The notes below the pieces were generated by a model that had not been told where the DNA came from, made no database searches, and saw only the letters and a list, made by a program, of their open reading frames with translations. From Agrobacterium tumefaciens (GTDB lineage: Bacteria > Pseudomonadota > Alphaproteobacteria > Rhizobiales > Rhizobiaceae): a stretch of DNA of 64,000 nucleotides. Positions 1 through 64,000 of the stretch are shown here, one piece after another (position 1 is the stretch's first letter; every line of letters begins with the position of its first letter). The translations under genes and the position numbers were made by a program. The stretch spans positions 1,798,001 to 1,862,000 of the forward strand of contig NZ_CP115841.1 in the NCBI RefSeq assembly GCF_013318015.2, read 5' to 3'.

Positions 1-351
1 GGCGGCGACCGAGCCGAAATGCGAAACGAAAGTGCCGATGGTGGTGCCGGCCGCAATCGAAACCACCACGGTCTCGGGTCCGAGCAAGGGCTTGAGGGAG
101 GGTAGCACTGCTTCCATCATCTGCGGTTTTACCGCGACAAACAGAATGCCCGCCTTCACGCCGTCAGGCACGCTTTCGCTATGCGTGGCGCCCGCTTCCG
201 CAATTGTCGTGCGCATGGCGTCGGAGGGGCGCGGATCGATGACGATAACCTGCGAACCCGGCACGCCCTTTTTCAGCCAGCCCGAAAGCAAAGCGCCGCC
301 CATATTGCCCGCCCCAACGAGGACGAGAGGACCGGAAGCCCTGTAGACCAT
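1..351 (-). CDS. proC: Pyrroline-5-carboxylate reductase (N-terminal part, cut by window edge)
   Basis: Only the first 117 codons are inside the window; the rest lies beyond position 1. The enzyme reduces 1-pyrroline-5-carboxylate to L-proline with NAD(P)H in the cytosol, the last step of proline synthesis. The N-terminus reads MVYRASGPLVLVGAGNMGGA, a Rossmann nucleotide-binding glycine motif (GAGNMGG) typical of ProC, followed by the family's conserved stretch around VKPQMM. The ATG at 351-349 begins two bases after the TGA of the upstream YbjN-like gene, so the two are almost certainly cotranscribed and translationally coupled, an arrangement familiar in rhizobia. Family assignment is firm; the C-terminal dimerisation domain cannot be checked. 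Confidence 0.93.
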   Translation of the reverse strand, partial: MVYRASGPLVLVGAGNMGGALLSGWLKKGVPGSQVIVIDPRPSDAMRTTIAEAGATHSESVPDGVKAGILFVAVKPQMMEAVLPSLKPLLGPETVVVSIAAGTTIGTFVSHFGSVAA

Positions 352-353
352 TT

Positions 354-854
354 TCAAGCTTCTCCGACGGTCTCGAACATGACCGCTTCAATTGCACTTT
401 TCGCATCCAGCCCCGACCATACGACGAACTGGAATGCCTGATAATATTGTTCGCATGCCTCAAGCGCGCTGGAAAGCAGCACTTCCACCTGCTGGTTGTT
501 AGGCTCCGCACCGCCAGCCAGAAGCAGCGACTGGCGGAAGATCACAACATCTTCCTGCCGCCACAGATCGAAATGACCCATCAGTACCTGGCCGTTGACC
601 TGAGACAACAGGCGAATGACTTCGTTGACGCGCTGATCGGGCACCTTGATGTCGAAGGCGCAGGCCAGATGCAGTGCCTCGAAATCTTCCATCCAGGAAA
701 AGGAAACGTGATAATCGGCCCAGTGGCCCGCCACCGTCATGGCGATCTCATCTTCGCCGGAACGTTCGAACGACCAGTCGTTCGAGGCGGCGACAATCTC
801 GATCATGTCCACGGGATTGGACTGGCGCTCAATTTCAAATTCTATCAGGCTCAT
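354..854 (-). CDS. YbjN domain-containing protein
   Basis: A 166-residue soluble protein of the YbjN family (type III secretion chaperone-like fold), with no signal peptide or membrane segment. Recognisable features are the opening MSLIEFEIERQSNPVDMIE and the acidic/aromatic core around WADYHVSFSWMEDFEALHLA. The start at 854 is chosen because AGAAGG lies six bases upstream; the reading frame continues further upstream but with low-quality, cysteine-rich sequence. It overlaps nothing and is followed after two bases by proC. Family members are linked to stress and motility phenotypes in enterobacteria, but the biochemical role is unknown, so no function is assigned here. Confidence 0.88.
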   Translation of the reverse strand: MSLIEFEIERQSNPVDMIEIVAASNDWSFERSGEDEIAMTVAGHWADYHVSFSWMEDFEALHLACAFDIKVPDQRVNEVIRLLSQVNGQVLMGHFDLWRQEDVVIFRQSLLLAGGAEPNNQQVEVLLSSALEACEQYYQAFQFVVWSGLDAKSAIEAVMFETVGEA

Positions 855-1224
855 GCGGCACCTTCTCATCCGGTATGGATGTTCTGTTTTGAACGCCGGG
901 CACAAAACGCACACACAAACCGGATTCAACACTTGAGACGATTGCCCGACACCAACAGAGTTACACATTCACCCTGTGTGGAGCTTACCAGGTTCGTTTC
1001 GAATCATCATTTAAAATCAGTGTATAATGGCCGAGTCCTGCTGCCACCCCTCGGGCAGCATTTTTACTTTTTGAACAGTGGATATCTTCTCCCCCATCAC
1101 CTCAGGCGAGATACATAAGCGACTCTGGCAATTGCGTTTTTTGGAAGTGTCCACAGGCCTCAAAAAATTAACGATGGAGGCAGGTCCGGATCGAGAGGGA
1201 ATAATTTCGGGTTGCATGGCCCGC
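855..1224. other. Intergenic stretch between ubiK terminator and ybjN gene
   Basis: No convincing gene on either strand. It must contain the promoter of the ybjN-proC unit (reading minus). On the plus strand it holds TATAAT at 1023-1028 followed a few bases later by a stem-loop and T-rich tract (listed separately). A 69-codon minus-strand frame at 1017-1226 has no homology I recognise and no good ribosome-binding site. Confidence 0.5.
1039..1072 (+). terminator. Terminator-like hairpin with T-tract, no obvious upstream gene
   Basis: TGCTGCC (1039-1045) pairs perfectly with GGCAGCA (1054-1060) across an eight-base loop, followed directly by TTTTTACTTTTT. This is the shape of an intrinsic terminator on the plus strand, but the only thing upstream on that strand is a TATAAT box at 1023-1028, about ten bases before the stem. 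It may end a very short transcript or stop antisense transcription into the ubiK region. Confidence 0.5.
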
Positions 1225-1260
1225 AAACAAAAAGTCCCGGAATCGCAGGCGATCCGGGAC
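1225..1260 (-). terminator. Rho-independent terminator of ubiK
   Basis: GTCCCGG-A-ATCGC (1234-1246) pairs with GCGATCCGGGAC (1249-1260) with one bulged base. On the minus strand the stem is followed by TTTTTGTTTG (1233-1224). It lies 26 bases beyond the ubiK stop codon. Confidence 0.85.
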
Positions 1261-1286
1261 CTATTGATGAAAAAGCGCGAAAAGAA

Positions 1287-1550
1287 TCAATCCTTGGCAG
1301 CAGAAAGCTTTGCTTCCAGAGCCTCGATGCGAGCGCGCAACGCATCGTTTTCATCGCGCGCCTTGATCGCCATCTCGCGCACCGCGTCGAATTCCTCGCG
1401 CTTGACCACGTCGAGGCTGTTCAGCCAGCGATCCGCCTGTGCGTGCAAGGCAGCCTCGGCCTCCTTGCGCATTCCCTGCGCAGCGCCCGCCGCATCGGTC
1501 ATCAGCTTGGCGAATTCATCCAGAAAACGATTGGTGCCTGTCGTGCTCAT
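1287..1550 (-). CDS. ubiK: Ubiquinone biosynthesis accessory factor UbiK (BMFP domain)
   Basis: An 87-residue protein with the BMFP/UbiK layout: an amphipathic N-terminal helix (MSTTGTNRFLDEFAKLMTD) and a C-terminal coiled coil (residues about 55-87, ending RIEALEAKLSAAKD). In Escherichia coli UbiK assists the aerobic ubiquinone biosynthesis complex and binds lipids. The start at 1550 has AAGGAA upstream; the open frame runs on to about 1730 but that extension is cysteine/arginine-rich and out of keeping with the family. The gene is divergent from lgt, ends in a clear terminator, and appears to be monocistronic. Confidence 0.9.
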   Translation of the reverse strand: MSTTGTNRFLDEFAKLMTDAAGAAQGMRKEAEAALHAQADRWLNSLDVVKREEFDAVREMAIKARDENDALRARIEALEAKLSAAKD

Positions 1551-1828
1551 GGCCCTGTTCCTTCGTCGGTTCAGGGAGCGTTCCGTTCCCTGCTGTTGAT
1601 GCCTTTCAGGTAGGCACTCGACAGCCGCCTTGCAAGCAAAATCGAAAAATCCACATGGCTTGCAATGGCCTTCGGCATCGCAAAGCGTCCCTTGAAGAAT
1701 AATCTTGACCGGCGCTGCGGCAATCGCCATTTTCCTCGCGTAAAGAGACCGGAGAGCATCATCGCCCGGCTCCTTGAGGCAATGGGTTATTCTGTTGTCC
1801 GCCCAGCAACGATGACGGAATATACGGA

Positions 1829-2671
1829 TTGTTAGCCGCTCCCACCCAACTTGCCATCATGCCATTTCCGAATATCGATCCGGTTGCCCTGTCTCTCGGG
1901 CCTCTGGCGATCCATTGGTACGGCATTGCCTATGTCGCCGGCATCATGCTCGGCTGGTTTTATGCCCGCCGCCTTGCGCTTACGCCTCGCCTGTGGCCAA
2001 ACGATACATCGCCAATCTCGGCGCAGCATCTTGACGACTTCATCCTGTGGGCAGCCGGCGGCATCGTGCTTGGCGGGCGCATCGGCTACATCCTGTTTTA
2101 CGATCTTGGCGCCGTCGCCGCAAACCCTATAAGAGCACTTGAGATATGGAACGGCGGCATGTCGTTCCATGGCGGCCTGATCGGCACGACCATCGCCATG
2201 ATCCTCTTCGCCCGCAAGAACGGCATCCCTGTCTGGAGCATGTTCGATATCATCGCAGCCGTCGCACCTGTCGGCCTGCTGTTCGGACGCATCGCCAATT
2301 TCATCAATGGCGAATTGTGGGGACGTATCGCCGACGTTCCCTGGGCCGTCGTGTTCCCGACCGGCGGGCCGTTTGCGCGTCACCCCAGCCAGCTTTACGA
2401 AGCGGGACTTGAAGGCCTCGTTCTCCTCGTCATTCTGGCGGTCACCATCTACGTTTTCAGGGCGCTCAAAACACCTGGCATCGTAACCGGCATCTTCGTT
2501 TGCGGTTATGCGCTGTCGCGCATCTTCGTGGAATTCTTCCGCGAGCCGGACGCCCAGATCGGTTATCTCGCGGGCAACTGGCTGACCATGGGCATGGTAC
2601 TCTCCACGCCGATGTTCCTTCTTGGCCTCTGGGCCGTCTTGCGTGCGCGACGCGCTAAAATACGCGCTTAA
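1829..2671 (+). CDS. lgt: Phosphatidylglycerol--prolipoprotein diacylglyceryl transferase
   Basis: Inner-membrane enzyme that moves a diacylglyceryl group from phosphatidylglycerol to the lipobox cysteine of prolipoproteins, the first step of lipoprotein maturation. About 280 residues with seven hydrophobic segments; diagnostic blocks are [13 protein letters not shown] near the N-terminus, [10 protein letters not shown] (catalytic His region, about 109-118) and the Lgt signature [14 protein letters not shown]. The frame opens at a TTG (1829); an in-frame ATG at 1859 (MPFPNIDP) is the alternative and has no better ribosome-binding site. First gene of a plus-strand run (lgt, methyltransferase, pgeF, M24). 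Function certain, start uncertain. Confidence 0.96.
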
Positions 2672-2686
2672 GCGGAATGGCCTGCC

Positions 2687-3787
2687 ATGACGACACCGCT
2701 TGCGCAACGCATAAAATCCCTCATCCGCCTGAACGGCCCGCTCAGCGTCACCGATTTCTTCTCGCTTTGCCTTGCCGATCCTGAACACGGTTATTACCGG
2801 AGCCGCGAGCCTTTCGGCCGATCGGGCGATTTCATCACCGCTCCGGAAGTCAGTCAGCTTTTCGGCGAAATGCTCGGCGTTTTCGTGGTTCACGCCTGGC
2901 AGCGCCATGGCGCACCCGCAGATATTCGTCTGGTGGAAATCGGCCCCGGCCGCGGCACCATGATGTCTGACATGCTGCGCGTCATCCGCCGCATCGCCCC
3001 ACCGCTTTACGAGACGATGCGGGTGCATCTGGTGGAGACCAGCCCTCGCCTTTGCGCCATCCAGAAAGAGACGCTCGCTGCGCATGCCGAACGGCTGACA
3101 TGGCATGACAGTTTCGATGCTGTGCCGGAAGGTTTCCTGCTCCTCGTCGCCAACGAGCTTTTCGACGCCATCCCAATCCGGCAATTCGTGAAGACGCCGC
3201 AGGGTTTCCGCGAACGGGTGGTCAGTCTTGGTACCGATGGTGAACTGGTCTTCTCGACTGGGCTTGCCGGCATCGACCCGGCTCTGCTGCCGCCCGGCCC
3301 GGAACGGCAGCCGATTGGCAGCATATTCGAGATCGCACCCGCCCGCGAAGCCGTAATGACCGCAATCTGCCAGCGCCTGTCCGCATATGGCGGCACCGCA
3401 CTCGCGATCGACTACGGCCATCTGGTCGCCGGGTATGGCGACACATTGCAGGCCATGCGCAACCATGCCTTCGACCCGCCGCTTTCTCATCCCGGGCAAG
3501 CCGATCTGACCAGCCATGTCGATTTCGAAAGCCTTATCAGGACGGCTGAGGCAAACGGCGTTCATGTCAACGGCGGCATCAGGCAGGGCGACTTTCTTTA
3601 TGGTCTTGGCCTGAAGGAACGGGCAACCGCCCTTGCCGCGAAAGCTACACCCGACCAGACGCTTGAAATCGCCGAAGCGGTCAACCGTCTCGCTGGCGAA
3701 GGGGCTGGAAGGATGGGGGAACTTTTCAAGGTCATCGCCGTTTCAAGTCCCGCGCTCCATCTCATGCCGTTTCGCGCGGTGGATTGA
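2687..3787 (+). CDS. Class I SAM-dependent methyltransferase, MidA/NDUFAF7 (DUF185) family
   Basis: A 366-residue cytosolic methyltransferase whose eukaryotic relative NDUFAF7 methylates an arginine of complex I subunit NDUFS2. Visible signatures are DPEHGYYRSREPFGRSGDFITAP, written here only as its key blocks HGYY and GDFITAPE, the SAM-binding motif VEIGPGRGTMMSDML (about 84-98), and NELFDAIP (about 163-170). It starts 15 bases after lgt and is followed by pgeF, an order common in rhizobia. Complex I assembly is a plausible role by homology, but the bacterial substrate is not shown by the sequence. Confidence 0.9.
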   Translation: MTTPLAQRIKSLIRLNGPLSVTDFFSLCLADPEHGYYRSREPFGRSGDFITAPEVSQLFGEMLGVFVVHAWQRHGAPADIRLVEIGPGRGTMMSDMLRVIRRIAPPLYETMRVHLVETSPRLCAIQKETLAAHAERLTWHDSFDAVPEGFLLLVANELFDAIPIRQFVKTPQGFRERVVSLGTDGELVFSTGLAGIDPALLPPGPERQPIGSIFEIAPAREAVMTAICQRLSAYGGTALAIDYGHLVAGYGDTLQAMRNHAFDPPLSHPGQADLTSHVDFESLIRTAEANGVHVNGGIRQGDFLYGLGLKERATALAAKATPDQTLEIAEAVNRLAGEGAGRMGELFKVIAVSSPALHLMPFRAVD

Positions 3788-3947
3788 CAGTGCAATCACC
3801 TCTGGGCCAACATCGGCCCAGAACGAAGCAAGCGAACGCAGACACACTGCACCAGACAAACGCCGCGCAACGCCGCGGCAACAGGAAACATCTCGCTTAA
3901 CGCATCCCACTGGCCAACAGCGACATTCTCCAAGGAACTCCCGCACC

Positions 3948-4742
3948 ATGCAGAACGAAACGCTGCCGCTCCCCATCCAGAGCCCCCTGCTTGCCGCCTT
4001 GAGTGAAAACCGTGTCCGTCACGGTTTCTTCACCCGGCAAGGCGGTGTCTCCGAGGGGCTTTATCAGGGCCTCAATGTCGGCCTCGGTTCGAATGACGAG
4101 CCGGAACTGGTGCAGGAAAACCGCCGGCGCGTCACGCAATGGTTCGGCTTGTCTCCGGAACGTCTCGCCACCGTGCATCAGGTCCATTCTCCTGATGTCC
4201 TTGTGGTCGATGAAAGCTATGACGGCAGCCGCCCGCAGGCCGATGCGATGGTGACGGCGACGCCGGGTTTCGTGCTCGGCGTTCTGAGCGCCGATTGCGG
4301 CCCGATCCTTTTTGCGGACGCTGAAGCGGGCGTTGTGGGTGCCGCCCATGCCGGCTGGAAGGGTGCATTGTTCGGCGTGCTCGAAAACACGATCGAGACC
4401 ATGAGGAAGCTGGGCGCCAGCCGCGAACGTATCTCCGCCTCCCTCGGCCCCTCCATCAGCCAGGCCAATTATGAGGTCGGGCCTGAATATGTGGCGCGCT
4501 TCACCGATTTCGATCCCGCCTATGCGGCCTATTTCACCGCTTCGGACAAAGGCGGCCATGCGCTATTCGACCTCAAGCAATTTACGGTGGACCGGCTGGT
4601 CAATGCGGGCGTGAGAGCGGAAAACCTCGGCCTCTGCACCTATCCCGATGAAGAACGCTTCTATTCCTACCGCCGCACGACCCACCGTGCCGAGCCCGAC
4701 TATGGGCGGCAGATTTCCGCAATCGCAATTCTGGAGGACTAA
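3948..4742 (+). CDS. pgeF: Peptidoglycan editing factor PgeF (multicopper-polyphenol-oxidase-like, DUF152)
   Basis: A 264-residue YfiH/DUF152 protein. In E. coli PgeF keeps wrong amino acids out of peptidoglycan precursors; other members act as purine nucleoside phosphorylases. The metal-binding set is present: HQVHSPDVLVVD (His), ADCGPILFAD (Cys) and HAGWKG (His). The start at 3948 (MQNETLPLPIQSPL) is chosen because it matches the family's N-terminus and has AAGGA upstream; the frame is open for another 105 codons before it, but with non-conserved sequence. The stop TAA abuts the ATG of the next gene, implying translational coupling. Confidence 0.93.
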   Translation: MQNETLPLPIQSPLLAALSENRVRHGFFTRQGGVSEGLYQGLNVGLGSNDEPELVQENRRRVTQWFGLSPERLATVHQVHSPDVLVVDESYDGSRPQADAMVTATPGFVLGVLSADCGPILFADAEAGVVGAAHAGWKGALFGVLENTIETMRKLGASRERISASLGPSISQANYEVGPEYVARFTDFDPAYAAYFTASDKGGHALFDLKQFTVDRLVNAGVRAENLGLCTYPDEERFYSYRRTTHRAEPDYGRQISAIAILED

Positions 4743-5894
4743 ATGGCCCTGCACTTCGAGCTCTCGGAATTCGATGCCCGCCGCGAACGGCTGATTGCCA
4801 AGATGGCGGAAGAGAAGCTGGACGCCATTCTGCTTTTCGCCCAGGAAAGCATGTACTGGCTGACCGGCTATGACACCTTCGGCTACTGCTTCTTCCAGAC
4901 GCTGGTGGTCAAGTCGGACGGCTCCATGATGCTTTTGACCCGTTCGGCGGATATGCGGCAGGCCCGGAATACTTCGACGATCGAAAATATTCTCGTCTGG
5001 GTCGACCGGCCCAATGCCGACCCGACGCTCGATCTTAAGAACCTCCTCAGCGATCTCGATCTCCTTGGCGCCAAGATCGGCGTGGAATACGACACCCACG
5101 GCATGACCGGGCGCGTCGCCCGCCTGCTGGATAACCAGCTTGCCAGCTTCTGCCAGATGATCGACGCCTCCTATCTGGTCAGCAGCTTGCGGCTCATCAA
5201 GAGCCCAGCCGAGATCGCCTATGCGAGGAAGGCAGGCAGACTTGCGGACGAGGCTCTGGACGCTGCACTGGAACTCATCAAGCCCGGTGCGGACGAAGCC
5301 GCGATCCTCTCGGCAATGCAGGGAGCGGTTCTGGCCGGCGGCGGTGACTATCCCGCCAATGAATTCATCATCGGCTCCGGCGCGGACGCGCTGCTGTGCC
5401 GTTACAAGGCCGGCCGACGCAGGCTTGATGACAAGGATCAGTTGACGCTGGAATGGGCGGGTGTCAGCGCCCACTACCACGCCGCCATGATGCGCACGGT
5501 GGTGATCGGCGAACAAGACTTCCGCCAGAAGGAGCTTTACAGCGCCTGCCTGCAAAACCTCACCGACATCGAAGAGGTGCTGCGGCCCGGCAAGACCTTC
5601 GGCGATGTCTTCGACGTGCACGCCCGCGTCATGGACGAGCGTGGACTGACCCGCCATCGCCTGAACTCCTGCGGTTATTCGCTGGGCGCGCGTTTCTCAC
5701 CGTCATGGATGGAGCATCAGATGTTCCATGCCGGCAACTCGCAGGAAATCGCCAGCGATATGACCCTGTTCGTGCACATGATCGTGATGGATTCCGATTC
5801 CGGCACCGCCATGACCCTAGGCCAGACCTACCTCACCACGCAAGGCGCGCCGGAACCGCTCTCGCGCCATAGCCTCGATCTTCTCACAGCTTAA
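4743..5894 (+). CDS. M24 family (creatinase/prolidase fold) protein with degenerate metal site
   Basis: A 383-residue pita-bread-fold protein with the N-terminal creatinase domain (about 1-150) and C-terminal M24 domain (about 155-380). GGAGG precedes the ATG, which follows the pgeF stop with no gap. The canonical M24 metal ligands (D, D, H, E, E) are largely replaced: where metallopeptidases have D-x-G...D-x-T-R this protein has EWAGVSAHYHAAMMRTV, and the usual HxxGHxxG/His position reads GYSLGARFSPSW. This resembles metal-free members such as creatinase and ectoine-hydrolase-like proteins, so it is probably a C-N hydrolase rather than an aminopeptidase. The substrate is unknown. Confidence 0.85.
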   Translation: MALHFELSEFDARRERLIAKMAEEKLDAILLFAQESMYWLTGYDTFGYCFFQTLVVKSDGSMMLLTRSADMRQARNTSTIENILVWVDRPNADPTLDLKNLLSDLDLLGAKIGVEYDTHGMTGRVARLLDNQLASFCQMIDASYLVSSLRLIKSPAEIAYARKAGRLADEALDAALELIKPGADEAAILSAMQGAVLAGGGDYPANEFIIGSGADALLCRYKAGRRRLDDKDQLTLEWAGVSAHYHAAMMRTVVIGEQDFRQKELYSACLQNLTDIEEVLRPGKTFGDVFDVHARVMDERGLTRHRLNSCGYSLGARFSPSWMEHQMFHAGNSQEIASDMTLFVHMIVMDSDSGTAMTLGQTYLTTQGAPEPLSRHSLDLLTA

Positions 5895-5984
5895 ATCTGC
5901 ACCGGGTTTGACAGAGCGGGAAAACCGGCCCTACATTGCCGCCACCTTGGGCAAGAAGGAGCGGAACATGAGAGGAAACGTCGC

Positions 5985-6761
5985 ATGAGCCGGACGGGGT
6001 TTACCCGCCCTTTCCAGACGTTTGTCGTTTCGGTCCTCGTCATTCCGGCGCTGGCGTTGACCCTGTCGGCCTGCAACACCACGGAGGCGCTGACGCCGCA
6101 GGTGAATGTCGGCCACAATAGCTCGCAATCGACACCGGTGACGCAGGGCGATCTCGACCAGATGGCTGCCGCCGCCGACCGCGCGCCCGCAGGCGCACCG
6201 GCAACCGCCTCTTCCGTGCCCGCTTATGCACCGCAGAACTCCCTGCAGGCGCAGGCACAGGCGCTTTCCAACGGCAATGAGTACGGCGAACCTCTTGGTC
6301 AGACCCAGTCTACCGGACAATCTGCAGGCCACTCACCCGCCAGCACCCAGCCGCCGCCTCCACAGCAGACGGCCGCACTTGCCCCCGCTGCTTCCGGCAA
6401 CACCATCCGCTTCCTGCCGATCATCGGCGCGCCCGTTCAGGCCGTCACGCCGCTTTCGCGGCAACTGGGCGCCGAGGCGCGGGCAAAGGGGCTGACAATC
6501 CGCGCCTCCAACGACAATTCGGCAGAGAACATCCTCAAGGGATATTTCTCCGCCTTCGCCGATGGCAGCAAGGTCAACATCATCTACGTCTGGGACGTTC
6601 TGGATGCCAATGGTGTCAGGCTCCATCGCCTGCAGGGGCAGGAAACGGTGGCAGCCAAGGGCAGCGATCCCTGGGCCGCCGCGACCGACAGGGTCATGCA
6701 GGATATCGCCGCAAAAACGCTCAACGAGTATTCGTCATGGAAGCAGTCTCAAAGGGGATGA
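5985..6761 (+). CDS. Putative outer-membrane or periplasmic lipoprotein
   Basis: A 258-residue protein with a type II signal: basic N-terminus, hydrophobic stretch at about 12-28 and lipobox LSAC with Cys30. Residues about 40-135 are a low-complexity Ala/Pro/Gln/Ser linker, followed by a folded C-terminal domain of about 120 residues (from NTIRFLPIIGAPVQAVTPLS to the end). AGAGGA lies upstream of the ATG at 5985. It would be a substrate of the lgt encoded 4 kb upstream. I recognise no enzymatic motif; it looks like a conserved rhizobial lipoprotein of unknown function. Confidence 0.82.
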   Translation: MSRTGFTRPFQTFVVSVLVIPALALTLSACNTTEALTPQVNVGHNSSQSTPVTQGDLDQMAAAADRAPAGAPATASSVPAYAPQNSLQAQAQALSNGNEYGEPLGQTQSTGQSAGHSPASTQPPPPQQTAALAPAASGNTIRFLPIIGAPVQAVTPLSRQLGAEARAKGLTIRASNDNSAENILKGYFSAFADGSKVNIIYVWDVLDANGVRLHRLQGQETVAAKGSDPWAAATDRVMQDIAAKTLNEYSSWKQSQRG

Positions 6762-6981
6762 GATGAAACGGCGGGAGAAGTCACAGAGATTTCATGAAAA
6801 TCATTGCGAAAGCACGGAGTCCTCTTGCAATCGGAAGCAACAACGCTATTAAGGCGCGCATGGCAACAAGGCGTATCCGGCAAAGGCTTTTCAGCCGGAT
6901 GTTCCTCCCCTTGAACGACGCTTGGTTACGGCAGACACTTTCCCGTGGCGCAAGGCGATTGCATGGAAACAGGCGGGCGCA

Positions 6982-7914
6982 ATGAAGGTTTTCGCAGGCA
7001 ATTCGAACCGGCACCTTGCCGAAGCGATCTGCAAGTATCTCAACGTTCCCTTGGGAAATGCCACCGTAAAGCGGTTTGCTGACCAGGAAATTTTCGTAGA
7101 AATCAGTGAAAACGTACGCGGGGAGGACGTTTTTCTCGTCCAGTCCACTTCGTTTCCGGCAAACGATCATCTGATGGAACTGCTCATCATGATCGATGCC
7201 ATGCGCCGCTCCTCGGCAAAACGCATCACGGCAGTACTTCCCTATTTCGGTTACGCCCGCCAGGATCGCAAAGCCGGCCCCCGCACACCGATTTCCGCCA
7301 AGCTCGTCGCCAACCTGATCACCGAAGCCGGCGCCGACCGTGTTCTGACGCTTGATCTTCACGCCGGCCAGATCCAGGGCTTTTTCGATATTCCGACCGA
7401 CAACCTCTTCGCAGCGCCCATTCTGGCCCGCGATATCAAGGACCACTACGACACCAACAACGTCATGGTCGTTTCGCCTGACGTTGGCGGTGTGGTGCGC
7501 GCCCGTGCCCTGTCGAAGCGTCTGGACTGTCTGCTGGCCATCGTCGACAAACGCCGTGACCGTCCGGGTGAATCCGAAGTCATGAACGTCATCGGCGACG
7601 TATCCGGCAAGGACTGCATCCTGATCGACGATATCATCGATTCCGGCGGCACGCTCTGCAATGCTGCCGAAGCGCTGCTGAAAAAGGGCGCAACCAGCGT
7701 CACCGCCTATATCACGCACGGCGTGCTTTCCGGCGGCGCCGTTGCCCGCGTGGCCTCATCGAAGCTGCGCGAACTCGTCATCACCGACAGCATCCAGCCG
7801 ACCACCAGCGTCCAGTCCGCGCACAATATCCGCGTGATCAGCACTGCGGGCCTTCTGGGCGAAGCGATCAACCGCACCGCGCAGGAACAGTCGGTTTCCG
7901 GCCTGTTCGACTGA
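6982..7914 (+). CDS. prs: Ribose-phosphate pyrophosphokinase
   Basis: A 310-residue enzyme making PRPP from ribose 5-phosphate and ATP, the entry point for purine, pyrimidine, histidine, tryptophan and NAD synthesis. Family landmarks are [16 protein letters not shown] at the start, the flexible-loop [18 protein letters not shown], and the PRPP-binding loop [16 protein letters not shown] (about 214-229). The start at 6982 fits the family; the frame extends 20 codons upstream but without similarity. It stands alone, separated by 220 bases from the lipoprotein gene and followed by a repeat element. Confidence 0.97.
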
Positions 7915-7960
7915 AGCAATCGTTTCTCTCGTACATCTGCAAAATCACTGCATCCGCATA

Positions 7961-8076
7961 CTGTCACCCCGGATTTAGTCCGGGGTCCAGTGCGATCAAG
8001 TCTTTGATCGCGTGAGACCCTTTCTTACGGCGCGTCCGCGCCGTGGCTGGATGCTGGTTAAAGTTTGGCATGATGA
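7961..8076 (+). repeat. Interspersed palindromic repeat, copy 1
   Basis: Roughly 115 bases downstream of prs that match, with small gaps, a second copy at 35492-35612 in the same orientation. Shared blocks in order are GTCACC, TCCGGGGT, GCGAT-CAAG, TTTGATCGCG, GAGAC, CTTTC, ACGGCGC...GCGCCGTG (a palindrome), CTGGA and GGCATGA. Internal stems include CCCCGGA/TCCGGGG and ACGGCGC/GCGCCGT. It is intergenic and noncoding, of the type of short interspersed palindromic elements found in rhizobial genomes. Confidence 0.75.
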
Positions 8077-8145
8077 GAAGAAAGCTTATCAATTTTGCCA
8101 GCTATCTCAGCATCCGCAGAGATCGCAGCACTCCATCTGCACCAC

Positions 8146-8994
8146 TCAGGAAGATGCCGTGCCCGCATCCGGCGGTCGTTGCAGCCGTGTGGCGGCGGCC
8201 TTGATTTTCGGCCACCAGCGCCGAGCGCGGGTGCGAACAGCATGGCTGCCATTGCGCCAAAGGCTGATGGCATCGGCCGTAACGGCATCGCCGGTAAATA
8301 GATGACGATGACGGGCAATTGCCAGCGCCCGGTAAAGGAACAGCGTCGTCAGTGCGGAAAACAGCACGGACATCACCACATCGCTGAGAAAATGCCCGCC
8401 AGCTGCAATACGCAGACCGGACATGAGGATGATGGCTCCGGCGGCAGTGCTGCCCATGAAAAGACGCCCGCCCCATTGCAGGCGGTTCCAGACAAGCGCG
8501 CAGAGCGGCAGGAAAAAGCTCGCTATGAGCGCCGTTTCCCCGGAGGAAAACGAACAGTTTGAATAACATTGCGTGCTGAACTGGAAAGGCGGCGTAAAAA
8601 GCTGATGTCCACCGAAATCGCTGACGCTGAACGGGCGGGCGCGGCCGATATTGGCCTTCAGCACCCCGTTTACCAGAAGCCCGGCGCAGAGCACCACAGG
8701 CCCGCAGAGAAAGGCCCAGACGCGCCAGCCGGTGCGCTGCATCGCGCCCAGCCTGATGTTGCCGACCAGAACGATGAAGGCCAGAAGTGCGGCCAGTTCC
8801 GTTAACTCCCGCAACGTATCGCGAAACCATTCCGGAACCGGCAGGCTTCCAGCCCACAGGCGCGCTTCGGGCGAGAAAAACAGGGAAGAAAACTCGAGGT
8901 CGATGGACGGGAAGGTCGCGAACAGGATGACGAGCGCCAATGTGGCGAACGTAACCCAGATCGTGATCCGCATATGCGAAAGATCATTGTCCAT
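8146..8994 (-). CDS. PAP2 superfamily membrane phosphatase (LpxE-like)
   Basis: About 282 residues with six hydrophobic segments. The PAP2 signature is present with one oddity: motif 1 KANIGRARP (K-x6-RP), motif 2 SFSSGETA in place of PSGH, and motif 3 LRIAAGGHFLSD (the catalytic His and Asp). Such enzymes remove phosphate from lipid A, polyprenyl pyrophosphate or phosphatidyl lipids at the periplasmic face. The start at 8994 overlaps the end of the ArnT-like gene by 11 bases, so it is the last gene of the glycolipid operon; in that setting a lipid A or polyprenyl-phosphate substrate is likely. The motif 2 His-to-Glu change deserves checking. Confidence 0.83.
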   Translation of the reverse strand: MDNDLSHMRITIWVTFATLALVILFATFPSIDLEFSSLFFSPEARLWAGSLPVPEWFRDTLRELTELAALLAFIVLVGNIRLGAMQRTGWRVWAFLCGPVVLCAGLLVNGVLKANIGRARPFSVSDFGGHQLFTPPFQFSTQCYSNCSFSSGETALIASFFLPLCALVWNRLQWGGRLFMGSTAAGAIILMSGLRIAAGGHFLSDVVMSVLFSALTTLFLYRALAIARHRHLFTGDAVTADAISLWRNGSHAVRTRARRWWPKIKAAATRLQRPPDAGTASS

Positions 8995-10492
8995 CGGCAA
9001 CCCTCGGGATGCATTGTGGCGGCAGACGCCAGAGACCGATTTCCTTGCCCTCGAACGAGCCCGGCCCGGCAACCCAGGTCGACAGCGGCGCCTGGCCATT
9101 GAGACAACCCGGCAGGCTGTCCGCCCTCGCAAGATAGACGGGATTTGTCGCCTCTCCGGCTTTCAGCGGGTAAAGAAGCGCGTAGTGGCTGGAAGGAACG
9201 CCGGTTTCAGGCAGAGCGCGCGGCATGAGCAGCTTTTCGTCCCGCAGCTGATAAAAAAGCTCGGCCAGAATGGAGCGATCTGCAGCGACGATTGCATCCG
9301 CCCCCGCCTCTCGCGCCCTTGAAAGGCCGGTCGACACAAGCTCCGAGCTGCCGAGATAGCGCTTCATCGCCAGGTCGCCATTCGGCAAGCGCAATTCCGT
9401 TCCGGCGATCGTCATCAACGGCAGTGCGATGGCAACGATGCCGCCGAGCACAAGGGTGGAGACGGTAAGCCAGCGCCGGGATGCCAGGACAGGCACCGCC
9501 AGAAGCACGCCCGCGGCATAAGCCCCCACCGCCCAGTTGGCGAGCGCCCGCGACATCAGCCCCTGTGCCGTGATCAGAAGCACGATCGGTATCGAAAGGG
9601 CAACAAGCGCCCGGGTTTCAGCGGTTTTCGCCCTGAACGTCGCGACGATCATGCCGATGAAGACGAACGGCCCGACAACACCCGCCTGCGAGAAGAAGAA
9701 CTCGAGCGCCGGACCGATTTTCAGCTTAACGCCATGCCAGTTGGCATTGTCCGCCGTGTGGCGCGCGGTCATGAAATCATGTGCGGCATTCCACCACAGA
9801 TTGGGAGCGACGACGGCGGCGCAGACAACTACAGCAATACCGGCGTCACGCCAACGGATGCGCCAGCCCACGCACAGCCAGCCGGCAGCGATGAAGCAGG
9901 GCAGAAAATAGATCATCGCATATTTAGACATCAGCCCGAGGCCGAAGCTTAGACCAAGCGCAATGCTCCAGAGCATCGCGGACACACCGGCAGCGCGTGC
10001 TTCCGCAAGCTTGCGCACGCAGATCATCGACAGCACGATGAACAGCATCATCGGCGTATCGGTCGAGATCAGCAGACTGCCGAGCGTCACGGCGGGCAGC
10101 GTCAGATAGATGACTGCAGCCAGCGAGGCGAGCTTCGCATCATAGATCATGCGCCCGAGCGCAAGGATCGCCGCGGCCACTATGCCATGGATGACCGGCG
10201 CGGCGAGCCGCACGTCGAAGGTGCTCTCGCCGCCGCTCAGAGTGGTGGCGGCGCGAATGATCCAGCCGATCAGCGGTGGCTTGGAATAGGCGCCGAACGC
10301 CATCTCCCGGCCCCACAGCCAATATTGCGCCTCATCAACGAAAAGATCGGTGCGGTTGAAAGCAAGCCCGACGACGCGCAGCACGGTGACGAGCACGATT
10401 GCCGCAAGCGCAAACGTCATCCACTGGCGCTGCTCATTCGCCTGCGCGTAAGGCAGAGCTGCGGCCTCATGCATGCTGGCGGCGTTCTGCAT
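8984..10492 (-). CDS. ArnT/PMT-like glycosyltransferase (GT39/GT83 type)
   Basis: A 502-residue polytopic inner-membrane protein with about twelve hydrophobic segments. Early in the sequence it has the acidic periplasmic-loop motif FVDEAQYWLWG expected of polyprenyl-phosphate-sugar dependent transferases such as ArnT and the Rhizobium Rgt galacturonosyltransferases, then YSKPPLIGW. It would transfer a sugar from a dodecaprenyl/undecaprenyl carrier to lipid A or core on the periplasmic side. It overlaps the LAB_N gene upstream by 26 bases and the PAP2 gene downstream by 11. The sugar is not determined by sequence; galacturonic acid is a reasonable guess for this family in rhizobia. Confidence 0.86.
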   Translation of the reverse strand: MQNAASMHEAAALPYAQANEQRQWMTFALAAIVLVTVLRVVGLAFNRTDLFVDEAQYWLWGREMAFGAYSKPPLIGWIIRAATTLSGGESTFDVRLAAPVIHGIVAAAILALGRMIYDAKLASLAAVIYLTLPAVTLGSLLISTDTPMMLFIVLSMICVRKLAEARAAGVSAMLWSIALGLSFGLGLMSKYAMIYFLPCFIAAGWLCVGWRIRWRDAGIAVVVCAAVVAPNLWWNAAHDFMTARHTADNANWHGVKLKIGPALEFFFSQAGVVGPFVFIGMIVATFRAKTAETRALVALSIPIVLLITAQGLMSRALANWAVGAYAAGVLLAVPVLASRRWLTVSTLVLGGIVAIALPLMTIAGTELRLPNGDLAMKRYLGSSELVSTGLSRAREAGADAIVAADRSILAELFYQLRDEKLLMPRALPETGVPSSHYALLYPLKAGEATNPVYLARADSLPGCLNGQAPLSTWVAGPGSFEGKEIGLWRLPPQCIPRVADGQ

Positions 10493-10778
10493 GGATCAAC
10501 CAGAGATTTCGGGCATAAATGAACAGGCCGGAGGCCTGCCCCAGAATGAAAACCGGATCGCGACGCCAGATCGCGTATAATAGCAGCACAAGGCCGCCGA
10601 CGATTGAGAAATACCAGAAGGCTACCGGAATGACCGAGCGGTTCGCCCGTTCCGACGAAATCCATTGAACCAGAAAACGCATGGTGAACAGCATCTGGCC
10701 CATAAAGCCGGTGCAGACCCAGAGAAATTCCTTCCAGCTGTTCACATGCAGCATGGACCATAAGGCCGGTGCGTTCAC
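10467..10778 (-). CDS. Lipid-A-disaccharide synthase N-terminal-like (LAB_N) membrane protein
   Basis: A small membrane protein of about 103 residues carrying the LAB_N domain (blocks WKEFLWVCTGFMGQMLFTMRF and VPVAFWYFSIVGGLVLLLYA around two to three hydrophobic helices). I choose the GTG at 10778 because it overlaps the stop of the GT2 gene as GTGA and has CGGAG about nine bases upstream; an ATG at 10811 would force a 37-base overlap. In rhizobia such proteins accompany GT2 polyprenyl-phosphate sugar synthases and probably form a membrane partner or flippase for the carrier lipid. That role is inference. Confidence 0.82.
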   Translation of the reverse strand: MNAPALWSMLHVNSWKEFLWVCTGFMGQMLFTMRFLVQWISSERANRSVIPVAFWYFSIVGGLVLLLYAIWRRDPVFILGQASGLFIYARNLWLIHAERRQHA

Positions 10779-11608
10779 GGCGATGTCTCCGTTTTGAAGG
10801 TTTCGGCCCAACTTGCCCGCTTGCGCCGCCGCAACAGCCAGGCAACGCCGATCAGGTCGTGGATGCCGACAAGCGCGCGGCCGATATTGGTGTAATGGGA
10901 ATTGCCATGCAGGCGCGCCCGGTGCGTGACGTCGACATGGGCAACCTGCCAGCCGTCGCGATTGAAGAGCGCCGGAAAATAGCGGTGGTGGTGATCGAAA
11001 TAGGGCAAGGCGAGATAGGCGTCGCGACGGAAAGCCTTGAGGCCGCAGCCGGTATCCCGCGTGCCGTCCTTCAATATCCGCGCCCGCAAGCCATTGGCGA
11101 AGCGGGAGGAAAGACGTTTTGCAAGCGTATCGCGCCGGCCGACGCGCTGCCCGGCCACAAGCGCAAGCCGGCTCGGCGCGTTCGTGGCAAGAAGCGGCGC
11201 AAGAAGCGCCGGCAGATTGTCCGGCGGGTTCTGCCCGTCTCCGTCAAGCATACAGACAACCGGCGCGCGCGCTGCCTGCACACCGCTATGGATCGCAGCC
11301 GATTGCCCGCCCTGCCGGTCATGCCGCACCAGCCGCAGCATCGGATAACGCCCGGCAAGCGAAAGCGCCACATCCGCCGTGCAATCGGAAGATGCGTCGT
11401 CCACCACGATAATCTCGAACGGACCGACCGGCTGGCAGGCAGCAACGATCTCAGCGACAAGCGTTTCAACGCTCGCTTCCTCATTGTGCATGGGTACGAT
11501 AACCGCGAAATCCGGGATCGATCTCAAAGGGGCTCCGTCATATCCAGCCGCGGGTGTTCCGCAAACATCGTCGATAGTGGCAAGAGCAGGAGCGCGAAAA
11601 GCTTGCAT
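10775..11608 (-). CDS. Glycosyltransferase family 2, polyprenyl-phosphate sugar synthase-like
   Basis: A 277-residue GT2 enzyme: FAVIVPMHNEEASVETL (about 34-50), DDASSD, and the DxD-type MLDGDGQNPPDNLPAL (about 119-134) match dolichol-phosphate mannose synthase and ArnC-type enzymes. The C-terminus is basic (RRRKRAS) and has one hydrophobic stretch, consistent with peripheral membrane association. It would load a nucleotide sugar onto a polyprenyl phosphate for the ArnT-like transferase encoded downstream. It is the first gene of the operon GT2-LAB_N-ArnT-like-PAP2. In Rhizobium the comparable enzyme RgtE makes dodecaprenyl-phosphate galacturonate; the identity here is inferred from that arrangement. 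Confidence 0.87.
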   Translation of the reverse strand: MQAFRAPALATIDDVCGTPAAGYDGAPLRSIPDFAVIVPMHNEEASVETLVAEIVAACQPVGPFEIIVVDDASSDCTADVALSLAGRYPMLRLVRHDRQGGQSAAIHSGVQAARAPVVCMLDGDGQNPPDNLPALLAPLLATNAPSRLALVAGQRVGRRDTLAKRLSSRFANGLRARILKDGTRDTGCGLKAFRRDAYLALPYFDHHHRYFPALFNRDGWQVAHVDVTHRARLHGNSHYTNIGRALVGIHDLIGVAWLLRRRKRASWAETFKTETSP

Positions 11609-11804
11609 GAATATGAACAGCCGTTGAACTTCGCACGGTATGCGCCCGTTCCATTGCAGTTTTATTACGGAGAATGGCCGGCCAGGGCCTTGGATTTTTT
11701 CACGGTATACGGGAAATAATCATACAATTCCCCGCCAAGCTTAACGCGACCGTAAACAATTGTTGCGACGGTACCGCAACGTTCTTTTGGGGGGAGGAAA
11801 CAGG

Positions 11805-14072
11805 ATGCCGGGTGCAAATCCGACTGCTGTCAAAGCTAAATCATTGTCAATCAAGGCCAAATTCGCAGCGCTCGTCACGGGCGCGACGCTGGTTTCGTGC
11901 CTGGCCGTTGGGCTGCTGTCATACGAAATGGGCAAGTCCGGCCTGATCGACGCCAGCAAGATCAGGCTCGAGACGGTTGCGGGAAACCAGTCCAAACAGC
12001 TTGATGCCTATACGCTGCGCGTCGAACAAAGCATTTCCGAGCTGTCGCAGAACGCTGCGATCGCTCAGGCGCTGGAAACCATGACCACGGTCGTACCGAC
12101 GGAAAAGGATGCGATCATTCAGGCATTCCGCCGCGAGGGCGTATCCGAGGAGGAGCGCGCCTCCTTCAACGGTGAAGGCTTGCGGCTGCTCTATGCCATT
12201 CGCCACGCCACGATCAACGCGGCCATCGCCAGCGTCTGGCGCAACACCCGGGTCAGCGACATCTACGTCATCGACAAGGCAGGCCTCATTATCTATTCCG
12301 TGACCAAGGGCAAGAACTTCCTGACCAATGTGACGGAACCGCAAAACAGTGCGATCAAGGAATTGTTCGACCGCATCGAGGCCGGCAAGGACGGTGTCAT
12401 CAGCACAACTGGGTTCAGCGATGGCGGCACCAATGAGTCGGCCCTGATCGGCATGCCGCTTGCGGTCTCGAACTGGGGTCAGTTGCAGCGCAAGGGCGCC
12501 GTCATCATGCGCATTTCCGCAGACCGTATCGGTGCGGTGGTAACACCTGAGGAAACCGGCAAGTCCATCGACGACGCCGTTCTTCTGAGCGCTGAAGGCA
12601 AACTTCGCGCGGGCGTGCTCTCCGGTGGGGCTGGAGTCGCCGTTTCCGAAAGTCTCGCAGCACTTACAGGTGCCAGCGAAGCCGGAACGGTCATGGCGAA
12701 GACCCCTGCGGGCAGCATCTTCTACGCCTATCGTCCGGTCTCCGTTTTCGGACAGAAGCATCTTCTGGCCATCGGCCAGCAGGAGAGCAAGGTGCTCGCA
12801 GCGGCCAATGATCTCGCCTTCTGGGCAACGCTTGCAACACTTGCGGTGCTTGCCGTCATGACACTCATCGGCATTTTTGTTTCCGCCAGCCTGACCAAGC
12901 CGCTGACCGGCCTTGCCGGGTTGATGGAACGTCTGAACGGTGGTGACCATAATATTGAGATCAAGGCCGTTTCCCGTGGCGACGAAATCGGCACGATGGC
13001 GCGCGCACTGGAATCCTTCCGCCAGGGCATTCTCGACAAGCAGCGAATGGAAACCGAGTCCCATCGCAAAAGCGAGGAACTGGACGAGGAACGTGCCCAG
13101 CGTGAGATGGAAAAGGCAAGAAGTGCAAAGGAACTGGAAGAAGCAGTCGATGCGCTTGCGACCGGCCTTGCCAATCTTGCTGCGGGCAGGCTCGATCTTC
13201 GCATTGAAAAACCCTTCGTGCCGTCGCTCGACCATCTGCGCGTCGATTTCAACAACTCCATAGCGGGGCTGGATGCGACGATCTCCAGCATCGGCGAAAG
13301 CGCCAACGCCATCCGCTCCGGCTCCGGCGAGCTGAAAAGCGCATCGGAAGATCTGTCGCGGCGCACGGAACGCCAGGCGGCCGCCCTAGAGGAAGCAGCC
13401 GCCGCACTTGGAGACATGACGCAGGCCGTCAACGTTTCACTCTCCCGCTGTGACGTCGCAGTCGGAACGACGGCGGAAACCATGCAGGATGCCCATAAAT
13501 CCACCGCTGTCGTCAAAGAAGCGATCGTCGCCATGGAGCGTATCGAGACGTCGTCGTCCAAGATCCGCCAGATCATCGACGTCATCGACCAGATTGCCTT
13601 CCAGACCAATCTTCTGGCGCTGAACGCCGGGGTTGAGGCCGCCCGCGCCGGTGAGGCCGGAAAGGGCTTTGCGGTCGTGGCACAGGAAGTGCGGGAACTC
13701 GCGCAGAAATCGGCGGCTGCCGCACGGGATATCACGACGCTCATCGCCACCTCTGCGGGCGATGTGGAAAGCGGCGTGGCACTGGTGCTGAAAACCGGAG
13801 AAAGCCTCGAGCAGATCCAGAAACGCATCCAGTCGGTCAACGATCAGATCGGTGAAATCGCCACAGCATCGCGCGAACAATCCGGTCGCCTCGGCGAAAT
13901 CAACGCCTCCGTCAACGAACTCGACCATGTGACGCAGCAGAACGCGGCGATGGTGGAGGAAACGACAGCTGCGGCCTTCTCGCTCGCAAGCGAAGCTGAT
14001 GGCCTGACCGAACAGGTGGGCCAGTTCTCCGTAGGCGCCACCCGAAACCGCGACCAGCGTTACGCGGCATAG
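11805..14072 (+). CDS. Methyl-accepting chemotaxis protein
   Basis: A 755-residue chemoreceptor. The start at 11805 is preceded by a strong GGAGG. Layout: TM1 at about 19-38, a long periplasmic Cache-type sensor (about 45-325), TM2 at about 335-360, HAMP, a linker with a long coiled coil (about 400-480), and the cytoplasmic signalling domain with the hairpin tip IAFQTNLLALNAGVEAARAG and EVRELAQKSAAAARDI. No C-terminal CheR/CheB pentapeptide is present (the end is RDQRYAA). It is an orphan gene with no che neighbours. The ligand is unknown; dCache receptors commonly bind amino acids or organic acids. Confidence 0.93.
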   Translation: MPGANPTAVKAKSLSIKAKFAALVTGATLVSCLAVGLLSYEMGKSGLIDASKIRLETVAGNQSKQLDAYTLRVEQSISELSQNAAIAQALETMTTVVPTEKDAIIQAFRREGVSEEERASFNGEGLRLLYAIRHATINAAIASVWRNTRVSDIYVIDKAGLIIYSVTKGKNFLTNVTEPQNSAIKELFDRIEAGKDGVISTTGFSDGGTNESALIGMPLAVSNWGQLQRKGAVIMRISADRIGAVVTPEETGKSIDDAVLLSAEGKLRAGVLSGGAGVAVSESLAALTGASEAGTVMAKTPAGSIFYAYRPVSVFGQKHLLAIGQQESKVLAAANDLAFWATLATLAVLAVMTLIGIFVSASLTKPLTGLAGLMERLNGGDHNIEIKAVSRGDEIGTMARALESFRQGILDKQRMETESHRKSEELDEERAQREMEKARSAKELEEAVDALATGLANLAAGRLDLRIEKPFVPSLDHLRVDFNNSIAGLDATISSIGESANAIRSGSGELKSASEDLSRRTERQAAALEEAAAALGDMTQAVNVSLSRCDVAVGTTAETMQDAHKSTAVVKEAIVAMERIETSSSKIRQIIDVIDQIAFQTNLLALNAGVEAARAGEAGKGFAVVAQEVRELAQKSAAAARDITTLIATSAGDVESGVALVLKTGESLEQIQKRIQSVNDQIGEIATASREQSGRLGEINASVNELDHVTQQNAAMVEETTAAAFSLASEADGLTEQVGQFSVGATRNRDQRYAA

Positions 14073-14080
14073 TCCGCAGT

Positions 14081-14118
14081 AAAAAAAGGCCGGAGGCAAA
14101 ACCTCCGGCCTTTTATTT
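14081..14118. terminator. Bidirectional rho-independent terminator between chemoreceptor and aldehyde dehydrogenase
   Basis: GGCCGGAGG (14088-14096) pairs with CCTCCGGCC (14102-14110), flanked by seven A on one side and TTTTATTTT on the other, so it works for both converging genes. A second stem, GTTCCCAGGG/CCCCTGGGAAC at 14136-14163, lies nearer the minus-strand gene but lacks a T-tract. Confidence 0.88.
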
Positions 14119-14215
14119 TGCTGAACTTCATCCGGGTTCCCAGGGACCGAAGCCCCTGGGAACTCGCCGGCGGCCGGAAATCAGGACGATCCGTCGCCGG
14201 CTTCCGGGGAGGAAC

Positions 14216-15733
14216 TCAGAAGAAGCCAACCTTGTTCGGGCTGTAGGATACGAGCAGGTTCTTGGTCTGCTGATAGTGATCGAGCATCATCTTGTGGGTC
14301 TCGCGACCAATGCCCGACTGCTTGTAACCGCCAAAGGCGGCACCGGCCGGATAGACGTGGTAGCAATTGGTCCACACGCGGCCCGCTTCGATGCCACGGC
14401 CAGCGCGATAGGCGATATTGGTATCGCGGCTCCAGACGCCAGCGCCAAGACCGTAAACCGTGTCATTGGCGATTTCGAGCGCTTCTTCCACCGTCTTGAA
14501 GGTGGTGACCGAAACAACAGGACCGAAGATTTCCTCCTGGAAAACCCGCATCTTGTTGTTGCCTTCGAAGACCGTCGGCTGAATGTAATAACCGTCCTTA
14601 AGATCGCCCGTGAGCGTCTTGCGGTCACCGCCGGTCAGAACCTTTGCGCCTTCCTTCTTGCCGATATCCAGATAGCGCATGATCTTGTCGAACTGTTCCT
14701 GCGAGGCCTGCGCACCCAGCATGGTCGACGGATTGAGCGGGTCGTCCTGGCTGATGGCCTGAACGCGCTTGATCGCCTTTTCCATAAAGCGGTCGTAGAT
14801 CGATTCATGCACCAGCGCACGCGACGGGCATGTGCAGACTTCGCCCTGGTTGAGCGCGAAGAAGGCGAAACCTTCAAGCGCCTTGTCAAGGAAGGCGTCG
14901 TCTTCATTCATCACATCGGCAAAGAAGATGTTCGGCGACTTGCCGCCCAGCTCCAGCGTGATGTTTGTGACATTGTCGGCCGCATAACGCATGATTTCCT
15001 TGCCGACGGGGGTGGAGCCGGTGAAGGCGATCTTGGCGATGCGCTTGCTCTGCGCCAGCGGCTTGCCCGCTTCAACACCAGTGCCGTTGACGATGTTGAG
15101 CACGCCCGGCGGCAGCAGGTCTTCGATAAGCTCCATCACCACCAGAATAGAAGCAGGCGTCTGTTCCGCCGGCTTCAGTACCACGCAGTTGCCGGCGGCG
15201 AGTGCCGGCGCAAGTTTCCATGCGGCCATCAGGATCGGGAAGTTCCACGGAATAATCTGGCCGACGACGCCGAGAGGCTCATGGAAATGATAAGCGACCG
15301 TGTCATTGTCGATTTCGCCGATCGTGCCTTCCTGCGCGCGGATGCAGCCCGCGAAATAGCGGAAATGGTCGATCGTCAGCGGAATATCCGCATTGGTGGT
15401 CTCGCGTAGCGGCTTGCCGTTATCCCAGGTTTCGGCCCGTGCGATGAGATCCAGATTGTCCTCGATGCGCTGGGCAATCTTGAGCAGGATGTTGGAACGT
15501 TCGGTAACGCTCGTCTTGCCCCACTTCTCCCGCGCCTGGTGGGCGGCATCCAGTGCGAGTTCGATATCGGCCGCATCGGAGCGCGGAACCTCACAAATCT
15601 TGTGACCCGTTACCGGCGACAGATTGTCCATGTAGCGGCCGGATTTCGGCTCCACCCATTTGCCGCCGATGAAATTTCCGTATTTCAGCTTGAAGGGCGC
15701 TTCGCCAGCTTTGTGCTGAACCTGAATATTCAT
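14216..15733 (-). CDS. NAD-dependent aldehyde dehydrogenase (ExaC/AcoD type)
   Basis: A 505-residue ALDH oxidising aldehydes to carboxylic acids. Catalytic residues are visible: PWNFP (Asn164), ELGGK (Glu261) and nucleophile Cys300 in [11 protein letters not shown], the pattern of ExaC/AcoD-type acetaldehyde dehydrogenases. The start at 15733 ([10 protein letters not shown]) has GGGAGGATG upstream; the longer frame upstream is not conserved. An AcoR-like regulator gene lies just upstream on the same strand and a TTGTC-N10-GACAA inverted repeat lies about 107 bases before the start, so induction by an aldehyde or its precursor alcohol is likely. The exact substrate is not determinable. Confidence 0.92.
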
Positions 15734-15839
15734 GATTTCATCCTCCCTGATGAAAACGATCCGCGACGGACCGCATGACAGGAAGGTGGGCCTAGATGAT
15801 CGTGGCGGGTAGTGGCACCGCGCGGTTCCGCAGCGCACA

Positions 15840-15859
15840 TTGTCTCACATCTGCGACAA
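15840..15859. promoter_or_regulatory. Candidate operator for the AcoR-like regulator
   Basis: TTGTC (15840-15844) and GACAA (15855-15859) form a perfect five-base inverted repeat across ten bases, and TGTCTC/GCGACA extends the symmetry with one mismatch. It sits in the 173-base gap between the regulator gene (stop at 15907) and the aldehyde dehydrogenase start (15733), a position suited to controlling the latter. No sigma-54 type GG-N10-GC element is evident downstream of it on the minus strand. Confidence 0.5.
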
Positions 15860-15906
15860 ACCCGCTCCGATCCCGCTGAATTGAGCGGGTATCGTCTCTT
15901 ATAGCC

Positions 15907-16866
15907 TCAATGCACGTCGAATTTCTTCATCTTGCGATGAAGCGTGGCGCGGCTGATGCCGAGCAGGGACGCGGCCTGCGTGACATTGCCATTGGTGCGC
16001 GACAGAACCCGGCGCAAAGCCGAACGTTCCGCCTCCTCAAGATCGGAACCGCCGTCGTGACGCTGTTCCTGCAACACATCGGCGGCGGGCAGCCCCTGCG
16101 CAATGCGATGGTCATCGAGCTTCAGCGCAAGGCGCGCCGCGCGCGTCGCCCCAAGCACGAGATCGTCCTGATCGACGGCAAGCAAGGAAAGTGCCGGACT
16201 GAAACCCGTAGGCACCACGACGATGCGCGCGCCGGGAAAGGCCCGGCGGAAGAGATTGCCCTCGATACGCTGGGCCGCATCCCGCACCGCCTGCGTGACG
16301 AAAGAAAACGTCATTTCGTTGATGTCGTCGCGGCACGTGGAAATATCGAGAGCGCCCGTCACCCGGCCGGTATGGTCGCGGATCGGGGCCGTGGTGCAGC
16401 ACAGTTCCGTGTTCGATGTGAAGAAATGCTGATCGCGATAGACCACCACCGAACGCTCGTCGGCAAGTGCCGTTCCAATACCGTTGGTTCCGACGCTCGC
16501 TTCGCTCCAGACGGCGCCGGACCAGAGACCGAGCGCCCGGAAATCACGATCGTCACCGGCAGCACCCCGGCGCTCCAGCGCGACGCCCTGGGCGTCTGTC
16601 AAAAGCAGGCAGCAGCCGGATTTGCCGACACTGTGAAAAATACGGTCGAGTTCATCCGTGCTTTCGGCAATCAGGCCCGCCGCACTTTCGCGTGCGCGGC
16701 GGAATTCGACGTCGGTGAGAAAGATCGGCTTGCGGTTTTCCTCCGGCGCAAGACGGTGCGTGACCATGCAACGGCGCCATGAGGCGATGATCGGAGAACT
16801 TGCGGCTGCGGAACGTTGGCGCGCTGTTTCGTACACGCGGTCCGCATGGGCGATGTCTGTCGGCAT
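15907..16866 (-). CDS. AcoR-like GAF/Fis-HTH transcriptional regulator lacking the AAA+ domain
   Basis: A 319-residue regulator resembling AcoR at both ends: an N-terminal GAF sensor (about 60-215, with VGTNGIGTAL and the ELCCTTAPI block) and a C-terminal Fis-type helix-turn-helix (RTNGNVTQAASLLGISRATL at about 288-307). The central sigma-54-activating AAA+ domain with GAFTGA is absent; about 70 residues of linker replace it. The ATG at 16866 is preceded by GGGAGGAG; an in-frame TTG at 16920 is a weaker alternative. It probably controls the aldehyde dehydrogenase downstream, but without AAA+ it cannot activate sigma-54 in the usual way. Confidence 0.85.
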   Translation of the reverse strand: MPTDIAHADRVYETARQRSAAASSPIIASWRRCMVTHRLAPEENRKPIFLTDVEFRRARESAAGLIAESTDELDRIFHSVGKSGCCLLLTDAQGVALERRGAAGDDRDFRALGLWSGAVWSEASVGTNGIGTALADERSVVVYRDQHFFTSNTELCCTTAPIRDHTGRVTGALDISTCRDDINEMTFSFVTQAVRDAAQRIEGNLFRRAFPGARIVVVPTGFSPALSLLAVDQDDLVLGATRAARLALKLDDHRIAQGLPAADVLQEQRHDGGSDLEEAERSALRRVLSRTNGNVTQAASLLGISRATLHRKMKKFDVH

Positions 16867-16973
16867 TCGCTCCTCCCAAAGCTTTTCGGCAATGGTGCGC
16901 TGGAAGCGTTCACGTTTCAACTAAAAACTTTGCGACCCGCATCCGTCAGCGCAACCGCGGGCTGCGCCTGATA

Positions 16974-19064
16974 TCATACCGCCTTGAAATAGCGTTGGCC
17001 GGTGGTGGTGACCTCCGGCTCGTCCTCCGTCGAGAGGAACGTGTCGTCGACGAGATTGGCGATGGAGGTCAAGGGACCGGGCCTGCCGAAGAAGAAGCCC
17101 TGCACCTGCAGGCAGCCTTCGCGGCGAAGGAACTCGATATGGGCCTTCGTCTCGACACCTTCCGCAAGCACCGGAATATTGAGGCTATGCGCCAGAATGA
17201 GCGTGGAGCGAACGATCGCCTCCGACTGCACATTGGTCGACAGGCCATCGATAAAGGCCCGGTCGATCTTGATCTTGTCGAAGGGAAAGCTCTGCAGGGT
17301 CGACAGAGAGGAATAGCCCGTGCCGTAATCGTCCATGGCGATCTTGACGCCGAGCGCCTTGAGTTTGCGGATCGTGATCAGCGCGTGGCGGTGGTCGGCG
17401 ATGATGCTGCCTTCGGTGATTTCAAGCTCAAGCCTCTCAGGCGCAAGCGCCGTCTCCCTAAGAATCTTCTCGACCTTCTCGGGGAAATCATTGTCCGCAA
17501 GCTGCTGCGGGGCGACATTGACGGCGATGGAAAGCGATTTTTTCCAGAGAGCCGCCTGCGCGCAGGCTTCGCGCAGAACCCATTCGCCCAATTCGACGAT
17601 AAAGCCGGTCTGCTCCGCGATCGGAATGAATTCGACGGGCGAGATCATACCGCGTTCCGGATGTTTCCAGCGCAACAGTGCCTCGAAACCGACGATGCTG
17701 CCGCTCTTGGTATCATTCTGCTGCTGGTAGTAAAGCTCGAACTCGCTGTTGGCGAGACCGCTGCGCATGGCCACGGCAAGCGCGTTGCGTTCGCGTGCGG
17801 CTTCATCCATGGACTTGTCGTAAAAGCAGATCGTGTCGGAATTCCCGCCTTTTGCCCGATACATGGCGACATCGGCCTGCGCCATCAGCGTGTCGGCGTC
17901 AATGGCGCCGGTATTGCGCACCGATATGCCCACACTCGCGCCGACCGAAAACGTCTGCCCGTTCCATTCGACCGGCCTGCTGATCTGCTCGATCAGCCGC
18001 TGGGCGAATTCCGCACCATCGGCGCGGGTATAATAGGAATGGGTCATCGCCACGAATTCATCCCCGCCCATACGCGCCAGAAACTCCCCGGCTTTCAGAA
18101 CGGAACTTGCGCGGTCGGCAATGGCGCGCAGCACGGCATCGCCCGCCGCATGGCCGTGAACGTCGTTGATTTCCTTGAAGCGGTTGAGATCGATGGACAA
18201 AAGCGCCGTGTGTGCGCCCATGGAGAGATGGCGCGTGCGTCGGTTGAGATGTTCGATAAATGCCGCGCGGTTCGGAATGCCCGTCAGCGGATCGTGCAAC
18301 GAAAGATGACGATAGCGGGCGACCGCCTGCTGGGTGGACTGGGCGTCGATGACATAGGTGGAAAGCCCGAGCGCCAGCAGGAGAAGCGTCACGGCGATGG
18401 CGCCCCCACCCATGATGGCTGGCGGCAGCAGACTTTCCGAAATGACGATGCGCGGATCGAACTCGAACAACATCGAGGCCATGCCGGTGTAATGCATGGA
18501 GGCGATGGCCAGGATCAGGAACGCAACCGAGCTATATTGGCAAAACCGGTTGACTGGGCGCGCGATGCGATTGACCGCGAGCGCGCCGAATACAGCCCCG
18601 AGCACCAGCGAAGCGATGACGTAGGTCTGGTTCCAGAAAATCATACCCTGGATCTGATAGGCAGCCATGCCGGTATAATGCATGGCCGCAATACCGAGAC
18701 CGACTGTCGCACCACCCGCTTCCACCAGCGCTGTGCGTCCGCCATAGGCGGAAATGGCGAAGCCGGTTGTCGTTGTGGCAATGGCGATAAGAAGCGAAAG
18801 CCCGGTCAGATAGGGATCGTAACCCACCTCCCCGGCAGCGACATAACCCAGCATCGCCACGAAATGGGTGGTCCATATCGCCGACCCACCATTGACACCA
18901 GCCAGAAACAGCCAGTTGACCTTTTGCCAACCCCTCGCCTGACGCGCCCTCGAGAAAAGACGCATCGTGACGAAGCTCCCCAGCATGCAGACGAGGACCG
19001 CTGCTGTGGTGTATCGGAAGTCATGATCGACGGTAAGGCACTGGAGAACTTTAAGCATTGTCAT
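16974..19064 (-). CDS. MHYT-GGDEF-EAL bifunctional cyclic-di-GMP signalling protein
   Basis: A 696-residue inner-membrane protein. Residues about 15-240 form a seven-helix MHYT sensor with the metal-binding repeats TTHFVAM (66-71), MHYTGMAA (128-135) and MHYTGMAS (190-197). A GGDEF domain (about 250-415) keeps GGDEF at 333-337 but has KAGE where the inhibitory RxxD site would be. The EAL domain (about 430-680) keeps EALLRW (461-466), MDDYGTGYSS and AEGVET. Both enzymatic motifs look active, so it may make and degrade cyclic di-GMP in response to a gas or copper-type ligand proposed for MHYT. It appears monocistronic. Confidence 0.94.
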   Translation of the reverse strand: MTMLKVLQCLTVDHDFRYTTAAVLVCMLGSFVTMRLFSRARQARGWQKVNWLFLAGVNGGSAIWTTHFVAMLGYVAAGEVGYDPYLTGLSLLIAIATTTTGFAISAYGGRTALVEAGGATVGLGIAAMHYTGMAAYQIQGMIFWNQTYVIASLVLGAVFGALAVNRIARPVNRFCQYSSVAFLILAIASMHYTGMASMLFEFDPRIVISESLLPPAIMGGGAIAVTLLLLALGLSTYVIDAQSTQQAVARYRHLSLHDPLTGIPNRAAFIEHLNRRTRHLSMGAHTALLSIDLNRFKEINDVHGHAAGDAVLRAIADRASSVLKAGEFLARMGGDEFVAMTHSYYTRADGAEFAQRLIEQISRPVEWNGQTFSVGASVGISVRNTGAIDADTLMAQADVAMYRAKGGNSDTICFYDKSMDEAARERNALAVAMRSGLANSEFELYYQQQNDTKSGSIVGFEALLRWKHPERGMISPVEFIPIAEQTGFIVELGEWVLREACAQAALWKKSLSIAVNVAPQQLADNDFPEKVEKILRETALAPERLELEITEGSIIADHRHALITIRKLKALGVKIAMDDYGTGYSSLSTLQSFPFDKIKIDRAFIDGLSTNVQSEAIVRSTLILAHSLNIPVLAEGVETKAHIEFLRREGCLQVQGFFFGRPGPLTSIANLVDDTFLSTEDEPEVTTTGQRYFKAV

Positions 19065-19217
19065 CTACGCAATTGGAATTCCAGGCAGCCTTATCACTTG
19101 CCAAGTTTGCAGCCGGTTTATATGAATGGATAAGCATATATTAAAAGTTGCAATGCACGAGTGAATTAGACAAGTCTAATAAAATCACAGCATAGCATCC
19201 GTGGAAAACGGCCGCTC

Positions 19218-19246
19218 TTGTCTTTGTCTTCCGTTTGTATTATAGC
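19218..19246 (+). promoter_or_regulatory. Candidate promoter of rplY
   Basis: TTGTCT (19218-19223), a 17-base spacer and TATAGC (19241-19246) form a plausible vegetative promoter, leaving an untranslated leader of roughly 105 bases before the rplY start at 19359. The leader is preceded by AT-rich sequence (19140-19195). Confidence 0.5.
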
Positions 19247-19358
19247 GCCCGCACCCGTGTAGACACCCTTGGAGGCAACGCGGGCGAGATGGCTTTTAGC
19301 CTCTCCAGTTCAGCGCCTGCGGGCATGAACTCTCCATATAACCTCGAAAGGAATTGCC

Positions 19359-19970
19359 ATGAGCAAAGAATCGTATGAGCTCAAGGCCGAGGCGCGCGAA
19401 CGAGTTGGTAAGGGGTCCTCTCGTGAACTTCGCCGCAACGGTTTGATTCCCGCTGTCATCTATGGTGACAAGCAGGCCCCCATTTCCATCGCTCTGTCTA
19501 CCAACGAAGTAACCAAGCGTATCCACGCTGGCGGCTTCATGACGACTGTGGCGGTAATCGACGTCGACGGCAAGAAGATCAAGGTCCTGCCGAAGGACTA
19601 CCAGCTTGATCCGGTCCGCGACTTCACCATGCACGTCGACTTCCTGCGCGTTTCGGGCAACACGCTCGTCAACGTTGAAGTTCCGGTTCACTTCGAAAAC
19701 GAAGAAAAGTCGGAAATCAAGATCGGCGGCGTTCTGAACATCGTTCGCCACACGGTGGAATTCCACTGCCCGGCCAACGACATTCCGGAATTCATCACGG
19801 TTGATCTCGCCGGTCTGAAGATCGGCGACAGCGTTCACATTTCGAATGTGAAGCTGCCGAAGAACATCTCGCCTGTAATCGCCGACCGTGACTTCACGAT
19901 CGCAACGATCGTTGCTCCGGCTGGCGGCGTTGCTGAAGAAGAAGAAGAAGCCGGCGAAGCTTCTGAATAA
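19359..19970 (+). CDS. rplY: 50S ribosomal protein L25/general stress protein Ctc
   Basis: A 203-residue long-form L25 (CTC family) that binds 5S rRNA in the large subunit. It has the N-terminal L25 domain (about 1-95; [20 protein letters not shown]) and the C-terminal TL5/CTC beta domain (about 97-185), ending in an acidic tail [18 protein letters not shown] precedes the ATG. Codon use is strongly biased as expected for a ribosomal gene. In many alphaproteobacteria rplY is followed by pth; here a c-di-GMP/binding-protein pair is interposed, and a strong terminator ends the rplY transcript. Confidence 0.97.
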
Positions 19971-20005
19971 TAATCTGCGGCCATAAGGCCAGACAGATTT
20001 GAGCT

Positions 20006-20047
20006 AAAAGGCCCGTTCCGTTTTTCGGAACGGGCCTTTTAGTTTTT
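20006..20047 (+). terminator. Rho-independent terminator of rplY
   Basis: AAAAGGCCCGTTCCG (20006-20020) pairs perfectly with CGGAACGGGCCTTTT (20026-20040) over a TTTTT loop, followed by AGTTTTT. Confidence 0.95.
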
Positions 20048-20276
20048 ATGAACTTTAAAAGCAAAAACCTCTCGCCGCGTGCAGGATGCCGGTCCCGTTT
20101 CAGCGTGAATTAACAATTCCATGAAACGATGCCCATTGCGTTATCGTGAAAACACCGGACGGGTTGAAGAAATACAGTGAGGATACAAGGCCGTTGCCGA
20201 AAACCTCAAGGATGTCTCTCCGGACGGGGCGGAAACGGGGCGCAGTTATCTGGGGTAGAGGGTACTGCAATAGAAC
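20048..20276. other. Intergenic leader before the HAMP-PAS-GGDEF-EAL gene
   Basis: About 230 bases after the rplY terminator with no gene. It should hold the promoter of the two-gene c-di-GMP unit; I see no confident -35/-10 pair. The ribosome-binding site of the next gene is weak (GAGGG about 14 bases before the ATG). Confidence 0.4.
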
Positions 20277-22661
20277 ATGGCTCATTCCGTCGAAAGTCGC
20301 TTTATCGCGATTGTTTCCGGTGCACTTCTCACAGTGGTCGCCCCGCTTTTCACCCTTTTGCTGACCCTCTCCTATCACGAGGCTATCCGTAGCCAGCGCA
20401 ATCACCTTGAGATCCTGCTGTCAACCAATGCGCAGGCGCTTGCCCGCCCGCTATGGGATCTCGACGACGACACCATAAATCAGATTACCGGCACCCTCGT
20501 CTCCGACCCCGTGATCCGCATGGTCGAGGTCAAGGATACCTCTGGCCAGCTGGACATCATCCAGACGGCCGGCAGCGACATCATTCAGGATGCAGCCTCC
20601 ACGACCCGCGAAGTGACCTACAAAACCACAAACGGTGTCGTCACCGTCGGGCAACTGACAGTCTATTACGACGATATCGGTCTTCTGACCTCTCTCAGCC
20701 GCACCGAACTGGCGTTCATCACAATTTTCATTCTCGCCATTCTCACCACCGTTCTTGCGGCCATCGCAGGCAACCGCTTCATGGTCATCCGCCCGCTGAT
20801 GCGGCTGGCGGCAGCGATAGAAGCGACACGCCGCGTCGGCTCCCGCCACCATGTCGACTGGCGCTCGAAGGACGAGATCGGCAGGTTGGCAAAAAGCTTC
20901 AACGAAATGCAGACCCAGCTTGAAAAGGAAGAGCTGGAAATCAAGCATGCCCATGAGCGGAAGACGGAAATCTACAATCGCACACCCGCCATGCTGTTCT
21001 CGCTTGACAGATACGACAGGATTGCCGCGGTCAGCGACTATTGGGTGCAGGCGACCGGTTATGATCGGGCCAGAATACTCGGCCTGAATTTCGCCGACCT
21101 CATCCACCCGGATGACCGGTCCCTTTTCCTGCAGCGCAAGGCGGCGCAACATTCGCCCGACGCCGCACATGCGGGTATAACGGTGCGTTTTCATTGCATG
21201 GATGGCAGCGTTATGGACGCCCTCATCCTTGAAAAAGCCCTTGATTCCGGCAACGCACATCAGGGCACATATCTCTGCGTCATGACTGACGTGACGGAGT
21301 TGCGCCAGTCGGAAAAGCGCAACCGCCAGCAGGCTATTTCCGACCATTTGACCGGTCTCTTCAATCGCCAGGGTTTCGAGGCCATTCTCGACGTGCAGAT
21401 CCGTGACGCCGACAGGAACGGCAGCGAACTGGCATGCCTTTTCATAGACCTCGACCGGTTCAAGGCCATCAACGACAATCTCGGCCATGCGGCGGGCGAT
21501 GCGGTTCTGCGGGAATTCACGCTGAAAATCGAACCACTGCTGACACCGCTGGACAGCGCGTCGCGTCTGGGCGGCGACGAATTCGCCATCCTGCTTGCTG
21601 GCGACAAGGTGGAGGAGCGCGCCCAGCTGTTCTGCGAGCGGATTTGCACCATGCTGGACACGCCCTTCGAGATCGAAGGCAACAGCATCCGTCTCAGCGC
21701 CAGCATCGGCATGGCGATCTACCCGCTGCATGCCGCAAGCGCGTCCGAACTTTTGCAGAATGCCGACATGGCCATGTATACCCGCAAGAGAACGGGCAAG
21801 AACGGCTCGCAGATCTTCGACAGCTCGATCATGGACCGCGCCCGCGAACATGCGGAACTGGAAAGGGATATTGCGCAGGCGCTTTCCGACAATTGGTTCG
21901 AGGCTTATTTCCAGCCGATTCAAGATCTTGCAACGGGCCAGACGGCGGGTTTCGAGGCACTGTTGCGTCTCAACCATCCGGAAAAGGGATTGCTTTCTCC
22001 CGCCACGATCATCAGCCTTGCGGAAGAAAACGGCACCATCCATCGCATCGGCAACGTCATCCTCGACCAGTCAATCGCCAATCTGGCCAGACTGTCGCAC
22101 CTGCCCGGCATGGAGCAATCCTATGTGGCGGTGAATTTTTCGCCGCTGCAGTTCGAACCGGGATTGCCGACCCGTATCGCCGGCGTCCTTCACCGCTACG
22201 GCATTCTTCCCAAGCGGCTGATTATCGAGATAACCGAGGCGGTCATCATGAAGGACGATCCGCAAATCCGGGCGATCCTCAATGCCATTCACCAGCTGGG
22301 CTGCCGCATCGCGCTGGACGATTTCGGCACCGGTTATTCGTCGCTAAGCTATCTCAGCCGCTTTCCGGTCGACATCGTCAAGATCGATCAGTCCTTCACG
22401 CGCTCGATCTGCGACGACACGGTGGAGATAAGGCAGCGCAGCCGCATGCTGGTCGAGGGTATCGCCGCAATCTCACACAAGATGAATTGCTCCGTCATCG
22501 CCGAAGGCGTCGAGACGGAAGAGCAGAAGGAGCTTCTGACAGTGATAGGCGCGGATTACGGACAGGGCTATTATTTTGCGCGACCGCAGCCCATTGAACG
22601 GCTGATCGCCGCATTGAATGCGGATAACGGCGCAGACCGCGCCGCGGCGCGACAGGCGTAA
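20277..22661 (+). CDS. Membrane HAMP-PAS-GGDEF-EAL cyclic-di-GMP signalling protein
   Basis: A 794-residue protein: TM1 (about 7-32), a periplasmic sensor (about 33-143), TM2 (about 144-166), HAMP (about 167-222), PAS (about 230-345), GGDEF (about 350-515) and EAL (about 530-780). GGDEF at 432-436 is intact, but the inhibitory site reads TPLD rather than RxxD. EALLRL at 560-565, DDFGTGYSS and AEGVET indicate a competent EAL domain. The gene for a secreted solute-binding protein starts only 16 bases after its stop. The pair may be a periplasmic-ligand-responsive c-di-GMP switch, with the binding protein docking on the sensor; that link is inference from spacing. Confidence 0.93.
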   Translation: MAHSVESRFIAIVSGALLTVVAPLFTLLLTLSYHEAIRSQRNHLEILLSTNAQALARPLWDLDDDTINQITGTLVSDPVIRMVEVKDTSGQLDIIQTAGSDIIQDAASTTREVTYKTTNGVVTVGQLTVYYDDIGLLTSLSRTELAFITIFILAILTTVLAAIAGNRFMVIRPLMRLAAAIEATRRVGSRHHVDWRSKDEIGRLAKSFNEMQTQLEKEELEIKHAHERKTEIYNRTPAMLFSLDRYDRIAAVSDYWVQATGYDRARILGLNFADLIHPDDRSLFLQRKAAQHSPDAAHAGITVRFHCMDGSVMDALILEKALDSGNAHQGTYLCVMTDVTELRQSEKRNRQQAISDHLTGLFNRQGFEAILDVQIRDADRNGSELACLFIDLDRFKAINDNLGHAAGDAVLREFTLKIEPLLTPLDSASRLGGDEFAILLAGDKVEERAQLFCERICTMLDTPFEIEGNSIRLSASIGMAIYPLHAASASELLQNADMAMYTRKRTGKNGSQIFDSSIMDRAREHAELERDIAQALSDNWFEAYFQPIQDLATGQTAGFEALLRLNHPEKGLLSPATIISLAEENGTIHRIGNVILDQSIANLARLSHLPGMEQSYVAVNFSPLQFEPGLPTRIAGVLHRYGILPKRLIIEITEAVIMKDDPQIRAILNAIHQLGCRIALDDFGTGYSSLSYLSRFPVDIVKIDQSFTRSICDDTVEIRQRSRMLVEGIAAISHKMNCSVIAEGVETEEQKELLTVIGADYGQGYYFARPQPIERLIAALNADNGADRAAARQA

Positions 22662-22677
22662 ACCGGTGGGAGCAGCC

Positions 22678-23391
22678 ATGGGATTGATCCGCTTTTGTCT
22701 GATCTTTCTTGCTCTTGCCGGCCCGGCCAGCGCAGCCAAGCTTTTCCTGACCACCGAGGTTTACCCGCCTTATAATCTGCAAAACGACGACGGCAGCGTG
22801 GCGGGCGTTTATATCGACCAGCTCAGGATCGTACTTGAGGATACCGGCACCGATTACGAGGTTGCCGTCATGCCCTGGGCGCGGGCAATCGCATTGGCCA
22901 CAACGAAGGCCATGCATTGCGTCTTTGCCACGGCGAGAACGCCCGAACGGGAAAAGCTTTTCAAATGGGTCTCACCGATCCATAGCGACCGCAATATCCT
23001 CGTGGCGCGCCAGAATGCGGATATCAACGTCTCCAGTCTGGAAGACGCGAGGAAATACCGGGTCGGCACCCAGCGTGGCGACTACACCGAGGTCCTTCTT
23101 GGCAACCTCGGTTTCGAGCATGTGGATGTCGGTGCTGATTTCCAGATCACGCTTCACAAGCTGAACGCAGGCCGCATCGACCTGATGCCCATGTCGGAAA
23201 GCACTTTCAAAAGCCAACCCCCAGGCACGTTCAGGGAAGTGATAACGCTGGCGCGGCAACAGCTGGGTCTTGCCTGCAACAAAAGCGTTCCAGACGAGGT
23301 CATTGCAAAATTGCAGGCGCGCCTGGACAGGCTGATCGCCGATGGAACGCAACAGAGCATATTCGACCGCTACAAACTCGTCAGCCCTTGA
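22678..23391 (+). CDS. Periplasmic substrate-binding protein (SBP_bac_3 family)
   Basis: A 237-residue protein with a Sec signal peptide (MGLIRFCLIFLALAGPASA, cleavage near residue 19) and the fold of family 3 solute-binding proteins: TTEVYPPYNLQNDDGSVAGV then YEVAVMPWARA, and the hinge region PMSESTF. No ABC permease or ATPase gene is nearby, so it is not an obvious transporter subunit. The start at 22678 has GGTGGGAG upstream, and the gene begins 16 bases after a membrane GGDEF-EAL protein. Comparable freestanding proteins feed periplasmic signals to sensors; a signalling role here is a hypothesis. Confidence 0.85.
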   Translation: MGLIRFCLIFLALAGPASAAKLFLTTEVYPPYNLQNDDGSVAGVYIDQLRIVLEDTGTDYEVAVMPWARAIALATTKAMHCVFATARTPEREKLFKWVSPIHSDRNILVARQNADINVSSLEDARKYRVGTQRGDYTEVLLGNLGFEHVDVGADFQITLHKLNAGRIDLMPMSESTFKSQPPGTFREVITLARQQLGLACNKSVPDEVIAKLQARLDRLIADGTQQSIFDRYKLVSP

Positions 23392-23492
23392 GCGCCCGCT
23401 CGCGACATCAAAAAATCCATAAAAAGATTGACAGCCAGAACATTTCGGGGTGGTGACAACAGCATCGTCAGGCAAAAAAGCGGACATGCCCC

Positions 23493-24209
23493 ATGAAGAT
23501 CATCGCAGGCCTTGGTAACCCCGGCGCCCAATATGCGGGAAACCGTCACAACATCGGCTTCATGGCCGTGGATGCGCTGCAGCGCCTGCCTTCCTTCTCG
23601 CCCTGGGCGCGGAAATTCAAGGCGGAGATTTCCGAAGGCGAAATTGGCGGTGAGAAGGTTCTGCTGATGAAGCCCCTCACCTACATGAACCTGTCGGGTG
23701 AATCCGTCGGCGAGGCCATGCGTTTCTTCAAGCTTGCACCGGCAGACATTATCGTCATCCATGATGAACTGGATTTGCTTGCAGGCCGCGCGCGCATCAA
23801 GACCGGCGGCGGCCATGGCGGCCATAATGGCCTGAAATCGATCGACGCCCATTGCGGCAAGGAATACCGCCGCCTGCGTCTCGGCATCGGCCATCCCGGC
23901 GACAAGGAGCGGGTGCATGGCCACGTTCTCGGTGATTTCGCCAAGACCGACCGCGTCTGGCTCGATCCGCTGCTGGACGCCATTGCCGACAATGCCGCCA
24001 TGCTGGTGAAATCAGAGGATTCGCAGCTGATGAACAAGCTGGCGCTTGCCACCGGCAGCAAGCCGGAAACGGAAAAACCGGCCAAGGCGGCCAAGCCCGC
24101 CGCGCAATCCCACATCCATCAGGCGCGCAACAACGCCCAACCGAAAAAACTGCCGGAAACCGGGCCGATGACAGAGATGCTGAAGCGGATGTTCGGCAAG
24201 AAGGATTGA
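23493..24209 (+). CDS. pth: Peptidyl-tRNA hydrolase with C-terminal extension
   Basis: A 238-residue enzyme that releases tRNA from peptidyl-tRNAs dropped by ribosomes. Catalytic landmarks are [18 protein letters not shown] (Asn and His of the active site), [14 protein letters not shown], and HDELDL. The hydrolase core ends near residue 190, after which a basic Lys/Ala/Pro-rich tail of about 45 residues ([10 protein letters not shown] ... [10 protein letters not shown]) extends it; such tails are common in rhizobial Pth. It is followed after six bases by a GNAT gene. Confidence 0.96.
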
Positions 24210-24215
24210 GCGCAG

Positions 24216-24668
24216 ATGTCTTCAGAGACCATGAGCCTTCGCGAAGCTGGCCCGGACGATCTGCCGAAACTGCTCGAACTTTACCAGGCGCTGAACCCTT
24301 CCGACCCGCAACTGACGGCGCAAGAGGCAAGCACGGTTTTCGCCGCCATGCTCGGCCAACCCGGCCTCACCGTGTTCTTTGCCATGGAAGAGCAGGAACC
24401 CGTTGCAACCGCCACGCTTCTCGTCATCCCGAACCTGACGCGCGCTACCCGTCCCTATGCCTTCATCGAAAATGTGGTGACGCTGGAAACTCGTCGCGGC
24501 CGGGGATATGGCCGCGCAGTCGTGCGCCACGCCATCGAGACCGCCTTTGCCGCAAATTGCTACAAGGTGATGCTGCTGACCGGCCGGCAGCGTCCTGAGG
24601 TGCATGCCTTCTACGAAAGCTGCGGTTTCATTCAGAACAAGACGGGTTTCCAGATCCGGCGGGATTGA
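24216..24668 (+). CDS. GNAT family N-acetyltransferase
   Basis: A 150-residue acetyl-CoA-dependent acyltransferase. The acetyl-CoA loop is RRGRGYGRAVVRHAIE (about 91-106) and the C-terminal motif is AFYESCGF (about 130-137). It begins six bases after the pth stop and probably shares its transcript. The substrate is unknown; small size and lack of fused domains do not distinguish a small-molecule from a protein acetylase. Confidence 0.88.
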   Translation: MSSETMSLREAGPDDLPKLLELYQALNPSDPQLTAQEASTVFAAMLGQPGLTVFFAMEEQEPVATATLLVIPNLTRATRPYAFIENVVTLETRRGRGYGRAVVRHAIETAFAANCYKVMLLTGRQRPEVHAFYESCGFIQNKTGFQIRRD

Positions 24669-24679
24669 GCATAAAGCCG

Positions 24680-24994
24680 TCACTCCTCCGGCTCGGTGGT
24701 GAACATCAGCGGAAACCCGGCCTCCTTGCCAAGATCGTTCGCCTCCTTGGCCTTGGTCTCGGCAATGTCGCGCTCGCAGACAACGACGACCGCGCTTCCG
24801 AAGCGATGCGCCGTCATCATCACCCGGTGGCCGGTGTCCTCGCCCATGTGGAAGACGACCTTCAACACCAGGGTGACGAAGTCGCGCGGCGTATAGTCGT
24901 CATTCAGCAGAATGACCTTGTAGAGCTTAGGCCGCTCCAGCTTCGGTTTGACTTTCGGTTTCGGTTTGAGATCAACAGGACTGTCACTCATCAT
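24680..24994 (-). CDS. clpS: ATP-dependent Clp protease adaptor ClpS
   Basis: A 104-residue adaptor that hands N-degron substrates to ClpA-ClpP. The core NDDYTPRDFVTLVLKVVF and the MMTAHRFGSAVVVV segment are classic. The N-terminal 24 residues are Lys/Pro-rich (LKPKPKVKPKLERPK) and would be the flexible arm that enters ClpA. No clpA gene is adjacent. Agrobacterium is known to carry two ClpS paralogues; the absence of clpA suggests this could be the second one (ClpS2), but I cannot confirm that from the window. It converges on the GNAT gene. Confidence 0.93.
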   Translation of the reverse strand: MMSDSPVDLKPKPKVKPKLERPKLYKVILLNDDYTPRDFVTLVLKVVFHMGEDTGHRVMMTAHRFGSAVVVVCERDIAETKAKEANDLGKEAGFPLMFTTEPEE

Positions 24995-25244
24995 TGTCGC
25001 CCGTGATTGTCACTCAATTGTAGCCCATGGGGAAAATCCCCGTTGATGACGAAAGATCGGTTGCTCGACCGGCGCATATTGCGCCGCAACCGCAGCATCG
25101 ACAACCCCGGCCTCGCACTCGCGCAGAATTCCGCGCCATTCGCGGGGCTTTGCCCGCCCAAATCGGCCCCCGGGCTTGACCTTGCCCTGCCCTTTCCGCA
25201 AAAGGCTCCTCAACGAATTCTTTCAAACGGACAGGTTTCAAGCC

Positions 25245-26348
25245 ATGGGCTTCAAATGCGGTATCGTCGGGCTGCCGAATGTCGGCAAGTCCACCCTCTT
25301 CAACGCGCTGACGAAAACGGCGGCCGCGCAGGCCGCCAACTATCCCTTCTGCACCATCGAGCCCAACACCGGCGAAGTTGCTGTGCCGGACCCCCGCATG
25401 CAGCAGCTTGCGGCCATTGCCGGATCGAAGGAAATCATTCCGACCCGCATTTCCTTCGTGGACATTGCCGGCCTGGTGCGCGGCGCATCGAAGGGTGAAG
25501 GTCTCGGCAACAAGTTCCTCGCCAATATCCGCGAAGTTGATGCCGTCGTGCATGTACTGCGCTGCTTCGAGGACGACGACATCACCCATGTGGAAGGCCG
25601 CATCAATCCGGTTGGCGATGCCGACACGATCGAGACGGAACTGATGCTCGCCGACCTCGAAAGCCTGGAACGCCGTGTCGAGCAGACGCGCAAGCGCGCC
25701 ACCAGCAAGGACAAGGAATCCTTGGCCCAACTGCCGGTGATGGAAGCCGTAATTGCTCTGCTAAACGACGGAAAACCGGCACGTCTGCTTTTGAAGACAC
25801 TGGCGGACGAGGAAATCGAAATCCTCAAGGGCCTCAATCTCCTGACGTCGCACCCGGTGCTTTATGTCTGCAACGTCTCTGAAGCCGACGCATCCACCGG
25901 CAACGAGCACACCGCGGCTGTCGCGGAGATGGCAAAGCAACAGGGCGCCGAATGCGTGATCATCTCGGCGGCGATCGAGGCCGAAGTCGCGCAGCTTCCG
26001 GCCGATGAAGCCGAAGAATTCCTCTCGGCCCTCGGGCTCACCGAAGCCGGTCTCGACCGGTTGATCCGCGCCGGCTATCACCTGCTCGACCTCATCACCT
26101 ATTTCACCGTCGGCCCGAAGGAAACGCGCGCCTGGACGATCGTGCGCGGCACCAAAGCGCCCGCTGCCGCCGGCGTCATCCATACCGATTTCGAACGCGG
26201 CTTCATCCGCGCCTTTACCATCGCCTATGACGACTACATCGCCTACAAGGGCGAAGTTGGTGCCAAGGAAGCCGGCAAGGGACGCGACGAAGGCAAGGAA
26301 TATGTCGTCCAGGACGGTGACGTCATCCACTTCCGCTTTAATACCTGA
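25245..26348 (+). CDS. ychF: Redox-regulated ATPase YchF (Obg-related)
   Basis: A 367-residue P-loop ATPase of the Obg family that binds ribosomes and, unlike true GTPases, prefers ATP. Motifs: G1 GLPNVGKST (about 8-16), switch region VDIAGLVRGASKGEGLGNKFL, the altered G4 region VCNVSEAD in place of NKxD, and a C-terminal TGS domain (AWTIVRGTKAPAAAGVIHTDFE onward). The start at 25245 (MGFKCGIVGL) matches the family; the 23 codons upstream are not conserved. It stands alone with about 250 bases upstream. Confidence 0.96.
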   Translation: MGFKCGIVGLPNVGKSTLFNALTKTAAAQAANYPFCTIEPNTGEVAVPDPRMQQLAAIAGSKEIIPTRISFVDIAGLVRGASKGEGLGNKFLANIREVDAVVHVLRCFEDDDITHVEGRINPVGDADTIETELMLADLESLERRVEQTRKRATSKDKESLAQLPVMEAVIALLNDGKPARLLLKTLADEEIEILKGLNLLTSHPVLYVCNVSEADASTGNEHTAAVAEMAKQQGAECVIISAAIEAEVAQLPADEAEEFLSALGLTEAGLDRLIRAGYHLLDLITYFTVGPKETRAWTIVRGTKAPAAAGVIHTDFERGFIRAFTIAYDDYIAYKGEVGAKEAGKGRDEGKEYVVQDGDVIHFRFNT

Positions 26349-26423
26349 TCTGGTCTTAAGCGCGGCGGCGGTCACATCGCGTCTTTTGACGCGCTGACCG
26401 AAGTGACACAGACCTGTGGCTTG

Positions 26424-26547
26424 TTTCTTCTCCCCGGCGGGGGAAGATAGCCCGGAGGATCTGATGAGGAGGCAAGGCTGGCGAATCTCACGACCCTTGC
26501 CCCTCATTCCGCTATCGCGACCTTCTCCTCCTCTGGGAGAAGGCAGC
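26424..26547. repeat. Imperfect inverted-repeat element downstream of ychF
   Basis: A 124-base noncoding element with arms around CTTCTCCCCGGCGGGGGAAG near the left end and CCTTCTCCTCCTCTGGGAGAAGG (abbreviated: CTTCTCC...GGAGAAG) at the right, plus CTGATGAGG matched by CCCCTCATTC. This is the look of a widespread rhizobial intergenic repeat built on CTTCTCCCC/GGGGAGAAGG. The gap from 26349 to 26670 holds nothing else except the promoter of the following gene pair. Confidence 0.6.
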
Positions 26548-26670
26548 ATGCCGCACCCGATCTCTCAATAGGATCTCCCTACGCCGCGAACGCACTCTCG
26601 ATTTGACCTTTACGTAAAGGGAAAAATCATTTTAGATGCCGGTGACATCGACTAGGCAAGGGAGGAAGCC

Positions 26671-27144
26671 ATGGCGCCGGTCGCGACATATGCCTATGAG
26701 GATTTTTCCGTCGGACGGGAATTTCCCCTGGGACCGCAATCGATTTCTGCAGCACAAATAATCGAATTCGCCAGCGAGTTCGATCCTCAGCCCATGCATC
26801 TGTCCGAAGAGGCTGGCCGCCAGAGCATTCTCGGCGGGCTGGCGGCATCCGGCTGGCACACCTGCGCCCTGCTGATGCGAATGATGGCGGAGAGCTATAT
26901 CAGCGATTCGACATCGCAAGGCAGCCCCGGCATCGATTATGTCGACTGGAAAAAGCCGGTTCTGGCTGGCGATACGCTTTCGGGAAAATCCATTGTTCTG
27001 GAACAGCGCACCTCCAGCTCACGCCCTGGCATCGGCCTCGTGAAGTTTCGCCACGAGCTTTACAACCAGCGCGGCGTTCTGGTATCGCACGGCGAAAACA
27101 CCGTGATGTTCCTGATGCGTGCGGACGGAGGCCTTGCGGCATGA
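26671..27144 (+). CDS. MaoC-like dehydratase/hotdog protein, first of a tandem pair
   Basis: A 157-residue MaoC-type hotdog protein. The hydratase motif is recognisable as FASEFDPQPMHLSEEAG (Asp and His of the catalytic pair) followed by ASGWHT. GGGAGGAAG precedes the ATG. Its last four bases (ATGA) overlap the start of a second, related hotdog gene, so the two are made together and plausibly form a heterodimer. Such proteins act as (R)-specific enoyl-CoA hydratases or acyl dehydratases; the substrate is unknown, and no fatty acid genes are adjacent. Confidence 0.88.
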   Translation: MAPVATYAYEDFSVGREFPLGPQSISAAQIIEFASEFDPQPMHLSEEAGRQSILGGLAASGWHTCALLMRMMAESYISDSTSQGSPGIDYVDWKKPVLAGDTLSGKSIVLEQRTSSSRPGIGLVKFRHELYNQRGVLVSHGENTVMFLMRADGGLAA

Positions 27145-27608
27145 GACTGGCAGAACTTTCCCCGATCGGCGAACGGGTCACCCTCGACACATTGCATTTT
27201 TCCGCCGAAGACATTGTCCGTTTCGCCCGCGATTTCGATCCGCAGCCCTTTCATCTCGATGCCGAAGCGGCGAAAAACAGCGTCTTCGGAGCGCTCTGCG
27301 CTTCCGGTTGGCACACCGGCGCTGGCTGGATGAAATGTTTCCTTTCCCATTGGGGCAAGGAAGTGAAGAGGCTGAAACAACTTGGCCTTGAACCGCCGAA
27401 ACTCGGCCCCTCCCCCGGCTTTCGTGAACTCAAATGGAAAAAGCCGGTTTTCGCCGGAGACGACGTGACCTATTTCGTCACCTTGCTCGATGCCCGACCA
27501 CTGGAATCAAGAGCCGGGGTTTGGCTGAACACCACCTTCAACGAGGGCGTGAACCAGTCCGGAGAAACCGTGATGACCTTCCAGAGCGGGGTTCTGGAGT
27601 TCGAATAG
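27141..27608 (+). CDS. MaoC-like dehydratase/hotdog protein, second of a tandem pair
   Basis: A 155-residue paralogue of the preceding protein with the same core (FARDFDPQPFHLDAEAA, then CASGWHTGAG and KWKKPVFAGD). Identity between the two is visible across the whole hotdog helix and the W-x-KPV-AGD block, showing an old duplication. The ATG overlaps the previous stop as ATGA. Both copies keep Asp and His, so unlike some heterodimers neither has an obviously dead site. Confidence 0.88.
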   Translation: MRLAELSPIGERVTLDTLHFSAEDIVRFARDFDPQPFHLDAEAAKNSVFGALCASGWHTGAGWMKCFLSHWGKEVKRLKQLGLEPPKLGPSPGFRELKWKKPVFAGDDVTYFVTLLDARPLESRAGVWLNTTFNEGVNQSGETVMTFQSGVLEFE

Positions 27609-27671
27609 CGGCTGGCCGAGATAGCCCGCGCGCGATACCCTCGGAATCGGCGTCGCGGCGGGAAGGCAAGA

Positions 27672-28307
27672 ATGAACGATATCCTACAGGGTTATGCTGA
27701 AGCGGCAACGCCGGACCTGATTGCCAGGTTCGATGGACTGGATTGCCGGGAAATCTACGCACCGGTCATCGATCTGTTGCCGGTCTCACCGGCCCGCGTG
27801 GCGGATATTGGCAGCGGCACCGGTCGCGATGCCGCCTGGTTTGCCGAATGCGGCCATGATGTTCTGGCGATAGAGCCGGTCAAGGAACTGCGTGAACCCG
27901 GAAAGAGATTGCACCTCTCGCACAAGATAACCTGGCTTGACGACTGTTTGCCCGATCTGATGAAAGCGCGCCGCCACGGCCCGTTCGATCTGGTTACGCT
28001 GTGCGGCGTCTGGCACCATATCGATGACGAGGCACGGCAGACCGCCATGGAAAGCCTCTCGGAGATGACGGCAGAAGGCGGATTGCTGATCATGTCTCTG
28101 CGTCACGGCCCCGCACCCAAAGGCCGCCGTGCTTTTCCCATTTCACCAGCGGAAACGACGGGCAATGCAGCCCGTCTGGGGTTCACGTTGATACGACAGG
28201 TAGAAGTTGCTTCCATTCAGGCGGGTAATCGCGCCATGGGCGTCCACTGGACATGGATCGCACTACGAAAGAACGGACAAAACACCGGCCTGTCGCAACA
28301 TTCCTAG
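27672..28307 (+). CDS. Class I SAM-dependent methyltransferase
   Basis: A 211-residue Rossmann methyltransferase. SAM motif I is DIGSGTGRDAAWFAECGHDV (about 46-65), followed by the acidic residue in AIEPV, and a motif II/post II region FDLVTLCGVWHHI. AGGCAAGA precedes the ATG. It starts 63 bases after the hotdog pair and may share its transcript, then converges on apt. The substrate is unknown. Confidence 0.85.
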   Translation: MNDILQGYAEAATPDLIARFDGLDCREIYAPVIDLLPVSPARVADIGSGTGRDAAWFAECGHDVLAIEPVKELREPGKRLHLSHKITWLDDCLPDLMKARRHGPFDLVTLCGVWHHIDDEARQTAMESLSEMTAEGGLLIMSLRHGPAPKGRRAFPISPAETTGNAARLGFTLIRQVEVASIQAGNRAMGVHWTWIALRKNGQNTGLSQHS

Positions 28308-28320
28308 CCGGAAACCGGCC

Positions 28321-28863
28321 TCAATGGCCTGAAAACTCCACCAGTGTCCGCACTTCCACACCGAGGTCTTCCAGCTTCCTGCGGCCGCCGAGATCGGGCA
28401 GATCGATGACGAAGCAGGCCGAAACGATTTCCGCGCCCATCTGCCGCAAGAGTTTCACCGCACCTTCGGCGGTGCCGCCAGTCGCGATCAGGTCGTCGAC
28501 CAGAATGACCTTTTCGCCCGGCTGCACGGCGTCCACATGCATTTCCATCTCGTCAACGCCGTATTCAAGGCTGTAGGCCACGCGCACGGTGGTGTGCGGC
28601 AACTTGCCTTTCTTGCGGATAGGCACGAAACCGGCGGAAAGCTGGTGCGCCACCGCTCCGCCCAGAATGAAGCCACGCGCTTCCATCCCCGCGATCTTGT
28701 CGATCTTCGTTCCCGCATAGGGCTGCACAAGCTCGTCCACGGCACGGCGGAAAGCGCGCGGATTGCCAAGCAGAGTCGTGATGTCCCTGAAGATGATGCC
28801 CGGCTTCGGATAGTCGGGAATGGAGCGGATGGCAGCGGAAAGCTCCGAAGCGATAACGGTCAT
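28321..28863 (-). CDS. apt: Adenine phosphoribosyltransferase
   Basis: A 180-residue purine salvage enzyme converting adenine plus PRPP to AMP. The type I PRTase PRPP loop is [18 protein letters not shown] (about 119-136), and the N-terminus has the Apt block [18 protein letters not shown]. The ATG at 28863 fits the family length; the 18 codons of open frame before it do not. Monocistronic and convergent with the methyltransferase gene. Confidence 0.96.
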
Positions 28864-28953
28864 GGTATTTCCAGTTAGATTGGGAAATGGATCAGAAGGT
28901 TCGGGCCACCCTATCAACTTGGTGGCTGCGGACCAACTAAAAAGGACCGCCGC

Positions 28954-29346
28954 TCATTCCTGCCCCGACATTCCCTCGATCCGCGCCCAGACTGGGCATA
29001 CATCCGCGAAGGAATGCGACAGAGGCCGTAGCGCCTCATCATTTCTGTCGTCAAAAGAGCCGGAAACGAGGGCGACAGTCGGTGCATCGTCGATGGCGCC
29101 AAGCGTGCTGCCGCAGACCGCGCAAAACGCACGGCTGGAATAATCTGAAGACCGGAAAACCATGGGCGCACCGCGCTCTCCCGTCCAGACCACTGCATCG
29201 CTCGCAAACTCCACCCAGGCAAGGCTGGAAGCGCCGGAGTGCCGCTGGCAGATATCGCAGGAGCAGCTGTGCGGATTGCCGGGTTCACCCGTGGCCTCGA
29301 AACGGACGGAACCGCACAGGCAGCCACCGCTCCGGACTTTCGCCAT
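28954..29346 (-). CDS. GFA family (glutathione-dependent formaldehyde-activating-like) protein
   Basis: A 130-residue zinc protein of the GFA/CENP-V fold. Two cysteine sets are in place: GGCLCGSVRFEA, SCSCDICQRHSGA and CAVCGST. GGAGG lies upstream of the ATG. Members were first linked to formaldehyde-glutathione conjugation, but many have unknown roles. It lies just downstream of petABC on the same strand, separated from it by a terminator, so it is probably transcribed separately. Confidence 0.9.
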   Translation of the reverse strand: MAKVRSGGCLCGSVRFEATGEPGNPHSCSCDICQRHSGASSLAWVEFASDAVVWTGERGAPMVFRSSDYSSRAFCAVCGSTLGAIDDAPTVALVSGSFDDRNDEALRPLSHSFADVCPVWARIEGMSGQE

Positions 29347-29367
29347 TTCTCATCCTCCTTCGACACA

Positions 29368-29400
29368 TGAAAAGGCCCCCAGGGCAAGACCATGGGGGCC
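29368..29400 (-). terminator. Rho-independent terminator of petABC
   Basis: GGCCCCC (29374-29380) pairs with GGGGGCC (29394-29400); on the minus strand the stem is followed by TTTTCATG. It lies 25 bases past the cytochrome c1 stop codon. Confidence 0.8.
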
Positions 29401-29425
29401 AATGATTGCGGGCATTTGAAGCCGC

Positions 29426-30310
29426 TCAATGTTCTTTGTTGGCGTAGACCGATTTCTTGGTGAGATAGATCAGCGCCGTGAAGATGAACAGGAACACCAT
29501 GACCATGAAGCCGGTGCGCTTGCGCGCTTCCAGATGCGGTTCTGCGGCCCACATCAGGAAAGCGGACACGTCCTTGGAATATTGATCCACCGTCTGCGGC
29601 GCACCATCGTCATAGGTCACCTGATCGGCACTGATCGGCGGCGCCATCTTCAGCGCCACGGCGCTGGCGAAATACGGGTTGAAATGCGTGCCTTCCGACA
29701 CTTCAACGCCGGCAGGCGCGTCCTGGTATCCGGTCAGCAGCGCATGGATGTAGTCCGGGCCGCCTTCCTGATAACCGCCGATGATCGGAATCATGTCGAT
29801 GACGAACTGCGGAAAGCCGCGCTCCACGCCGCGCGCCTTGGCAAGCAGCGACATGTCCGGTGGTGCAGCTCCGCCATTGGCAGCAGCAGCCGCTTCGTGG
29901 TTCGGGAATGGCGAGGGGAAATGGTCGGAAGGCACAGCCTTGCGATTATACATTTCGCCGTCGGCGTTCGGCCCGTCCTGCACTTCATATTCCGCAGCAA
30001 AGGCCTTCACCTGCTCTTCCGAATAACCGAGATCGCCCAGCGTGCGGAAGGAAACGAGGCTCATCGAATGGCAGGCAGAGCAGACTTCCTTGTAGACCTT
30101 CAGGCCGCGCTGCAGCTGGCCCTTGTCGTATTTGCCGAAAGGTCCGGCAAAAGACCAGCTCTGCTCCTCGGGCTTGATGACCGGGAAGTGACCGCCGGCG
30201 ATCGCATGCTCGGTCTTGGTGGCGAGATCGTGGCTCTCCTCCGCCGCAAAAGCGGCGGCGGAACAGCCGATGGCAGCGATAAGCGCGATGCTCGTTACAA
30301 GCTTCTTCAT
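29426..30310 (-). CDS. petC: Cytochrome c1 of the bc1 complex
   Basis: A 294-residue c-type cytochrome that passes electrons from the Rieske protein to soluble or membrane cytochrome c. It has a Sec signal peptide (about 1-23, ending AAAFAA), the haem site CSACH (77-81), a Met axial ligand region (KMAPP), and a C-terminal membrane anchor (about 268-287). The ATG at 30310 is chosen since GGAAGG lies nine bases upstream; an ATG nine bases earlier overlaps that site. This is the separate c1 gene, not the fused cytochrome b/c1 (fbcH) found in Bradyrhizobium. Confidence 0.95.
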   Translation of the reverse strand: MKKLVTSIALIAAIGCSAAAFAAEESHDLATKTEHAIAGGHFPVIKPEEQSWSFAGPFGKYDKGQLQRGLKVYKEVCSACHSMSLVSFRTLGDLGYSEEQVKAFAAEYEVQDGPNADGEMYNRKAVPSDHFPSPFPNHEAAAAANGGAAPPDMSLLAKARGVERGFPQFVIDMIPIIGGYQEGGPDYIHALLTGYQDAPAGVEVSEGTHFNPYFASAVALKMAPPISADQVTYDDGAPQTVDQYSKDVSAFLMWAAEPHLEARKRTGFMVMVFLFIFTALIYLTKKSVYANKEH

Positions 30311-30332
30311 TGTCGTCATCCTTCCTTCGCGC

Positions 30333-31616
30333 TCAGACTTGGGCGGCCGCTGGCGCGGCAGTCTTCTTGGCGGCGTTCTTTTCCAGAACGGCCTCGGTAA
30401 TCGAATTCGGAATACGCCGCGGCGTTTCGACCAGACCGAGGATCGGCATGATGACGAGGAAGAAACCGAAGTAATAAAGCGTGCCGATCTGCGACATGAT
30501 GACATAAAGGCCTTCCGCCGGACGCGAACCCAGCCAGCCGAGCAGGATGGCGTTGACCACGAACAGCCAGAAGAACAGCTTGTACCAGGGACGATAGACG
30601 GCGGAGCGAACCTTCGAGGTATCGAGCCAGGGCAGGAAGAACAGCACGATGATTGCGCCGAACATGACGAGAACGCCACCGAGCTTGGAATCGATCGGCC
30701 CGATATTGAAGGTGATGGCGCGCAGCATCGCGTAGAACGGCAGATAATACCATTCGGGCACGATATGCGCCGGTGTCTTCAACGGATCCGCCATGATGTA
30801 GTTATCAGGGTGTCCGAGGAAGTTCGGCATGTAGAAGACGAACCACGCATAAGCGATGAGGAACACCGAAACGCCGAGTGCATCCTTCAACGTCGCATAG
30901 GGCGTGAAGGGCACCGTATCGGTCTTGCTCTTCACTTCCACACCGGTCGGATTGGTCTGGCCGGTCACATGCAGCGCCCAGATATGCAGGATGACGACAC
31001 CCGCAATCATGAACGGCAGCAGGTAGTGGAGCGCGAAGAAGCGGTTGAGCGTCGGATTGTCCACCGCAAAGCCGCCGAGCAGGAACTGCTGAATCCACTC
31101 ACCTATGCCCGGGAAAGCCGAGAAGAAGCCGGTGATGACCGTGGCGCCCCAGAAGGACATCTGGCCCCACGGCAGCACGTAGCCCATGAAGCCCGTCGCC
31201 ATCATCAGGAGGTAGATCACGCAGCCGAGAATCCAGAGGATTTCGCGTGGCGCCTTATAGGAGCCGTAATAAAGTCCACGGGCGATGTGCAGGTAAACCG
31301 CGATGAAGAAGAACGACGCACCGTTGGCGTGCATGTAGCGCAACAGCCAGCCGTGGTTGACGTCGCGCATGATCTTTTCGACGGAATTGAAGGCAACCGT
31401 CGTTTCAGCGGCGTAATGCATGGCAAGCACGACGCCGGTGAGGATCTGCACGATCAGCATGACAGCCAGCATCGCGCCGAACGTGTAGGCGTAGTTCAGA
31501 TTACGCGGGACAGGATAGGCAACGAAGCTGTCATAGATCATGCGCGGCAAGGGAAGCCGCGAATCGATCCACCTCTCGATGCCGGTGGACGGCTGATAAC
31601 TGGAATGACCACTCAT
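30333..31616 (-). CDS. petB: Cytochrome b of the bc1 complex
   Basis: A 427-residue polytopic protein with the eight to nine helices of cytochrome b, carrying the two b haems and both quinol sites. Family landmarks are the N-terminal [35 protein letters not shown] (Qo region), the PEWY quinol motif in [16 protein letters not shown], and paired histidines in helices B and D. It lies 14 bases after the Rieske gene and 22 before petC. The C-terminus carries a short Ala-rich tail. Confidence 0.97.
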
Positions 31617-31630
31617 AAATATCTGTCCCC

Positions 31631-32209
31631 TTATCCGATCTTGATCACGGTATCGGATGTGAATGCAAATGTCGGGATGGCGAGGTTCTGCGGCGCCGGA
31701 CCCTTACGTATGCGGCCCGCCGTATCGTAATGCGAGCCATGGCAGGGACAGAACCAACCGCCGAAATCGCCGGCCTGGCCGAGCGGAACGCAACCGAGAT
31801 GGGTGCAGGAACCGATCATGACGATCCAGTTCTCCTTGCCCTGACCGGCGGAACGGTCAATGTCCGTCGCCTGCGCGTCGGGGGCAATGTTGGCGTTGCG
31901 CGCCACCGGATCCTTGAGATCGGCAAGAGCGACCGCATTGGCTTCGCCGATTTCCTTTTCCGTGCGGTTACGGATGAAAATCGGCTTGCCGCGCCACTTC
32001 ACGGTCAGCGACATGCCCGGCTCGACCGCCGCGACATTCACCTCGATGGAGGCAAGCGCCAGCGTCGATGCGTCTGGACGCATCTGGTCGATAAAGGGCC
32101 ATGCCACTGCGGCGGCACCAACGGCGCCCGTCATTCCGGTTACTAGATAAAGAAAATCGCGACGGGTCGGTTCACCCGAGGCGTCGTGATTGGTTACGTG
32201 CTCGCTCAC
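31631..32209 (-). CDS. petA: Rieske iron-sulfur subunit of the bc1 complex
   Basis: A 192-residue subunit that takes one electron from quinol. It starts with GTG. A twin-arginine motif TRRDFLYL (15-22) precedes the single membrane helix (about 24-40), consistent with Tat export. The 2Fe-2S site is complete: CTHLGC (Cys135, His137; Cys140 for the disulfide) and CPCHGSH (Cys154, His157; Cys156 for the disulfide). First gene of the operon petA-petB-petC. Confidence 0.97.
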
Positions 32210-32519
32210 CGCTACACCATCCTCTGCGCTGTTTTTGCCGTAAATCGCATGAGTCCTCCCGCTATGATTTGATCCAAGACAATCTCCGTCCCACCGTCTC
32301 GGTCATCCTCGCGGCGTTTGAAAAACCGCGTCATTCTGTTTGATCGCAAAATATTGACTGACTTGGCAAGAGCAAAGCACACAAAGCTGCCGTAATTCTG
32401 CCAGAAGGGGCGGATTTGTTTCTCATTTTTTCCTGAGCCCCGGCAAGCGGGCAACATTGTGCCCACCCTTGCGGCATGTTACGAGACATCAAGGGAGAGC
32501 TTGGAAAGCAGGGATTCGG
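32210..32519. other. Divergent regulatory region of petABC and the EEP-family gene
   Basis: 310 bases without a credible gene. It must hold the petABC promoter (minus) and that of the membrane EEP protein (plus). TTGACT on the plus strand at about 32354 and AT-rich DNA around 32340-32360 are suggestive, but I find no complete promoter or FnrN/FixK box (TTGAT-N4-ATCAA). A 40-codon minus-strand frame ([11 protein letters not shown]...) lacks a ribosome-binding site. Confidence 0.4.
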
Positions 32520-33452
32520 ATGACGGCGAAGCTCTCGTGCATGGTCTCCACGGTCGTGGCTGCCGGCCTTTTTATCGCCAGCCTGCGTTATGTGACGGAT
32601 TTCTGGCTTTTAGCCTTCGTCACCAGTTTCCAGCTTCACATCGCCTTCGTCTGTATCCTGCTGTCATGCCTGGTATTTTGGCTGACGCGTGACGCGATTT
32701 CCGCTTTCCTCATCATCTGGTCGCTTGCGCTCGCCATCCACGCCGTCGCCATGCTCATGGAATTCTCGACAAGCGCCAATGCGGCACCTGGCGCCAGACC
32801 CTTCCGGCTATTGTCCTTCAACGTATTGATGGATAACGCCGCCAATGCGGATGCGATTGCCGACAGGATTCTCGAATCAGACGCGGATGCGGTCTATCTG
32901 TTTGAGGCGGCTGCGCTGGAATCGGTTCTGCCGCGTCTGCAGCAAACCTACCCCCACAGGCTTGGCTGCTATGCGGGAACACCGACCTGTGATCTTTTGA
33001 TCCTATCGAAGCGGCCGCTGCTGGAGGGCCGTTTCCATAGCCTCAGCGATCTGCGCCGCGACCGTTTCGCCATCGCCAGCATCGATTTCGACGGCACGAA
33101 GCTGACGCTCGCTGCAGGTCACATCACCAAACCCTATTTCGACGACTATCACCGGGACGAGCTGGACGAAGTCAGCGAAATTCTCTTTCGTGTCACCGGG
33201 CCGCTCATTCTGGCCGGAGATTTCAATTCGGCCAGCATCGCTCCCGACATGCGCGACTTCCTCGCCGCCAACGACCTGAAGAAAGCGCCATGGGAACCCG
33301 CCACATGGCCGACGAAGGCAGGTCGCTTCGGCATCGCGATTGACCATATCTTCGCCCGCGAACCGGCCACGCTCTTGAAAACCACCCGTCTGCCCGACAG
33401 CCTCGGTTCCAATCATTTCGGCCTGATGGCGGATTTCATGATCGGGAAATAG
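32520..33452 (+). CDS. Membrane-anchored endonuclease/exonuclease/phosphatase (EEP) family protein
   Basis: A 310-residue protein with three N-terminal hydrophobic helices (about 5-85) and a C-terminal EEP domain facing the periplasm by prediction. Active-site blocks are FRLLSFNVLMDN (Asn), VYLFEAA (Glu), LAGDFNSA (Asp-Asn), AIDHIF (Asp) and SNHFGLMADF (His, with Asn replacing the common Asp of SDH). Homologues include phosphodiesterases and sphingomyelinase-type enzymes, so DNA need not be the substrate. It converges on the ABC exporter genes. Confidence 0.85.
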   Translation: MTAKLSCMVSTVVAAGLFIASLRYVTDFWLLAFVTSFQLHIAFVCILLSCLVFWLTRDAISAFLIIWSLALAIHAVAMLMEFSTSANAAPGARPFRLLSFNVLMDNAANADAIADRILESDADAVYLFEAAALESVLPRLQQTYPHRLGCYAGTPTCDLLILSKRPLLEGRFHSLSDLRRDRFAIASIDFDGTKLTLAAGHITKPYFDDYHRDELDEVSEILFRVTGPLILAGDFNSASIAPDMRDFLAANDLKKAPWEPATWPTKAGRFGIAIDHIFAREPATLLKTTRLPDSLGSNHFGLMADFMIGK

Positions 33453-33465
33453 CTGCCGAAAGACC

Positions 33466-35334
33466 CTATTGGGCCGCCTCGTCCACAGCAAGGAAGCCGC
33501 CCGACTGTCGCGCCCAGAGTTCCGAATAAAGTCTGCCCTGCGAGACGAGATCTGAATGGCTGCCCTGCTCGACGATACGGCCCTGATCCATGACGATCAG
33601 CCGGTCGAGAGCAGCAATCGTTGAAAGACGGTGGGCGATGGCCAGCACTGTCTTGCCCTGCATCAACTCATCCAGATTGCTCTGGATCGCCGCTTCTACT
33701 TCCGAATCAAGCGCAGACGTCGCCTCGTCGAGGACGAGGATCGGCGCATCCTTAAGCATCACGCGGGCAATGGCGATGCGCTGGCGCTGGCCTCCGGACA
33801 ATTTCACGCCGCGTTCGCCAACATGCGCGTCGAAACCCGTGCGGCCGCGCTGGTCTTCCAGCCGTGCAATGAACTCATCCGCCTTGGCCCGGCGCGTCGC
33901 CTCCAGCAATTGCGCTTCGGTGGCATCCGTGCGCCCGAACATGATGTTGTCTCTGATAGAACGGTGCAGCAGCGATGTATCCTGCGTGACCATGCCGATA
34001 TGGGCGCGCAGTGATTCCTGGGTGACCTTGGCGATATCCTGCCCATCAATGAGGATACGGCCTTTCTCGACATCGTAAAACCGCAACAGCAGATTGACGA
34101 GCGTGGATTTGCCCGCGCCGGAGCGTCCGACGATGCCGACCTTCTCCCCCGCCTTGATATCGAGATTAAGATTGTCGATGACCCCGTTCGCCCGCCCATA
34201 ATGGAAGCTGACATTTTCGAAACGGATACTTGGACTTTTCACGTCCAGCACTGTCGCATCCGGCGCGTCCACAAGGCCGATCGGCTGCGAAATCAGCTCC
34301 GCCGCATTCTGCACCGTGCCGAAATTGCGCATGATGCCGTTGAACTGCGTCATCAATCGCCCGAGCAGGAAGTTGAGGCGCAGAACCAGTGCCAGCGTGA
34401 AGGCGACAGCGCCGGAACTGATCTTGCCGGACAGCCAAAGGTCGATACACAGCGCCGCCATCGACGTGATCATCACACCAGACAGCAGCGCCATGGAGGC
34501 GCGCACACCGGTGATGAACCGCGTGAACGTCATCGTAGCGTTCTGGAAGATATCGAAGCCCTGCCGCATGTAGCGGTCATTGGCATCGTCGCGCCCGAAC
34601 AGCCTGAGCGTCTGGATATTGCTGTATGCATCCACCATCCGGCCGGAAAGCATGGAGGCTGCCTCCGCCGTTTCTTTCGAATGGGAGCGGATGCGCGGCA
34701 CGAAATAACGCGCCAGCAGCGAGAAGATCAGCACCCAGACGAGGACGACGACGGCAAGCCGCCAGTCCAGTCCGCCGATCAGCAGCAGCATCGAGACGGA
34801 GTAGATGCCGACGAACCAGACGCTTTCCATCAGCGAGGTGACAAGATCGCCTGCCGCCTGCCCGCCCGACCAGACCTTGGTGACGATGCGGCCGGAAAAA
34901 TCATTCTGGAAAAAGGTCAGCGATTGCCGCGCCACATGCATATAGGATTGCCAGCGCACCAGATTGTAAAAGCCGGGCGTGATGATCTGTTGGTCCACCA
35001 GCGCGGTCACCATGGTGACGATAAAACGCACGATGCCGATCAACACCAGCATGCCGACGAGTTCGCCGCCATGGGCTGCCAGCAGTCCAGCCCAGCCCTC
35101 TTCCGGCTTGACGGTCGAGAGAATGTCGACCAGCCGCCCTACGAACCAGAAAAGCGCAGCCTCAATGGCAGCCGTCAACCCGCCCAGCACCAGCATGGCA
35201 AGAAACGGCGCCTTGGCCTGCGAGATATAGAACCAGATGAAACCGGACGTCTTTTCCGGCGGCCGCAAATCGTCCTTGCGGGCGAAGGGCTTTATCCAGT
35301 TCTCGAAAAACTCGAAGATGCGGGTAATGACCAT
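33466..35334 (-). CDS. ABC transporter half-exporter (fused permease-ATPase), second of a pair
   Basis: About 622 residues: an N-terminal six-helix exporter domain (about 40-330) and an ATPase domain (about 380-610) with Walker A GRSGAGKST, Q-loop VTQDTSL, signature LSGGQRQRIAIARVML, Walker B ILVLDEATSALD and H-loop AIAHRLS. All catalytic residues are intact. It is closely related to the half-exporter encoded upstream, sharing even the C-terminal RQSGGF block. A repeat and a terminator-like stem separate the two. MsbA/LmrA-like drug or lipid export is the expected role, with homo- or heterodimerisation open. The ATG at 35334 has no strong ribosome-binding site. Confidence 0.9.
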   Translation of the reverse strand: MVITRIFEFFENWIKPFARKDDLRPPEKTSGFIWFYISQAKAPFLAMLVLGGLTAAIEAALFWFVGRLVDILSTVKPEEGWAGLLAAHGGELVGMLVLIGIVRFIVTMVTALVDQQIITPGFYNLVRWQSYMHVARQSLTFFQNDFSGRIVTKVWSGGQAAGDLVTSLMESVWFVGIYSVSMLLLIGGLDWRLAVVVLVWVLIFSLLARYFVPRIRSHSKETAEAASMLSGRMVDAYSNIQTLRLFGRDDANDRYMRQGFDIFQNATMTFTRFITGVRASMALLSGVMITSMAALCIDLWLSGKISSGAVAFTLALVLRLNFLLGRLMTQFNGIMRNFGTVQNAAELISQPIGLVDAPDATVLDVKSPSIRFENVSFHYGRANGVIDNLNLDIKAGEKVGIVGRSGAGKSTLVNLLLRFYDVEKGRILIDGQDIAKVTQESLRAHIGMVTQDTSLLHRSIRDNIMFGRTDATEAQLLEATRRAKADEFIARLEDQRGRTGFDAHVGERGVKLSGGQRQRIAIARVMLKDAPILVLDEATSALDSEVEAAIQSNLDELMQGKTVLAIAHRLSTIAALDRLIVMDQGRIVEQGSHSDLVSQGRLYSELWARQSGGFLAVDEAAQ

Positions 35335-35491
35335 GATCCGGATATAGGCGGATTCCCGGAGCGGGAACAGCCGCAGAGCGTTCGGGAAGAGATTATATTT
35401 CGGTAACGTTCGGGAAATGAAAAAGGGCGAAGAATGTTCCACCGGGCTCTGGATAGACCCACCTGGATTTTGCGCACTCGCAGCATCCTCA

Positions 35492-35612
35492 CTCCGTCAC
35501 CAAGGACTAGATCCGGGGTAAAGCGCGATTCAAGTTTTTGATCGCGGAGACTCCTTTCACGGCGCAGACGCGCCGTGACTGGAAACCGGCTCAAGGCCGG
35601 CATGACGGAGGA
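35492..35612 (+). repeat. Interspersed palindromic repeat, copy 2
   Basis: About 120 bases aligning with the element at 7961-8076 in the same orientation. Clear internal stems are ACGGCGC/GCGCCGT (around 35560-35577) and CCGGC-TCAA-GGCCGG (around 35586-35600). It sits in the 360-base gap between the two ABC half-exporter genes, where it could separate their expression. Confidence 0.75.
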
Positions 35613-35652
35613 GAGGTTTAACTCGCCTACATAGATAAACGTGAACCGCAAA

Positions 35653-35684
35653 CGAAAGGGCGGGAAACCATGCTTCCCGCCCTT
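35653..35684 (-). terminator. Hairpin after the upstream ABC gene
   Basis: AAGGGCGGGAA (35656-35666) pairs perfectly with TTCCCGCCCTT (35674-35684) across a seven-base loop. On the minus strand it is followed by TCGTTTGC, a poor T-tract, so it may be a weak terminator or an mRNA 3'-end stabiliser. It is 11 bases past the stop codon at 35695. Confidence 0.6.
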
Positions 35685-35694
35685 CGAGCTCTCC

Positions 35695-37545
35695 TTACTC
35701 GGCAGCCGCTTCCGCCTCGTGGTCGGCGATGAAGCCGCCGGACTGGCGCCGCCATAGATCGGCATAGATACCTCCCATCGCCGCCAGTTCCGCATGGCTG
35801 CCCGATTCCACGATCTGGCCCTTGTCGAGGATGATGAGCCGGTCCATTTCGGTCAGCGTCGACAGACGGTGGGCGATCGCGATAACCGTCTTGCCTTCCA
35901 TCAGCGAGAACAGGTTTTCCTGAATCGCCGCCTCGACTTCCGAGTCGAGCGCCGAGGTCGCTTCATCAAGCACCAGGATCGGCGCGTTCTTGAGGAACAC
36001 GCGAGCAATGGCGATACGCTGACGCTGGCCACCGGACAGCTTTACACCGCGTTCGCCCACCTGGGCATCAAGGCCCTGGCGGCCATGCATATCGACAAGC
36101 GTTTCCACAAAGTCCCAGGCATTCGCCCGCTTTGCCGCCGCGATCACCTGCTCGTCGGTGGCCTCGGGATGGCCATAGGCGATGTTGTCGCGGATCGAAC
36201 GGTGCAGCAGCGAAGTATCCTGCGTCACCACACCAATCAACTCGCGCAGGCTGTCCTGCGACACCTTGGAGATGTCCTGCCCGTCGATGGTGATCTTGCC
36301 CGCTTCCAGATCGTAGAAACGCAGAAGCAGGTTCATCAGCGTTGTCTTGCCCGCACCGGAACGCCCGACCAAACCGACCTTCTCGCCCGACTTGATATCC
36401 AGCGTCAGCCCGTCGATCACGCCCTTGTTCTTGCCGTAGTGGAAGCGGACGTTATCATAACGGATCGCGCCCTGCGGTGCCGCAAGCTGCGGCGCCTTCG
36501 GAGCATCGACGATATCGTGCGGCTTCGTCATCATCGACATGCCGTCATAGACGGTGCCGATGTTTTCGAACAGCGAGGTGACTTCCCACATGATCCATTG
36601 CGACATGCCGTTGACGCGCATGGCAAGGCTTATGGCAATGGCAACCGAGCCGGCCGTGACCGAACCCTGCATCCAGAAATAAAGACCGAGCGAGGCCGTG
36701 GAAAACAGCACGACCGCATTGTTGAGGTCGATCAGGATGTTGAAGCCGGAAATCTTGCGCATCTGGCGGTGAACGGTTCCGAGAAACACGTTCATCCCCT
36801 CACGCGCATATCTTTCCTCGCGGCCCGCATGCGAAAACAGCTTGATCGTCGAGATGTTTGTATAGCTGTCGACAATACGCCCCGTCATCATCGAGCGCGC
36901 ATCTGCCTGCTCCTGCGCGAGCCGGCCGAGTTTCGGCACAAAATAGGTGAGGATACCCATATAGATGCCGAGCCACACCAGCAGCGGAATGACCAGCCGC
37001 CAGTCTGCGGCCGCAACCATGAACAGCATCGAGACGACGAAGCTGATAGCGTAGACGAACACGTCGATCACCTTCAGCGCCACTTCGCGGATCGCCAGTG
37101 CCGTCTGCATCACCTTGGTCGAAACCCGGCCTGCAAATTCGTTGGCGAAAAAGTTCATGGAGTGGCGCAGCAGGAAACGATGCATCTTCCAGCGCGCGAT
37201 CATGCCGAAATTGCCGGCAAGCGTCTGGTGCATCGTCATGGTGTGGATAGCGCCCATCAGTGGCAGCAGGAAGAGCACCAGCCCAGCCATGACCATCAGA
37301 TGCCAGCCCTCATCGGCAAAAAACGTCTCGCGATTGGCCGTGGAAAGCCAGTCAACGATGCTGCCGAGGAATTTGTAGAGCATGGCTTCCGCAACGGCGA
37401 TGCCCATGGACATCAGGCCGAGCAGCAGGAGCCACGGCCATGCGGGCTGCACATAATGCCACACGAACGGCAAAAGCTTCTTCGGCGGCACAGACGGCGC
37501 CGAAGAGGGAAAAGGGTCAAGGCGTTTTTCAAACCAGCCAAACAT
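35695..37545 (-). CDS. ABC transporter half-exporter (fused permease-ATPase), first of a pair
   Basis: A 616-residue MsbA/LmrA-type half-exporter: membrane domain (about 45-330), ATPase domain with Walker A GRSGAGKTT, VTQDTSLLHRSIRDNIAYG, signature LSGGQRQRIAIARVFL, Walker B ILVLDEATSALD and AIAHRLS. The start at 37545 (MFGWFEKRLDPFP) has GGAG about ten bases upstream. About 150 bases before it, on the same strand, a candidate 18-residue leader peptide (37697-37753) and two hairpins suggest ribosome-mediated control, as known for Bacillus BmrCD. The paralogous partner follows downstream. Substrate unknown. Confidence 0.9.
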   Translation of the reverse strand: MFGWFEKRLDPFPSSAPSVPPKKLLPFVWHYVQPAWPWLLLLGLMSMGIAVAEAMLYKFLGSIVDWLSTANRETFFADEGWHLMVMAGLVLFLLPLMGAIHTMTMHQTLAGNFGMIARWKMHRFLLRHSMNFFANEFAGRVSTKVMQTALAIREVALKVIDVFVYAISFVVSMLFMVAAADWRLVIPLLVWLGIYMGILTYFVPKLGRLAQEQADARSMMTGRIVDSYTNISTIKLFSHAGREERYAREGMNVFLGTVHRQMRKISGFNILIDLNNAVVLFSTASLGLYFWMQGSVTAGSVAIAISLAMRVNGMSQWIMWEVTSLFENIGTVYDGMSMMTKPHDIVDAPKAPQLAAPQGAIRYDNVRFHYGKNKGVIDGLTLDIKSGEKVGLVGRSGAGKTTLMNLLLRFYDLEAGKITIDGQDISKVSQDSLRELIGVVTQDTSLLHRSIRDNIAYGHPEATDEQVIAAAKRANAWDFVETLVDMHGRQGLDAQVGERGVKLSGGQRQRIAIARVFLKNAPILVLDEATSALDSEVEAAIQENLFSLMEGKTVIAIAHRLSTLTEMDRLIILDKGQIVESGSHAELAAMGGIYADLWRRQSGGFIADHEAEAAAE

Positions 37546-37583
37546 AGGCCAAGCTCCGGCAAGCAATCGCCCCATCGTGAAAC

Positions 37584-37608
37584 GTGAGCAAACGCAAATA
37601 TGGCTCAC
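37584..37608 (-). promoter_or_regulatory. Hairpin in the leader of the ABC exporter mRNA
   Basis: GTGAGC (37584-37589) pairs with GCTCAC (37603-37608) across 13 bases, lying about 40 bases upstream of the ABC start. It could take part in an attenuation switch with the leader peptide region; no energy calculation was possible here. Confidence 0.35.
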
Positions 37609-37668
37609 GACGGAACAGAAAAGTATTGGATATGGCCGCAACAGCCACATGACGAGTCAAACTATGGG

Positions 37669-37686
37669 AAACGCGGTCGAACCGCG
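37669..37686 (-). terminator. Possible attenuator hairpin after the leader peptide
   Basis: CGCGGT (37672-37677), a three-base loop and ACCGCG (37681-37686). On the minus strand it is followed by TTTCCC, so the T-tract is short and termination would be weak. It lies 10 bases after the leader peptide stop codon, the place expected for an attenuator. Confidence 0.4.
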
Positions 37687-37696
37687 GGGGTAACAC

Positions 37697-37753
37697 CTAG
37701 GCCAGCAGCAGCACTACTGGGGCCGGGAGGCGAATACGAATGTCATTTTGCAT
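37697..37753 (-). CDS. Candidate regulatory leader peptide upstream of the ABC exporter pair
   Basis: An 18-codon frame, ATG at 37753 to TAG at 37697, encoding MQNDIRIRLPAPVVLLLA. A strong GGGAGG lies five bases before the ATG. Arg6-Ile7-Arg8-Leu9-Pro10 aligns position for position with R6-L7-R8-F9-P10 of ErmDL, whose R-x-R motif makes macrolide-bound ribosomes stall (established knowledge). Three consecutive CTG Leu codons follow. The Shine-Dalgarno GGGAGG (37759-37764) is complementary to CCTCCC inside codons 8-10 (37725-37730), so translation and RNA folding are interlinked. An 18-codon frame alone could occur by chance; the ribosome-binding site, motif and exporter context are what make it notable. 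Confidence 0.55.
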   Translation of the reverse strand: MQNDIRIRLPAPVVLLLA

Positions 37754-37870
37754 CAGAACCTCCCTAGCTGGTGTTGAAGATGTCGCCTTGTAGCGCAAAA
37801 ATTAATCGTTGACCAGCCGCAAAGATGCCGAACGCGTCAGAAAAGCTCTCGATTGCGACCGATTCTGCCG

Positions 37871-37907
37871 AACGGGCGGAGAAGACCCGGCAAAGGTCTC
37901 CGCCCGT
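37871..37907. repeat. Strong inverted repeat after the metallophosphoesterase remnant
   Basis: AACGGGCGGAG-A-AGACC (37871-37887) pairs with GGTCTCCGCCCGTT (ending 37907) around a CGGCAAA loop, with one to two bulged bases. There is no T-tract on either strand. Confidence 0.55.
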
Positions 37908-37928
37908 TGTAAGGCCTGGATACGCAGC

Positions 37929-38084
37929 TTACTCGGCGGCGTCCTGCGCCTGCCCGAGCGCCTTGATCTGCGCCAGAGTATCGGCAAGCGTGGCCGAGGT
38001 GTCGGAATAAAGATCATCGTCCTGCACCTGCAGATTGCCGACATGCAGGTCGGTCAAATGGACGAAATTCGCCCGTTCGGACAT
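37929..38084 (-). pseudogene. 51-residue N-terminal remnant of a metallophosphoesterase
   Basis: The frame from ATG 38084 to TAA 37929 encodes MSERANFVHLTDLHVGNLQV and continues through DTSATLADTLAQIKAL before ending in GQAQDAAE. The first 43 or so residues look like the start of a CpdA/Icc-type calcineurin-like phosphoesterase, with the first metal motif D-x-H (Asp12, His14), but the GDxxN, GNHD and GHxH motifs are missing. AGGAAG precedes the ATG. A strong inverted repeat (37871-37907) follows the stop. Either a deletion remnant or a retained short protein; it is too short to be an active enzyme. Confidence 0.6.
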
Positions 38085-38309
38085 GATATCTTCCTGTTTT
38101 TGCTGCGCGGAACCCGGATCGAAACAACGCCGATCCGACGCAACCGGATATGCCGGATCGGCCTGACGGCACGATGGTTAATGGGTAGCCCGACTGTGTG
38201 TCACGCGAATGAATACGGCACTCTTCGAAACGGTCCTCTCGGGCTGCATCTGTCACAAACCCGCCGCCCGTGATAAGCGCTCCGGCATTCCAAACGCGGT
38301 GAGAAGACC

Positions 38310-38783
38310 ATGAGCGATATCAGACCCGAAATCAGGATTGCCCTCTACCAGCCGGATATTCCCGGCAATACCGGCACGATCCTGCGGCTGGCGGCCTGTC
38401 TCGGCCTCGGCGTCGATATCATCGAGCCGGCCGGTTTCGATATTTCCGACCGCAACCTGAAAAGGGCAGGCATGGATTATATCGCAGCGGCGGCGCTGAC
38501 GCGCCACGTCAGCTGGGACCGGTTTGAGGAGTGGCGCGCAACCACCGGCCGCCGCCTCGTTCTCGCCTCCACCAAGGCCGCCCTGCCCTATACGAAAATC
38601 GCCTATCGCCACGACGATATCCTGCTTTTCGGCCGTGAAAGTGCTGGTGTGCCGGACCACGTGCATGAGAAGGCGCAGGAGCGAATCATCATCCCGATGG
38701 TCGAGGGGCAGCGCTCCATCAACGTCGCAATGTCCGCCGCGATGATCACCGGCGAGGCTTTGCGCCAGACTGCATGGTCTTAA
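38310..38783 (+). CDS. trmL: tRNA (cytidine(34)-2'-O)-methyltransferase
   Basis: A 157-residue SPOUT-class enzyme that methylates the ribose of the wobble base in tRNA-Leu isoacceptors. Family landmarks: IRIALYQPDIPGNTGTILRLAAC (given here by its key N-x-G-T-I-x-R core), GLGVDIIEP, LLFGRESAGVP and IIIPMVEGQRSINVAMSAAM, the deep trefoil-knot SAM site. The small size and absence of an extra RNA-binding domain fit TrmL rather than TrmH. GAGAAGA lies upstream of the ATG. Confidence 0.94.
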   Translation: MSDIRPEIRIALYQPDIPGNTGTILRLAACLGLGVDIIEPAGFDISDRNLKRAGMDYIAAAALTRHVSWDRFEEWRATTGRRLVLASTKAALPYTKIAYRHDDILLFGRESAGVPDHVHEKAQERIIIPMVEGQRSINVAMSAAMITGEALRQTAWS

Positions 38784-38955
38784 GCGCCTTTTTTAGCGCC
38801 ATTTTTTCGTGCAAATACAAAAATTGACCGTTTTTGCTTCAAAACTGTCGCAACCCGGCCTGTACCGAAGGCGTTCAGGCTCCTATACTTATTAGCCGGA
38901 CAACAAAAATCGCCCTCGCCGCAGCCATCCGCCGGCGGGTGTGAGGAGACGTCGC

Positions 38956-40608
38956 ATGCAATCCACCATTGTCATCGTCAACCTTCTCGGCGCAGTCGCG
39001 CTGCTGCTCTTTGGTCTTGCCCAGGTCAAGGATGGGGTTACCCGTGCCTTCGGCATGAAACTGCGAAGTGTATTGGCGACGGGCACCCAGAGCGGCCCGC
39101 GTTCCTTCTTTTCCGGCTTTTTCGCCACTGTCGCGCTGCAAAGCTCGACGGCAACCGCGCTTACCGTCGCCTCCTTCGCAGAACGCGATCTCATCAAGCC
39201 GCGCATGGCGCAGGTCGTGCTGCTCGGCGCCAATGTCGGCACCGCCGTCACCGCCTGGATTGTCGCGGCCGGTGTGGAGTGGCTGTCGCCGCTGCTGATC
39301 CTCTCCGGTATCGTTCTCAAAAAGGGTAGCTCAAACGCCCGACAAGGTGGCGGAACCGCGGTCATCGGCATCGGCCTGATGCTTCTGTCATTGCATCTGT
39401 TGAGCGGCGCGACCGAACCGATGCGTGCCTCGCCAGCCCTTGGCGTCTTCATCGGTCTGCTTGATGGCGCATGGCCCGTCGCGCTGATCTTCTCCGCCGT
39501 GCTGGCCTTCGTCTCCTCCTCCAGCCTCGCTGTCGTGGTGCTTATCCTGTCGCTTGCTGCTACTGGCACGCTGTCCGCCGGTCTCATCATCGTTCTCATT
39601 CTCGGCGCCAATCTCGGCGGCGCCATTCCGCCGGTCATCGCCACGCTCTCCGGCCCGGCCTCGGCGCGGCGCATCACTATCGGCAACCTTGTGGTGCGCA
39701 CCATCGGCTGCCTCATCGCCATGCCACTCGCATCCTATGGCGCAACGCTTTTGCAGCAATTGCCGCTTTCGCCCGCCAAATTGCCTGTTGATGCGCATCT
39801 CATCTTCAATGTCATTCTGGCAGCGGTTGCCTGGCCGTTCTCAGCCCTCATATCCGACCTGATGGCAAAGCTGGTGCCGGGCGATCCGAAAGCCGAAGAT
39901 GGCCCGAATTTCCTCGATCAGCAGGCGCTGGATACGCCTGTTGTGGCGCTCGCCAATGCCACGCGTGAGGTCTTGAGCGTCGGCGATGCTATCGAGCGCA
40001 TGCTGATCCGCGCCGAAAACGCCTTCAAGCATAATGATCTGGCACCCCTTCAGGAAGTGTCCCTGCTCGAAAAGAAGGTCGATCGCCGTCAGCAGGAGGT
40101 GAAGGTCTATCTTTCCCAACTGGGGCGCAAAGGGCTTGCAGACGACGAAGCGCGCCGTTCGATCGCCATCATCGATTACGCGATCAATCTCGAACATATC
40201 GGCGACATCATCGAAAAAGGCATTTGCGAGCAGATCCGCAAGAAGGTGCTGAACAGCTTCAAATTTTCCGACGACGGTTATGAGGAGCTGAAGACGCTGT
40301 TCGACATGACAATCGAAAATCTGCGGGCCGCCCAGAGCATTCTGGTGACCGGCGATTTCGATCTCGCCCGCCGGCTGATGGAAAGCAAGGTGGATATACG
40401 CCGCCTCGAAAAACAGTCGTCCAACCGCCATCTGGAGCGGCTGCGCGATGGGCTGACGGAAAGCATGCAGACGAGTTCACTGCATCTCGACATGCTGCGC
40501 GACCTGAAGCGCATAAACGCCCATATCGTGTCTGTGGCGCATCCCATTCTGGATGAAAGCGGTGTTTTGATCGAAAGCCGCCTGCGTTACGCCGAACCGC
40601 GTGCTTAA
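38956..40608 (+). CDS. Na/Pi cotransporter family protein with PhoU-like C-terminal domain
   Basis: A 550-residue protein. The membrane half (about 1-310) has two inverted Na/Pi-cotransporter repeats with the conserved QSSTATALT (about 59-67) and SSSSLAVVV (about 186-194) motifs; the cytoplasmic half (about 335-550) is all-helical and PhoU-like. It resembles NptA/YjbB-type phosphate transporters, which in E. coli mediate phosphate export. The ATG at 38956 has GAGGAG seven bases upstream; the five codons before it are dispensable. No pho box was recognised in the 172-base upstream gap. Confidence 0.92.
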   Translation: MQSTIVIVNLLGAVALLLFGLAQVKDGVTRAFGMKLRSVLATGTQSGPRSFFSGFFATVALQSSTATALTVASFAERDLIKPRMAQVVLLGANVGTAVTAWIVAAGVEWLSPLLILSGIVLKKGSSNARQGGGTAVIGIGLMLLSLHLLSGATEPMRASPALGVFIGLLDGAWPVALIFSAVLAFVSSSSLAVVVLILSLAATGTLSAGLIIVLILGANLGGAIPPVIATLSGPASARRITIGNLVVRTIGCLIAMPLASYGATLLQQLPLSPAKLPVDAHLIFNVILAAVAWPFSALISDLMAKLVPGDPKAEDGPNFLDQQALDTPVVALANATREVLSVGDAIERMLIRAENAFKHNDLAPLQEVSLLEKKVDRRQQEVKVYLSQLGRKGLADDEARRSIAIIDYAINLEHIGDIIEKGICEQIRKKVLNSFKFSDDGYEELKTLFDMTIENLRAAQSILVTGDFDLARRLMESKVDIRRLEKQSSNRHLERLRDGLTESMQTSSLHLDMLRDLKRINAHIVSVAHPILDESGVLIESRLRYAEPRA

Positions 40609-40611
40609 AGC

Positions 40612-40887
40612 TTAGTCTGCCGAAGGAAGCCGCCGCATGGTGAATTCGATGCGGTCGCCTTCCAGCTGCCGCCAGCTTTCCACTTCGGTCCAATAGGCGG
40701 CCTTCGGAAAACTGTCGAACCACTCGCGCGCCTTGGCACGGGCTTCTTCACGGTCGAGACAAAAGGTCTGCCGCACGAACATGCCGTTGCGCATCGGATC
40801 GCCACCGTCACTTTCACGCGCCTTGCGGTGATTGGCGATCCTGCGCTTCAGCCCGTCCAGGGGCGGCGGTCCGGCAAATTTCGTCAT
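40612..40887 (-). CDS. Conserved hypothetical protein, 91 residues
   Basis: A small, basic, soluble protein (MTKFAGPPPLDGLKRRIANH ... FTMRRLPSAD). I recognise no domain. AGAGGTG lies seven bases before the ATG at 40887. It contains a charged helical segment rich in Arg, Glu and Ala in the middle (FCLDREEARAKAREWFDSFP). It converges on the Na/Pi cotransporter with a 3-base gap and is divergent from hemF. Coding by ribosome-binding site, length and codon pattern; function unknown. Confidence 0.75.
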   Translation of the reverse strand: MTKFAGPPPLDGLKRRIANHRKARESDGGDPMRNGMFVRQTFCLDREEARAKAREWFDSFPKAAYWTEVESWRQLEGDRIEFTMRRLPSAD

Positions 40888-41016
40888 GATATTCACCTCT
40901 GGCACCTACATCGCTAAAGATAGTGTCCGCATGTGAACTTGGCGAGTCGAATTTGTGCGCAAGGCCAGCACCTGCTAGATGCGACAGGGAATCGACTTCA
41001 CCAAAGGAGAACATGC

Positions 41017-41928
41017 ATGGAACGGCCATCTTTGCCGAAGGGCTTGCCCGAGGACATAGAAGACAAGAAGGCCGCCGCCGAGGCCTGGTTCCAGCATCTG
41101 CGCGACACCATCGTTACCTCCTTCGAAACCCTTGAAGACGAGCTGAGCGGCCCGCTCGCCGATCAGGAACCGGGACGCTTCGTGCAAAAGGACTGGCTGC
41201 GCGACAATGGCGCGGGCGGCGGCGGTAAGATGTCGATGATGGAGGGCCGCGTCTTCGAAAAGGTCGGCGTCCACACCTCCACCGTCTATGGTGAGTTCTC
41301 GCCGGAATTCCGCCAGCAGATACCGGGCGCGGAAGAAGACCCGAGCTTCTGGGCCTCGGGCATTTCGCTGATCGCCCATCCGGTCAATCCCAATGTGCCG
41401 GCTGTTCATATGAATACCCGCATGGTCGTCACCACCAGCCACTGGTTCGGCGGCGGCGCGGACCTGACGCCCGTGCTTGGACGCCGGCGGACGGAACAGG
41501 ATCCAGACACCCAGCTTTTCCACCGCGGCTTCGAGATCACCTGTAACCGCCATCCCGTGGCCGACTATCCGCGCTACAAGTCGTGGTGCGACGAGTACTT
41601 CTTCCTCAAGCACCGCAACGAGCCGCGCGGCACCGGCGGTATCTTTTTCGACTGGCTGCACCCGGAAGAGGAAAAGGGCGGCTGGGACGCCAATTTCGCC
41701 TTCGTGCAGGATGTTGGCCGCGCCTTCAACCTGGTCTACCCAAAAATCGTGCGGTCCAATTTCAACCAGCCCTGGACGGAAGAGGACCGCGACGAGCAGC
41801 TTATTCGCCGTGGCCGCTATGTGGAATTCAACCTGCTTTACGACCGCGGCACGATCTTCGGCCTCAAGACCGGCGGCAATGTCGAATCGATTCTGTCTTC
41901 CCTGCCGCCCGTGGTCCGCTGGCCCTGA
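41017..41928 (+). CDS. hemF: Oxygen-dependent coproporphyrinogen III oxidase
   Basis: A 303-residue enzyme that oxidatively decarboxylates coproporphyrinogen III to protoporphyrinogen IX in haem synthesis, using O2. Diagnostic blocks are [39 protein letters not shown], the [11 protein letters not shown] motif and [23 protein letters not shown] stands seven bases before the ATG at 41017; the longer frame upstream has no similarity. Monocistronic. Confidence 0.97.
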
Positions 41929-42050
41929 AATACTCACGTAAATTTGACGCCCGTCAGGAATTTGGGCGCAAATCGCGCAAATTAGGACTTATGGAAAAAT
42001 AAAGGCAATGATAATCTCCTGCGTGCAGACGTACTGGAGGAGCTATCGTC

Positions 42051-42317
42051 ATGATTACTTCGAACAGCATGCCTATATCTGCTTCCGCTGAGGGAGCCTC
42101 GCATTCCATCGATACCCCTGATTTGATCGACCGCATGGCAGCGGAAATGCGTGCCACCGGCGATCGCGAACTGCCGCATTCCTTTTATGTCGAACAGGTA
42201 AAACGCACGCTTGCCGGAAAAGCGGTGACGCGGGCCGACAATGACGAAATGCCTCGTACAAAAATCCCGGCAGCCGGCACATCCTCTGTTTTCCAGTGCT
42301 GGGCGATGCCCGAATAG
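42051..42317 (+). CDS. Small hypothetical protein, 88 residues
   Basis: A soluble 88-residue protein with a strong GGAGGAG before the ATG. It has a helical middle (LIDRMAAEMRATGDRELPHS) and a Ser/Ala-rich N-terminus, no signal peptide and no domain I recognise. It is followed after about 120 bases by a DUF1059 gene. Probably real on the basis of its ribosome-binding site and amino acid composition. Confidence 0.65.
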   Translation: MITSNSMPISASAEGASHSIDTPDLIDRMAAEMRATGDRELPHSFYVEQVKRTLAGKAVTRADNDEMPRTKIPAAGTSSVFQCWAMPE

Positions 42318-42378
42318 GGCCTGAACAGGGTCAGCGGACGCCGCTCTGGAACATTAGCGGCGACCGTTCGTTTCTTGT

Positions 42379-42414
42379 CAGAGGGACAGCAGGCATTTGC
42401 AGGCTGTCCCTCTG
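42379..42414 (+). promoter_or_regulatory. Perfect 12-bp stem-loop just upstream of the DUF1059 gene
   Basis: CAGAGGGACAGC (42379-42390) pairs perfectly with GCTGTCCCTCTG (42403-42414) over a 12-base loop. No T-tract follows; instead TCTAAAACAGGGAGG (with the DUF1059 Shine-Dalgarno) starts a few bases later. It could end the upstream 88-residue gene's transcript or control access to the ribosome-binding site. Confidence 0.6.
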
Positions 42415-42436
42415 TCTAAAACAGGGAGGCAAGACC

Positions 42437-42622
42437 ATGAGACTGTTTGAATGTGGAACGCTCGTGCCCGGCTGTGCCTGGCACACCCGCGCGGATGACG
42501 ACGCGGAAGTCGTGCGCCGCACCGTGGAACATATGCGATCGGCCCACGGCGAAACCATCATCCGCGAAAACATGATCGAAAACATCAAATCCCGCATCCG
42601 CGACGAGGCAAATGCGGCCTGA
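42437..42622 (+). CDS. DUF1059 domain-containing protein
   Basis: A 61-residue protein of the DUF1059 family: MRLFECGTLVPGCAWHTRAD with two cysteines (Cys6 and Cys13), then the helical VVRRTVEHMRSAHGE and a charged C-terminal helix. GGGAGG stands eight bases upstream. Function unknown; the Cys/His arrangement hints at metal binding. A strong stem-loop lies immediately upstream. Confidence 0.82.
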   Translation: MRLFECGTLVPGCAWHTRADDDAEVVRRTVEHMRSAHGETIIRENMIENIKSRIRDEANAA

Positions 42623-42648
42623 GCTGCAACGCCTCCGGCACTGCGATC

Positions 42649-43905
42649 TCAATTCTCCAGCATATCCTTCAGCCGGGCGGTCAGCGCTGCCCGGTCTAGC
42701 GAGAAATTGACGTCGATCCACTTTTCTTCGAGGCTTTTCAGCACCTCGCCTACCTTCGGACCGGACTCCACGCCCGCGGCCATCACATCAGCGCCGCTCA
42801 GCGGAAAGCCGGGCTTGTGGAACTTGTTCGCTCTCGTCAGCAGCGTCGAAAGTCGCGCGACTTTCTGCATCGCCGCCTCACCGCCCGAAAGGTCGGCGCG
42901 GGCCGAGGCAAGCGCCAGCTTCAGCCGCGTCTTCACACCGTCAACGCCCTGCCGGTAAAGCAGCCGGTCGAGCGCCGTCTCCTTCATCTCCGGATCGATC
43001 ACCGGCGCGGAAGCCCAGTGGGCAAGATATGCAGCTTCAGCCTTCGACAGCCGCAGCCGCGCAGCAAGCGCCGTTAGCCTCTCCCTGTCGGGCGGCACTA
43101 TGGCAGCAAGCCGCAGCATCGGGTCAACTGTCCAGCCAAGCGCCTGTTCGGTTGCCACCAGCCCGTGAATGGCGTCGATACCCCATTTTTCCGTTTCGGG
43201 AAGAATTTCCGCCAACACGCCGGATTGCCGCATCCACAGCAAGGCGCGGGAGGGATCGCGCGCGGAAAGCAGCTTTTTCAGCTCGCCCCACACCCGCTCG
43301 GCCGAGAGCGTCCCCAGCTTGTCCTTGGCTCGCGCACTGGCGCGCAAGCCATCGGCATCGGGACGACCGGAACCATAATGGGCGAAAAAGCGGAAGAACC
43401 GAAGAATCCGCAGATAATCTTCCGAAATCCGCATCGCGGCATCGCCGATGAAGCGCACCGTGCCGGTTTCAATGTCGGGAAGGCCATCGATGAGGTCGAT
43501 GATCTTGCCCTTCTCGTCAGCGTAAAGTGCGTTGATGGTGAGATCGCGCCGTTCGGCATCGATCTGCCAGTCTGTGCCAAAAGCGACCTGCGCATGGCGG
43601 CCGTTGGTCTCGACATCGCGGCGCAGCGTCGTCACCTCGAAACCCTCGCCGTCGATCACCAGCGTCACCGTGCCGTGTTCAATGCCGGTCGGTACCGCCT
43701 TGATGCCCGCCGCCTTGGCGCGCTCAACCACCACATCGGGGGTAAGCGTCGTCGCCATATCGACATCGACGACCGGTTGTTCCATCAGCGCATTGCGCAC
43801 GGCGCCGCCGACGATCCGCACCTCGCCGCCATCGGCGTTCAACAGCGCGAAGATGCGCTTCAGCGCCGGCTTTTCAAACCAGTCCCGCCCGGCAAGGCTG
43901 CTCAT
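42649..43905 (-). CDS. CCA tRNA nucleotidyltransferase/polyA polymerase family protein
   Basis: A 418-residue class II nucleotidyltransferase. Motifs: EVRIVGGAVRNAL (about 30-42; GGxVR, with Asn where Asp is usual), the metal-binding DVDMAT (Asp-x-Asp, about 48-53), RRDLTINALYAD, and EDYLRILRFFRFFAHYG of the neck. It would add or repair the 3'-CCA of tRNAs. The start at 43905 overlaps the stop of the NUDIX gene as ATGA, so it is the third gene of the operon DUF1285-NUDIX-CCA enzyme. Confidence 0.92.
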   Translation of the reverse strand: MSSLAGRDWFEKPALKRIFALLNADGGEVRIVGGAVRNALMEQPVVDVDMATTLTPDVVVERAKAAGIKAVPTGIEHGTVTLVIDGEGFEVTTLRRDVETNGRHAQVAFGTDWQIDAERRDLTINALYADEKGKIIDLIDGLPDIETGTVRFIGDAAMRISEDYLRILRFFRFFAHYGSGRPDADGLRASARAKDKLGTLSAERVWGELKKLLSARDPSRALLWMRQSGVLAEILPETEKWGIDAIHGLVATEQALGWTVDPMLRLAAIVPPDRERLTALAARLRLSKAEAAYLAHWASAPVIDPEMKETALDRLLYRQGVDGVKTRLKLALASARADLSGGEAAMQKVARLSTLLTRANKFHKPGFPLSGADVMAAGVESGPKVGEVLKSLEEKWIDVNFSLDRAALTARLKDMLEN

Positions 43906-44540
43906 GAATAAAACCTCTCGTAAATCGTCCGCACGATGCCCGCCGTAATGCCCCAAATGTAGCGCTCGCCATAGGGCATTTCGTAGAAAAACCGCTCCTT
44001 CCCCTGAAAGATGCGGCTGCCGCGCCCGTGATTGGCTGGGTCCATCAGGAAAGACAGCGGCACCTCGAAAACCTCATCCACTTCCGTGGGATTGAGCGTC
44101 AGGTCAAAGCCGGGACGAACGACCGACAGCACCGGCTTGATGCGAAAACCGGTACCGGAAATATAATCCGGCAGACGCCCGACTGTTTCCACGAAAGATC
44201 GCGAGAGGCCGATCTCCTCTTCCGTCTCGCGCAGGGCCGCCTCTTCCGGTGTGCGGTCCCCGGCATCGATGCCACCGCCCGGAAAGGAAATCTGGCCGGA
44301 ATGTTTGCGCAGGGTTGCGGTACGCTGGGTGAAGATCACCCGCGCTTCGTTGCCGTCGTCGATGACAGGCACCAGCACGGCGGCGTCCTTCAGCCTTATG
44401 CCGTTTCCCGAAAGCACCACGCCCGGATTGAGCAGATGATCGCCATTCTCGCGTTCCGCCACGCCCTTGCCTTCCTCCAGCACCCGGCGGCGGAAATCGG
44501 CGGCGGTAAAAGTTTCAAGGCGGGTTGTCGTTATTGTCAT
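43902..44540 (-). CDS. NUDIX hydrolase, CoA pyrophosphatase (NudL/YeaB) type
   Basis: A 212-residue hydrolase. The CoA-specific motif upstream of the Nudix box is clear (FTQRTATLRKHSGQISFPGG), followed by the Nudix helix ending LRETEEEIGL. This combination marks enzymes that cleave CoA and its derivatives to 4'-phosphopantetheine and 3',5'-ADP. Both ends overlap neighbours by four bases (ATGA with DUF1285 upstream and with the CCA enzyme downstream), showing a tight operon. Confidence 0.9.
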   Translation of the reverse strand: MTITTTRLETFTAADFRRRVLEEGKGVAERENGDHLLNPGVVLSGNGIRLKDAAVLVPVIDDGNEARVIFTQRTATLRKHSGQISFPGGGIDAGDRTPEEAALRETEEEIGLSRSFVETVGRLPDYISGTGFRIKPVLSVVRPGFDLTLNPTEVDEVFEVPLSFLMDPANHGRGSRIFQGKERFFYEMPYGERYIWGITAGIVRTIYERFYS

Positions 44541-45166
44541 TGCGAAAGCCGTTCCAGTTCTTTGGCGGGCATCACGGGAAAGACAACCCCGCCCGAGCGC
44601 ACGGCAAACATCTCGACACCGTCCACATCGATCACCTCGCCGAGTGCCACGAGATCATACATCACCGCCCGCGAGACGAGCGCCTCCAGCCTGCCGCGCA
44701 CCAGAATATAGGGTTTCAATTCGCGGTTTTCTCCGAAAATCGTAAAGCGTAGCGGATGCTCCGGCCCGGCCTCCACCACATCGCCGACATTGGTGCGGAA
44801 GGTCAGCAGCGGTCCGCCATCCTTCTCGCCCGCCGTCACCTTCATCTCGACGGCCACGAAAGGTGCATCCACCACGCGGATGCCGACTTTTTCCACAGGA
44901 GTTACAAGATAGGTCTTGCCGTCGTCATCCTTGCGCAGGACCGTGGAAAACAGCCGCACAAGCGGCGCCCGGCCAATGGGCGTACCCATATAGAACCAGG
45001 TGCCGTCTGCGCGGATTTCCATGTCGAGATCGCCGCAAAAGGGGGGATTCCAGCGCTCCACCGGGGCAGGTCCACGTTTGGCGTCGCCGGTCTGCTCGGC
45101 GGCGCGGGAAATCATCGCCGCCAGCCCTGCTGCATCGCTTGCCGAATTTATCGTCTCCGCTGCCAT
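44537..45166 (-). CDS. DUF1285 domain-containing protein
   Basis: A 209-residue soluble protein of the DUF1285 family, with FCGDLDMEIRADGTWFYMGTPIGRAPLVRLFSTVL (key blocks FCGDLDM and WFYMGTPIGR) and YLVTPVEKVGI as conserved landmarks. It is usually found just before a CoA-type NUDIX gene and a CCA-adding enzyme in alphaproteobacteria, as here. No enzymatic motif is evident. First gene of the operon; divergent from moxR. Confidence 0.88.
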   Translation of the reverse strand: MAAETINSASDAAGLAAMISRAAEQTGDAKRGPAPVERWNPPFCGDLDMEIRADGTWFYMGTPIGRAPLVRLFSTVLRKDDDGKTYLVTPVEKVGIRVVDAPFVAVEMKVTAGEKDGGPLLTFRTNVGDVVEAGPEHPLRFTIFGENRELKPYILVRGRLEALVSRAVMYDLVALGEVIDVDGVEMFAVRSGGVVFPVMPAKELERLSQ

Positions 45167-45341
45167 ATTCGAGTCTCGCTTTGCCGATAAGGAAATACTA
45201 AGTCACGACATAGTCATTCGAATGGCGCTTGTCAGCGGCCAAGAGAGCAATAAGCTAGTTGCAGCGCGAAATCCGCCCCGGCCAATGGCGATCAAGATCG
45301 GGGCAGGAATGGGTCGGCGGCAAAGGTATGAGGAGAGCGAC

Positions 45342-46352
45342 ATGGGCGTGATGAATACCGGCGAAACCCTCGACGAAAAAGCCATCGTCGCCTCGGCCGA
45401 AAAGGCGCTTTCGGATATTGCCGCGATCCGCGCGGAGGTATCCAAGGTCATCTTCGGCCAGGAAAAAGTGGTTCAGAACACGCTTCTCGCAATACTCTCG
45501 GGCGGCCACGCGTTGCTCGTCGGCGTTCCCGGGCTTGCCAAGACCAAGCTCGTCACCACGCTCGGAACGGTTCTCGGGCTCGATGCCAACCGCATCCAGT
45601 TCACACCGGACCTCATGCCATCGGATATTCTCGGCTCCGAAGTCATGGATCAGGATGAAAACGGGCGGCGCTCCTTCCGCTTCATAAAAGGTCCGGTGTT
45701 TGCGCAATTGCTGATGGCGGATGAAATCAACCGCGCAAGCCCGCGCACGCAGTCCGCACTGCTGCAGGCCATGCAGGAATATCACATCACCATGGCCGGC
45801 CAGCGTTACGACCTGCCGAAACCGTTCCACGTTCTCGCAACCCAGAACCCGCTGGAACAGGAAGGCACCTATCCACTGCCTGAAGCGCAGCTCGACCGCT
45901 TCCTGCTGCAGGTGGATGTCGGCTATCCCGAGCTTGCCGCCGAACGCCAGATATTGCTCGACACGACAGGCACCGCATCGGGCGAGGCACGCAAGGTAAT
46001 CGACGCCGAACGCATGATGGAAATCCAGGCGCTCATCCGCCAGATGCCGGTCAGCGACAAGGTTGTGGACGCGATCCTTTCGCTTGTCCGCTCTGCCCGC
46101 CCCGGCCACGGCAACAAATTGACCGACAAACACGTTGTCTGGGGTCCGGGTCCCCGCGCCGGCCAGTCCCTGATGCTGACGGCACGCGCCCGTGCGCTTT
46201 ACGAAGGCAGGCTCGCGCCGTCGCTGGACGATGTCTATGCGTTGGCCGAACCGGTGCTGGAGCACCGCATGGCGCTGACATTCGCCGCCCGCGCCGAAGG
46301 CATGTCGGTGCGCGATGTCATCGCAGCCCTTGTGGAGCAGGCGAAGAACTAA
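45342..46352 (+). CDS. MoxR family AAA+ ATPase
   Basis: A 336-residue AAA+ chaperone-like ATPase of the MoxR group. Walker A is GVPGLAKTK (about 64-72), Walker B LLMADEINRA, sensor 1 ATQNPLEQEGTYPLPEAQLDRF (key NPLEQEG), and the lid follows. AGGAGAGCGAC stands before the ATG at 45342; the long open frame upstream is not conserved. MoxR proteins activate or assemble partner proteins with VWA domains; here the partners are DUF58 and BatA-type proteins encoded directly downstream. Confidence 0.94.
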   Translation: MGVMNTGETLDEKAIVASAEKALSDIAAIRAEVSKVIFGQEKVVQNTLLAILSGGHALLVGVPGLAKTKLVTTLGTVLGLDANRIQFTPDLMPSDILGSEVMDQDENGRRSFRFIKGPVFAQLLMADEINRASPRTQSALLQAMQEYHITMAGQRYDLPKPFHVLATQNPLEQEGTYPLPEAQLDRFLLQVDVGYPELAAERQILLDTTGTASGEARKVIDAERMMEIQALIRQMPVSDKVVDAILSLVRSARPGHGNKLTDKHVVWGPGPRAGQSLMLTARARALYEGRLAPSLDDVYALAEPVLEHRMALTFAARAEGMSVRDVIAALVEQAKN

Positions 46353-46354
46353 GG

Positions 46355-46397
46355 CATCGGACCGAAAAGTGTGACGCTGTTTTCGGAAAATCCGATC
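46355..46397. repeat. Short palindromic intergenic element
   Basis: ATCGGA (46356-46361) and TCCGAT (46391-46396) with inner CGAAAA/TTTTCGG form an imperfect palindrome in the 112-base moxR-DUF58 gap. It resembles a common rhizobial element built on CCGAAAA...TTTTCGG. Another small stem, GGAGCGG/CCGCTC, follows at about 46410-46430. Confidence 0.5.
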
Positions 46398-46464
46398 CTC
46401 GACAAAAAACTCGGAGCGGCCCGCCGCTCTGACATCTGCCTAAGCTTTCTCGAAAGGAGTGCCT

Positions 46465-47379
46465 GTGGCATCCATCGGCCAGATCGTAGATAAGACACCG
46501 GGTAGCGAAGTCCTGGCGCGCGCGCGCCAGCGTGCCGCACTGGTGCCGGACTGCATGGTCGAAGCCAAGCGCATCGCCAACACCGTCACCGCCGGCTGGC
46601 ACGGCCGGCGCAAGCGCGGCATCGGCGAGAATTTCTGGCAGTTCCGCCCCTATGCCGAAGGTGAGAGTCTGTCGCGCATCGACTGGCGACGCTCGGCCCG
46701 CGACGACCACACCTATGTGCGCGATAGGGAATGGGAAGCTGCCCACACCATCTGGCTGTGGGCCGACATGTCGCCGTCGATGATGTTCAAATCCACACTC
46801 GGCTCCGTCTCCAAGGAAAGCCGCGCATTGGTGCTGATGCTGGCGCTGGCGGAAATCCTTGCGCGCTCGGGCGAGCGCATAGGTTGTCCCGGTATCATGG
46901 AGCCCATCTCGGCCAGAAACGCCGCCGAACGTCTGGCTGCCGCCATCATGCACGCGCCGCTCACCACAGGCATGCCGGAAACGGGCATGATCCGCGGTGC
47001 AAGCGACATCGTCCTCATAGGCGATTTTCTCGACGATGCGAAAAACGTTATGGAGCGGATTTCGCCACTCGCGCGGCGCGGCTTGCGCGGCCATGTGGTG
47101 GAAATCGCCGATCCGGCCGAAGAAACCTTCCCCTATTCGGGCCGCACCGAATTTACCGACCCGGAAACCGGTGAAAAACTCGTCTCCGGCCGCGCGGAAA
47201 CCATTCGCGAGGATTATACCCGCGCCTATCTCGCCCGCCGCGAAGCGCTGTCTTCGTCGCTGCGCCGTCTAGGCTGGAATTTCGTGTTTCACCGCACCGA
47301 TCATCTTGCCTCCGAGGCGCTTGTGGCTGTTCACATGTATTTGTCCGGTGCGCCCGCGCAAGGCGGTGGCAACCGATGA
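46465..47379 (+). CDS. DUF58 domain-containing protein
   Basis: A 304-residue protein with the DUF58 signature GENFWQFRPYAEGESLSRIDW (key FRPYxxGD/E...RxIDW), a putative VWA-like domain with DMSPSMMF, and no membrane segments. I choose the GTG at 46465, five bases after AAAGGAG; another GTG at 46459 overlaps that spacing. The stop overlaps the next start as ATGA. Works with MoxR in an envelope or protein-quality process that is not defined for this group. Confidence 0.9.
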   Translation: MASIGQIVDKTPGSEVLARARQRAALVPDCMVEAKRIANTVTAGWHGRRKRGIGENFWQFRPYAEGESLSRIDWRRSARDDHTYVRDREWEAAHTIWLWADMSPSMMFKSTLGSVSKESRALVLMLALAEILARSGERIGCPGIMEPISARNAAERLAAAIMHAPLTTGMPETGMIRGASDIVLIGDFLDDAKNVMERISPLARRGLRGHVVEIADPAEETFPYSGRTEFTDPETGEKLVSGRAETIREDYTRAYLARREALSSSLRRLGWNFVFHRTDHLASEALVAVHMYLSGAPAQGGGNR

Positions 47380-50186
47380 GCGCATTGCCCTTCGTCTTCA
47401 CCAGCCCCTATATTCTCTTCGGCCTTCTGGCGCTTCCAGCCATCTGGTGGCTGTTGCGGCTCACCCCGCCGCGCCCCAAGGCAGAGGTTTTTCCGCCGCT
47501 GAAAATTCTGGCCACCGTGCTGAAGCGCGAGGAAACGCCCTCGAAAAGCCCGTGGTGGCTGACATTGCTGCGCATGGCGCTCGCCGCCGCCGTGATTTTC
47601 GCGCTGGCCGATCCGGTGGTGAACCCACGCAACAACAGCATTGCCGGCACTGGTCCCCTGGTGCTTGTGGTCGATAATAGCTGGGCCTCCGCAACTGATT
47701 GGCAGAGACGCGTCGACACCGCTCAGGCCCTGATCGGCGATGCGGAAAGGGCTGATCGCCCCGTTTCCATCAGCTTCACCGCAGATGCCGAACACGACGC
47801 CGTGCCAGCCACAACGGCGGTGGCGCTGGACAAGCTCGCCGCCGCCAAGCCGAAGCCGCTTGCGCCCGACCGCGTGCGCACGGCGGAAGCCATTACCGAG
47901 GCGCTGAACGGCACCTCCCCCGGCACGCTCGCCTATATTGCCGACGGCGTTGCCACCGCGCAGGATGAAAGCGCACTCAAAACGCTGGCCAGCCTCTCAG
48001 CTGCCGAGTTCCGCATCGTCACGGGTGATGGGAAATCCATCGCCGCCATTACCGGCGCCGCCAACAATGCCGATGCGATGAGCGTCACGCTATCGCGGCT
48101 CGACACGGCCTCCCCCAGCCGGTTGACCGTCAATGCGCAGGACAGCCAGGGCCGCATCCTTGCCACTGGCACCGCCAGTTTCGCCCCCGGCGAAGCGGAA
48201 ACGACGGCAACGGTGGAAGCGCCTTTCGAATTGCGCAACGACTTCGCCCGCCTCTCCATCGAGGCAGTTTCGACGGCGGGCGCGGTGCATCTTCTGGATG
48301 ACGGTTTCCGCCGCCGCCGCGTGGCGCTGCTGGCCGGTGAAACCGGCAATGATTTCCAGCCGCTGCTGCAGCCGCTTTATTACATCAGCCGCGCCCTTCA
48401 GCCTTTTGTCGATCTCATCCCGCAACGACAGGCAGATCTTGCGCAGGCGATCCCGGAAATCCTGCAATCCAATCCTTCCGTCATCGTCATGGCCGATATC
48501 GGACGTCTGCCGCAGGAGACCTATGAGCCGATGCAGCGCTGGCTTGCCGCCGGCGGCACGCTGATCCGTTTTGCCGGACCGCGCCTTGCCGCAGCCCCCA
48601 CCAATGATCCGCTGGTGCCGGTGACGTTGCGGCAGGGTGAACGCGCACTTGGCGGCGCGCTCTCATGGGCCGAGCCACAGCCGCTTGCCGATTTTCCGAA
48701 TTTCGGCGCCTTTGCCGGAATGCCGAAGGCCGATGGCGTGCTCGTAAAACGGCAGGTTCTGGCCGAACCGACACCGGACCTCGCCGAGCGCACCTGGGCG
48801 AGCCTTGCCGACGGCACGCCACTCGTCACCACCCGCAATGTCGAAGCGGGCCGCATCGTGCTGTTCCATGTCAGCGCCGAGGCAAGCTGGTCCGACCTGC
48901 CGATATCAGGCCACTTCGTCGATATGTTGCGCCGTATCGTGCAATTGTCCAAGGCAGGCGGTGCTTCCACCTCCGCGAATGCCCCGGCCGCAGCATTACC
49001 GCCCTTCCGGCTACTGACGGCCGAAGGTGCTTTGTCAGCCGATGTCGGCTCCGCCCGGCCGTTGGAAATGCGCCCCGGTCAAGCTCCCCGCACCGGTTTC
49101 GACAATCCCCCCGGCCTTTATGGCACAGAGGATGGTTTCGTGGCTCTCAATCTTCTACCGGCTGGCGCCACGCTTCGCCCGCTCGATACCTCGCTCGCCG
49201 GTGTCAACACCACCAGCGAAGCACTGATCGGCGAAACGGCGAAATCGCTGCGCCCGGCCTTGTTCATCGCCGCCTTCCTGATGTTGATTGCCGACAGTCT
49301 CATCGTGCTCTTTATGAACGGCGCCTTCGCACGCTTGCCGAAAGCCCGCAGCGCCACAGCTGCCACCGTGCTGCTGGCCATTGGCGCCTTCGCCGCGATG
49401 TCCCCGAGCGATGCGCGCGCCGACGACCCCAAACCCGGTGACGAGCAGATTTTCGAGCGGCTGGACACGACGCATCTCGCTTATGTCCGCACCGGCGAGG
49501 ACGATGTCGACCGCATTTCCGAACAGGGTTTGCAGGGATTGAGCGAATTCCTGACCTGGCGCACGACGCTGGAGCCCGGCCAGCCGGTCGGCCTCGATAT
49601 ATCCAAGGACGAATTATCCTTTTACCCGATCATCTACTGGCCGGTGTCGGCCTCCGCCCCCATGCCGTCGAGCGCTGCCATATCGCGCATCGATGCCTAT
49701 ATGCGCGCCGGTGGCACCGTTCTGTTCGACACGCGCGATCAGTTTTCGTCGCTCGACACTGGCGCGACCAGCCCCAATGGCGAACGTTTGCAGGCGATCC
49801 TCGCCAATATCGATATTCCGCCGCTGGAGCCCGTGCCGGAAGACCACGTCCTGACGCGGTCTTTCTACCTGCTCACCAATTTCCCCGGCCGTTACAACGG
49901 CTCGCCGCTCTGGGTGGAATCGCGCCAGGGGGCGGCGAAGACGACATCCGGCCTCTCTTCCTCCGGCGATGGCGTAACGCCGATCATGATAACAGGCAAT
50001 GATTTTGCCGGCGCATGGGCCGTCGATGCGCAGGGCGCGCCGGTGCTGCCCACTGTGCCGCCGGACGAGTTGCAGCGCGAACATGCGTTTCGCTCTGGCG
50101 TCAACATCATGATGTATATGCTGACCGGCAACTACAAGGCCGATCAGGTACACGTTCCCGCACTTCTCGAACGGTTGGGGCAGTGA
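47376..50186 (+). CDS. BatA-like membrane protein with C-terminal DUF4159 domain
   Basis: A 936-residue protein. The N-terminus is BatA-like with two membrane helices (about 8-26 and 60-80; SPYILFGLLALPAIWWLLR) followed by a VWA-like region (VLVVDNSWASA). A third helix lies at about 625-650, and the C-terminal 280 residues form a DUF4159 domain (DEQIFERLDTTHLAYVRTG onward). A glutamine-amidotransferase-like fold is suggested for parts of such proteins. It overlaps the DUF58 gene by four bases and is followed one base later by the next membrane protein. Confidence 0.9.
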   Translation: MSALPFVFTSPYILFGLLALPAIWWLLRLTPPRPKAEVFPPLKILATVLKREETPSKSPWWLTLLRMALAAAVIFALADPVVNPRNNSIAGTGPLVLVVDNSWASATDWQRRVDTAQALIGDAERADRPVSISFTADAEHDAVPATTAVALDKLAAAKPKPLAPDRVRTAEAITEALNGTSPGTLAYIADGVATAQDESALKTLASLSAAEFRIVTGDGKSIAAITGAANNADAMSVTLSRLDTASPSRLTVNAQDSQGRILATGTASFAPGEAETTATVEAPFELRNDFARLSIEAVSTAGAVHLLDDGFRRRRVALLAGETGNDFQPLLQPLYYISRALQPFVDLIPQRQADLAQAIPEILQSNPSVIVMADIGRLPQETYEPMQRWLAAGGTLIRFAGPRLAAAPTNDPLVPVTLRQGERALGGALSWAEPQPLADFPNFGAFAGMPKADGVLVKRQVLAEPTPDLAERTWASLADGTPLVTTRNVEAGRIVLFHVSAEASWSDLPISGHFVDMLRRIVQLSKAGGASTSANAPAAALPPFRLLTAEGALSADVGSARPLEMRPGQAPRTGFDNPPGLYGTEDGFVALNLLPAGATLRPLDTSLAGVNTTSEALIGETAKSLRPALFIAAFLMLIADSLIVLFMNGAFARLPKARSATAATVLLAIGAFAAMSPSDARADDPKPGDEQIFERLDTTHLAYVRTGEDDVDRISEQGLQGLSEFLTWRTTLEPGQPVGLDISKDELSFYPIIYWPVSASAPMPSSAAISRIDAYMRAGGTVLFDTRDQFSSLDTGATSPNGERLQAILANIDIPPLEPVPEDHVLTRSFYLLTNFPGRYNGSPLWVESRQGAAKTTSGLSSSGDGVTPIMITGNDFAGAWAVDAQGAPVLPTVPPDELQREHAFRSGVNIMMYMLTGNYKADQVHVPALLERLGQ

Positions 50187-50187
50187 C

Positions 50188-52275
50188 ATGACATTGACAT
50201 TCGCCCCCTTCCTGCCGTGGATCGTGATTGCCGTTCTGGCCGTCTCCGCCCTTCTTCTCTCCTTCATCGGCCTGTGGCGCGGCGTGCGCGGCGCATGGCT
50301 GCGCGGGCTGGCGCTTGTCGCCCTGCTTGCCGCCATCGCCAATCCGCTTTTGACCCAGGAGGAACGCGAGCCTCTCTCCACAATCGTCCCCGTTATCGTC
50401 GATCGATCGCAGAGCCAGGACGTGCAGGACCGACCGCAGATGACGGATACGGCGCTTGCCGCGCTGAAAGACCGGCTGTCGCGCTTCCCGCGCATCGAAC
50501 CGCGCATCGTGGAAGTGCGTGATGATGGTGAGAGCGATTCACCTTCGACGCAGCTTTTCTCGGCCCTCTCCTCCGCCGTCTCCGATGTTTCGCCCTCCCG
50601 CGTCGGCGGTGCGATTTTCCTCAGCGATGGCCAGATCCACGATATTCCGAATGCTCTGCCCAATGCCGAACAGGCGCTTGGTTTCCGCGCTCCCCTCCAC
50701 GGGCTGATCACCGGCAAGGCCGATGAATTCGACCGCCGTATCGAGATCGTCCGCGCGCCGCGCTTTGGCATCGTCAACGAGGAACAGCAACTGACGCTGC
50801 GCGTCTTCGATGATGGCCGTGCAGCCGCGGGCGGTGGTTCGGCGGAAGTAACCGTGAAGATGAACGGCGAAGAAATCGCCACCTTGCAGGCCACACCCGG
50901 CCAGCCGACACCCTTCACTTTTAAGGTTCCGCGCGGCGGCAACAATGTCATGGAGTTCTCAGTCGCCGAGCTTCCCGGCGAAGTGACGGCCGCGAACAAC
51001 CGTGCGGTTCACCTGATAGAAGGTATCCGGCAGAACCTGCGCGTGCTGCTGGTCTCCGGCGAGCCGCATGCGGGCGAGCGCGCCTGGCGCAACCTCCTGA
51101 AATCCGACGCCTCGGTTGATCTGGTGCATTTCACCATTCTGCGCCCGCCGGAAAAACAGGACGGTACGCCGATCAACGAGCTGTCGCTGATCGCATTCCC
51201 CACACGCGAATTGTTCGTGGAAAAGATCGAGGATTTCGACCTCATCATCTTCGACCGCTACCAGCATCGCGGCGTGCTGCCGATCCTCTATTACGACTAC
51301 ATCGCGCAATATGTCGAAAAGGGCGGCGCGCTCTTGATCGCCGCAGGCCCGGAACATGCCGGTCAAGATTCGATCGCCATGACGCCGCTTGCATCCGTGC
51401 TGCCGGCCCAGCCGACAGGCCAGGTGCATCAGTCCGCCTTTTATCCCCGCCTCTCGGAAGCGGGCAAGAAACACCCCGTTACCCGTGGGCTGGAAGGGTC
51501 GGGCGATGAGCCGCCGCATTGGGGCCGCTGGTTCCGCACCGTCAGCGTCGAGCCGCCGCAGGGCCAGACCGTGATGCTGGGTGACGGGCAGGACCCGCTG
51601 CTGGTGCTGAACCGCCAGGGTGAAGGCCGTGTCGCCATGCTGCTTTCCGATCAGGGCTGGCTTTGGGCGCGTGGCTACGAAGGCGGCGGCCCGCATGTGG
51701 CACTTTACCGGCGCATCGCCCACTGGCTGATGAAGGAACCGGAGCTTGAGGAAGAGGCGCTGACGGCGCGCGCCAACGGCCGCACATTGCAAATTACCCG
51801 CCAGACCATCGGCGACGACCCCGGTCAGGCAAGCGTGCATTTCCCCTCTGGCAAAACCGAAAACATGGCCTTCAACAATACCGAGCCCGGTCTTTACAAG
51901 ATCGAGCGTCGCATGGACGAGACCGGCCTGTTCGAAATCAAGAACGGCGATTTCACTACGCTCGTCCATGTCGGCGCGGTGGATGCGCCGGAATTCAAGG
52001 CAATGATTTCGACAACCGAAACGCTGAAGCCGCTTGCCGACGCCACCAAGGGCAGCGTGCACCGTGTCGCCGACAATTCGGGCCGCGTGGCACTGCCCGA
52101 TATCCTGCCTGTCAGGGGCGATATCAGGGTTGCCGATGAGGATCGCATGCTGATACGCATGACCGACGAGACGGTGCTGAAAGGTGTCAACACCCTACCG
52201 CTGTTTGCCGGTTTTGCCGGGCTTGCCGCCCTGCTCCTTGCTTTCTCCGCGCTCTGGTGGCGTGAGGGCCGGTAG
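50188..52275 (+). CDS. Large membrane protein of the MoxR-DUF58 operon (class I glutamine amidotransferase-like)
   Basis: A 695-residue protein with two N-terminal membrane helices (about 7-55), a VWA-like segment (VPVIVDRSQSQDVQDRPQ), a middle glutamine-amidotransferase-like domain (RVLLVSGEPHAGERAWRNLL, and GGALLIAAGPEH) and a C-terminal helix (about 672-690). The typical catalytic triad of amidotransferases is not evident, so it is likely structural or regulatory. It starts one base after the stop of the DUF4159 gene. Last gene of the four-gene operon. Confidence 0.87.
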   Translation: MTLTFAPFLPWIVIAVLAVSALLLSFIGLWRGVRGAWLRGLALVALLAAIANPLLTQEEREPLSTIVPVIVDRSQSQDVQDRPQMTDTALAALKDRLSRFPRIEPRIVEVRDDGESDSPSTQLFSALSSAVSDVSPSRVGGAIFLSDGQIHDIPNALPNAEQALGFRAPLHGLITGKADEFDRRIEIVRAPRFGIVNEEQQLTLRVFDDGRAAAGGGSAEVTVKMNGEEIATLQATPGQPTPFTFKVPRGGNNVMEFSVAELPGEVTAANNRAVHLIEGIRQNLRVLLVSGEPHAGERAWRNLLKSDASVDLVHFTILRPPEKQDGTPINELSLIAFPTRELFVEKIEDFDLIIFDRYQHRGVLPILYYDYIAQYVEKGGALLIAAGPEHAGQDSIAMTPLASVLPAQPTGQVHQSAFYPRLSEAGKKHPVTRGLEGSGDEPPHWGRWFRTVSVEPPQGQTVMLGDGQDPLLVLNRQGEGRVAMLLSDQGWLWARGYEGGGPHVALYRRIAHWLMKEPELEEEALTARANGRTLQITRQTIGDDPGQASVHFPSGKTENMAFNNTEPGLYKIERRMDETGLFEIKNGDFTTLVHVGAVDAPEFKAMISTTETLKPLADATKGSVHRVADNSGRVALPDILPVRGDIRVADEDRMLIRMTDETVLKGVNTLPLFAGFAGLAALLLAFSALWWREGR

Positions 52276-52362
52276 GAACTTTCCGGTGGAAGCTCAGGCG
52301 CTTTCACGTCTCGCAGTGGAAACGAGAAACGGCCGCCGCTCGGCGACCTGGGAAAGATAATC

Positions 52363-52776
52363 ATGAATTTCGTTTTGAGCGACACCGCGGATGCAGAAGC
52401 TGAAAAGGCCATCCGCGATCCCCTGGTGGCCTATAATCTCGCCCGTTTTGGCGAAAGCGACAAACGCGAACTCATCATCACAATCCGCGACGATGAGAAC
52501 ACCGTCACCGGGGGTCTTGTCGGCTATACCGGCCGCGGCTGGCTTTATGTGCAGCTTCTCTTCATCCCCGAGACCTTACGCGGTCAAGGCACAGGCGCGA
52601 AGCTTCTCGGCATGGCGGAAGAGGAAGCGAAAAAGCGCGGCTGCATGGGCGCTTATATCGACACGATGAACCCGGATGCGCTGAGGCTTTATGAGCGCTG
52701 CGGTTTCACCAAGATCGGCTCGCTTGCCCCGCTCTCCAGCGGCCAGGCGATCACATGGCTTGAAAAGCGTTTCTAA
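52363..52776 (+). CDS. GNAT family N-acetyltransferase
   Basis: A 137-residue single-domain acetyltransferase. The acetyl-CoA loop is LRGQGTGAKLLGMAEEEAKK (about 71-90) and the C-terminal block LRLYERCGF (about 107-115). It lies 87 bases after the MoxR operon and is convergent with the MFS gene. Substrate unknown. Confidence 0.88.
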   Translation: MNFVLSDTADAEAEKAIRDPLVAYNLARFGESDKRELIITIRDDENTVTGGLVGYTGRGWLYVQLLFIPETLRGQGTGAKLLGMAEEEAKKRGCMGAYIDTMNPDALRLYERCGFTKIGSLAPLSSGQAITWLEKRF

Positions 52777-52809
52777 TCCGTTCGAAAGAAAGCGTTTGGC
52801 GCAGCAGTG

Positions 52810-54123
52810 TCAGGAGAGCGCCACCCGCCGCGTTTCCGCGTTGATCATCGTTGCGGCAATCGCAGCCAGCACCAGCAGCCCGGCGAAAATGCCGATGGCG
52901 AAACCGAAGTCCTGCGCGATGGCATAACCCAGCAACGACGGCGCCAGAAGGCCGCCCAGCCTTGCCATGGCGCCCGCAGCCCCCATGCCGGTCGCACGCG
53001 ATTCCGTCGGGTACAATTCGGGCGTGAAGGCATAAAGCGCACCCCAGGTGCCAAGCAGCGCAAAGCTCATGATCAGAAGCGATGTGGCGATCATTGCGCC
53101 GCCTGTAGCGAGCGTGAAGAGCAGGCAACCGAGGGCGGACAGCAGGCAGAAACCGATCAGCGTCGGCTTGCGGCCCCATTTTTCAACGCCATAGGCCGCA
53201 AGCGCATAACCGGGGATCTGCGCCAGTGCCACCAGCACGAGGAAACCATAACCGCGCACGAAGCCGAAACCGTCTCCCGCCAGTTTTGCCGGCATCCAGG
53301 TGAAGACGCCATAATAGGAAACGGAGACAAGGAACCAGATGGCAAGGATCATGATGCTGCGCTGTCTGAGCGCCGGCGAAAATATCCCCTGCCCTTTTGA
53401 AACCTCCGGCTGAAAAAGCCCTGTCCCTGCATCAAGTGGCGCGCGGCCGTTTACCACCAGCATACGGTTGACGATGACCTTGGCTTCGTCCGATCGGCCT
53501 CTCCGCACGAGGTAAAGCGGCGATTCGGGCACCATGAACCGTAAACCCAGACCCACAACGGCTGGGAAAGCCGTAACCGCGAAAATATAACGCCAGGCAT
53601 CGGCAACACCGGCAAGGCTAGCGCCCCACGCTGCAAGCGCCACGATCAGGGTTCCGATGGCCCAGAAGCCTTCCAGCATGACCAGCCAGCGCCCCCGGGT
53701 TTTTGCGGGCAGGAATTCCGCCATCATCGCATAATCCACCGGCAGGGTGCCGCCGACAGCCGCACCCGTCAAAAAGCGTAGGACAAGAAGAATGGCAAAG
53801 TTCGGCGCAAAGACGGAAAGTACACCGAACACGGCATCGCAGGCCACGGTGACGATCAACACACGGCGGCGACCGTAACGGTCCGCCAGACGCCCGAAAC
53901 CGGCAGCACCTAAAAGCATGCCAAAGAAGAAGGCCGTTCCGGTTTGAAGGGCCTGCGGAACAGTCAGGCCAAACGTTAGGGCAATCGAGGCGGCAGTGAA
54001 GCCGACCGCCAGCACCTGCATGGCATCCGCTGCCCAGACGAGGCCGAAAATACCCATCAACCTCCGCTGATAGGCGCCCGCACCTGCGCGTTCCAGCGCA
54101 TCGTTCATGGTGATTGCCGTCAT
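52810..54123 (-). CDS. MFS transporter (metabolite:H+ symporter, SV2/NiaP-like)
   Basis: A 437-residue twelve-helix carrier. The loop 2-3 motif is GRLADRYGRRRVLI (about 77-90), and the first helix has FGLVWAADAMQVLAV with an Asp typical of the aromatic acid/niacin-like branch. EFLPAKTRGRW marks loop 4-5. A long central loop lies between helices 6 and 7. The substrate cannot be fixed by sequence. It is monocistronic; a perfect 10-bp inverted repeat lies upstream at 54289-54319. Confidence 0.9.
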   Translation of the reverse strand: MTAITMNDALERAGAGAYQRRLMGIFGLVWAADAMQVLAVGFTAASIALTFGLTVPQALQTGTAFFFGMLLGAAGFGRLADRYGRRRVLIVTVACDAVFGVLSVFAPNFAILLVLRFLTGAAVGGTLPVDYAMMAEFLPAKTRGRWLVMLEGFWAIGTLIVALAAWGASLAGVADAWRYIFAVTAFPAVVGLGLRFMVPESPLYLVRRGRSDEAKVIVNRMLVVNGRAPLDAGTGLFQPEVSKGQGIFSPALRQRSIMILAIWFLVSVSYYGVFTWMPAKLAGDGFGFVRGYGFLVLVALAQIPGYALAAYGVEKWGRKPTLIGFCLLSALGCLLFTLATGGAMIATSLLIMSFALLGTWGALYAFTPELYPTESRATGMGAAGAMARLGGLLAPSLLGYAIAQDFGFAIGIFAGLLVLAAIAATMINAETRRVALS

Positions 54124-54288
54124 ATGCTCGCCCCCGTGCCGAAATCGACTATCGAGTGCTATCGCATAGGGGAAAGAAACGGAATTGAATTTTGCGAAGT
54201 TCGATGCATGGTTTCAAGGCAGAACACCATCCCGCCGTCTTTAGCGAAATAACCGGCCAGTACCAATATGGTCGACTCAACACCCCAT

Positions 54289-54319
54289 CCCTCATCAAGT
54301 CAGTCGTATTTGATGAGGG
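54289..54319. repeat. Perfect 10-bp inverted repeat upstream of the MFS gene
   Basis: CCCTCATCAA (54289-54298) and TTGATGAGGG (54310-54319) with an 11-base loop. On neither strand does a T-tract follow, so it is not a classical terminator; it lies 50 bases past the GNAT stop and 166 bases before the MFS start. It could be a regulator-binding site or a processing hairpin. Confidence 0.55.
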
Positions 54320-54368
54320 AAAAAGTGCGCACTGGTGAAGGGCGGGAAATCCGACGTAACGAAATCCG

Positions 54369-54938
54369 TCAGCCGTAAACCCGAAGAGGCTCTTCGAAGC
54401 CGTCGTCTTCCGCCTGGGCTGCAGGCATGGCGGCCTCGCATTTGCGCCAGCCGATCTTGCCCTTCAGCCGCTGGTGCACGTCGTCACCAACAGGCACGAC
54501 CAGCACCCGGTTCGGATCCACCGGGCCTGGAAAATCAAGCGCGGCGTAGGCGACCTTTTCGAAACCAAGCGGCATGTAATAGGGCGGATCGCCGATCAGA
54601 ATGACGGCCTCCGAACCCTTCCGCCGGGCGGCAGCGATGGCAATCCGGACGAGTTCACGACCGATGCCCATGTTCTTGTGCGAAGGCCGCACGGCAAGCG
54701 GGCCGAGCATATGGCCTTTCACCCCACCGGCCAAAACCGGCGTCATGCGCACCGAAGCGATCGTCTCGCCATCATCGGCGCAGACGAAGGACAGCGACCG
54801 GTCATGCGGACCCTGCTCGCGAATGCGCGCGGCGGCACGGGTGTGCCGACCGGGGCCGAATGCTTCTTCGTTGATGATTTCGATGATGGCGTCGTGCGAC
54901 GCGTCCTCGGTAAGGTAGACAAGATCGTGCTTGGACAT
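54369..54938 (-). CDS. GNAT family N-acetyltransferase (YhbS-like)
   Basis: A 189-residue acetyltransferase. The acetyl-CoA loop is LAVRPSHKNMGIGRELVRIA (about 80-99), followed by VILIGDPPYYMPLGFEKV, the pattern of the YhbS subgroup. The ATG at 54938 (MSKHDLVYL) is chosen over an ATG 12 codons upstream, which has no support. Monocistronic and divergent from the glutathione transferase gene. Confidence 0.87.
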   Translation of the reverse strand: MSKHDLVYLTEDASHDAIIEIINEEAFGPGRHTRAAARIREQGPHDRSLSFVCADDGETIASVRMTPVLAGGVKGHMLGPLAVRPSHKNMGIGRELVRIAIAAARRKGSEAVILIGDPPYYMPLGFEKVAYAALDFPGPVDPNRVLVVPVGDDVHQRLKGKIGWRKCEAAMPAAQAEDDGFEEPLRVYG

Positions 54939-55234
54939 GAAGAGACCGAAACTTCCAAAATGCGGATGCGACAATAGATGACGGCTGCGCCGGTAAAGGC
55001 GTTCAGGAGCGTCAGCGTCGTCGGAGCATCCGTGTTTCGATCATAATCTACGATTTCCTCAGATTTGTGAAAATCGCAATTATCAGGAAAATTCCCACCC
55101 GTCCAGAACAAATCTCGGCACTATCCCATTCAGCCCATGCAAGACCGGAAACGCATTGTTCAATGCGCCACGGGTTCGCGGCACCGCGCTAAACGGTTAG
55201 AATTGCGGTTAAGGAAACAATCAAGGAGATCGTC

Positions 55235-56227
55235 ATGGGCATGCTGGTGGAAGGCGTATGGAAAGACGTCTGGTACGACACCAAGGAAACCAAGGGGCAC
55301 TTCAAGCGCAGCGCCTCGCAATTTCGCAACTGGGTAACGGTGGATGGCGCGCCCGGACCTTCCGGCGAAGGTGGCTTCAAGGCCGAGAGGGATCGCTACC
55401 ACCTCTACGTGTCGCTCGCCTGCCCCTGGGCGCATCGCACCCTGATTTTCCGTAAACTGAAAAAGCTGGAAGACCTGATTTCCGTCTCTGTCGTCGATCC
55501 GCTGATGCTGGAAAACGGCTGGGAGTTCAGACCGGAAGGCGAACGCACTCCGGGTGCGACCGAGGACCACCTCTTCGGCTTCTCCACACTGTGGCAGGTC
55601 TATACCAAAGCGGATGCCAACTATTCGGGACGGGTGACCGTGCCGGTACTGTGGGACAAAGAACGCGGCACCATCGTCTCCAATGAATCGGCCGAAATCA
55701 TCCGCATGTTCAACGTGGCCTTCAACGACCTCACCGGATCGGAGGCGGATTATTATCCCGAAGCACTGCGCGCCGACATCGATGCGCTGAACGACGTTAT
55801 CTACGACACCGTCAACAACGGCGTCTACAAGGCCGGTTTCGCCACCACCCAGGATGCTTATCAGCAAAATGCCGTGAAGGTGTTTGAAACGCTTGATATG
55901 CTGGAAGACCGGCTGGAGGACCGCCGTTTCCTGTTCGGTGCAGAACAGACGGAAGCAGACTGGCGTCTCTTCACCACGCTGGTGCGATTCGACCCTGTTT
56001 ATGTCGGCCACTTCAAGTGCAACATCCGCCGCATTCACGATTACCCGCATCTCACGGGTTACCTCCGCGACCTCTACCAGACACCAGGCGTGCCGGACAC
56101 AGTCGATATCCGCCACATCAAGGAACATTATTACCGCAGCCACCTCACCATCAACCCGACAGGTATCGTGCCCGTTGGCCCGGAACTGGACCTTACCATG
56201 GCCCATAGCCGTGAGACGCTTGCCTAA
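55235..56227 (+). CDS. Glutathionyl-hydroquinone reductase (Xi-class glutathione S-transferase)
   Basis: A 330-residue Xi-class GST that reduces glutathionyl-hydroquinones and may act on quinone detoxification. The catalytic Cys63 lies in SLACPWAHRTLI, the hallmark CPWA motif. The conserved IVSNESAEIIRMFN and the C-terminal helix region (DWRLFTTLVRFDPVYVGHFK) match YqjG/PcpF-type enzymes. AAGGAG stands eight bases before the ATG. Monocistronic. Confidence 0.93.
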   Translation: MGMLVEGVWKDVWYDTKETKGHFKRSASQFRNWVTVDGAPGPSGEGGFKAERDRYHLYVSLACPWAHRTLIFRKLKKLEDLISVSVVDPLMLENGWEFRPEGERTPGATEDHLFGFSTLWQVYTKADANYSGRVTVPVLWDKERGTIVSNESAEIIRMFNVAFNDLTGSEADYYPEALRADIDALNDVIYDTVNNGVYKAGFATTQDAYQQNAVKVFETLDMLEDRLEDRRFLFGAEQTEADWRLFTTLVRFDPVYVGHFKCNIRRIHDYPHLTGYLRDLYQTPGVPDTVDIRHIKEHYYRSHLTINPTGIVPVGPELDLTMAHSRETLA

Positions 56228-56244
56228 CGGCAGAGACGCCGCCG

Positions 56245-56736
56245 CTACCAGTAGTCGGCAATCGCCGCCTTGCCGGAAAGTTCGGCAAGGCGGCGGCGGG
56301 TGGCGGGCGTCACATTTTCCGGCAGGTCCGAGAGATCAAAAAAACCGCTTTCGGTGATTTCATGATCCGGTGTTTTCGGCGTGGTCTGGGTGACCTGAAG
56401 CCGGTAGAGCGCAACATGATCGCGGTTGCTGCCTTCCAGATTGAGGTAGACATGGACAAGCTCGGGGGTCGACGTAGCCTCGAGATTGCCTTCCTCGCGG
56501 ATTTCCTTGTTGAGCGCCATCAGCAGCGTTTCGCCGCGTTCCACCCCGCCGCCGGGCAGATACCAGCCGGGCAGATAGGTATGCCGCACCAGAAAAATCC
56601 GTCCCGCATCATCGAAGCAGAGCGCACGTACACCGAGGGTGGCACCGCGTGTGAACAGAAAAACGAAATGAAGCAGGCGGATAAGGATACGCGTGTGGAA
56701 CGGACGGGCCTGCCGCTCGGTTCTCTCGTCATTCAC
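56245..56736 (-). CDS. NUDIX hydrolase with atypical Nudix box
   Basis: A 163-residue protein with the Nudix fold: LPGGGVERGETLLMALNKEI then REEGNL. The box departs from G-x5-E-x7-REUxEExGU: Lys replaces Arg and the last Gly is Asn, though the EE metal ligands are kept. The start is a GTG at 56736, eight bases after AAGGAG. Substrate unknown; the gene is convergent with the glutathione transferase and divergent from the metallophosphoesterase. Confidence 0.85.
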   Translation of the reverse strand: MNDERTERQARPFHTRILIRLLHFVFLFTRGATLGVRALCFDDAGRIFLVRHTYLPGWYLPGGGVERGETLLMALNKEIREEGNLEATSTPELVHVYLNLEGSNRDHVALYRLQVTQTTPKTPDHEITESGFFDLSDLPENVTPATRRRLAELSGKAAIADYW

Positions 56737-56802
56737 CCTGGTTTCTCCTTGCCGGCAGGCTTTTATTGGACGTGCCGCATATCATAGGTTATCTCTGCCG
56801 CC

Positions 56803-57738
56803 ATGTTCAAACTTGCGCATATTTCAGACGTCCATCTCGGGCCATTGCCAAAACTTACTTTCCGGGAACTTGCATCCAAGCGTATCACCGGTTTCGTCAA
56901 CTGGCACCGCAACCGCCGCAAGCACCTTTTCACCGACACGCTGGAAAAGCTGCTCGATGATCTCGAAGCCAAATCGCCGGATCATCTGGCTATTACCGGC
57001 GATCTCGTCAATCTTGCGACAGGCATTGAAATTCGCGCCGCCGCCGACTGGCTGGAAGAAGTCGGCGACCCTGAAAAGATCTCGGTCGTTCCCGGCAATC
57101 ATGACGCCTATGTTTCCGGCGCGCACGACAAGGCCATGCGCGCCTGGTATCCTTATGTGCGTGGCGATGGCGACCCGGCGGAATGGGACGATGACCGCAA
57201 GATTTTCCCCTACATGCGCGTGCGCGGTCCCGTCGCACTGATTGGCTGCTCCACCTCGATTGCAACGCCGCCCTTCTCGGCCACCGGCTATTTCGGCAAC
57301 CGTCAAGCACGCGCAACCGCGGAACTCTTAAAAAAAGCCGGTGAACAGGGGCTGTTCCGCGTGGTGATGATCCATCACCCACCGATCCGCGGTGCGGCGG
57401 CTGCGCACAAGCGCATGTTCGGCATTCGCCGTTTCGCGGCAGCGCTTGGCGTTGGCGGCGCCGAGCTCGTGCTGCATGGCCACACCCATTTGAACACCGT
57501 ATACTGGCTGAATACTCACCACGGGCAACAGCACATCCCGGTCGTCGGCATCGCCTCCGCCAGCCAGGGACCGGGCGGCGAAAAACCGCGCACGGCCTAT
57601 AATCTCTTCCATATTTCCGGTGGCCCCGGCACCTGGAACGTCGCCTGCGAACGCCACAGTCTCAACGACACCGGAACGGGTATCGGGCTTGAAGATATCA
57701 GGGTATTTTATGAGAATGGTAGGCCGTTGGGGTTTTAG
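56803..57738 (+). CDS. Metallophosphoesterase (calcineurin-like, CpdA/Icc-type)
   Basis: A 311-residue dimetal phosphodiesterase with the full set of motifs: HISDVHLG (Asp9, His11), ITGDLVN (Asp67, Asn70), VVPGNHDAY (Asn99, His100), MIHHPP and LHGHTHLN. Related enzymes hydrolyse cAMP or 2',3'-cyclic nucleotides. It lies 67 bases from the NUDIX gene, which is divergent. This is a different family member from the 51-residue remnant at 37.9-38.1 kb. Confidence 0.9.
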   Translation: MFKLAHISDVHLGPLPKLTFRELASKRITGFVNWHRNRRKHLFTDTLEKLLDDLEAKSPDHLAITGDLVNLATGIEIRAAADWLEEVGDPEKISVVPGNHDAYVSGAHDKAMRAWYPYVRGDGDPAEWDDDRKIFPYMRVRGPVALIGCSTSIATPPFSATGYFGNRQARATAELLKKAGEQGLFRVVMIHHPPIRGAAAAHKRMFGIRRFAAALGVGGAELVLHGHTHLNTVYWLNTHHGQQHIPVVGIASASQGPGGEKPRTAYNLFHISGGPGTWNVACERHSLNDTGTGIGLEDIRVFYENGRPLGF

Positions 57739-57786
57739 CGGCTGGGGGGATAAACTCCGGAGTGTTGAGGTTAGAGTCTGTGGCTC

Positions 57787-57940
57787 ACCCCCTCTGCCCT
57801 GCCGGGCATCTCCCCCACAAGGGGGGAGATCAGCAAGACGCTCTTTCGTCAATTCATTCTGAACGTTGAGATGGGCGAGACCGTACCTCAGGTCGATCTC
57901 CCCCATTGTGGGGGAGATGTCCGGCAGGACAGAGGGGGGT
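57787..57940. repeat. Large imperfect inverted-repeat element between metallophosphoesterase and leuA
   Basis: Left arm 57787-57830 (ACCCCCTCTG, CCTGCCGG, CATCTCCCCC) mirrors right arm 57896-57940 (GGGGGAGATG, CCGGCAGG, CAGAGGGGGGT) over a 65-base centre. Each arm also folds alone: ATCTCCCCCA-TTG-TGGGGGAGAT is perfect in the right arm. Noncoding; a rhizobial-type mobile-looking palindromic repeat. Only one full copy occurs in this window. Confidence 0.75.
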
Positions 57941-57963
57941 AAAACCCACCCTCAAACCCCCAC

Positions 57964-59673
57964 TTACCTAGCTCGCTCTTCCAGCACCCGATTGGCCGCC
58001 GAAACAATCGCTTCCAGCGAAGCGCCAACAATATTCGTATTCACCCCGGCGCCGAACAATTTTCCGCCCGGATGCTCCATCTCAACATAGGCAATGGCGG
58101 AAGCATTGGACCCATGTTGCAGCGAATGCTCGGAATAGTCATTCACCGACAGATCGATGCCGAGATAGACCGACAGCGCATTGATGAACCCGTCGATAGG
58201 ACCGGTGCCCTTGCCCTCGATGCGCTTCACCTCACCGTTATCGGTGATTTCGGCGGCGACAATGCGTACGCCCTTGAAATCGCCCGCCGGATAGGTGTGG
58301 TGATCGACGAACTTGATGCGCGCATTCGGCTGCGTCACGTAACGCTCCATGAAGCGCTCGTAGATGCGCTTGGCCGGCAGTTCCACGCCCTCTTCATCGG
58401 TGATGCGCTGGATGTCTTCGCGGAACTCCACCTGCAGGTTGCGCGGCAGGTTGATGCCGTAATCCTGCTGGAGAATATAGGCGATTCCGCCCTTACCGGA
58501 CTGCGAATTGATGCGGATGATCGCTTCGTAGGAGCGGCCGACATCCTTCGGATCGATCGGCAGATAGGGCACTTCCCATACCGGGTGATTGGCAACCTTG
58601 ATCGCCTTCATACCCTTGTTGATCGCATCCTGATGCGAGCCGGAAAACGCCGTATAGACCAGTTCGCCGACATAAGGGTGGCGCTCGGGGATCGTCATCT
58701 CGTTCGAATATTCGTAGACCGCCTTGATGCGCTCAATATCGCGGCAATCCAGCTCAGGATTGACGCCCTGCGTATACATGTTCAGCGCCAGCGTCACGAC
58801 GTCGACATTGCCGGTGCGCTCGCCATTACCGAACAGCGTGCCCTCGACGCGGTCCGCACCGGCCATCAGAGCGAGCTCCGTCGCAGCGATGCCAGTGCCG
58901 CGGTCGTTGTGCGGATGCAGCGAAATGATGACGTTTTCGCGATTGTCGATATTGCGGCACATCCATTCGATCTGGTCGGCATAGATGTTCGGCGTGGCCA
59001 TTTCGACTGTGGAAGGCAGGTTCAGGATCAGCTTGTTATCCGCCGTCGGCTTCACCACCTCGACCACGGCATTGCAGATTTCCAGCGCCACTTCCAGCTC
59101 GGTGCCGGTAAAGCTTTCCGGAGAATATTCGAAGCGGAAACCGCCGCCGGCCTTGGCCGCCATGTCGGTGATCATCTTGGCGGCATCGACAGCAATCTGC
59201 TTGATGCCGTGTACATCCTTGCCGAATACCACGCGGCGCTGCAATTCCGAGGTGGAGTTGTAGAAGTGGATGATCGGCTTGTTGGCGCCTTCCAGCGCTT
59301 CGAAGGTGCGGGTGATCAGTTCTGGACGGCACTGCACCAGCACCTGCAGGGAAACATCCTCAGGCACATTGCCCTGCTCCACGCACCAGCGGGCAAAATC
59401 GAAGTCCGTCTGCGAAGCGGAAGGGAAACCGATCTCGATTTCCTTGAAGCCCATTTCGAGCAGCAGCTTGAACATGCGGGCCTTGCGGTCGTGGCCCATG
59501 GGGTTGACCAGCGACTGGTTGCCGTCACGCAGGTCCACCGAACACCAGATCGGTGCCTTGGTGATGGTCTTGCCCGGCCACGTGCGGTCAGGAATATTGA
59601 TGGTCGGGTAAGGGCGATACTTGACGTTCGCGTCCGACATGCCTTTGGAAATATTGGTGATCTTGCCGTCCAT
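57964..59673 (-). CDS. leuA: 2-isopropylmalate synthase
   Basis: A 569-residue enzyme that condenses acetyl-CoA with 2-ketoisovalerate, the committed step of leucine synthesis. It belongs to the longer LeuA type 2 class: N-terminal TIM barrel with DLRDGNQSLVNPMG (about 46-59), metal-site His pair in SLHPHNDRGTGIAATE, and the C-terminal LeuA allosteric domain (about 430-569). GGAGGAAGCGA precedes the ATG. No peptide leader rich in Leu was found upstream; a strong 9-bp hairpin at 59770-59816 lies about 100 bases before the start. Confidence 0.96.
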   Translation of the reverse strand: MDGKITNISKGMSDANVKYRPYPTINIPDRTWPGKTITKAPIWCSVDLRDGNQSLVNPMGHDRKARMFKLLLEMGFKEIEIGFPSASQTDFDFARWCVEQGNVPEDVSLQVLVQCRPELITRTFEALEGANKPIIHFYNSTSELQRRVVFGKDVHGIKQIAVDAAKMITDMAAKAGGGFRFEYSPESFTGTELEVALEICNAVVEVVKPTADNKLILNLPSTVEMATPNIYADQIEWMCRNIDNRENVIISLHPHNDRGTGIAATELALMAGADRVEGTLFGNGERTGNVDVVTLALNMYTQGVNPELDCRDIERIKAVYEYSNEMTIPERHPYVGELVYTAFSGSHQDAINKGMKAIKVANHPVWEVPYLPIDPKDVGRSYEAIIRINSQSGKGGIAYILQQDYGINLPRNLQVEFREDIQRITDEEGVELPAKRIYERFMERYVTQPNARIKFVDHHTYPAGDFKGVRIVAAEITDNGEVKRIEGKGTGPIDGFINALSVYLGIDLSVNDYSEHSLQHGSNASAIAYVEMEHPGGKLFGAGVNTNIVGASLEAIVSAANRVLEERAR

Positions 59674-59769
59674 TTCGCTTCCTCCTTGCGCATTCCGCGG
59701 GCTTCTCGAGCCATCGGCGGATGCGCGGCCCTCAAGGGCCTAAATCCAGTATAAAATGAGATTTCGAGA

Positions 59770-59816
59770 TGAGGAGCGTTTGCGCCAGCGGGCTTTCGGC
59801 CGCCGGGCGCTCCTCA
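59770..59816 (-). promoter_or_regulatory. Hairpin between benE-like gene and leuA
   Basis: TGAGGAGCG (59770-59778 complement) pairs with CGCTCCTCA (59808-59816): a perfect nine-base outer stem with a GC-rich inner stem (CCAGCGG/CCGCCGG). A TATACT-like box lies just downstream on the minus strand (about 59746-59751), so it lies upstream of the likely leuA promoter and could be an operator or the 3' end of the carrier transcript. There is no T-tract. Confidence 0.5.
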
Positions 59817-59972
59817 CTGGACCCGGCAACCGCGTGTAAGGTCGAGGCTAAGAAGCGAGAGTGCACCGCACGGAGAGGCAATCGCAGAAATCTGCGCGCT
59901 CATGCCGGAAATGGTTGCGATGCTGTTGCTCATGGGCAAGCTTATAATCGGCGAAATATTTGGATGCAAGGG

Positions 59973-61163
59973 CTATTGTCTCTTCAATCCTTTTACGAAA
60001 CCAGTCAAAGCCATCATCAACCCGCCACCGATCAGCCCCCAGAAGGCACCGGAGACACCGGCGAAGGAAAGGCCGGAGGCGGTGATGAGGAAGGTGATCG
60101 CCGCAGCCTCGCGTGTTTCCGGATCCTTGAAAGCCGCAACGGCAGAGCCGGAAAAGGCGCCCACCAGTGCAAGCCCCGCCACCGCCTGAATGAGGATAGG
60201 CGGCGCCAGTGCCACGAAAGCCGTGACCGCGCCCGCCAGCAGGCCGAAGACGATGTAGCCCACACCGCCGATGATCGCCGCCCAATAGCGCCGTTTCGGA
60301 TCGGGATGGGCGTCCTCGCCAGCGCACATCGCCGCCGTAATCGCGGCAAGATTGACTGCATGGCCGCCGAAGGGTGCGGAAAGCAGTGAGAAGAAGCCGG
60401 TCGCCGCGAAAAGCGGTCCGGGCTGCGGATCGTAGTGATTGACCTTCAACACTGCGATACCGGGAATATTCTGTGACGCCATGGTGACTATGAAGAGCGG
60501 CAGCGCGATGGAAATGACGGCGTGCAGGCTGAAGACGGGCGTCACCCACTCCATCGGAGGCGTCAGCGATTGCGCCACACGGTCAAGCGCCCCCGCCGGA
60601 ATATCGACACCGAAGATCATCACCAGCACGAAAGCGGCGAGTGCCGCAGGCACGGCGAAAAGTCGTTTAAAGGCTCCCACCACGATCCAGGCAAGAATGA
60701 TCGGCAATCCGAGGGCCGGGTTAAAGCCGATCGCCTTGATCGGCGCAAAACACAGGCCGATGATGACCCCGGAAAGCATGGCGTTGGCAAGTGGCGCTGG
60801 AATGGAGGCCACCGCCTTTCCGAGCGGCCGGAACAGGCCGGCAATGATGATCAATATGGCGCAGATGATGAACCCGCCCACGGCGGCCGGAAAACCGCCC
60901 TCGATCACGCCCGTGGTCGCCAGCAAGGCTGCACCAGGTGTCGACCATGCGATGCTGACGGGCATCCGCGTCGCGACTGAAAGCGCTATCGCGCAAACCC
61001 CCATCGCCACCGAAAGCGCCATCAGCCCAGACGCCGCCTCGAAATCCGTCGCACCGACAGCCTTCAGGCCCTGCAACACCACGGCGAAAGAACTGGCAAA
61101 GCCGACAAAGGCGGTCAGGCACCCCATGAACAGGCTCTGTATGGAAAAATCTTTCATCAACAT
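59973..61163 (-). CDS. BenE family benzoate/H+ symporter-like transporter
   Basis: A 396-residue, about twelve-helix carrier of the BenE family (MKDFSIQSLFMGCLTAFVGF, then STPGAALLATTGVIEGG and the FGGHAVNLAAITAAMCAGEDAHPD block). It is expected to import benzoate or a related aromatic acid, but no benzoate catabolic genes are near. The frame opens with ATG at 61163; an ATG two codons later (MKDFS) is the alternative. Separated from leuA by 300 bases. Confidence 0.9.
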   Translation of the reverse strand: MLMKDFSIQSLFMGCLTAFVGFASSFAVVLQGLKAVGATDFEAASGLMALSVAMGVCAIALSVATRMPVSIAWSTPGAALLATTGVIEGGFPAAVGGFIICAILIIIAGLFRPLGKAVASIPAPLANAMLSGVIIGLCFAPIKAIGFNPALGLPIILAWIVVGAFKRLFAVPAALAAFVLVMIFGVDIPAGALDRVAQSLTPPMEWVTPVFSLHAVISIALPLFIVTMASQNIPGIAVLKVNHYDPQPGPLFAATGFFSLLSAPFGGHAVNLAAITAAMCAGEDAHPDPKRRYWAAIIGGVGYIVFGLLAGAVTAFVALAPPILIQAVAGLALVGAFSGSAVAAFKDPETREAAAITFLITASGLSFAGVSGAFWGLIGGGLMMALTGFVKGLKRQ

Positions 61164-61248
61164 GGCGGTTCCCGGATCTTCTGTTTCCCTTGAAGATCAA
61201 AAAACCCAACCGCTGGCAAGATGCCCGCAGGCTGAACAGGTACGCCTT

Positions 61249-61893
61249 TTACCAGCGCAGAAAACGCGAACCGGCAAAAGCGCCGATAAGGCCGGTGATG
61301 AAAATGCCAAGCGAATACCAGATCAGCACGAAAGCCATGCCGTTTTCGGTGCAGAACCAGGAATAAACCCAGGCTCCGGCTGCACCCGCCGCAATGCCTG
61401 CCACAAAACCTGCCAGGGCTGGATCAGCCGGGGCTGAGCGCTTGAGAACTGAAAAATTCGCCAGGAATACCGGAAGCGCGAAAGCGACGATCAACAACGG
61501 GCAATGCAGCGCGGACGACCCCAGAACAAGCGTCCTGTAATTGTCCGGAAAGGCAAACCCCAGCTGTACGAGCGCTATCGCCGCCATCACAACGAAAATT
61601 AGCGCAAGCCAAACGAAAAGGCAGCCGCTGTTCCCCTCGGGGCGGGTAAGGCGGCCGACCGCGAAAAACGCAGTCAGGGCCAGCAGGGCGTTATAGGCGG
61701 ACTTGATCCAGAAACCCAGCTCGGTCAAGGCGTCGTGCATGTCGACCCGCGGCCCGAGAATGGCAAGCATCAGCAACAGCGAAACGCCAAGGCCGGGCAG
61801 GACGGCCAGCGCCAGCCGACGCTCCAGTGACAAGGCAGGCACGGGCTTGAGTCCGCTTGCCAGTTGTTCAATGATGTCTTCCGTCTTCCTCAC
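61249..61893 (-). CDS. nrsF: NrsF family (DUF1109) membrane anti-sigma factor
   Basis: A 214-residue protein with six hydrophobic segments and the NrsF/DUF1109 features (MRKTEDIIEQLASGLKPVP, and the PGLGVSLLLMLAI block). In Caulobacter the NrsF partner keeps ECF sigma-F inactive and releases it under metal stress. Starts with GTG overlapping the sigma gene's stop as GTGA, so the two are coupled, as expected for a sigma/anti-sigma pair. Confidence 0.88.
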   Translation of the reverse strand: MRKTEDIIEQLASGLKPVPALSLERRLALAVLPGLGVSLLLMLAILGPRVDMHDALTELGFWIKSAYNALLALTAFFAVGRLTRPEGNSGCLFVWLALIFVVMAAIALVQLGFAFPDNYRTLVLGSSALHCPLLIVAFALPVFLANFSVLKRSAPADPALAGFVAGIAAGAAGAWVYSWFCTENGMAFVLIWYSLGIFITGLIGAFAGSRFLRW

Positions 61894-62438
61894 GTTTCGC
61901 CTCGCAACTTTGCCGCCAGCATTTTAAGCGTCCTGTGAATGCCGACCCTCGCCGCAAGCTCGGTCTGGCCGGATTTTTGGGCCGCTTCGGCGATTGACTG
62001 ACCCTCGAGTTTTACCCTGCGAATGAGGTCGCGTTGCCGCTGCGGCAACTCGTCGAGCAACCGTTCCACATCCATACGTGCCGTGACCTGATCGACGGAC
62101 GATCCCGCTTCCAGCGTCTCATCAAGTTCCACTTCCGAAAGCTGGCGCGCACCCCTGCCCCTGTAGTGATCGATGAGTTTGTAGCGCGCTATCGAAAAGA
62201 ACCAGGCGGTAAAAGGCCTTGCTCGATCATAGGTCTCGCGTTTGGCGTGAAGCGACAACAGGGTTTCCTGAACGAGATCTTCCACATCCCCCCGTGAAGC
62301 GGTCCTCATGCGCCGGTCGAAATAGGCTGTCAGCAGCCTGCGTAGGGCATGGAGCAAATGCCTGTAAGCGCCCTCGTCCCCATCGAGGGAACGCAGCATC
62401 AGCATTTTTAATGTCTCTTCCGAAAGGCTGCCTGTCAT
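61890..62438 (-). CDS. ECF sigma factor paired with NrsF (SigF-like)
   Basis: A 182-residue ECF sigma factor: region 2 DVEDLVQETLLSLHAKRETY and WFFSIARYKLIDHYR, region 4 LLDELPQRQRDLIRRVKLEG and QTELAARVGIHRTLKML. The ATG at 62438 is chosen since the region 2 sequence begins just after it; the frame upstream is not sigma-like. A TGTAAC-N16-CGAAT box on the same strand at 62480-62454 puts the promoter about 16 bases before the ATG, suggesting autoregulation. Followed by the anti-sigma gene. Confidence 0.92.
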   Translation of the reverse strand: MTGSLSEETLKMLMLRSLDGDEGAYRHLLHALRRLLTAYFDRRMRTASRGDVEDLVQETLLSLHAKRETYDRARPFTAWFFSIARYKLIDHYRGRGARQLSEVELDETLEAGSSVDQVTARMDVERLLDELPQRQRDLIRRVKLEGQSIAEAAQKSGQTELAARVGIHRTLKMLAAKLRGET

Positions 62439-62453
62439 CGTCACTATCGGGTT

Positions 62454-62480
62454 ATTCGCAATCGGCGGGATATTGTTACA
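62454..62480 (-). promoter_or_regulatory. Candidate ECF promoter of sigma/nrsF
   Basis: On the minus strand TGTAAC (62480-62475), 16 bases, CGAAT (62458-62454), matching the box found in the opposite direction at 62533-62560. The short distance to the sigma start leaves a leader of about ten bases. Confidence 0.65.
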
Positions 62481-62532
62481 TAATGGCGTGAAAAGAATCT
62501 CGCCCGAATATGATTTCACAAACGCGTGAGCG

Positions 62533-62560
62533 TGTAACGACACACGGGCCCCCACCGAAT
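62533..62560 (+). promoter_or_regulatory. Candidate ECF promoter of the Met/Lys-rich protein gene
   Basis: TGTAAC (62533-62538), 17 bases, CGAAT (62556-62560). The same two half-sites occur on the opposite strand in front of the sigma gene with a 16-base spacer, so both are likely recognised by that sigma factor. Confidence 0.65.
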
Positions 62561-62623
62561 GGACAATCGTGAGCCCCGGTGCAACGCCGGCGGACATTTA
62601 ATGACGTCCAGAGGAGATCTTTC

Positions 62624-62872
62624 ATGACCCGCATTTTTACCGCCATCGCCACCGCTTCCATGCTGTCTGTTCTTTCTTTCGCAGGCATCGCCCATGCCGA
62701 CGGCATGAAAACCGATATGACGAAAATGCACAACGACACCATGAAGACGCAGACGATGAAAAAAAGCGACATGTCCATGGCATCCAAAAAGGACTGCATG
62801 CACAAGGCTGACATGGAAATGAACAAGATGAAAAAAGCCGACATGATGAAGGCCTGCAACACGATGAAGTGA
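62624..62872 (+). CDS. Small secreted Met/Lys-rich protein (pentapeptide MxKxx-repeat-like)
   Basis: An 82-residue protein with a Sec signal peptide (about 1-25, ending IAHA) and a mature part made almost wholly of Met, Lys, Asp, Ser and Thr: repeats such as MKTD, MTKM, MKTQTMKKSDM, and MKKADMMKA, plus one Cys pair (Cys58, Cys78). GAGGAG stands before the ATG. Such Met/His/Cys-rich exported proteins often bind copper or other metals. It is divergent from the ECF sigma gene and shares its promoter motif, so it is the likely output of that system. Confidence 0.8.
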   Translation: MTRIFTAIATASMLSVLSFAGIAHADGMKTDMTKMHNDTMKTQTMKKSDMSMASKKDCMHKADMEMNKMKKADMMKACNTMK

Positions 62873-62929
62873 TGCCGGCCGAACATTCAGTGCACATGAC
62901 CGGAAGCGGCACGTATCATCCGGCCTGAA

Positions 62930-62966
62930 TGAAAAAAGCCCGTGCCGGTTTCCACCGGCACGGGCT
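62930..62966 (-). terminator. Rho-independent terminator of clpP
   Basis: AGCCCGTGCCGG (62937-62948) pairs perfectly with CCGGCACGGGCT (62955-62966) over a six-base loop; on the minus strand TTTTTTC follows. It is 22 bases past the clpP stop codon. Confidence 0.95.
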
Positions 62967-62988
62967 CTCTCAACTAAAAATCAAAACC

Positions 62989-63570
62989 TTAGACTTCCGA
63001 CTGGCTCTCAACGATCTTGCCGACGAGGCCGTAGCCCTTGGCTTCTTCAGCGCCGAGCCAGTAATCGCGATCGATGTCCTTGGCGATCTTTTCTTCGCTC
63101 TGGCCGGTGGCCTTGGCGAAGATCTTGATCAGGCGCTGGTTCATCTTGATGATTTCGCGGGCCTGGATTTCGATGTCGGATGCCATGCCGCGCGTGCCGC
63201 CGGAGGGCTGGTGCAGCAGGAAGCGGGTGTTCGGCAGGCAAAGGCGACGTTCCTTCGGCACCGAAACATAGATCAGCGCGCCAGCGGAAGCGACCCAGCC
63301 CGTACCGATGATATAAACCTTCGGCTTGATGAACTTGATCATGTCATGGATCGAATCACCCGATTCGACATGGCCGCCCGGCGAATTGACGTAAACGCGA
63401 ATGTCGTCGTCGCTGGCGGCGGCAAGTGCCACGAGCTGCGTGCAGACCTTCTGCGCCAGTTCCTGCGTGATGCCACCATAGATGAAGATCGAACGCGACT
63501 TGAAAAGATTCGCTTCCGTTTCCTTGCCGATCGGCAGTTCCTTGCTCTTGTCGTCTTCGTCTTCGTTCAT
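62989..63570 (-). CDS. clpP: ATP-dependent Clp protease proteolytic subunit
   Basis: A 193-residue ClpP-family serine protease; the triad is in place: Ser in GWVASAGA, His in FLLHQP, Asp in [13 protein letters not shown]. It differs from the canonical ClpP1 (GQAASMGA and less conserved N-terminus), fitting one of the several ClpP paralogues of Rhizobiaceae. The ATG at 63570 ([10 protein letters not shown]) has GGAGAG seven bases upstream; an in-frame ATG at 63594 is possible. The highly acidic start is unusual for ClpP. Ends in a strong terminator. Confidence 0.9.
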
Positions 63571-63803
63571 CAGCGGCTCTCCAGCGTAATTCATGCATGC
63601 CCTTCGGACATAGTGCGACTTGTTACGTAAGGCAATGAGCAAAAAAGGCAAGGTTTGCGCCCCAACAATAAACATCGCCCCCGGCAGATGACGCATGGAC
63701 AGCCTCTCCGGGTTCGCGGTATCGTCAGGTCCTCATTGCAGTGCCGCCGATTGCGGGAACCCCAAGATCCCCTTGCTGGCGGCGATAATCAAAAGAGGGA
63801 ATC

Positions 63804-64000
63804 ATGCTGAAAAGACTAAGCCTTGCTGCCGCAGCGCTCGGCGCCACCGCCCTGCCCGCTTTCGCCCATTTGAACCCGGAAGAACACGGCTCCTTCATGG
63901 CTGGCGTCTCCCACCCCTTCTTCGGTGCGGATCATATTCTGGCAATGGTTGCCGTCGGTCTCTGGGCATCGCAGATCGCCATGGCGCAGAATGACCGCAA
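63804..64000 (+). CDS. HupE/UreJ family protein (N-terminal part, cut by window edge)
   Basis: The first 65 codons lie in the window. A signal-peptide-like start (MLKRLSLAAAALGATALPAF, then AH) is followed by HPFFGADHILAMVAVGLWASQ, the metal-binding HPxxGxDH motif of HupE/UreJ permeases for nickel or cobalt. AGAGGGA stands before the ATG. Presence of urease or hydrogenase genes nearby cannot be checked because the sequence stops. Confidence 0.88.
   Translation, partial: MLKRLSLAAAALGATALPAFAHLNPEEHGSFMAGVSHPFFGADHILAMVAVGLWASQIAMAQNDR

Follow-up and report, generated by a model that had tools for sequence, protein, structure and literature searches.

What does a frame of 18 codons do ahead of a pair of ABC half-exporter genes in Agrobacterium tumefaciens? 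The sequence-only reading of this locus proposed a drug-inducible attenuator, in which a nascent peptide resembling ErmDL would stall macrolide-bound ribosomes. We followed up this proposal in a window of 64,000 nucleotides (the whole stretch of DNA analyzed) and in related genomes. Our analysis points, with moderate confidence, to a translation-sensing uORF that would attenuate the ABC exporter pair, with RNA more than peptide as the conserved working part.

All features described here lie on the minus strand. By frame reading, the leader ORF (MQNDIRIRLPAPVVLLLA, ATG to TAG) occupies 37697..37753 and is preceded by the Shine-Dalgarno (SD) sequence GGGAGG at 37759..37764, as had been described. 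Its stop codon lies 151 nt before the ATG (37545) of the first ABC half-exporter gene (35695..37545; N-terminus MFGWFEKR), which has its own SD, GGAG, at 37554..37557. The second half-exporter gene extends over 33466..about 35334, its start being approximate. Both genes matched MsbA/HlyB-type models; among the 25 best NCBIfam families listed for each, none was at cut-off. Upstream, the conserved block GCGCTACAAGGCG (37784..37796) is a candidate -10 region, from which a 5' end some 30 nt ahead of the leader ATG would follow. A search for a sigma-70 consensus or classical promoter around the window leader gave no match, this block included.

Conservation of the frame at the orthologous locus was borne out. 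In the window and in all 80 fetched loci, a leader of 16-22 codons stood 119-187 nt upstream of the orthologous ABC gene. These loci, kept by the search and mostly from Rhizobiaceae, give 81 leaders together with the window, 41 of them non-redundant. The SD was GGAG or GAGG in 79 of the 80 fetched loci and was found in 80/80 once GGGGG was allowed; ATG, SD and stop were maintained in 81/81 leaders. The leader-ORF filter was passed by all 41 non-redundant upstream regions, which had first been gathered with that same filter (with the GGGGG SD allowed, it dropped none of the fetched loci), whereas dinucleotide shuffles passed it at a mean fraction of 0.015. Within the genus of the window, a DNA match was found in 38 of 39 genomes, its own counted. 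In an order-wide draw of 30 loci, the leader occurred only in the window's own locus and one other (L113), and no similar frame was detected in the other 28, nine of which had a different SD-preceded small frame. The leader lies inside a predicted RNA fold that is conserved in Agrobacterium, Rhizobium and close relatives.

Three order-wide loci from one other family (L123, L124 and L126; 3/3 genomes of that family) had a common 18-codon frame, MRIRFGCYPPGIPRMRAA-like. Visual inspection of the predicted folds suggests, for two of the three, pairing of the SD with GGCATCCC. This frame was not taken as a homolog of the leader.

The peptide of the window leader does carry R6-x-R8-hydrophobic-P10 in line with ErmDL, for which the accessible text of PMC8298421 gives Arg6-Leu7-Arg8. 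If the leader were an ErmDL-like macrolide sensor, the nascent R6-x-R8 would arrest drug-bound ribosomes and thereby open the exporter genes. Arg at codon 6 is indeed common (13/41 non-redundant leaders), and 22 of the 25 distinct Agrobacterium leaders have it with a varying third base, so an added peptide role is possible in that genus. However, R6 and R8 occurred together in just 15/81 leaders (8/41 non-redundant), and R-x-R-hydrophobic-P in just 8/81 (3/74 outside Agrobacterium). Arg-x-Arg at codons 6-8 is thus not a conserved trait of the kind that would place these leaders in the ErmDL type. Moreover, codon 8 is conserved down to its third base, and the SD-complementary codons spell R8-L9-P10, which largely explains the "RLP" motif as anti-SD sequence.

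It has also been reported, in the accessible part of the same paper, that arrest at ErmDL is alleviated, for both drugs, when MTHSMRLR is replaced by MDTLNRLR, so that the +X+ motif is insufficient even with RLR retained. The same text describes +X+ as dispensable for erythromycin; the lack of R-x-R does not in itself disqualify a leader as an erythromycin-arrest peptide, although codons 2-5 vary as well, and for this drug alone the counter-argument is weakened. For Agrobacterium leaders, dN/dS (0.57 as the ratio of means and 0.70 as the median; 287/300 pairs) and the retention of V13, L16 and A18 despite third-base changes leave room for a peptide role. On balance, we consider an ErmDL-like sensor improbable, and these comparisons do not support macrolide/R-x-R sensing as a conserved mechanism. 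What stands of the proposed attenuator is a conserved leader ORF within a predicted RNA fold before an ABC pair.

The RNA elements offer a different view of the same codons. The leader SD had been noted as complementary to codons 8-10, and it is: as the 5' strand of helix P2 it faces the anti-SD GCCTCCC (37725..37731), the 3' strand, inside the codons for R-L-P. An outer stem, P1, is formed by AACACC (37770..37775; 96.6% of cells paired in Agrobacterium) and GGTGTT (37692..37697), which starts on the final base of the stop codon. Hairpin P3 (CCAG..CTGG, 37702..37720) covers codons 12-17, and at one of its 4 pairs both sides were changed in 10 of 29 Agrobacterium sequences. P2 was paired in 94.1% of cells in Agrobacterium and 93.6% in Rhizobium.

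An SD helix of at least 5 bp was found in codons 7-12 of 34/41 leaders (missing from 7/41), compared to 5/41 for codons 2-7 and 11/41 for codons 13-18. Codons 8-13 are rich in C (C 0.44, G 0.25), and positions +15 to +30 past the leader stop are G-poor (0.12). In minimum-energy folds, the SD was paired to codons 7-13 in 30/41 leaders versus 3.6 expected from shuffles, and P1 was present in 33/41 versus 17.1; the 11/41 non-redundant leaders whose folds missed the SD:codon pairing were all kept in the counts. Total folding energy was just slightly low (mean z -0.87). Swaps of SD and ORF across clades were marginal for helix length (p 0.052) and gave a modest signal in duplex energies (z -2.1 for P2 and for P1).

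Since an alignment of all genera by MAFFT misplaces the SD, each clade was counted separately for covariation. The 29 Agrobacterium sequences had 95.1% of cells paired (at most 54.6% in slid versions), with 25 two-sided-change cells versus 8.2, and the covariation score was reached by 0/500 shuffles. In 25 Rhizobium sequences, 80.5% were paired, with 19 two-sided cells versus 9.9 and again 0/500, a less clean covariation than in Agrobacterium. Pairs with two-sided changes were not unusually numerous in either clade (Agrobacterium, 5 versus 3.5, 48/500 shuffles as high; Rhizobium, 4 versus 3.7, 342/500). These counts show covariation around a frame whose position and complementarity are equally plain, and suggest that what is conserved is RNA: the pairing of the SD with codons 8-10 and the outer stem enclosing the frame.

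Covariation in two clades could also be expected of a structured regulatory RNA that binds a ligand or protein, its ORF being incidental. We regard this as very improbable, because ATG, SD and stop are retained throughout, at lengths of 16-22 codons. Compared with Rfam, 37500-37900 had no match up to E 10 and the whole window none at gathering scores, which also speaks against such an RNA, although one may exist that Rfam lacks. Still more remote is a non-regulatory leader that only stabilizes the mRNA or aids the loading of ribosomes. It has been proposed that leader genes enhance the expression of what follows them (PMC4833913, accessible part); however, the embedded SD:codon helix and the gap of 119-187 nt appear ill-suited to simple coupling.

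The stem-loops noted between the leader and the ABC gene are present as well. Hairpin H1 (CGCGGT-TCG-ACCGCG, 37672..37686) begins 10 nt past the stop codon, with 90.2% of cells paired and two-sided changes at two pairs in the Agrobacterium covariation count. H2 (TGGCTG-TTG-CGGCCA, 37633..37647) is kept in Agrobacterium with 100% of cells paired and one-sided changes only, and H3 (GTGAGC..GCTCAC, 37584..37608) is restricted to part of this genus. The tail of H1 is TTTCCC (37666-37671), without a classical U-run, and H1 received no score in the scan for intrinsic terminators around the window leader. The sole terminator-like match of that scan overlies the ABC start, within chance, and none was scored from leader to gene.

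In Rhizobium leaders, a terminator-like hairpin surrounds the stop codon, and it raises the question of polarity. A ribosome at the leader stop might block such a hairpin, so that translation would be needed for exporter expression. A hairpin of at least 5 bp with the stop codon in its loop was found in 14/41 non-redundant leaders versus 3.8 expected (31/81 of all), 8 of these 14 having at least 5 T within the next 10 bases, and its pairs in Rhizobium include two-sided changes. We nevertheless consider this opposite-polarity intrinsic attenuator unlikely: the window hairpin lies past the stop and has no terminator score, and the duf1127 uORF has the other polarity in the accessible text of PMC12218461.

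In the translation-sensing attenuator that we favor, the SD would pair with C-rich codons 8-10 and the outer stem would shut around the frame. If it works like the duf1127 uORF, ordinary translation of the leader would clear the C-rich codons, and transcription would then end in the interval separating leader and gene. A ribosome held at or near the leader start would keep the C-rich stretch covered, allowing RNA polymerase to read into the exporter genes; were no ribosome to arrive, the SD:codon pairing itself would cover this stretch, with the same read-through. As read-through would follow whenever a ribosome is held up or absent, the operon would respond to impaired translation generally and not to one macrolide. 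Leader translation, termination, polarity and inducer are what we infer here. The comparisons support a leader fold that a translating ribosome must disturb, in a layout like that of a drug-responsive Rhizobiaceae uORF.

That uORF, upstream of S. meliloti duf1127, was studied with mutants: RBS:C-rich-codon pairing and uORF translation control attenuation, which tetracycline relieves (PMC12218461, accessible part). We located it in locus L157 by a loose scan for the residues named there, a strict scan having given nothing. Its codons 9-10, CGCCTC, complement the SD, GAGGCG; its start lies 249 nt before DUF1127, fitting the published distances, and its stop 159 nt before. C11 and A15 agree with the accessible text, whereas residue 17 is V and the mutant named there is T17/Stop. 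The minimum-energy fold of the L157 leader had no SD:codon helix. A search for the pattern SD-ATG-CGCCTC found 15 places in an S. meliloti-like genome versus 4 when the pattern was reversed as a control; in the former, frames of 12-45 codons occurred only at this leader and at duf1127, which lie 158 and 159 nt ahead of the frame that follows. In the window's own genome, 9 places were found versus 1, the only such frames being this leader and one of 16 codons (L205). The latter was rejected as a further example, the sizeable gene candidate behind it sitting on the other strand.

Tentatively, Rhizobiaceae may share an SD:CGCCTC-codon uORF switch as a general translation-stress sensor before unrelated genes, with a rebuilt version in Rhizobium in which the loop of a terminator-like hairpin holds the stop codon and read-through is decided by the ribosome that terminates there; we hold this as a possibility short of even. 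If our main reading is true, the leader adds a second example, and a widely conserved one, to the RBS:C-rich-codon attenuation described recently, and links it to an exporter with which bacteria of soil and plants may cope with ribosome-targeting compounds. What looks like a peptide arrest motif (RLP after R) can arise as a by-product of RNA pairing, and the natural variation of the 81 leaders offers a direct way to test RNA against peptide. The literature searched, which leaves out the majority of subscription journals and preprints, held no publication that names this leader, one sentence on SM2011_RS23660 aside.

That sentence concerns a tetracycline-induced ABC-type multidrug operon with Ribo-seq sORF3 and sORF55 upstream (PMC12218461, accessible part). 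On a ruler of locus tags, SM2011_RS23660 falls nearest to the ortholog of the leader's ABC operon; this spacing suggests that the two are the same. The S. meliloti frame put beside sORF3 reads MTVLMLTRLPRV.. The same text also reports general mRNA stabilization and position effects under tetracycline, from which the rise of SM2011_RS23660 could stem.

Compared to known systems, the window leader has Arg6-x-Arg8 at the same codons as ErmDL; unlike it, as far as the accessible text of PMC8298421 goes, ErmDL acts before ermD by peptide-dependent arrest, and the motif is unconserved among the leaders studied here. BmrB of Bacillus subtilis is likewise a leader ORF ahead of an ABC exporter pair (BmrC/BmrD), its translation being required for drug induction. 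However, it is a 53-codon ORF of a Firmicute with the terminator inside, and the accessible part of PMC4191407 describes no SD:codon fold; in the window, the exporter pair is present downstream and a terminator was not scored. The SM2011_RS23660 operon, probably the ortholog of the window operon, has ABC-type multidrug genes preceded by sORFs, whose mechanism is not analyzed in the accessible text of PMC12218461. The duf1127_1 uORF (sORF26) differs in its 29 codons (16-22 here), its downstream gene and the absence from the L157 fold of outer stem P1, conserved here, and its mechanism was tested (PMC12218461, accessible part), whereas that of our leader is proposed from sequence. Both nevertheless have an SD complementary to CGCCTC codons (9-10 there, 8-10 here), and so an RBS complementary to C-rich early codons; both belong to the same bacterial family and, in S. 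meliloti, both stop about 157-159 nt before the gene.

The leader in the window is an 18-codon open reading frame on the minus strand (MQNDIRIRLPAPVVLLLA, ATG to TAG, 37753-37697), read directly from the sequence together with its Shine-Dalgarno (SD) sequence, GGGAGG (37764-37759, minus strand). Its stop codon lies 151 nt ahead of a half-size ABC exporter gene (ATG at 37545), and a second half-size exporter gene follows. The NCBIfam neighbourhood of both proteins consisted of MsbA/HlyB-type exporters, although none of the 25 best families (of 187 for each) reached its cut-off for either protein, and among the best 60 of 151 PDB relatives for the first protein, ABCB-type exporters ranked highest. 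Downstream of the pair are reading frames that we take, from our own reading of their sequences, to be petA-, petB- and petC-like. The genome is 6.0 Mb in size, with Agrobacterium as its nearest named relatives.

The first ABC protein had at least 583 confirmed relatives, of which the best 80 were kept as loci. By title, 69 of these represented genera such as Agrobacterium, Rhizobium, Sinorhizobium/Ensifer and Martelella, or Rhizobiaceae; nine were named only as Rhizobiales or Hyphomicrobiales bacterium, one as Proteobacteria and one as a Pleomorphomonas MAG. A leader of 16-22 codons with ATG and SD was present in 79 loci under a GGAG/GAGG rule and in all 80 once a GGGGG SD (L046) was permitted, so that the frame noticed in the sequence-only reading is conserved at the orthologous locus. 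Including the window, 81 leaders were obtained, ending 119-187 nt (median 148) before the ABC start. The filter was satisfied in a 0.015 fraction of shuffled upstream regions; since the leaders were gathered with the same filter, the fair reading is that no locus needed discarding. The leader region had DNA matches in 38 of the 39 genomes available for the window's genus, its own genome counted; G025 was the one genome lacking a match. In an order-wide draw of 150 genomes, 107 contained the ABC protein at E 1e-120. Among 30 loci from this draw, the leader was present in its own locus and in one same-family locus, and no leader-like frame was found in the other 28, including three labelled as the same family (L117, L119 and L130). 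Therefore, judging from these loci, the leader is a feature confined to the Rhizobium/Agrobacterium/Sinorhizobium-like group and not order-wide. Three loci from another family of the order (L123, L124 and L126, from genomes G098, G135 and G050) had an unrelated 18-codon frame (MRIRFGCYPPGIPRMRAA or MKIRLGCFSPRIPRMRAA) ending 194-206 nt ahead of the same ABC gene. By eye, SD:codon pairing and an outer stem enclosing the frame seem to be present in the predicted folds of L123 and L124.

The sequence-only reading had likened the peptide to ErmDL, a macrolide-arrest leader, and proposed its R-x-R motif as a drug sensor. As a conserved sensor, this motif did not hold: the whole peptide was not conserved among the 81 leaders (e.g., MTVLMLTRLPRVTRPFLA, MDMTVLSRLRQSDIRLA and MDLFGISRQPRFMAVAA), R6 occurred together with R8 in only 15 (8 of the 41 non-redundant leaders), and R-x-R-hydrophobic-P was present in 8. 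A macrolide-specific, ErmDL-like reading is thus disfavoured as the conserved mechanism. According to the accessible part of PMC8298421, R-x-R arrest in ErmDL requires a permissive N-terminus, and the motif is dispensable for erythromycin arrest; because of this dispensability, erythromycin could still arrest ribosomes at leaders lacking R-x-R. For 25 distinct Agrobacterium leaders (out of 36 read), dN/dS was 0.57 as a ratio of means and 0.70 as a median (287 of 300 pairs). Residue changes occurred at codons 2-5 and 7, and codons 8-11 were nearly frozen at the nucleotide level. Because R6 (22 of 25), V13, L16 and A18 were kept while third bases varied, the peptide may have a minor role in Agrobacterium.

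The conserved part of the leader is codons 8-10, CGC CTC CCG, which are complementary to its own SD. The third base of codon 8 was C in 83% of the 81 leaders, and an SD helix of at least 5 bp fell within codons 7-12 in 34 of 41, compared with 5 and 11 for the flanking codon windows. In two Martelella leaders (L077 and L079), an SD of GGAGC is matched by GCTCC in codons spelling V-L-R or L-L-L, which, at the level of sequence, is a visible SD/codon swap. Tests of such swaps across clades were weak (p 0.052; separately 84 and 117 of 5000 permutations). Minimum-energy folds paired the SD to codons 7-13 in 30 of 41 leaders (3.6 expected from dinucleotide shuffles) and formed an outer stem in 33 (17.1 expected), with a slightly low overall folding energy (mean z -0.87). 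The only other frame listed in the window with an SD complement in early codons is a 35-codon frame on the plus strand (239-346), where the complement is 9 bp with G-U allowed.

Covariation was assessed by clade. The Agrobacterium structure, scored on 29 distinct sequences, was 95.1% paired over five helices: an outer stem enclosing the frame (P1), the SD:codon 8-10 helix (P2), a hairpin in codons 12-17 (P3) and two hairpins between leader stop and ABC gene (H1 and H2). Slid structures reached at most 54.6%, a comparison that favours the structure because it was drawn on the window sequence. Cells with two-sided changes numbered 25 versus 8.2 in shuffles, and the covariation score was matched by 0 of 500 shuffles; counted by pair, two-sided changes (5 versus 3.5, 48 of 500 shuffles as high) were not outstanding. 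In 25 distinct Rhizobium sequences, an outer stem of AATCGCC ahead of the SD and GGCGAT near the frame end was paired in 74.5% of cells, P2 in 93.6% and a hairpin around the stop codon in 77.4%. The whole Rhizobium structure was 80.5% paired, with 19 two-sided cells versus 9.9 and a score matched by 0 of 500 shuffles; neither the pair count (equalled or exceeded in 342 of 500 shuffles) nor the type count (410 of 500) rose above the shuffles. Of the 41 non-redundant leaders, 14 had a stop-codon hairpin of this type, against 3.8 expected, and of all 81 leaders 31 had one; in 8 of the 14, the next 10 bases contained at least five T. The Rhizobium stop-codon hairpin points to a difference between genera in the terminating part.

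We favour a translation-sensing attenuator of the ABC exporter. Ordinary translation of the leader would expose C-rich RNA and transcription would stop; with a ribosome held at the leader start, or absent, the C-rich RNA would stay masked and the exporter would be made. C-rich codons 8-13 and a G-poor stretch after the stop would suit a Rho-type stop.

Our literature searches found no published description of this leader beyond a sentence in PMC12218461 on SM2011_RS23660. This gene, which ranks within the top 30 for induction by tetracycline, is the first large one in an operon for ABC-type multidrug transport, and upstream of it are sORF3 and sORF55, both from the Ribo-seq study PMC10117765 (PMC12218461). 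The S. meliloti leader has one SD for two ATGs four bases apart, opening 18- and 55-codon frames, which would fit two sORFs. The overlapping 55-codon frame, opened by the first ATG, was seen in L080 (2783-2998) and other Sinorhizobium loci, where TTCCTTCA just ahead of the ABC start could base-pair with TGAAGG at the SD of the ABC gene. Locus-tag spacing was used to place RS23660 in an S. meliloti-like genome (G202; leader region 99% identical to S. meliloti 4H41), anchored on L32 (RS31025) and a small cold shock protein (RS25125), both as listed in the accessible part of PMC10117765. On this contig L32 is at 3.297 Mb, the leader at 1.894 Mb and single-domain cold shock genes at 1.976, 2.103, 2.155 and 2.409 Mb; a two-domain cold shock gene at 1.774 Mb (197-codon frame) was rejected as RS25125, being too long for the listed small protein. 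RS23660 was thereby expected near 1.65, 1.81, 1.87 or 2.19 Mb, depending on the choice of RS25125. Seven of 14 ABC_membrane matches in G202 are on this contig, two being the studied pair and the other places being 0.121, 1.131, 2.816, 3.019 and 3.312 Mb. Whichever of the four expected positions is taken, no candidate lies closer to it than the studied operon. SM2011_RS23660 is probably the ortholog of the studied operon, provided that G202 and strain 2011 are colinear, that tags are evenly spaced and that the exporter is of the ABC_membrane type.

This kind of leader already has one studied example within the same bacterial family. In the accessible part of PMC12218461, a 29-codon uORF was shown with mutants to control S. 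meliloti duf1127_1, with tetracycline and chloramphenicol as inducers. RNA rather than peptide matters there: attenuation requires access to C-rich codons 3, 5, 9 and 10, whose masking was proposed to occur by a start-held ribosome or by pairing with the RBS. This uORF came to light as a by-product in L157, a locus of S. meliloti (duf1127_1 leader with sORF26, on the reverse strand from about 1164; AGAGGAGGCGTAAG, ATG AAT TCC AAT CTC GTG TTT GTG CGC CTC). Its start and end lie 249 and 159 nt, respectively, ahead of the DUF1127 gene, in agreement with distances in that part of the paper, and its C-rich codons are the same four. C11 and A15 also agree. Two points keep the match from being exact: residue 17 is V, where a T17/Stop mutant is named in the paper, and the SD:codon helix was absent from the computed minimum-energy fold of this uORF region. 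A search of G202 for SD-ATG-CGCCTC gave 15 places versus 4 for a reversed control, the frames behind them being the ABC leader (18 codons), duf1127 (29), three of 2-11, one of 48, one of 60 and eight longer. The S. meliloti ABC leader (GGAGGCATGC, ATG, 18 nt, CGC CTC) shares the CGC CTC codons with the duf1127_1 uORF and ends at a similar distance before its gene (157 versus 159 nt), but has 18 codons rather than 29. In function, Bacillus BmrB (PMC4191407, accessible part) is another known example of this kind.
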